A DNA stretch of 22,192 nt from a virus. Below, piece after piece: positions 1-22,192 of this stretch. Under the pieces are notes generated by a model. That model worked only from the letters and a program-made list of their open reading frames with translations. It had not been told where the DNA came from and did not search any database. Position 1 is the stretch's first letter, and every line of letters begins with the position of its first letter. Where the stretch lies: positions 1 through 22,192 of IMG/VR virus record IMGVR_UViG_3300024273_001362; one strand, written 5' to 3'. A program made the position numbers and the translations under genes.

Positions 1-418
1 CGGTTGCGTTAACTCCTTCAGCAGCAGTTGCACGAGTTGTTTCCGTGGAAATAGCAGTTGCGTTAACTCCTTCAGCAGCAAGCGCACGAGTTGTTTCGTC
101 GGAAATAGCGATTGCGTTAGAGCCATCACCACTAATTCGAAAAAGTGTTTCAGTAGAAATAGCTGTTGCATTTACTCCTTCAGCAGCAGTTGCACGGCTT
201 TCTTCACTAGCAATAGCTGCTGCGTTTACAGCAAGTAAGGAATCTGATTCAGTCTTTGAGTAGCTATCGTCATCTTCGTTTAAAGCAGTAATAAGGCTGC
301 TGTACGAAATTTTCTTGGTTTCCTGACTCACAGTATCCACAATGGGAATGTAATCCACATTTGATGGATCTGTGAGCTCAACGAGCTCTGAAATCTTAGA
401 GTTTTTTGAATCAGCCAT
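1..418 (-). CDS. Tail fibre / tail spike protein, N-terminal part (partial)
   Basis: The minus strand is open from an ATG at 418 to the window edge, giving the first 139 residues; the C-terminus lies outside. Residues 1-46 look like the short virion-attachment head found at the start of many podovirus fibres (ISELVELTDPSNVDYIPIVD, then a KKISYSSL stretch). They are followed by 18-residue units of the type ETTRAxAAEGVNATAIS, likely a coiled or trimeric shaft. The gene starts 39 bases after the stop of the large internal virion protein, the place of gene 17 in T7. No Shine-Dalgarno site is seen; the leader is AT-rich. A receptor-binding role is inferred from position and repeat architecture, not from a recognised C-terminal domain. 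Confidence 0.75.
   Translation of the reverse strand, partial: MADSKNSKISELVELTDPSNVDYIPIVDTVSQETKKISYSSLITALNEDDDSYSKTESDSLLAVNAAAIASEESRATAAEGVNATAISTETLFRISGDGSNAIAISDETTRALAAEGVNATAISTETTRATAAEGVNAT
4..229 (-). repeat. 54-bp tandem coding repeat in the fibre gene
   Basis: At least four units with a 54-bp period begin near 4, 58, 112 and 166, with a degenerate one near 220. The first two are nearly identical; the one at 112 has diverged. Each encodes 18 residues, so the frame is kept. The array runs off the left edge, so the copy number is unknown. Such in-frame arrays can change copy number by recombination and alter shaft length. Confidence 0.8.
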
Positions 419-423
419 TATAT

Positions 424-455
424 AGTATAAATAGGGTTTTTAAGTAAAATGTCAA
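424..455 (-). promoter_or_regulatory. Possible promoter ahead of the fibre gene
   Basis: A perfect TTGACA (450-455) lies in the 39-base gap before the fibre start, and a TATACT box follows at 424-429. The spacer is 20 bases, longer than the usual 17, so this is weak. The gap is otherwise AT-rich. Confidence 0.25.
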
Positions 456-457
456 GG

Positions 458-3400
458 TTAGAGTCTGTTAATCTGGTCAATCTCGTTTTTAAGAAACTCT
501 TGTCCAGCTTCAAGGAATGCCATGCCCAGCATGGATTTAATTGGACCACCGATAACTGGTAGATTTCCACCTACAAACGGAGATACAGCTTTTGCTACTT
601 TCTCTCTGTCTGCGGTAACCACGCCTGTAGCTACCTTTAAAGGTGCTTTAGCGATAGGAGATATCGGCAAACCTCCGCCCAGCAGTTCAAATGGAAGCTC
701 ACCTATACCAACAAGACCCGATTGGCTAAGGATTCTCTGCATATCAAAGTTGCCCATATTCAGAGGATTAATTGGAGCTTTCCCTCTGACCAGATCTTTC
801 ATCACAGTTACCACCCAAGCTGCCGCCAAGGAAGTTCCAACAAAGGCTACTAAATGAGACATAGCGCGTATATGATTTAGCTGAGAACCCGTGTAACCAT
901 GAGCAAATCTACCGTACAGCGTACGGCTCAGTCCTAGGATAAAAGAAGTATACTGAAATCCAGTACGCATTGATTCGCCCCCAACAGTTCCAGCTTTAAA
1001 GTTTCCACGAGTAATTGCCTGAGCCCCAGCATCTGGCTCAAGGACAGCCTGTTTCATGTAGTGCAGGTAGTACTCGCGAAGCTTTGTAGATACGTTGCCG
1101 TCTTCAACTGTTTGAGGCATAACTCGGTTGATCCCATCGGGAGCATCTTTGTTGACGGACTTCAACAAAACGTCAATGTCGGCGTCCGTAAACCCGAAGT
1201 TTTTAAGGCTCTCTATCCGCAAGTCGCTAAACTTACCAGCAGCGGCTTCTCGTCCAAGACTACGACTTGTCCAGTCAGCAAACGCTTCCTGTCCAGCAGC
1301 AGTAGTTCTCAGCATACCATTTGCTTCAAACATAAATGACATAGCTAAGTCTAAGAACCCTTTTTCTCCAGACACATCACCAGTAATCTGGCGGAGACTA
1401 GCGTTGTTTACTACGTCATACGCCGCCCCTACGTCTCTAAAGTAAGCAGACATCCCAGTCTTGTCGCCTCTAAACTGACGAGACATAGCTTCCAAAAACT
1501 GCGGCATATACTCACTCATGGTTATCTCCGCACCTGTGTACTTCAACGTAGAGATACTCAACGGAATGTCCATAAGAGCCGAGAATCCAGAAAGAGGTAA
1601 GAATGCAAGATTGCCCACCTTACGTACACTCTTAAAAATAGAAGCAAATGAAGCGTCTACTGGGTTATCCAAATCATTTGTAAGCAAACGAGTAGTTCCG
1701 ATAACAGTGTCATATTTAAACTTCCCAACATTATCTCCTCGGACTAGCTGAGACTTGTCCAATGTATTTTGAATAGTCTGCAATGGGTTACCGCCCAGAG
1801 TCTCAATAGATGCAATCATCTCCGAACGATAACGAATCTGATCCATAAGAAGCTTACCCAGATTCTGCTCTCCACTGTACTTCGCAAGTATCTTAGCTTC
1901 GGCAGCTGGTTTTATTACGACCATACGAGACTGCTCAAATGACTTTGCAACATCAGACCCATCTGTTTGCTCTCGCAACTCAGTTATCTTATAGTACCAT
2001 TCCTTGAGATAAAGCTCTTTATCAAAAGGTACTTCTTTACCATCTGTGCGTATTAAACGACCGCCGTGCGCTTTAGCAGTAGCATCCCAATCTACACCAT
2101 TAATCATGTCAGTTCTCCAGCGATCAAAGCCTATCTTTTTGACAGTGTCATTTGACCAACGCTGACTCCACCCAGAGAAGTCTGACCGAACACGTACGTT
2201 AGATCCGTTTCGATTTAACTGAGTAAGCTGAGACTGGCGTACACCATTAATCGCTTCAACTAGTTCTTCAAACGCCTCAACACCCTTCCACTTAGTCGGA
2301 GTGTCCCCAGTACGAATCGCAACCATAATATCGCCAGCAAAATCGTTAATGTGGTTACGTAGGTCTTTACCATAAATTTTAATTGCATCTGTGTTTCCTC
2401 CAGTTTCTCTTCGTAGTACATCCATATACGGACCACTGCCAGCACCTATAAATAAGTCCCACAGCCCGTGTTTATCTAATACATCGTTAATTGGTTTTGC
2501 ATCGATAACAACTTGTGCCTTGCTCTTAGTATTAAAAGAAGAACGTGAATCAATGCCAGCACGTTGTTGACCATCAAGCTGAGTTTGTAGCCATTCAATT
2601 CTTTGCTTAGGAGTTGAGTACTGATTTGCACCATCAACTAACTGATTCTCAATCTTAGCATCTCTCACAGTTCTAAGTATTAGAGCAGACTTTGACTCTT
2701 CTAGTGATTCAATTATAGCTGCTTGTGCTTTAAGGGGATCACCATCGTTCTCTCCTAATAAAATGTAAGCACTGCGTTTTATATCGTCAGGTATGCCCTT
2801 AGTGTCAAAGGCATGTGTTCCTTTGTTTTTTGGGTTATACTGCTCGAAGAAATCATTTACTGATTTTAAATAGAAATCATAGCTCCCTAAAGTATCAACA
2901 ATGCTTTCAGCTACATCTGAATACTGCTCTAAACCATTCTCTTCTAGGACTGTCCTTACGTGTTTTTTACGAGCTAAATTGCCTTTGTCTTTAACAGGGT
3001 TATAGCCTTCTGGAGTACTCTGGATAATCCCAAGGACTTTCTCGTTACCAAACACTTGATTAGTCTGATCGACAAAAAACCCTTTTCGGTCGTTCGTTAA
3101 CAAAGAGTAGTCTGCTTGATCTCTTTCTAACCGAGTAACAGGCTCAGTAATAATATCAGCTTGCTTAGGTTCTGGTTTAGGGTCAATAGTGTCATCAGCA
3201 AATGTTTCTATTATCTTCTCCCTAGACTGCTTAAAATTTTCTTCTGGAGTAACTTTAGAAGGTAATCCCTGTGAATCTGGATCAAAAGGAGCAATAGGTA
3301 CATCTGTACCTTTAGCTAAAGAAAGCCAGTCGATCCCTAGTAACTCTGCAGCATATTCGTTAGCTGCAAGTTCTTTGTTAATAGCTTCTTCTTTTAACCA

Positions 3401-5056
3401 GTCAGCTCGCTTACCTCGTGTATGCTTAAGAGCCAAATGACCTTGTTCGTGCGCAAGGATAAACTTTTGATACCCTTCCCAAGATCCTACAGCTTCCTTA
3501 AACTTTTCAATGTCAATCTTAGCAAATACAATCTTCTTCTGTGGCGAAGATGCGCTATCGCTTTCTCCAGTTAAATGAGGAAGTCCAGCATCCCAATCTT
3601 CTTTAATCCGAGTAGGGTTTAATCGTATACGACCAGTATCTGGGTTTACACTAGCCAAAGTATCCATATCAAAGTCTTCAACAACTTCAAAGGCTGGTCC
3701 ATCATACTCCCTAAGAATGCGTTTAGCTGTTTGTTTATTTTCAGCGTTAAGTGCTGGATAGAAACTCATCTCTGGAGTAGCTGTGTATTCTAAATACTTG
3801 TTACGGATTATCTGCATCTGCTCGGAGGGCTGCCAACCCGACAACACCAAAGCCTCCCAATCTCTCTCTTCAAGTGTGTGTACAGAATTATCGTCCATAG
3901 CTTTATAAATCCGCTCTGTCTGGGATTTAATGTCACGAGCTAAGTCTTCTTGAGATGGACCACCTTCTGTAGCTTCTGAAAACACATTGTTTAATAAATG
4001 CTGAGCCAAAGCTTGTTTTGTCTCGTTTAAAGATATCTCACTAGCAAACTTGTCGGCAAGGTCTACTTGTTCTGGAGTAAGGTCAGTAACCTCAAGTTTA
4101 TCGTTAAGCAAGAAAGCAAACTCTTCGTTTTGTCTAGCAAGCTGTTTAGCTGGCTCATAGAAATCAACCAGCTTAATAGCTGCAGCTGAAGTATTACCTT
4201 CTTCAAAGAATGTCGAAACTGTTTCTAAATTGTTATTAAAATCTACTACTTCTTTTTGTTTCTTAAAAGCACTACGTAATGCAATAGGGGAGAAGGCTGC
4301 ACTTGCTCCAAGAGAAAACGCTCCGTTTATTAGCAAGTCTTTTCCAGTAACTTCATCACCTAGATAAGTGGAACTTGCGCCCCAAAGAGCTGTTTCAACA
4401 TTTGTAGCTATAACTGCCTCCTTAGCGTAGTCTTTTAAAACTAGACCAGATACTTTTAACTTAGATCCAGAAGCCATAGCAGATTCTAATTGAGATGCTT
4501 TTGTTGCTAAGCTTTTAACTTGTGCAGCTCTAGCTATTGCAGCTCCTTTAGTTACTGCATTTGTTGCTTGGCTTACACGACTAGCTACTGCAGCATAGGG
4601 TACAAAAGCAATTGGAAGGTCTCCTGCGAAACCCCCAGCAAAACCTGCTGCAAAATTAGCTGCGGTCTGAAGCTTACCACCGCCACCAACATTCTGCTGA
4701 TTTACTCTAGTCTGTACGTAACGCTCAAATCTGTACTTAGTTTGAGTAGGTGTTTCTGCAGGTTCTCTTTTAAAATCTTCACCAAATATAGAATACCCTT
4801 TTTGCTCAAACTGCTCATCAGTCAAGGGCTCTAGGTTGTTGTTTTTATCAAAGTAACCAGCTGAGACTTTTTTTATTACTTCAGGAAGTTGACCAAAAAC
4901 AAGAGAGTCGTCAAAGCCCTGACTAGCTGAAGACCCCATCTGCTCTGTAGCAGAGTATATTGTGTTATCAGGCAGTGCTGTACTTCTGTCAATAGTCTGG
5001 CTTAACCTGTAACGATCAAGCTGTTCCTGTCGTGAATCATTTAGTTCAGTAGTCAT
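458..5056 (-). CDS. Large internal virion (ejection) protein, T7 gp16-like, with metallopeptidase-like domain
   Basis: At 1532 aa this is the largest gene, and it is last of three internal-protein genes before the fibre, matching T7 gene 16 in place and size class (T7 gp16 is about 1318 aa). Such proteins leave the head and help form the DNA-translocation conduit across the cell envelope. Residues 131-158 are Ala/Gly-rich and hydrophobic, and 1401-1420 look like a membrane segment. Residues 536-540 read HEQGH, a zincin HExxH motif, followed at 562-573 by ELAANEYAAELL, which resembles the third-ligand helix of ImmA/IrrE-type peptidases. I see no lytic transglycosylase domain at the N-terminus, where T7 gp16 has one. 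The start at 5056 is 17 bases past the preceding stop, with no clear ribosome site. The family is assigned by context; the peptidase domain by motif. Confidence 0.8.
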   Translation of the reverse strand: MTTELNDSRQEQLDRYRLSQTIDRSTALPDNTIYSATEQMGSSASQGFDDSLVFGQLPEVIKKVSAGYFDKNNNLEPLTDEQFEQKGYSIFGEDFKREPAETPTQTKYRFERYVQTRVNQQNVGGGGKLQTAANFAAGFAGGFAGDLPIAFVPYAAVASRVSQATNAVTKGAAIARAAQVKSLATKASQLESAMASGSKLKVSGLVLKDYAKEAVIATNVETALWGASSTYLGDEVTGKDLLINGAFSLGASAAFSPIALRSAFKKQKEVVDFNNNLETVSTFFEEGNTSAAAIKLVDFYEPAKQLARQNEEFAFLLNDKLEVTDLTPEQVDLADKFASEISLNETKQALAQHLLNNVFSEATEGGPSQEDLARDIKSQTERIYKAMDDNSVHTLEERDWEALVLSGWQPSEQMQIIRNKYLEYTATPEMSFYPALNAENKQTAKRILREYDGPAFEVVEDFDMDTLASVNPDTGRIRLNPTRIKEDWDAGLPHLTGESDSASSPQKKIVFAKIDIEKFKEAVGSWEGYQKFILAHEQGHLALKHTRGKRADWLKEEAINKELAANEYAAELLGIDWLSLAKGTDVPIAPFDPDSQGLPSKVTPEENFKQSREKIIETFADDTIDPKPEPKQADIITEPVTRLERDQADYSLLTNDRKGFFVDQTNQVFGNEKVLGIIQSTPEGYNPVKDKGNLARKKHVRTVLEENGLEQYSDVAESIVDTLGSYDFYLKSVNDFFEQYNPKNKGTHAFDTKGIPDDIKRSAYILLGENDGDPLKAQAAIIESLEESKSALILRTVRDAKIENQLVDGANQYSTPKQRIEWLQTQLDGQQRAGIDSRSSFNTKSKAQVVIDAKPINDVLDKHGLWDLFIGAGSGPYMDVLRRETGGNTDAIKIYGKDLRNHINDFAGDIMVAIRTGDTPTKWKGVEAFEELVEAINGVRQSQLTQLNRNGSNVRVRSDFSGWSQRWSNDTVKKIGFDRWRTDMINGVDWDATAKAHGGRLIRTDGKEVPFDKELYLKEWYYKITELREQTDGSDVAKSFEQSRMVVIKPAAEAKILAKYSGEQNLGKLLMDQIRYRSEMIASIETLGGNPLQTIQNTLDKSQLVRGDNVGKFKYDTVIGTTRLLTNDLDNPVDASFASIFKSVRKVGNLAFLPLSGFSALMDIPLSISTLKYTGAEITMSEYMPQFLEAMSRQFRGDKTGMSAYFRDVGAAYDVVNNASLRQITGDVSGEKGFLDLAMSFMFEANGMLRTTAAGQEAFADWTSRSLGREAAAGKFSDLRIESLKNFGFTDADIDVLLKSVNKDAPDGINRVMPQTVEDGNVSTKLREYYLHYMKQAVLEPDAGAQAITRGNFKAGTVGGESMRTGFQYTSFILGLSRTLYGRFAHGYTGSQLNHIRAMSHLVAFVGTSLAAAWVVTVMKDLVRGKAPINPLNMGNFDMQRILSQSGLVGIGELPFELLGGGLPISPIAKAPLKVATGVVTADREKVAKAVSPFVGGNLPVIGGPIKSMLGMAFLEAGQEFLKNEIDQINRL

Positions 5057-5073
5057 GTATTAGCTGTAGCCTG

Positions 5074-7608
5074 TTACGGCATTAAAGGAATGTCTGGGTT
5101 ATCTCGTACTGCAAACTCGGATCTATACGCATCTCTTTGTTTTACTAAAACATCGGTTACGGGGATTGTAAACGTTTTAAATGAACCATCTGGTTGCTTT
5201 ATAACATTTGCGCTGTAGCCCTGTCCGTCGGCATCTAAGAATTGTGGAACAAAGTGCTCAACCCCGTTTATAATGTGTTTTCTAGAAACATTAATATACG
5301 GCTTACCTCCCTTATCTTTTGCGTTTAAAGTTCCTCTTTCAAATGCAGCTCTCTCCTTGCTTTTGTCCAACTCAATATCACTGTTGTACAAAGCAGTCGC
5401 TAACGCAGGGCTGTTTTCTGCTTGTGCAAAGATTCGTAATTGCGGAGTAAATGCAACTTTGTTTTTAAGCATGTGATCAACTATAACACTATTAATGCTA
5501 TTAACTAATACTTGATCTTCATCTTCTAAAACTGAAAATTGGTTAAAAGGTATAAAATCATCAGCAGCCTGTCGCACTCTGTTTTGGTGCGATCTAATTT
5601 CATTTTGAATCGGATTGTCTGCATCGTAAGTAGGCTTTGCAATTATAGAACCACTAGCTGTTCTAGTTAGATTTCCAAGGGCTCTGGCTATGTTTTTCTC
5701 ATACTGAGCTACAGTGTACTGGTACTCCTCTCCAGTTAAGTTTGGATTGTCTGCAAAAGCTTTAGCAATCATACCAGCTTTCATATCGCCATACTTGGCT
5801 GCAAGGACTTTATCGCCCTGCTGACTTGCTGACGCCTTGAGCAGCTCAAGTGGGGACGGTCCCGAGCCTTCACTTAGTTCGTAGTACTGTGTAAGGTTAG
5901 CGGGTACTAATACTGACTCACCATCTTCGTTTTTAACTTGCATTGAAATTCCGCTATTAGCAGATGACCCAATATCTTCAAACTCTAAGCTTTGCTCAAG
6001 AACACCTGCTTGCTGTAATCGCATAGAAATACCTATGTCTCGGTCTTCCCCTCTTCCACTACTTTCAAGGTCTTGAATTACTTTAAGGGAATCAGCACCA
6101 TTTAGTTGAAGACTCTCGTCTATATATGCAATCTTATTAGCGGATTCCATGCTACTAAAAGAAACGCCGTCTGGAAGTTTAGGCATGATTCTAAATGAAG
6201 GACCTCCTTTAAAAAGTGGGTTATTTGCCTTTTTTTGTTGTTCTACGTAGTTATCTAATAACAGCCAATCTTTGTTCTCCCAATTCTGTGCCATCGCGCC
6301 ACTTACTCTAGCTAAAACGGAATAGTCTCCGTCTCTTACAGCATTCGTTATTTGCTGAGCCAAAGACTTAACTTCTGCCTGATAAGCTTTCTGAACTTCA
6401 GCACTACTAAGCAATGCACGTTGGTCACCATAACCATCCGTAACAAAATCTTCTTTACTTAATTCTGGAACTATTCCAGTTTCAATGAATTTAAATGTAG
6501 CTTTATTAAGAATAGAATTTCCATCGCTTTGTGGTAGTTGCAAATATACTATACCCTGCGTTTTTAGTTCTGTATCCAATTGGGTGTTATTAGCATCTGT
6601 AGACAAACCACCAAACAACACGTTTATATTTTCCTGTCCAAGAGCTGCTGGAGTAATTACTCCACTTGCATTTTGTGCGGCAATGCTAGGTAATTTTGAT
6701 TGAATAACTTCTAGTTTTTCTACTGCAGTTGCATCTGAAGCTTTATTAGCCTCTTTACGCTCTTTACTCCCTGCTACGCCTATTGTAGTTCTAGCACTAG
6801 CCATTTTGCTATACATAGTCGCTACCTCTGCTTGTAGAGCGGGGCTTTCGGATTTAGCAAGCTCTTGTAAAGCTATCTCAAGCTCATCAAGCTGAGCAGC
6901 TTGTTCTACTGGAGGCAACCCTGCAATTCTTGAGAAAGTTATCGAACTAGTTTTATTCAGTGAAGTTGCAACCTCCTTATAATAAATTTCGGGGTCGTTT
7001 AGAGTTGTAGGTAAAGAACTAGGGTCTTGGTTGTTAGATATTTGAAACCCAATTTGAGCAACAAGTGCGTCTGTAGACGGATTACCATTGGCTGCAGCTT
7101 CAATCTGACTAGCCCCCGCTATTTCTTGTTGTATAACCTTCAGCTGCTTTCTGTTCTGAAATCCTATGTTTTTCTTAGACTCAAGCGAATCTCTAAGCGC
7201 AACGCTTGTTTTAACGTAATTGCTGTAATATTCAGAAGATACTTCACCTTGTGGATCGAAAGATTCAGAGGTAAACTCACCCTGATACTGCTGGAGTGCA
7301 GCTTCCGCTGCTGTACGATCTTCTTGAGTTGATTCTGAGTCACCCATTACAGTATCAAAATTAGCGAATGCAGTTTGCATTCCTGTATTAAATACGGAAG
7401 CATTAGTACCAGCTAATTTGGTATCAACAATACCCTGTTTTCTGTCTTGGTTTTGCTTAGCTTGAGCAAATTTATTAGCAGCAGAGCTTACTTGTTGAAT
7501 GCCTCTAGCTACGCCTTCTAGCCCAGATTGAAACCCTTGGTTAGGGTCGAATACTTCACGAGCTACTGGTCCCGTTGTTTGAGTGTTTGCTGATAAATTA
7601 ATAGCCAT
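5074..7608 (-). CDS. Internal virion protein, T7 gp15-like
   Basis: This 844-aa protein is the second of three consecutive internal-protein candidates (T7 gp15 is about 747 aa). It is rich in Gln, Ala and Ser, soluble, and probably largely helical, with an N-terminal coiled-coil-like stretch at about residues 25-60. No membrane segment, signal peptide or catalytic motif is evident. The start at 7608 lies four bases after the preceding stop in the context CACTATGG, without a Shine-Dalgarno site. In T7 the equivalent forms part of the periplasmic ejection tube with gp16. The assignment rests on gene order, size and composition, because these proteins diverge fast. Confidence 0.7.
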   Translation of the reverse strand: MAINLSANTQTTGPVAREVFDPNQGFQSGLEGVARGIQQVSSAANKFAQAKQNQDRKQGIVDTKLAGTNASVFNTGMQTAFANFDTVMGDSESTQEDRTAAEAALQQYQGEFTSESFDPQGEVSSEYYSNYVKTSVALRDSLESKKNIGFQNRKQLKVIQQEIAGASQIEAAANGNPSTDALVAQIGFQISNNQDPSSLPTTLNDPEIYYKEVATSLNKTSSITFSRIAGLPPVEQAAQLDELEIALQELAKSESPALQAEVATMYSKMASARTTIGVAGSKERKEANKASDATAVEKLEVIQSKLPSIAAQNASGVITPAALGQENINVLFGGLSTDANNTQLDTELKTQGIVYLQLPQSDGNSILNKATFKFIETGIVPELSKEDFVTDGYGDQRALLSSAEVQKAYQAEVKSLAQQITNAVRDGDYSVLARVSGAMAQNWENKDWLLLDNYVEQQKKANNPLFKGGPSFRIMPKLPDGVSFSSMESANKIAYIDESLQLNGADSLKVIQDLESSGRGEDRDIGISMRLQQAGVLEQSLEFEDIGSSANSGISMQVKNEDGESVLVPANLTQYYELSEGSGPSPLELLKASASQQGDKVLAAKYGDMKAGMIAKAFADNPNLTGEEYQYTVAQYEKNIARALGNLTRTASGSIIAKPTYDADNPIQNEIRSHQNRVRQAADDFIPFNQFSVLEDEDQVLVNSINSVIVDHMLKNKVAFTPQLRIFAQAENSPALATALYNSDIELDKSKERAAFERGTLNAKDKGGKPYINVSRKHIINGVEHFVPQFLDADGQGYSANVIKQPDGSFKTFTIPVTDVLVKQRDAYRSEFAVRDNPDIPLMP

Positions 7609-7612
7609 AGTG

Positions 7613-8263
7613 TTAAGATGCTGGTGTTACTGATGGTGTTGATGGTTTTCCGTAAGGAGCCATTGTTCCTGCTGCAGTAGCTCCAGCCCCAATAAGTGAT
7701 CCAATTCCAGACGCCCTAGCAGCCCCTGCTTGGTTTTTATAAGATGTTGCCATATTAGCTCCAGCTTGCAAGACATTAGCAGCTTCGTATCTACCTAATG
7801 ATAAGCTGCGAGAACCACTTGCCCTAGCAAGATCAGCTTGCTCTCCAAATTGATAACCTTTCTCAGAATAAGTAGAAGCAAGCTCACCTGCAGCTAAATT
7901 AAACGAAGCCTCTTTTGCGTTAAACACATCTTCAAAACTCCCTTGAGTAGAAAAAGCATTGTTAATAAAAGAAGCTTGAGCCTCCTGTACTTCATTCTCA
8001 AATACAAGTTCCTTTCTTCCAAACTCAGCTACTGTTGCATTTTTGTTGTAATCAGCAATGCCTGCTTGGTACTGAGCATCCTGCTCTTGTGCCTGACGTT
8101 GCTGATATGCAATAGTAGAGTTAACCTTAGCTTGTGCCTCTGCAGCGTCTGCTTGGTACTCTAAAGCTTTAGCTTGCCGCTGAGCACCCATGTAAGATAC
8201 AACACCAGATGCAGCAGTCAATGAAGCTGAGATGTATGCAATTGTTATAGCTTCTAAGCCCAT
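7613..8263 (-). CDS. Internal virion protein, T7 gp14-like
   Basis: The protein is 216 aa (T7 gp14 is 196). A hydrophobic segment at about residues 5-26 is followed by a long Ala/Gln-rich helical region (30-80) with coiled-coil character, and the C-terminus has a Gly/Ala-rich segment (about 184-203). This profile and its place directly after tail tubular protein B fit the ejection protein that inserts in the outer membrane. The start at 8263 is six bases after the previous stop, in the context AATACTATGG with no Shine-Dalgarno site. The gene after it begins four bases past its stop, so the three internal-protein genes are probably co-transcribed. Confidence 0.75.
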   Translation of the reverse strand: MGLEAITIAYISASLTAASGVVSYMGAQRQAKALEYQADAAEAQAKVNSTIAYQQRQAQEQDAQYQAGIADYNKNATVAEFGRKELVFENEVQEAQASFINNAFSTQGSFEDVFNAKEASFNLAAGELASTYSEKGYQFGEQADLARASGSRSLSLGRYEAANVLQAGANMATSYKNQAGAARASGIGSLIGAGATAAGTMAPYGKPSTPSVTPAS

Positions 8264-8269
8264 AGTATT

Positions 8270-11200
8270 TTAAGGATTGAAGTCTGTCTTAACTAGAAGA
8301 GAGACTAGGGTTAATGGATGAGGACGATCATGCTTAATTGTTGGTACTTTGTCAGCCCCAAAAAGTGATCCGCGAACAGGAAGTTCTTTTCCGAACCCTG
8401 TAAAAAATCTGTCTACTTTATCTACGCCCTCTAGTATAAGACCGCCATCTTCTTTCAACAAATAAGTAGACTCTTCTTCAAGTAAAGCTTCAGGAGTCTC
8501 TTTATTAAAACTAACATATTCAAACTTGTCATCTATTCCAATTGAGTAGCTCACTGAGTTGTATACATACGGACGTACCGAAATAACTCTAGAATCTCCT
8601 CCATAACTACTCCCAAGCTGAGTCGCCCATGTGTTAATAGTAAGTCCAATAAGCCCAGTGTAGCTAACTCCGACAAGTACGTGATCCTCTTTAGGAAGAC
8701 CAGTTACATCAATAAACCCACCAGCTTCTACAGTAAAGTCTCCTCGATCAGCACCGTCTGTTACCACTCTAACAACGTCTCCTTCTGCATATCTAGCTGA
8801 TACATCTAAAGAGTCTAAAATTGGATCAGTAGCTGACCCAGACTCTGGAAATCTAATATGAGAGTCTAGAAACAGAGCTCCGCTTTTAATATCTTTGTCG
8901 TCTTGAACGTCACGATAATAAGGAGCCATTACTTCGTAATCATAACGAATGCCGTTCTTAACTGTTATCCAAAGCTGATCTTCTCCTACGGCTAAGTACC
9001 CTTTTCTAAGTACACAGATATCTTTGACATTACCAGCGGTCTCTATTTTAGACCATGAGTAGAAATCTTCTTTCTTGTGGTGAGTCAAACAGTACAACGC
9101 TCCACTTACAGTTAAACACCAAATACGTGGCTGAGGTGTGTGTGCATACTCAATCCTAATAATTGGATCATTTAAAAACACAGGGTACACCAGCTTAGTA
9201 ATATCATTTGTATTAGTAGCCTGTACGTTTACGTCATACACAAACTCTAGCAGACGACCACCCGATATATCAGCAAAGAACACCGCAGAACCAACAAAGG
9301 TGGGAGGAGTCTTTGCGCCTTCGGGATCTTCTAGTTCAATACGAACATTCTTAGGGCTAACTGCTGCAGTAAATTCATTAGCAGTAAGTTTATAAATACC
9401 GTTATCTGTTCCAATTGTAAGGGCTTTCGCTGGAGCCAACCAACGAATAGTTGCATTGACGTTACTAAGAGGATAAGAAACACCAGTAGTGTCTAGCACA
9501 TCACCATCGTCTTCAGCAGTTCTAAAGTCAGTATCATCTTCGTTCTTACTCATCCATACATAATTAGGAGAGTCGTAACTACCAGCATACACTCTGCGTT
9601 GCTCAAAGAAAGCTACGGACTGTGGGTAATTATTAAGATACCAAGCACCTAGTCTATAAGACCTAAATACTCCATTATTCTCAATCTTACCAGTAAGCTT
9701 GTTCTTTGGTATAGATGACAAGATGTCCACAAATACTTGAGCACCAGAAGTAATTGAAGAAATCTTTAGTGTTACGTAAGAAGTCCCTAACTTGGCAAAT
9801 ACAAACCGTCCTAAATCTTCTGCAGTAAATAGATCCTTGCTGGACGAAAGTGTACCTACATGTGAAGCAATCTTCTCGGGGTCTGTAACTACGTCAAACA
9901 CAGATATTACTCCAACAGGTGCTATTAAATTACCGTTGGGTACAGTATTCGGCAAAGCAGCAGAATACGTTAAAGTGTTCTGTACAATCTCTGGGATGTT
10001 ATTAGGAGCTGCATCCGTAGAGTGGTAGCAGTCTACAACGTCAAATTGTTTTTGGGTCGAAAGGTTACCGATTGTTGTTTGAACGTCTGCAGAAAATGTT
10101 TCTTCAAATGTGTAATTAAACGCAAAATCTCTTGAACTTCCTTCAGTAACAATAGCAGTTGTCTGCTTCGTAGTGTTATCTTCACCATCTCCAATAGAGT
10201 ATACTTTAAACGAATCATCAGAGTATGACCTGTAAACTGAACCAGATCTATACTTATTAGGCTCGTCGGCATCCACTCCTCTGATAAAATCAATAGGATG
10301 GTCTTGAGTACCCAAGTGCTCTTTAATTTTATACCATCGAGTCCTAGTGTCCTTTGCTGTTACAATGTCAGTGCTTAGTCTCTCCCCACCTACACGTAGG
10401 TAACTTCCAATTTGATTAGGTGAAAACACTAAAGAACTTGCTCGTACGTTTACAGAATCATCTTTAACACCTTCAAATTTGTACCAGTCAAGCTCAGCGT
10501 CAATCGTTACTGATGCAGTAGTTCTGTCAGCAATTGAAAGTCTCGTAGATTCGTCCTCGATATTTACTACGGAGTCCACTGGATCTACATACACGACAGC
10601 TCCGGTAGGGTCAGGTATTTCTGGGGAAGTGTCGCTATTTACAACTTTTCCAACTGACCATTGATTATTTACGAAGTACTCCACATACCAATCGGTCTGT
10701 AATGTATTTCCATCCCCAGAAGGAGTGCTGTTTACAATCCAATCAAAGTCAGTAGCATAACTTGATTCTAATCTTATATACTCCTGCCTGTTTGTTAGTG
10801 AAAGAACAGTACCAGAAAGATCGGTAGTCAGGTACGGATGCGAAGTAAAATCAACTAAATTTAGTGACCATGAGTCGTCTCCAACTTCGTATACTGCGTC
10901 TGCTAAAAGTGTTAAATGTGGTTCATCAGCTCCAGCAGCTTCAGTAGATGCTAACCCATCTACTCCAATTTCAATTACTCCACCACCAACATCTACTTCT
11001 ACTGTCAAGTAGTCACTAGGGAGTAGGTTACTTGTTTGAAACTGAACATCAACAGTGAGCGTTCTCGGGGCATGACGACCATGACATAGATATAGAATGT
11101 CAGTTTCAGAACTCCACCGTATGTCAGATAGCTCCGAAGCCGTGTAAGGTGCGTCTAGTTGATCTAACTGAACTCCTTCAGAGTTATAAATTGTTAGCAG

Positions 11201-11452
11201 GAGATCACTAAGTACGACCCTGTAGGATCGCCCATCAGACAATGAAAACGCAATTGAAAAAGTTTGATCAGCATCTGCTGGAGCTGAATACTTAAAGCCA
11301 TCTCTAAAAGTAGCAGGTCCTTGCAAGCTAGGGAAGAAATTTGTAAATGGCTTAGCGGATTTCTGTAGACGTTCAATATCTACCCGACCCAGAATATGAT
11401 CAGTTACCAGTCCTCCACTAAAATCAGTTGTTACATTCCTATACTTTGCCAT
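8270..11452 (-). CDS. Tail tubular protein B (nozzle), T7 gp12-like
   Basis: The protein has 1060 aa. The N-terminus (DFSGGLVTDHILGRVDIERL, then NFFPSLQGPATFRDGF) is the typical opening of podovirus nozzle proteins, in which a short Gly-rich strand leads to the first propeller-like domain. The rest is beta-rich, with many Ser/Thr/Asp turns, as expected of a hexameric beta-propeller nozzle. It is about 270 residues longer than T7 gp12 (about 794), so extra insertions are likely. The start overlaps the end of the tail tubular A gene by 14 bases, implying coupled translation. Function is well supported by N-terminal pattern and gene order; the extra domains are unidentified. Confidence 0.88.
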   Translation of the reverse strand: MAKYRNVTTDFSGGLVTDHILGRVDIERLQKSAKPFTNFFPSLQGPATFRDGFKYSAPADADQTFSIAFSLSDGRSYRVVLSDLLLTIYNSEGVQLDQLDAPYTASELSDIRWSSETDILYLCHGRHAPRTLTVDVQFQTSNLLPSDYLTVEVDVGGGVIEIGVDGLASTEAAGADEPHLTLLADAVYEVGDDSWSLNLVDFTSHPYLTTDLSGTVLSLTNRQEYIRLESSYATDFDWIVNSTPSGDGNTLQTDWYVEYFVNNQWSVGKVVNSDTSPEIPDPTGAVVYVDPVDSVVNIEDESTRLSIADRTTASVTIDAELDWYKFEGVKDDSVNVRASSLVFSPNQIGSYLRVGGERLSTDIVTAKDTRTRWYKIKEHLGTQDHPIDFIRGVDADEPNKYRSGSVYRSYSDDSFKVYSIGDGEDNTTKQTTAIVTEGSSRDFAFNYTFEETFSADVQTTIGNLSTQKQFDVVDCYHSTDAAPNNIPEIVQNTLTYSAALPNTVPNGNLIAPVGVISVFDVVTDPEKIASHVGTLSSSKDLFTAEDLGRFVFAKLGTSYVTLKISSITSGAQVFVDILSSIPKNKLTGKIENNGVFRSYRLGAWYLNNYPQSVAFFEQRRVYAGSYDSPNYVWMSKNEDDTDFRTAEDDGDVLDTTGVSYPLSNVNATIRWLAPAKALTIGTDNGIYKLTANEFTAAVSPKNVRIELEDPEGAKTPPTFVGSAVFFADISGGRLLEFVYDVNVQATNTNDITKLVYPVFLNDPIIRIEYAHTPQPRIWCLTVSGALYCLTHHKKEDFYSWSKIETAGNVKDICVLRKGYLAVGEDQLWITVKNGIRYDYEVMAPYYRDVQDDKDIKSGALFLDSHIRFPESGSATDPILDSLDVSARYAEGDVVRVVTDGADRGDFTVEAGGFIDVTGLPKEDHVLVGVSYTGLIGLTINTWATQLGSSYGGDSRVISVRPYVYNSVSYSIGIDDKFEYVSFNKETPEALLEEESTYLLKEDGGLILEGVDKVDRFFTGFGKELPVRGSLFGADKVPTIKHDRPHPLTLVSLLVKTDFNP

Positions 11453-12032
11453 ACATTCTACGAGCCGTTATAAACTTAGAAGTTGATTCACTTATATATT
11501 CCTGAGCTGGACCTTGTCTTCCAGATAGAACTCTTGCGCGAGACAACGCCCTAATATATTGCTTCTGTAGGTCAAGTGATCTGTTTTCAGAACCAGAAAG
11601 TTCAAGAGCAATGCTCTGCGCCATATGTAGGCAAATTAACTTGTTTAGATAAGCTGGCAAATTTGGCAGGTCTGTTGGCAAATATGCGTAGTAAATAGTA
11701 AGGGTTGGGTAGTTGCACAGCAGAGTCGAACCCTCTACGTAGTAGTCAGTAATAATACACCCTTCGCCGTTTACTGCCTTTAGAAAAATATTAAGGTCAC
11801 TTGGGATTGTAAATGAAAACGAATAGTCATCGTCGTCGGTAATCTCAGTGCCTGTTAGCTTAGATCGTTTTTTATTGTAACCAAAGATATTATCACCGAA
11901 CACTTCAAGGAATGCTTGATCAAAAGCAGCAGAAGTAATCTCGTAAGTCGATGAACCGTCATCTAACCTATCGAGGTGGTAGCTCCCGACCATGCGGAGG
12001 GCTGTATTTATAATATCTAGTTTTAATGCCAT
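11439..12032 (-). CDS. Tail tubular protein A (adaptor/gatekeeper), T7 gp11-like
   Basis: The 197-aa length equals that of T7 gp11. The opening LDIINTALRMVGSYHLDRLDD is characteristic of the family, whose dodecameric ring joins portal and nozzle. The initiator ATG at 12032 directly follows the eight-T tract of the terminator behind the capsid gene, so most transcripts from the capsid promoter should end before or at this gene. A GGAGG lies in the 3' arm of that hairpin, about 16 bases from the ATG, too far for a normal ribosome site. Tail proteins are needed in far fewer copies than capsid, which fits such damping. Confidence 0.9.
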   Translation of the reverse strand: MALKLDIINTALRMVGSYHLDRLDDGSSTYEITSAAFDQAFLEVFGDNIFGYNKKRSKLTGTEITDDDDYSFSFTIPSDLNIFLKAVNGEGCIITDYYVEGSTLLCNYPTLTIYYAYLPTDLPNLPAYLNKLICLHMAQSIALELSGSENRSLDLQKQYIRALSRARVLSGRQGPAQEYISESTSKFITARRMYGKV

Positions 12033-12075
12033 AAAAAAAAGGAGTAGCCTCCCCCGAATATACAGGGGAGGCTAC
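12033..12075 (-). terminator. Intrinsic terminator after the capsid gene
   Basis: Read on the minus strand, GTAGCCTCCCC (12075-12065) pairs perfectly with GGGGAGGCTAC (12054-12044) round a 10-base loop, followed by TCC and eight Ts (12040-12033). It begins nine bases after the capsid stop. The location equals the T7 terminator between genes 10 and 11, which allows partial read-through. Confidence 0.92.
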
Positions 12076-12083
12076 GAATTCAA

Positions 12084-13139
12084 TTAGGACTCTGTGCAGC
12101 GGATTTCGCCAGAAACCTCACCCCACATACGAGACGCATCAGCACAAAGCTTGAAGTACAAGTATGGGATGTTCTTCTTAGAGGTGTCGCGCCAGATATC
12201 ACCCTTGAGGGCAGTACCAACAGACATCTTAAGAGAGCGTGGAGTCGAAACGATAATACGACGCTCATCACCAGCAGCACCAGTACTAAGCGGAAGACGC
12301 TCGGTAAGGATGAAACGGTAGCCCATGAACGTTGTAACGTTACCTTCTGCAAGAGACTTGCGAACGGCGTAGTCCGAGTTGATAACCTCATCGATACCAA
12401 GAAGGTCCTCAAGCTGCTTATGAGTAAGGAAGCAGTTAAGAGTAGTATCTTGGTCGATAGACTCAAGTCGAAGCATCGAGCTACGCATAGCTTTTAGCTT
12501 AGCGAGAGTAAGACCAGAGCCTACTGTTCCAAAGTCAGCACCAACCGATACACCTTCAGTGTTAGCACCAGCAAGAACGTAGTCACCGCCAGTCGCAGTG
12601 ACTGGGTTAGACGAACCATTGCTGATTGAACCAACTGTGATCTTAGTACTAGCTTCATCACCAGCACCTACTGCGTAGGATACTGTGTTAGAGCCACTCT
12701 TACCAACAAAAGCACTACCGAAATAGTTCTCGATGATGATGTCGTCAACCTTACGTTTACCCGACGCAAGCAATGCTTGAGTGTAGGCATTCATAGGGTC
12801 GGTAAGTACGCGCTTGAGATCTTTCTCATCGACATACTTGCCCAGCTCGTAGTCTTTAAGACCAAGACGACGACGCTCGTGGTTGATTTCACTCTGAGGG
12901 TTGACCGCATAGCGACCAGTGTCCTCAGTCATCGCAGCGGCTTCACCGATACGGTCGAAAAACTGAAACTCAGAACTCTGAGACTCTGTTTCAAAATAAG
13001 GCTGAAGCTTTGATTCAGTCTGTTGGAATGCTTGCTCAAAACCCGCACGAAACGAATCGTAATAAGCATTCTCGATTTGGTTTTCTCCAGCAGCCGCAGA
13101 TGCGTTACTGTAACCTTGTGATCCTAGATCTAATCCCAT
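12084..13139 (-). CDS. Major capsid protein
   Basis: The protein is 351 aa, close to T7 gp10A (about 345), and lies directly after the scaffold candidate and before tail tubular protein A. The N-terminal part (residues 20-110) is helical and rich in Gln, Glu and Tyr, as in the N-arm and spine helix of HK97-fold proteins. A Gly/Ser/Thr-rich, strand-prone middle (about 145-205) is followed by a mixed alpha/beta C-terminal half containing RRIIVSTPRSLKMSVGT. It has its own promoter candidate and is bracketed by two terminators, as expected for the most abundant virion protein. The ATG at 13139 has an AT-rich leader with no Shine-Dalgarno site. Identity follows from order, size and regulation together. 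Confidence 0.88.
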   Translation of the reverse strand: MGLDLGSQGYSNASAAAGENQIENAYYDSFRAGFEQAFQQTESKLQPYFETESQSSEFQFFDRIGEAAAMTEDTGRYAVNPQSEINHERRRLGLKDYELGKYVDEKDLKRVLTDPMNAYTQALLASGKRKVDDIIIENYFGSAFVGKSGSNTVSYAVGAGDEASTKITVGSISNGSSNPVTATGGDYVLAGANTEGVSVGADFGTVGSGLTLAKLKAMRSSMLRLESIDQDTTLNCFLTHKQLEDLLGIDEVINSDYAVRKSLAEGNVTTFMGYRFILTERLPLSTGAAGDERRIIVSTPRSLKMSVGTALKGDIWRDTSKKNIPYLYFKLCADASRMWGEVSGEIRCTES

Positions 13140-13157
13140 AATATGTAATTGATTGAA

Positions 13158-13186
13158 ATAATATTGTTAAGTTAATTTTTTTTCAA
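13158..13186 (-). promoter_or_regulatory. Near-consensus sigma70-type promoter of the capsid gene
   Basis: TTGAAA (13186-13181), a 17-base spacer and TATTAT (13163-13158) match the bacterial consensus at 5 of 6 positions in each box with ideal spacing. Transcription would start near 13150, leaving about 11 bases of leader before the capsid ATG. The A-run directly after the -35 box resembles tracts that raise promoter strength. A phage-encoded polymerase cannot be excluded. Confidence 0.6.
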
Positions 13187-13254
13187 CAAGCTGCCCTCTC
13201 GGACTCGTCTAGTCTTACGGAACCAACGGCTTAATAAAGCTTTTCTCTGGACCT

Positions 13255-13294
13255 AAAAAAATAGGCTACCCAGTACGTATTGAGTAGCCTATTT
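13255..13294 (-). terminator. Intrinsic terminator between scaffold and capsid genes
   Basis: On the minus strand a 14-bp stem (13294-13281 with 13272-13259, one wobble pair) with an eight-base loop carries AAATAGGCTAC and GTAGCCTATTT arms, and is followed by seven Ts (13261-13255). It lies 29 bases past the scaffold stop and ends upstream transcription before the capsid promoter. Confidence 0.9.
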
Positions 13295-13322
13295 ATTGAT
13301 GATTGTCAAGCCCTATTGGACA

Positions 13323-14267
13323 TCAATTCCCATATAGCTTTGAGTACAGCTTAATTCGTTTTTGCAAGACGTCTTCTCGCTTACTTCGATCTGCCATGTT
13401 CATGGATGCTGGATCAGTCATAATTAAGCTCTCGTTGTCAGTGTCGAGTTGCTGAATCTGAGCCTTAATACCTTGAATGGAGTCTGCTTGTCCAAAAGGA
13501 GACGAAGCGTTTGAACCAGCCATAGGTAAAGCATCCCCAGAGATCTCAGAGATCTTATGAAAAAGCTTTAGAACTGCAGGGTGGTTTGCAATAACTGGGC
13601 TCCACTCCATGAGCTCCGCAAGCTCTGGGATGTCTTGAGTTAACGCATCAAACGTCTCGTTTGCAGCTTTCATGTTAACTTCAAATTGGTTACCCCAAGC
13701 ATCTACCATGTCAGCTCCATACTTGTGGATCGCATCCTTGTTGTAATCAGACATCTTAGACTCGCCCTCAAGCTGCAGCTCTGTATACCTAGATACCAGC
13801 CCATCAAACTGTTTCTGGGTAAGACCCATGTCAGTTGCAAACTGAGTCAGATCCTCTACAGTCTTTTCACTTGGCTGAGGTATATCCATACTGTCGTACT
13901 CCTCAGAAACAGATACCTCGTCTGGTAGCTTGTAGCCATCTTTTGGTCGAAGCTCTGAGTTAAAGGACTCCCATTGATCATCTCCCCAGTCTTCTTGGGG
14001 TGCTTGAAGTCGTTTAGTCCCCAAAGCACTTTGAGCATTTACCAATTGGTTTGCCAACGAGTCAAATGACTTAGTATTCTGGATGGTGGGGTTATTTTGT
14101 AGTTCTTCAGGTAATGAGCTAACAAACTGCTGGTAGCTGTCATCTGAAGTAGCAACAGCAGGTGCTGCGGCTTCTCCACCAGAGAATCCTGAACCAAGAC
14201 CTCCGCCCTCACCAGCTTCTTCAACTGAACCTGCTTCTTCTCTTAGTATGTTATGTAGTTTGATCAT
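13323..14267 (-). CDS. Scaffolding (capsid assembly) protein
   Basis: The protein is 314 aa (T7 gp9 is about 307), acidic, Gln/Asp/Ser-rich and mostly helical. Residues 11-45 form a Gly/Glu/Ala-rich low-complexity segment (EEAGSVEEAGEGGG), a disordered N-terminus common in scaffolds. The C-terminal part (about 265-314) is charged and helical, the usual capsid-binding end. It sits between the portal group and the capsid gene, as in T7. The start at 14267 overlaps the preceding gene by 17 bases and has no strong ribosome site. The role is assigned by order, size and composition. Confidence 0.8.
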   Translation of the reverse strand: MIKLHNILREEAGSVEEAGEGGGLGSGFSGGEAAAPAVATSDDSYQQFVSSLPEELQNNPTIQNTKSFDSLANQLVNAQSALGTKRLQAPQEDWGDDQWESFNSELRPKDGYKLPDEVSVSEEYDSMDIPQPSEKTVEDLTQFATDMGLTQKQFDGLVSRYTELQLEGESKMSDYNKDAIHKYGADMVDAWGNQFEVNMKAANETFDALTQDIPELAELMEWSPVIANHPAVLKLFHKISEISGDALPMAGSNASSPFGQADSIQGIKAQIQQLDTDNESLIMTDPASMNMADRSKREDVLQKRIKLYSKLYGN

Positions 14268-14535
14268 GATTTTCTTGTTCGATTATGTTTATCATTTGGT
14301 GTGGATCGTCTTGACCCAGTAAAGTAAGGAAGCTCATTGCTAGTCTCCTTCGCCCTTCGCACTCCCGTAGCTTGCTTTCATCCGAATGAAAAACAGGCTT
14401 GGTGACATGGCACTCTCGTAGAAACACCTTAAAGAACCTCTGTCCTTCTGGTGTTTCCAAGATCTTAATAAGATCACTTCTCAGCTCGCCGCGCTTACGC
14501 AATCGAGCAAAAGCATCTACTGCTTTATCTAACAT
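14251..14535 (-). CDS. Small Bbp19-like phage protein
   Basis: The protein is 94 aa. The pattern TPEGQRFFKVFLRECHV, then FHSDESKLRECEGRRRLAMS and a leucine-rich helix, matches the small family named after Bbp19 of Bordetella phage BPP-1, which occurs beside portal genes in several podoviruses. Its function is not known. Its ATG overlaps the portal stop (TAATG) and its end overlaps the scaffold start, so the three genes are translationally coupled. The family match is from memory of the pattern. Confidence 0.6.
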   Translation of the reverse strand: MLDKAVDAFARLRKRGELRSDLIKILETPEGQRFFKVFLRECHVTKPVFHSDESKLRECEGRRRLAMSFLTLLGQDDPHQMINIIEQENHDQTT

Positions 14536-16154
14536 TAAATATTAAGTAATTGTCCTACGCCTTCTGGATCTGTACTTCTAGCTGTTGCGACGTCTTTCAT
14601 TGCACCAGCTATATCTGGTAGAGCTGTTGCTGCTTGTTGATTTTGTTGTTGTTCTGCTTGAGCTGCTTGCTGTTCCTGCATAACCTTAGATGACTTAACA
14701 ACACTTGGGCTAATATTGCGATACTTTGCATAGCTATCTAAAAGCTCACGTTCATCAATTGCCTGAAGGATTTCAGGCTTAACGTTTGCTAGTGGGGTGA
14801 TGTCCTGCATAAAGGAACTAATATCTGAAAGTCGGCTAGCAAACTGAGCCTGTGAACTCGGGCTTGCGTAAGCTACCTCCAACTTTGCCCCGCTAAGGCT
14901 AGCAGGAATGTCTGGAAGCTGACGGCGGCGATTCAAGAACATAAAAGTTGTTTCTACTGCTGGTGCAATATACTCAGACTCCATGCGATTAAGCAAAGGA
15001 GACAGCTGTTGTAGCATCTGACCACGAGTGTCTTGAATCTCTAAGATACTTTGACGCTCGTTCTTTTGCTGACGAATAATCTGATCAACAAAGAATGAAC
15101 GCTGAATCGAAGATTTGTAAGACTCAATCATCTGCAAAGCGTACTGAGGCTGAGATCCAGTCATAATCGGCTGGGGCTTCTCACTACCTGCTTCATGGAA
15201 CATAATCTGGCGAGCTCCGTACTTAATCGGCAGTAGGATGCTGTCTTCTTCTGCAGTAAGTGTTGGAGCATTCAGATACTCAGCTGAAATAAGCACTTCC
15301 TTCACCATCTTGTTAAGCACACGAATGTGAGACAAACAAGTCATGGCAGGACTGCGACCATAAACCTCATCGGACTGCTTAGCCCAGCGAGGTACTAAAA
15401 ATGTAAAGTAACTAGAGCCATCTTGACGAATAGGAGCTTTAAGATCTGGACTCCAGTAGGTTACTACGTACGGACGCTCAACACCAATACGACCGCCCAT
15501 CTTAGAGCGTGTGTCTTGACTGGGTTCAATAGAGTAAACCAGTTCCCACTTCTTGTTTTTATCTTTGTCGGAAAAACCATCTACGTTTACAACCTCTGGT
15601 AGTAGACCAACCAATTGCCGTGTAGTTTTAAAGCAGCGGTAATACACTGTGTTCACTTCACCATATTCATCAACGTCAAAAAACACGTCGGATAGTGGTC
15701 TCGCGCGAAAATTTACGATTCCATTTACATCGGATATCTGGACAGGTGAAGTTCCGTATGCACCGATATCAAGGAAACATTCGTGACTTGCTCCGTAAAA
15801 CTGCGACTGGGGTAGTGCAAATTCATGGAAGATTCGATCAGTTACTGTATTGAGATACTTTTGCTGCTCGTTATCAAGTTCTGAGTTCTCGGTGTCCTGT
15901 ACCCGAAGATACATCCACCGCTCAGCCTTTGGGATTAAGTTAGACGACAAGCCGTTGGCAAACATTTGGTTTGACCAAACGGCTGTGTCGTCGTGGATAT
16001 CCTTAGAGCCATCATCTTTGAAGTTTGATCCATGATCAAACTCTGGTGCATTGGGACGGACATAACGTTGCGCATCCTTAAGCATACCATCGAGGCTGCT
16101 TCTTAGGAGTTTCAACTCGGAGTACCGTTCCCTTAACCTGATAATGTCCCGCAT
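14535..16154 (-). CDS. Portal (head-tail connector) protein
   Basis: At 539 aa it almost equals T7 gp8 (536). The N-terminal region has the connector pattern: LRERYSELKLLRSSLDGML, then WSNQMFANGLSSNLIPKAERW at about 60-80, where collar proteins of this class carry a conserved small-residue loop followed by a Trp. The middle holds long helices, and the C-terminus (about 488-507) is extremely Gln/Ala-rich (EQQAAQAEQQQNQQAA), likely a flexible tail. The dodecameric portal forms the packaging channel and docks the terminase and, later, tail tubular protein A. The start at 16154 is five bases past the proline-rich gene's stop. Confidence 0.92.
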   Translation of the reverse strand: MRDIIRLRERYSELKLLRSSLDGMLKDAQRYVRPNAPEFDHGSNFKDDGSKDIHDDTAVWSNQMFANGLSSNLIPKAERWMYLRVQDTENSELDNEQQKYLNTVTDRIFHEFALPQSQFYGASHECFLDIGAYGTSPVQISDVNGIVNFRARPLSDVFFDVDEYGEVNTVYYRCFKTTRQLVGLLPEVVNVDGFSDKDKNKKWELVYSIEPSQDTRSKMGGRIGVERPYVVTYWSPDLKAPIRQDGSSYFTFLVPRWAKQSDEVYGRSPAMTCLSHIRVLNKMVKEVLISAEYLNAPTLTAEEDSILLPIKYGARQIMFHEAGSEKPQPIMTGSQPQYALQMIESYKSSIQRSFFVDQIIRQQKNERQSILEIQDTRGQMLQQLSPLLNRMESEYIAPAVETTFMFLNRRRQLPDIPASLSGAKLEVAYASPSSQAQFASRLSDISSFMQDITPLANVKPEILQAIDERELLDSYAKYRNISPSVVKSSKVMQEQQAAQAEQQQNQQAATALPDIAGAMKDVATARSTDPEGVGQLLNI

Positions 16155-16159
16155 ATCTC

Positions 16160-16378
16160 TTACTTAAACTTCATTCCGCCGCCCAAGGAGTTCGTTCCAG
16201 ATTTTTGCTTCTGCACATAAGCAGGAGCATCTGACTTACGACGTTGTACTGCCGTAGGAGCAACAACCTTAGTACGAGCAGTTGCTGGAGCAATCGCCCT
16301 TCGCGCTACTGGTGTAGGCGGAGGAGGTGGTGGTGGAGGGGGAGGAGGAGGAGGTGGTTTTTTAGGTTTTGATCCCAT
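16160..16378 (-). CDS. Proline-rich basic small protein, possibly gp7.3-like tail assembly factor
   Basis: The protein is 72 aa: MGSKPKK, an uninterrupted run of 14 prolines (residues 8-21), a basic Ala-rich middle, and the ending SLGGGMKFK. T7 gp7.3, a small basic virion protein encoded just before the portal, also begins with a Lys-rich tract and ends with a Gly-triplet motif (SSGGGINI as I recall it). That makes this a plausible functional counterpart. The run uses mixed proline codons, so it is kept by selection on protein rather than by slippage alone. Long polyproline stalls ribosomes without EF-P. The gene overlaps the upstream gene by 17 bases. Confidence 0.6.
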   Translation of the reverse strand: MGSKPKKPPPPPPPPPPPPPPTPVARRAIAPATARTKVVAPTAVQRRKSDAPAYVQKQKSGTNSLGGGMKFK

Positions 16379-16805
16379 AATGACTTATACGTTTTATTTT
16401 ATCCCATGAATAGAATTTGAATCCAGATAATACTCCACGTTTATTACGCATAAAACAAACTTTGTCAAGTTTATATGGAGCTACTTTAAACAATGTGTTT
16501 CCAAACCCATCTAAGCACTGTTGCCAAGCAACATGCCAATAGGGATCAATCTTTTTTGAAGTGGGGTCTTGCGGGTCTTCGTAGTCAATCTCCTCTGCAA
16601 GTATTAGATACCGAGGTCCTGTGAAAATATACCGCTTACCATCAATGGGGCAATTTAGATAATAGTCCAGCAACTCAATGAATTCCAACCCATGTGCATG
16701 ATACTGTACAGTTGCCTGATCCAGTAAAGAGAGTTGAGTGTAGACCTTGTCACCAATTGACAGGCTGGACTTTGTAGCTGGTGTCTCGTTGTTTGTGTTT
16801 TCCAT
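16362..16805 (-). CDS. Unknown protein between large terminase and portal
   Basis: The protein is 147 aa and not recognised. It is rich in aromatic residues (many Tyr, Phe and Trp) with a mixed alpha/beta profile; the central part includes YHAHGLEFIELLDYY and a later YWHVAWQQCLDGFGNTLF stretch. There is no signal peptide or membrane segment. It overlaps the large terminase end by 56 bases, an unusually long overlap in another frame, and there is no later ATG until deep in the gene, so the start at 16805 stands. An acetyltransferase-like fold, as in some phage internal proteins of this size, was considered but no motif supports it. It probably belongs to the virion or packaging set by context. 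Confidence 0.65.
   Translation of the reverse strand: MENTNNETPATKSSLSIGDKVYTQLSLLDQATVQYHAHGLEFIELLDYYLNCPIDGKRYIFTGPRYLILAEEIDYEDPQDPTSKKIDPYWHVAWQQCLDGFGNTLFKVAPYKLDKVCFMRNKRGVLSGFKFYSWDKIKRISHYGIKT
16441..16468 (-). promoter_or_regulatory. Possible internal promoter for the portal group
   Basis: TTGACA (16468-16463), a 16-base spacer and TAATAA (16446-16441) lie inside the unknown 147-aa gene, 63 bases before the proline-rich gene start. The geometry equals that of the candidate upstream of the small terminase (TTGACA, 16 bases, TAATAG). It lies within coding sequence, so chance is possible. Confidence 0.3.
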
Positions 16806-18069
16806 ATCCTTGTTTGTCTTCCTTTAGCCCCATTGCTAATGTTCGGAACGCATCCGCTCCGTGAGAGTTAGAGTCATGTACTGGTGTCTTGCGGTATACT
16901 TGCTTCGAACTGTCCCACTCTTTGTGGTAACCCTTTAGGTGTTCAAGACCCAGAGTTGAGCTAGACCGACCAAACCAGCATCTAGGCAAAAGATTTCTCA
17001 CAGCCTCGATGCCGTCCTGTACTGGTAGCTTCCGTACTGGTGTAAACTTTAAGCCCAGAGACCTAGCAACTTCCAGTCGAGACTTACCTGTGCCAAGCTC
17101 GCGAACTTTAATATCATGCGGCGCAAAATGTTTCCCGTAAGTTACACCCTTCTGTACTGCCCATCTCTGCAGCTCCCGTGCGTAGAACGGAAAACCCTCT
17201 CCACTGTTCTCGTAGTAGTAGACAATCCGTATCTCACTCTTAAATTGCTGAAAGAACCATATACTAGTCGAGTCATCCATCCCCAAGTCCCACGCAGTGT
17301 GTACAGGCAACGCCGTATCAGGTGCTAAGTCCTGAAGAACCTGCTTGTTCTTGTACAGTCTGGAGATAATCGGACCGTAGTACGAGCCCTCCACTGGAGT
17401 CTTGAATGAACACATGTACTCCGACTGGAATCGGGCTTCATTGTTTAGCTCGTCCCGCGCTTTCCTCAGATCATCTGGCTTGATAGCCTTGGTGTCCTTA
17501 ACAGATAGGTGGCTGGCGAACCAGCCCTTAGTGGCTTGGGCTTTTAATAGTAGCTTGTAGAAGTGATTCTCTCCACGAGGTGTACCATTAAACAAAGCCC
17601 ACCCACCATTCTCCGCCAAGATCGGATTAATCAACTGCCAAGCTGCTGGGTCAGAAATACTGAACTCAGAAAAAATCACCCCAATGGGATTCGCGCCCAC
17701 CATCTTATCGGGGTCATCAGATCCCAGTAGCTGGATAACGGATCCGTTGGTTAAGTGGAGTCGCATCTCCTGCTCACTCTTCTTCTCCACTAGTGCGGAA
17801 GGAAAGTAGTCAATGAACTTCTTACCCTCGCCAGTCATGCCGTTCCAGATAATACGACGAGCCTGATTGCCGTACGGAAGAACGTACCAGTATGTGCCTA
17901 CGCGCTGCATGGCTTTAATTGCCATGACATTCACGCAAGTAAGATCCTTTCCTGCGCGTCGATGCCAAGCGACACATGCCCGAAGACCACGTTCGGTCTG
18001 GGTCATGTACTTAAGTAGTGGTAGCTGGTAGGGTCTTGGACACCACCCCTGTGCTGGTACAGTAACCAT
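16750..18069 (-). CDS. terL: Terminase large subunit (packaging ATPase and nuclease)
   Basis: The 439-aa protein has every hallmark. Walker A is HRRAGKD (residues 36-42). Walker B is VIFSE (131-135) with catalytic Glu135. The coupling motif NGTPRG is at 161-166. The C-terminal RNase H-like nuclease has acidic residues in AWDLGMDDS (Asp261), FAPHD (Asp319) and HGADAFRTLA (Asp406). It translocates DNA into the prohead through the portal and cuts genome units. The length is at the short end for the family (T7 gp19 is about 586). The ATG at 18069 overlaps the upstream stop (TAATG) and has a strong AGGAGG site nearby, so translation is coupled. The basic C-terminal tail is the usual portal-docking region. 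Confidence 0.96.
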   Translation of the reverse strand: MVTVPAQGWCPRPYQLPLLKYMTQTERGLRACVAWHRRAGKDLTCVNVMAIKAMQRVGTYWYVLPYGNQARRIIWNGMTGEGKKFIDYFPSALVEKKSEQEMRLHLTNGSVIQLLGSDDPDKMVGANPIGVIFSEFSISDPAAWQLINPILAENGGWALFNGTPRGENHFYKLLLKAQATKGWFASHLSVKDTKAIKPDDLRKARDELNNEARFQSEYMCSFKTPVEGSYYGPIISRLYKNKQVLQDLAPDTALPVHTAWDLGMDDSTSIWFFQQFKSEIRIVYYYENSGEGFPFYARELQRWAVQKGVTYGKHFAPHDIKVRELGTGKSRLEVARSLGLKFTPVRKLPVQDGIEAVRNLLPRCWFGRSSSTLGLEHLKGYHKEWDSSKQVYRKTPVHDSNSHGADAFRTLAMGLKEDKQGYGKHKQRDTSYKVQPVNW

Positions 18070-18293
18070 TAATCTTCCTCCTCTTCTTCAAATATCATGT
18101 CGTGCATAAAAGATGGCTGGGTCATGTTCCTAAGGGAATGTATGAACAATGCCTCGCCTACTACTCGGTTAGCGTAGTCGTAGTACAGGTCGCCGTCATC
18201 ATCCAAAACTACGAAAGCAAAATTGGGGAAGTGTTCCCCAAGTATGCCTCGTACGCTATCTAGTATCTCGTCGTGTTGTTTATGTATTGTCAT
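18069..18293 (-). CDS. Small acidic protein between the terminase genes
   Basis: I chose the ATG at 18293, giving 74 aa, over the upstream ATG at 18335, because it leaves a modest 14-base overlap with the previous gene and has a GAGG about 12 bases before it. The protein is not recognised. It opens with a helical segment, has FVVLDDDGDLYYDY (about 27-40), and ends with six or seven consecutive acidic residues. It is coupled to the large terminase by a TAATG overlap, so a small packaging-related accessory is plausible. Confidence 0.6.
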   Translation of the reverse strand: MTIHKQHDEILDSVRGILGEHFPNFAFVVLDDDGDLYYDYANRVVGEALFIHSLRNMTQPSFMHDMIFEEEEED

Positions 18294-18831
18294 CTTCGCT
18301 TTTGTCCTCTTCAGATAGAAATTCGTTATAGGCATCTAGATCCACAATGTCATCGTCTGCCTCCTTCATCAACTGACTCTGGGTCAACTTAGAGAAATCC
18401 ATAGTCACCACCTTCATCTCTCCAGACACTGTAGCCGAAATGTCCACGCTCTTTAGCTTCGGCTGTGTGTAACTGGCTAGCTCCTTCCAAATAGAGATCC
18501 TCTCCTTCAAGGGTACTTCGTCGTCAGATGTAAAGTTCATCAGCTCCTCGATAGGATTGATACCCTTCTCCGCAAACAATGCCAGTAGTGCCTTACGCTG
18601 CTGAGCTGGCGTAGGCGCATTGTTCATCGCATTCAAGAACTGCTGCTTTATATCAAGCTTCTTCTCCACCGAAACAAGATCCTTCTCTGCCTTCTCCATA
18701 TCCTTCTCTGCCTTCATCTTTTTTCGGGAGCAAGTGGTACGCTTGACCTCTCGCTTCTTCTTAGCTTGGGTCGGGGACACTCCGTTCGATGTCTTACGCT
18801 TGTCTGCAAATGGGTCTCGGGTCTTTGGCAT
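18280..18831 (-). CDS. Probable terminase small subunit
   Basis: The 183-aa protein is first in the virion operon, just ahead of the large terminase, the usual place of the DNA-recognition subunit. The N-terminus is strongly basic (KKKREVKRTTCSRKKMKAEK, about residues 24-43), followed by a Lys/Glu heptad-like coiled coil (about 39-65), a helical core, and an acidic C-terminus (EEDKSEDD). Basic N-terminus, coiled-coil oligomerisation and acidic tail fit small terminases, but no family motif is recognised. No Shine-Dalgarno site precedes the ATG at 18831. A start at Met39 (18717) is possible but has no better signal. Confidence 0.6.
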   Translation of the reverse strand: MPKTRDPFADKRKTSNGVSPTQAKKKREVKRTTCSRKKMKAEKDMEKAEKDLVSVEKKLDIKQQFLNAMNNAPTPAQQRKALLALFAEKGINPIEELMNFTSDDEVPLKERISIWKELASYTQPKLKSVDISATVSGEMKVVTMDFSKLTQSQLMKEADDDIVDLDAYNEFLSEEDKSEDDNT

Positions 18832-18840
18832 GTGATGGGA

Positions 18841-18868
18841 CTATTACCCTAGTTTACTTAGTTGTCAA
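18841..18868 (-). promoter_or_regulatory. Candidate promoter of the virion operon
   Basis: TTGACA (18868-18863) and TAATAG (18846-18841) are separated by 16 bases. Transcription would begin near 18834, leaving only a few bases before the first ATG, so the message would be almost leaderless. The -35 box is perfect; the -10 box is moderate. Confidence 0.4.
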
Positions 18869-18920
18869 GCACCTTGTGGATCATGTAACACGTAGCAATG
18901 TTGCGGGGAACTGGGTTCAG

Positions 18921-19171
18921 AAGTACACCTAAGTACAGGTAAAACCACCTATTTTACCACTAGTGGCGACAGTTAACTATATGATATATAAGGTACTTAT
19001 GAGACAGAAGTACAGAAAGTACACTTTCTCTGGGGGGTTACAACAATAAATAAATACCTAGCAAAAAAGTGTATAATGTGTACTTTATTACGTAAGTCGT
19101 TGATACTCCTTATACTTTATAACAGACAGTTGTAAGAAAAAAGTGTACTAGAGGTGTACTTTGATGTACTT
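18921..19171. promoter_or_regulatory. AAGTACA / TGTACTT inverted word array (operator or origin candidate)
   Basis: AAGTACA occurs at 18921, 18931, 19008 and 19017. Its complement TGTACTT occurs at 19079, 19155 and 19165, with the variant TGTACTA at 19144 and a partial GTACTT at 18993. All forward copies lie left and all reverse copies right of an AT-rich core (about 19040-19078). That core has a perfect TATAAT (19072-19077) and one of two AAAAAAGTGTA direct repeats (19063 and 19137). TTATACTTTATAA at 19110-19122 is a separate small inverted repeat. The array sits between divergent transcription units. A repressor/activator operator or a replication initiator site are the obvious readings. 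No promoter with both boxes well spaced is clear for rightward transcription. Confidence 0.6.
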
Positions 19172-19642
19172 TTCCCTGAAATTTCAAAATTGGATGCGCA
19201 GGTTGTTACCCCACTTGTTTTCTGTGGACAATCCCCCCATGCCCCCCCCCTTTGCAATGAAACCAGAAACAATGAGACAACGAACCCTGAGACATGTGCA
19301 ATGCTCCAGCCTACAACCCAGAGACATGAATCACTGCCGCGCTCGCTTCGCTCGCTTGCCCCAACGGATCAGGATCGCTTAGGCTCACCTGATCCTTGGC
19401 TCCGACTCACATTGCCTGATGAAGCTGGCTTCGCACAGCTGTCATCAACCAATGTTCGTGCTGCACCTATGTTCATGCACAACACTGCATCACGTTCCGC
19501 GATTGGGTTGCTCATGCCCATAGGCTCCGCCGTCTTCGCTCCATTGCACCACGAATCGTGCTCCTTGGTCAAAGCACCCATGCACCTACGGATCCCACGG
19601 CTCATGAAGCATACCATCCAGTGCTCCTATGCTACTGAGTAC
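19172..19642. other. Intergenic stretch without a convincing gene
   Basis: Open frames exist here but none looks like a protein; the longest (starting at a GTG at 19154) has unusual Cys/His/Ser content and no ribosome site. The stretch holds C6 and C9 homopolymers (19233-19250) and three GAGACA words (near 19274, 19290 and 19321). It also has a perfect 8-bp inverted repeat GGATCAGG/CCTGATCC (19366-19373 with 19388-19395, 14-base loop) and a GAAGC/GCTTC hairpin (19421-19432). It may be the 5' part of the structured element that follows. Confidence 0.5.
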
Positions 19643-20116
19643 CAGCGTGTTACGCTGTGCTCAAGCACCGTGTTTCGCTCATCCGTCGTTTCTAGGGCTC
19701 TAACCAGCCCGCAACACCAGTGTTTATGCGGCTCTACTATCATCCGTACCATGTAACAATGGCTCTGTATATAGTCACCTTCATCAAGCACTGGTCATGT
19801 GCTGCCACTGGCAGCCCGTTTCGCTCTCCGAGCGAGTCACTTGGAGTGATCCAAGTAACCAAGATCAGCCCCTCAATCGTCGGGGCAAGACTCACACAAC
19901 AAAGATGGAGCAGTCAATATGGTTGCTGTGCGAACCTGCCTACTATCACTCATGTCGCGTTCGCACTGATTTGCCAGCAAATCAGCACAAACCCTAATGG
20001 TGCTAGTGGCAGGAGCTACTGTCTGTTCCCAGCTAAAGCTGGACAGAACAGTGCTCGTCCCCGACATATCTGACAACTCCATTATTCTTGGTTGTGTTGC
20101 ACGACGCAGCAAAACC
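19643..20116 (+). ncRNA. Candidate structured non-coding RNA or structured DNA element
   Basis: Perfect hairpins follow one another: CAGCGT/ACGCTG (19643-19657), GGGCT/AGCCC (19695-19710), AACAC/GTGTT (19713-19724), GCTGCC/GGCAGC (19801-19815) and TCGCTC/GAGCGA (19821-19835). Next come ACTTGGA/TCCAAGT with a GTGA (GNRA) loop (19839-19856) and GCCCC/GGGGC (19868-19886). A three-way junction occupies 19921-19993, a roughly 19-bp bulged hairpin 20013-20056, and a 10-bp hairpin with one mismatch 20090-20116. GTCGGGG (19879-19885) can also pair with CCCCGAC (20059-20065), closing a larger domain. No family is recognised. The strand is inferred from the rightward genes downstream. A packaging or replication element acting as DNA is the alternative. 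Confidence 0.45.
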
Positions 20117-20144
20117 ACTAACTCCCATATGGAGACTTATCAAC

Positions 20145-20300
20145 ATGACACACATATCTACTATCATCGACACGCTGGATCTCGACCTCAACGAAGAGGA
20201 AGACTATCTTGCAAATATCACCGAAGACGATCTGGCTTACGAGTATGAGCTTGACCGCCGCAACGACGAATTCTTCAACAAGGAGGTTCGCAATGGATAA
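20145..20300 (+). CDS. Small acidic protein, first gene of the rightward cluster
   Basis: I chose the ATG at 20145 (51 aa) because a GGAG ten bases upstream (20131-20134) fits a ribosome site; the frame is open further upstream but that part lies in the hairpin region. The protein is strongly acidic (DTLDLDLNEEEDYLANITEDD at about 7-27) and helical, ending in a charged tail. It is not recognised. Very acidic small phage proteins sometimes mimic DNA or inhibit host enzymes, but nothing here shows that. It overlaps the next gene by eight bases, and its 3' end supplies the AGGAGG site of that gene. Confidence 0.6.
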   Translation: MTHISTIIDTLDLDLNEEEDYLANITEDDLAYEYELDRRNDEFFNKEVRNG

Positions 20301-20484
20301 GCTTATCGAACTACTCGCTCTCGTGCTGTTCGGCTGCATCCTAGCCATTGCTGTACTCTACGGGCTCAAGCTCGACGACGCAGCTCAGGATATGCAGCAA
20401 GACAGTTGGAATCTCTCTCCTCTCTCCTCCCAAGGAGAGGGGAAACCCGAGCAATTCGGCTCACCTACTATCACTCAATACTAA
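20293..20484 (+). CDS. Small single-span membrane protein
   Basis: The protein is 63 aa. The start at 20293 follows an ideal AGGAGG (20281-20286) by six bases and overlaps the previous stop. Residues 6-24 (ELLALVLFGCILAIAVLYG) form one membrane helix with little charge before it. The remainder is a short polar tail containing an Asp/Gln-rich helix. It is not recognised. Size and topology would allow a holin-like or spanin-like role, but no lysis gene is nearby, so this is only a possibility. An early membrane-acting protein is equally likely. Confidence 0.6.
   Translation: MDKLIELLALVLFGCILAIAVLYGLKLDDAAQDMQQDSWNLSPLSSQGEGKPEQFGSPTITQY
20419..20442 (+). other. Strong hairpin in the 3' part of the membrane-protein gene
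   Basis: CTCTCCT (20422-20428) pairs with AGGAGAG (20433-20439) round CCCA, extended by one wobble and two GC pairs to 10 bp. No T-tract follows, so it is not a terminator. It could protect or process the transcript ahead of the next gene. Confidence 0.5.
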
Positions 20485-20491
20485 TACTACT

Positions 20492-20833
20492 ATGACATCA
20501 CTAACTCAAACTACTCACACCTCTACTATCACCCTCGGCGAAATCATCGATATGTCCGACCGCGTCATCCAGACTAGCAACGGCGATGCTTGGATCACCA
20601 AGGTCGTCTGCGACACAGGTGATATCGTCAGCATCTGGCGCAACGACGAAGACCCAGAGCTACCTGCTCTCAAGAATGCCAAGGTTGGCGACGAGATCGG
20701 CATGTCACTCGACATCAAGATCTCTCCAGACCTCGCTACCGATAAGATGGTTCGCAAAGTATACGGCAAGCCAATCAAGCTAGCTCGGGCTCAAGCGTTC
20801 ATCGCAGCTCAGGAGGTTAACGCCAATGCGTAG
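20492..20833 (+). CDS. Unknown 113-aa protein, possibly OB-fold-like
   Basis: The ATG at 20492 is chosen because the residues before it read as the frame-shifted tail of the previous gene, while the sequence after it looks like a real protein. There is no Shine-Dalgarno site; the context is AATACTACTATG. A Thr-rich N-terminus (2-14) leads to a compact domain: DAWITKVVCDTGDIVSIW, then a charged linker and a KNAKVGDEIGMSLDIKIS segment. The alternating strands with a glycine-containing turn recall small OB-fold, single-strand-binding modules, but this is a weak structural impression. Its 3' end carries the AGGAGG site for the next gene, which it overlaps by eight bases. Confidence 0.65.
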   Translation: MTSLTQTTHTSTITLGEIIDMSDRVIQTSNGDAWITKVVCDTGDIVSIWRNDEDPELPALKNAKVGDEIGMSLDIKISPDLATDKMVRKVYGKPIKLARAQAFIAAQEVNANA

Positions 20834-21674
20834 CTTCGACTTGTATCTCAACCCGCCTGCTTCGGTCAGGCGGGTTTTCCGTATCACTCTCGGTGCGGAA
20901 CGAGGCTCTGAGCTGTACAAGCTCGGCTGGCGTCAGATATTCCAGTTCTCGAAAGAGGTCTGTAACATGTACCGCAAGCAAGGTCGTGACATCTCGCCAG
21001 AGATGGTGGTTGACAGCTGGGCTGCGGATTGCATGTGGCTCGGTTGCGAAGGCAATACTATCACTTCCGACGACAGGCTCTGCGGCTTGTCATCCACCAC
21101 TCGTGAGCTTACCGAGAAGTGGGAAGCCGATTACGCTCGACAGCAGCGCGTTGTTGCCGATCTGCAGATTCTCGACGACTGCCTTAACAGGCAGCCAAAG
21201 GCTCCGCTTCACATTCGCAAGGACACTCTGTCCAAGCTGCGACACGCTAAGCGAGAGCTTACTATCATCAAGCGGTTGCAACCCTCAGCTGCTACGAACG
21301 ATGCAGTCGAAACCTTCGGTTCCGATGCCTCCTTCGACTATGCCGAGCATGAGTGGGCTGAGCAATATGCCAACAACCTAGAGTCTCGACTTGAGTTCAG
21401 GCAGGAACACGAACTTGACCCCGATGACGCTAGATTCCTAGGCACTCCGCCCAAGTCAGAATCGTGGGAAGACAGAATCAAGTCAGACCATCGTGACCGC
21501 AAGCGTGGTTCGGGAGGTGTTCTCGGTGGCATCTATGAGAATACGCTGGCAGAACCGCCGTACTCTAGCAATCCTTACCGCCGCCGTAAAATCGGTGGTC
21601 GCTGGCACACGCTTCCTCCAAAGGGTTGGAAGAATTGTGCTGGCTCGTGGGATTCGCAATACATACCCGAGTAA
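20826..21674 (+). CDS. Unknown 282-aa protein
   Basis: The start at 20826 follows a perfect AGGAGG (20811-20816) and overlaps the previous stop by eight bases. No family is recognised. Residues 28-48 are helical and aromatic (LGWRQIFQFSKEVCN), followed by a Cys/Trp-containing stretch (68-75), two long charged helices (about 90-150), an acidic middle, and a basic Gly/Arg/Pro-rich C-terminus with RRRKIGGRWHTLPPKGW (about 254-270). A terminator-like hairpin lies inside codons 9-18. An alternative start at Met48 (20967) has AGAGG eight bases upstream and would lie beyond that hairpin. The gene ends just ahead of a strong terminator. A nucleic-acid-related role is only a guess from the basic tail. 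Confidence 0.7.
   Translation: MRSFDLYLNPPASVRRVFRITLGAERGSELYKLGWRQIFQFSKEVCNMYRKQGRDISPEMVVDSWAADCMWLGCEGNTITSDDRLCGLSSTTRELTEKWEADYARQQRVVADLQILDDCLNRQPKAPLHIRKDTLSKLRHAKRELTIIKRLQPSAATNDAVETFGSDASFDYAEHEWAEQYANNLESRLEFRQEHELDPDDARFLGTPPKSESWEDRIKSDHRDRKRGSGGVLGGIYENTLAEPPYSSNPYRRRKIGGRWHTLPPKGWKNCAGSWDSQYIPE
20850..20878 (+). terminator. Terminator-like hairpin (attenuator) inside the start of the 282-aa gene
   Basis: AACCCGCCTG (20850-20859) pairs perfectly with CAGGCGGGTT (20867-20876). The loop contains C-TTCG-G, the very stable UUCG tetraloop, and is followed by TT then CC, a short T-tract. It starts 17 bases after the 113-aa gene's stop, where a terminator for that gene would lie, yet 24 bases into the next gene. 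Confidence 0.7.
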
Positions 21675-21679
21675 ATCCC

Positions 21680-21721
21680 AGAGCTGCTGATCCACTTACG
21701 TGGATCAGCAGCTCTTTTTTT
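21680..21721 (+). terminator. Strong intrinsic terminator
   Basis: A perfect 16-bp stem (AGAGCTGCTGATCCAC at 21680-21695 with its complement at 21700-21715) with a TTAC loop is followed by six Ts (21716-21721). It lies five bases after the 282-aa gene's stop and closes the first rightward unit. Confidence 0.95.
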
Positions 21722-21729
21722 ATGCCTAT

Positions 21730-21783
21730 CTACCTCGCACATTCACTTGTGTGAGAGGGTAGGTTGGTTGTTGTTATCAACCT
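21730..21783 (+). promoter_or_regulatory. Hairpin-containing leader of the 82-aa gene
   Basis: An imperfect hairpin (CTACC...GGTAG with CACA/TGTG inside, about 21730-21763) overlaps a second one, AGGTTG/CAACCT (21761-21766 with 21778-21783), so the two compete for bases near 21761. Alternative pairing is the sort of layout seen in switches, but no known riboswitch is recognised. Confidence 0.35.
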
Positions 21784-21815
21784 CAATACTATCATCAAAC
21801 AAATATATAAATACT

Positions 21816-22064
21816 ATGGACAAGTTCACACAAGCAAAAGCACTCGCAAAGATTCGCGGGCATAAAACCCTCACAAACCATGAAATCGCTACTATGCATG
21901 AGCTATCGCAGCTCCCTAGCTTAACAGTAGTCGATATCGTTAACGAGCTAGAATCCGCTCCAGAAGCGAAAGTCAAAGAGACAGTGGCTGTCGCTAGGAA
22001 GCTGCTATCATCCTCGCTTAACAGGTTAAGCAACGCAGTTAAACCCGAAAATAAGTCTGCGTAG
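21816..22064 (+). CDS. Unknown 82-aa helical protein
   Basis: The ATG at 21816 is chosen over upstream codons because the earlier frame runs through the hairpin leader. The context is AAATACTATGG with no Shine-Dalgarno site. The protein appears all-helical: a Lys/Ala-rich first helix, HEIATMHELSQLP (about 22-34), a VVDIVNELESAPEAKVKETV segment (38-57) and a Ser/Leu/Arg helix. This could be a small DNA-binding or oligomerising protein, but no helix-turn-helix can be assigned with confidence. Its stop overlaps the next start by one base. Confidence 0.6.
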   Translation: MDKFTQAKALAKIRGHKTLTNHEIATMHELSQLPSLTVVDIVNELESAPEAKVKETVAVARKLLSSSLNRLSNAVKPENKSA

Positions 22065-22192
22065 TGGAGATACTCATACTATCATTCATTACCGCAATCA
22101 GTTATCTAGTAGTCATTACCAAGATTTTCGGGCTTGGCTTCGTAACACGTACACAAGTGCTATGGGATGTCCTGTTTACAGTAGGTGTACCC
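22064..22192 (+). CDS. Membrane protein, N-terminal part (partial)
   Basis: A GTG start at 22064 shares one base with the preceding TAG, and the frame stays open for 43 codons to the window edge. The residues are very hydrophobic (EILILSFITAISYLVVITKI at 2-21, then FGLGFVT and a second apolar segment at 34-43), indicating at least one and probably two membrane spans. A GAAAAT-type AT-rich stretch precedes the start; no clear Shine-Dalgarno site is present. It is not recognised and its end is outside the window. Confidence 0.55.
   Translation, partial: MEILILSFITAISYLVVITKIFGLGFVTRTQVLWDVLFTVGVP

Follow-up and report, generated by a model that had tools for sequence, protein, structure and literature searches.

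The locus studied here raises a simple question: what occupies the long gap between two sets of viral genes that lie on opposite strands? The window, by which we mean the whole stretch of DNA that was analysed (22,192 nucleotides), is a 22-kb fragment from an uncultured virus. Its minus strand carries the virion and packaging genes (tail, head, head-tail adaptor and the large terminase at 16750-18069), and its plus strand carries small early ORFs starting at about 20145. The minus-strand gene at 18280..18831, which is 57-98% identical in relatives, is likely the small terminase, an identity inferred from its position upstream of the large terminase gene. The first early ORF (20145..20300, plus strand) is 98% identical in the relative L005. 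The gap between the early ORFs and the virion and packaging genes is filled by a structured element on the same strand as the small terminase gene, with the first early ORF diverging from it on the other side. In a preliminary description made from sequence alone, the part of this gap at 19643-20116 had been put forward as a hairpin-dense candidate new structured RNA. The lineage that carries the element is likely podovirus-like, and the large terminases of its closest named phages share at most 47% identity with that of the window. In ct3Et533, the nearest named phage, no such gap exists: the small genes begin right at the point of divergence, opposite the terminase genes, and the element therefore appears specific to the lineage. 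A metagenome bin labelled Sneathiella contains a relative whose terminase is 82% identical, which may be a hint of the host but is weak evidence for it. At the left end of the window there is a tandemly repetitive ORF (2-418) with repeats of AAEGVNATAISTETTRA, probably encoding a tail-fibre protein.

Folding of the 19643-20116 region gave -174.6 kcal/mol on the plus strand (z -6.1) and -199.0 kcal/mol on the minus strand (z -6.5), and on neither strand did any of 100 shuffles reach a value as low, so that the claim of a hairpin-dense structured region held, with z near -6 on both strands and an excess of stems. The preliminary description had counted six stems (6 bp or longer, short loops) where about one was expected, and this held in part: requiring perfect pairing over 6 bp or more and loops of at most 12 nt, we found five stems (19643-19657, 19801-19815, 19821-19835, 19839-19856 and 19966-19985), whereas 500 dinucleotide shuffles averaged 0.92 and never exceeded 4. 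A count of long helices against shuffles (831 nt) did not discriminate between the element and the control. The extent of about 470 bases that had been given also held only in part. Sliding 200-nt windows were unusually stable from about 19300 to 20100, where z on the minus strand fell as low as -7.1, and close to normal over the terminase genes. On the basis of folding z, sliding windows, covariation and the lack of coding, we place a putative large structured noncoding RNA of about 820 nt at 19290..20110 on the minus strand, both ends being approximate. For the full element, 20110-19290, z was -6.0 when folded as the minus strand and -4.2 as the plus strand.

The strand of the RNA was determined from folds of 26 loci in which only Watson-Crick pairs were allowed, after which the lone opposed mismatches were read. 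On the terminase strand these mismatches were G-U in 145 cases and A-C in 20, compared to 22 and 145, respectively, on the reverse strand and 37 and 32 in shuffles. Of seven alignments of single clades or domains, six also gave consensus folds that preferred the terminase strand; the 3' domain scored -156.9 on this strand versus -125.5 on the opposite one and five other clades agreed, while the 5' domain alone was strand-neutral (-132.7 vs -132.6). The G-U/A-C asymmetry together with the preference of the consensus folds therefore shows that the RNA is on the minus strand of the window, which is the terminase strand, and not on the strand that had been emphasised in the preliminary description.

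A referee might ask whether the element is a degraded or overlooked gene. Its ORFs carry stops or frameshifts in relatives and their start codons are not kept, unlike the genes neighbouring the element, which are intact. Substitutions by codon position relative to L005 (27/15/15, 9/17/10, 7/8/9 and 8/8/6) showed no third-position excess, and the ORF at 19369-19617, which stays open for 64 codons in L005, showed no synonymous bias. Protein coding was rejected on these grounds; no coding signal was found in any frame, in agreement with the earlier statement that no convincing gene covers the region. Known families were searched with Rfam cmscan at lenient E-values, using the window, 18830-20160 alone, ten relatives and positions 3800-5180 of the relative L035. 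Nothing in this set came at or near gathering scores or matched GOLLD, ROOL or phage pRNA, which is the outcome that had been expected in the preliminary description. The low-threshold matches (mir-29, MIR821, MIR6274, SNORD10 etc.) were below gathering scores and were set aside as long hairpins or chance. No intron family was among the lenient matches in the window and relatives, and a group I or II intron remnant was rejected. Nucleotide searches of 50,697 phage records returned none resembling the window, L035 or L078 elements, tRNA genes were absent from the window and from 20 relative loci, and no description of this element was found in the papers searched, which do not span all journals.

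Homologues were gathered by large- and small-terminase searches and by DNA patterns. Dozens of contigs of the same group have a gene-free stretch at the matching site, between the early genes and the small terminase. L005 aligns along the entire element (about 88%), L035 and L091 align to the 5' part, L014, L016 and L017 align to the 3' part, and L006 aligns weakly to both. Two alignments were built, A2 for the 5' domain (five sequences, of which one, L006, is poorly aligned) and A1 for the 3' domain (seven sequences). In A2, 87.4% of cells were paired and double changes were present in 37 of 90 pairs (60 cells), compared to 20.1 pairs in shuffles, none of 500 reaching 37, and 7-11 when the partner was slid by 1-3 columns. 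In A1, 96.3% of cells were paired and double changes were present in 17 of 71 pairs, compared to 9.2 in shuffles (0/500 reaching 17) and 0-4 in slid controls. Individual stems illustrate the process: a GCCCC/GGGGC stem in the window is CACUCU/AGAGUG in L006 with its GAUUG loop kept, ACUUGGA/UCCAAGU becomes ACUUGCA/UGCAAGU in L006, and AUAUG/CAUAU becomes AUAGG/CCUAU in L035. Thus, the conserved structure, its compensatory change, its strand, its noncoding nature and its fixed place are all shown, and it is very likely that the element is a functional structured RNA, its transcription being inferred. The candidate put forward in the preliminary description is supported, since the energy, covariation and coding checks all failed to refute it.

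On the minus strand, the 5' end of the element forms a multibranched domain (19900..20091; A2 helices 2-11) in which a long outer helix encloses variable, covarying arms. The outer helix joins CAACCAAGAA with UCUUUGUUG, UGGAGU/GUCA/AUAUG pairing with CAUAU/UGAC/CUCCA, and this architecture is common to L005, L035 and L091 and partial in L006. Within it lies a covarying bulged hairpin with a conserved CUUUAG cap (20018..20052; A2 helix 5), in which both sides have changed in 8 of 13 pairs; among relatives, the stem is replaced and the cap retained. A bulged stem of about 19 bp had been proposed at 20013-20056, and it held as this conserved helix at about 20018-20052. A further hairpin, GUUUGUGCUGAUUUGC / GCAAAUCAGUGCGAAC (19957..19995), has 16 bp including three G-U pairs on the minus strand. 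Two hairpins follow at 19835..19893 (A2 helices 12-14), the first being GCCCC..GAUUG..GGGGC and the second GGUUACUUGGA-UCAC-UCCAAGUGACU, which shows a G-C to C-G change in L006. The loop at 19846-19849 had been read as a GNRA cap, GTGA, and these letters are present on the plus strand; on the RNA strand the loop reads UCAC, and UGAC in L035, and therefore a conserved GNRA loop failed. True GNRA loops (GUAA, GCAA) do occur on the RNA strand, in a neighbouring hairpin of L035 and L091. The 3' domain (19400..19534, minus strand; A1 helices 6-9) consists of two long covarying hairpins, with both-side changes in 13 pairs and 93-100% of cells paired.

Between the variable 5' and 3' arms lies a short conserved core, the motif GCCGUGGGAUCCGUAGGUGCAUGG at 19578..19601 (minus strand), also given as GUAGGUGCAU, which is recognisable in most relatives despite differing flanking arms; its cross-clade consensus is roughly G(U/C)CGUGGRRUCYGUAGGUGCAUG. 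A pattern scan of IMG/VR for the core returned 9 DNA stretches, mostly from contigs already known as members of this phage group. Hits of a scan with AGGTTCGCACAGCAACC (L134-L143) were rejected as unrelated and coding. A covariance model of the 3' hairpins (R1) matched only within the window's own clade, and a model of the 5' hairpins at 19835..19893 (R2) matched, besides the window, only L005, L035, L091 and L006. L035 has the 5' module without the 3' module, and L016 and L017 have the 3' module without the 5' module. The arms have thus been swapped between clades, and the whole RNA is not a single conserved fold. When 23 3' sequences from different clades were folded to one consensus, no structure emerged, because arms of different clades cannot be aligned; folds made per clade succeeded. 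This modular family, with its much larger relatives, was missing from the preliminary description.

The region between the RNA and the small terminase gene holds three features. Downstream of the RNA is a conserved block (19173..19256, minus strand) made of a G or C run, GGGGGA and then ACCTGCG-ATCC. The run comprises about six G or C, the base switching between relatives, and is followed by TGGGGGAAA and then TCCCTACCTGCG-ATCC (in the window, GTAACAACCTGCGCATCC); across clades, the G- or C-run, GGGGGAAA and TCCCUACCUGCG are kept downstream of the core. This block could be the end of the RNA or a cos/pac (packaging) site. Next is an AT-rich stretch (18880..19170) with repeated GTACTT / AAGTACA and ACACTT elements and an inverted repeat conserved in relatives, TATCAACGACTTA..TAAGTCCTTGATA; it may be origin-like, a function that is only inferred. 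In total, 300-400 nt of poorly folding AT-rich DNA separates the element from the small terminase. A promoter-like TTGACA-17-AATAGT (CTTGACA-17-TAATAGT) at 18840..18868 on the minus strand is kept in close relatives and lies almost at the small-terminase start codon. Since this site is conserved just before the gene, the small terminase probably has its own promoter downstream of the RNA, as inferred from promoter-like sequence. No sigma-70-like promoter stands out at the 5' end of the RNA, and no intrinsic terminator stands out at its 3' end.

Large structured phage RNAs of unknown function are already a known kind; GOLLD is phage-borne, often >800 nt and extensively paired, with a conserved 3' and a variable 5' region, and its function is unknown (PMC12286853). 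The element meets the criteria for a large structured phage noncoding RNA, being long, noncoding, covarying and at a conserved phage site. Like GOLLD, it is phage-borne, large and extensively paired; unlike GOLLD, it has no covariance-model match and no nearby tRNAs, and it sits between early genes and the terminase. A homo-oligomeric RNA cage is a further hallmark of GOLLD. As to the GOLLD layout of a conserved 3' and a variable 5' region, relatives have a core and a downstream block in common, and the 3' hairpins of model R1 are confined to the clade of the window; in this group the conserved part is the short core only, and whole arms are exchanged between clades. ROOL is likewise large, phage-borne, structured and of unknown function, but the element has no match to its model and lies outside any tRNA island. 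The element differs from known large phage RNAs in sequence, place and mode of evolution. We propose that it is a large structured noncoding RNA that would start near 20110 and end near 19290 on the minus strand, and in which a short conserved core is set between 5' and 3' arms that vary and pair independently of each other. It would be a free-standing RNA, separate from the terminase mRNA rather than its leader, made in quantity during infection and acting by its shape in the manner of GOLLD or ROOL. This full statement we consider likely, with transcription, separateness and trans action inferred; action in trans rests on analogy, there being no transcript data. That the element represents a new class of large noncoding phage RNA is likewise probable, transcription and function being unproven. 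Very large RNAs are known from phages in only a few cases, and what GOLLD and ROOL do is still open; the element would add an independent class at a fixed, telling site by the terminase genes, and its dozens of natural variants are amenable to direct transcription and probing.

The most serious rival is a cis-acting 5' leader of the terminase/virion operon, controlling, for example, read-through of a terminator or late translation. In its favour, the element lies directly upstream of the small terminase, on the same strand, in every relative seen. Leaders of the HK022 put type are likewise structured RNAs heading a late operon on the same strand. The element is far longer than these, however, and the terminase apparently has its own downstream promoter, the conserved site that lies between the RNA and the gene; the poorly folding AT-rich DNA that intervenes also argues against a leader. 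Known antitermination RNAs are far shorter than ~820 nt. We regard a cis-acting leader as unlikely and prefer the free-standing RNA because of the terminase's own promoter, the exchange of arms with pairing kept, and the retention of a small core.

A role in packaging or replication, either as a pRNA-like part of the motor or as an origin or primer RNA, would have the element work with the nearby AT-rich repeats and the G-run/ACCTGCG block. Its place, between the terminase genes and the AT-rich, origin-like stretch whose inverted repeats are conserved, is consistent with this, and phi29 pRNA is also a phage RNA tied by location to DNA packaging. Against it, the element has no match to the phage pRNA model, there is no evidence of motor binding, and direct evidence for either role is lacking. 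The phi29 pRNA is several times shorter than the window element. A genome-end repeat was not found in the sole record of the lineage tested. This rival, too, is improbable; the pRNA-like alternative raised in the preliminary description is unsupported (no model match, wrong size), with a packaging role remaining possible from the place by the terminase. The other alternative raised there was a structured DNA site. A DNA-level element of this sort, be it a cruciform, a pac/cos site or a site of recombination with RNA-like inverted repeats, can point to the abundance of inverted repeats and the nearby terminase. It is very unlikely, since G-U is accepted and A-C is not on a single strand, for which DNA structure gives no reason, and since covariation spans helices more than 150 nt apart in A2.

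In other clades of the group, the matching site holds a single rod of about 800 nt (L078 3785-4580, L088 748-1538, L144 2760-3605, L083 797-1787 and others). These rods were revealed by folding, with z of -42 for L078, -30 for L088, -28 for L144, -22 for L044 and -19 for L083; a BLAST self-comparison for inverted repeats missed most of them. One of the two arms is antisense to a small early gene (~76-91 codons). An excess of third-position changes (21/34 and 35/56 in two comparisons) marks this gene as protein-coding, one of five comparisons (L144 with L051) being weak. The other arm is an inverted copy of the gene, stop-broken and noncoding, and in L078 this mimic extends to the leader and terminator of the gene as well. 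Across 31 distinct contigs, with genes as little as ~30% identical, 76-93% of gene bases pair with the mimic, compared to 0-16% in the window. The arms of the L078 clade showed double changes in 49 of 342 pairs versus 22.9 in shuffles (maximum 31), and those of the L088 clade in 17 pairs versus 7.3 (maximum 12). Mismatches between gene and mimic were G-U in 88 cases (39 of one orientation, 49 of the other) and A-C in 16, a G-U excess that is expected if the arms are in one RNA, or in two, read terminase-wise. Strand-biased deamination was considered as the source of this excess: near-equal types (39, 49) are not predicted by C-to-T deamination alone, and some mutational contribution to the excess remains possible. 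Recurrent template switching may also keep the arms alike, but alone it would not give the G-U excess. To our knowledge, no other phage has a gene mirrored by a co-evolving noncoding copy under selection for an RNA duplex, and the mimic rods, found in relatives and not in the window, may be a new kind of thing.

These rods suggest a bolder reading, against which we lean by a small margin, that the site demands a long rod-shaped RNA built from any available sequence. In the window's clade the arms would be purely noncoding; in the sister clades the mimic would have kept pace while the gene diverged to ~30-40% amino-acid identity, and selection for an RNA duplex would tie the gene to the RNA mimic that faces it. 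Such an RNA might serve as a rod-shaped particle or decoy, or might prevent antisense transcription from silencing the gene. With the sister rods, it would be possible to test directly if what the phage needs is a long RNA rod as such.

As a separate observation, the 8-mer TACTATCA occurs nine times in the window, always on the plus strand and only from 19735 onward (19735, 19941, 20159, 20466, 20524, 21056, 21260, 21787 and 22077), against 0.83 copies expected and with none of 100 shuffles reaching nine. Only some relatives (L005, L007 and L029) are rich in it, eight others having 0-4 copies, and its spacings are conserved in L005/L090 (13 copies). The 8-mer resembles the single-strand nick consensus of Pseudomonas phage tf, TACT/RTGMC, which is found on one strand only (PMC3517423), and like it is restricted to a single strand; its copies are possible candidates for site-specific nick sites.
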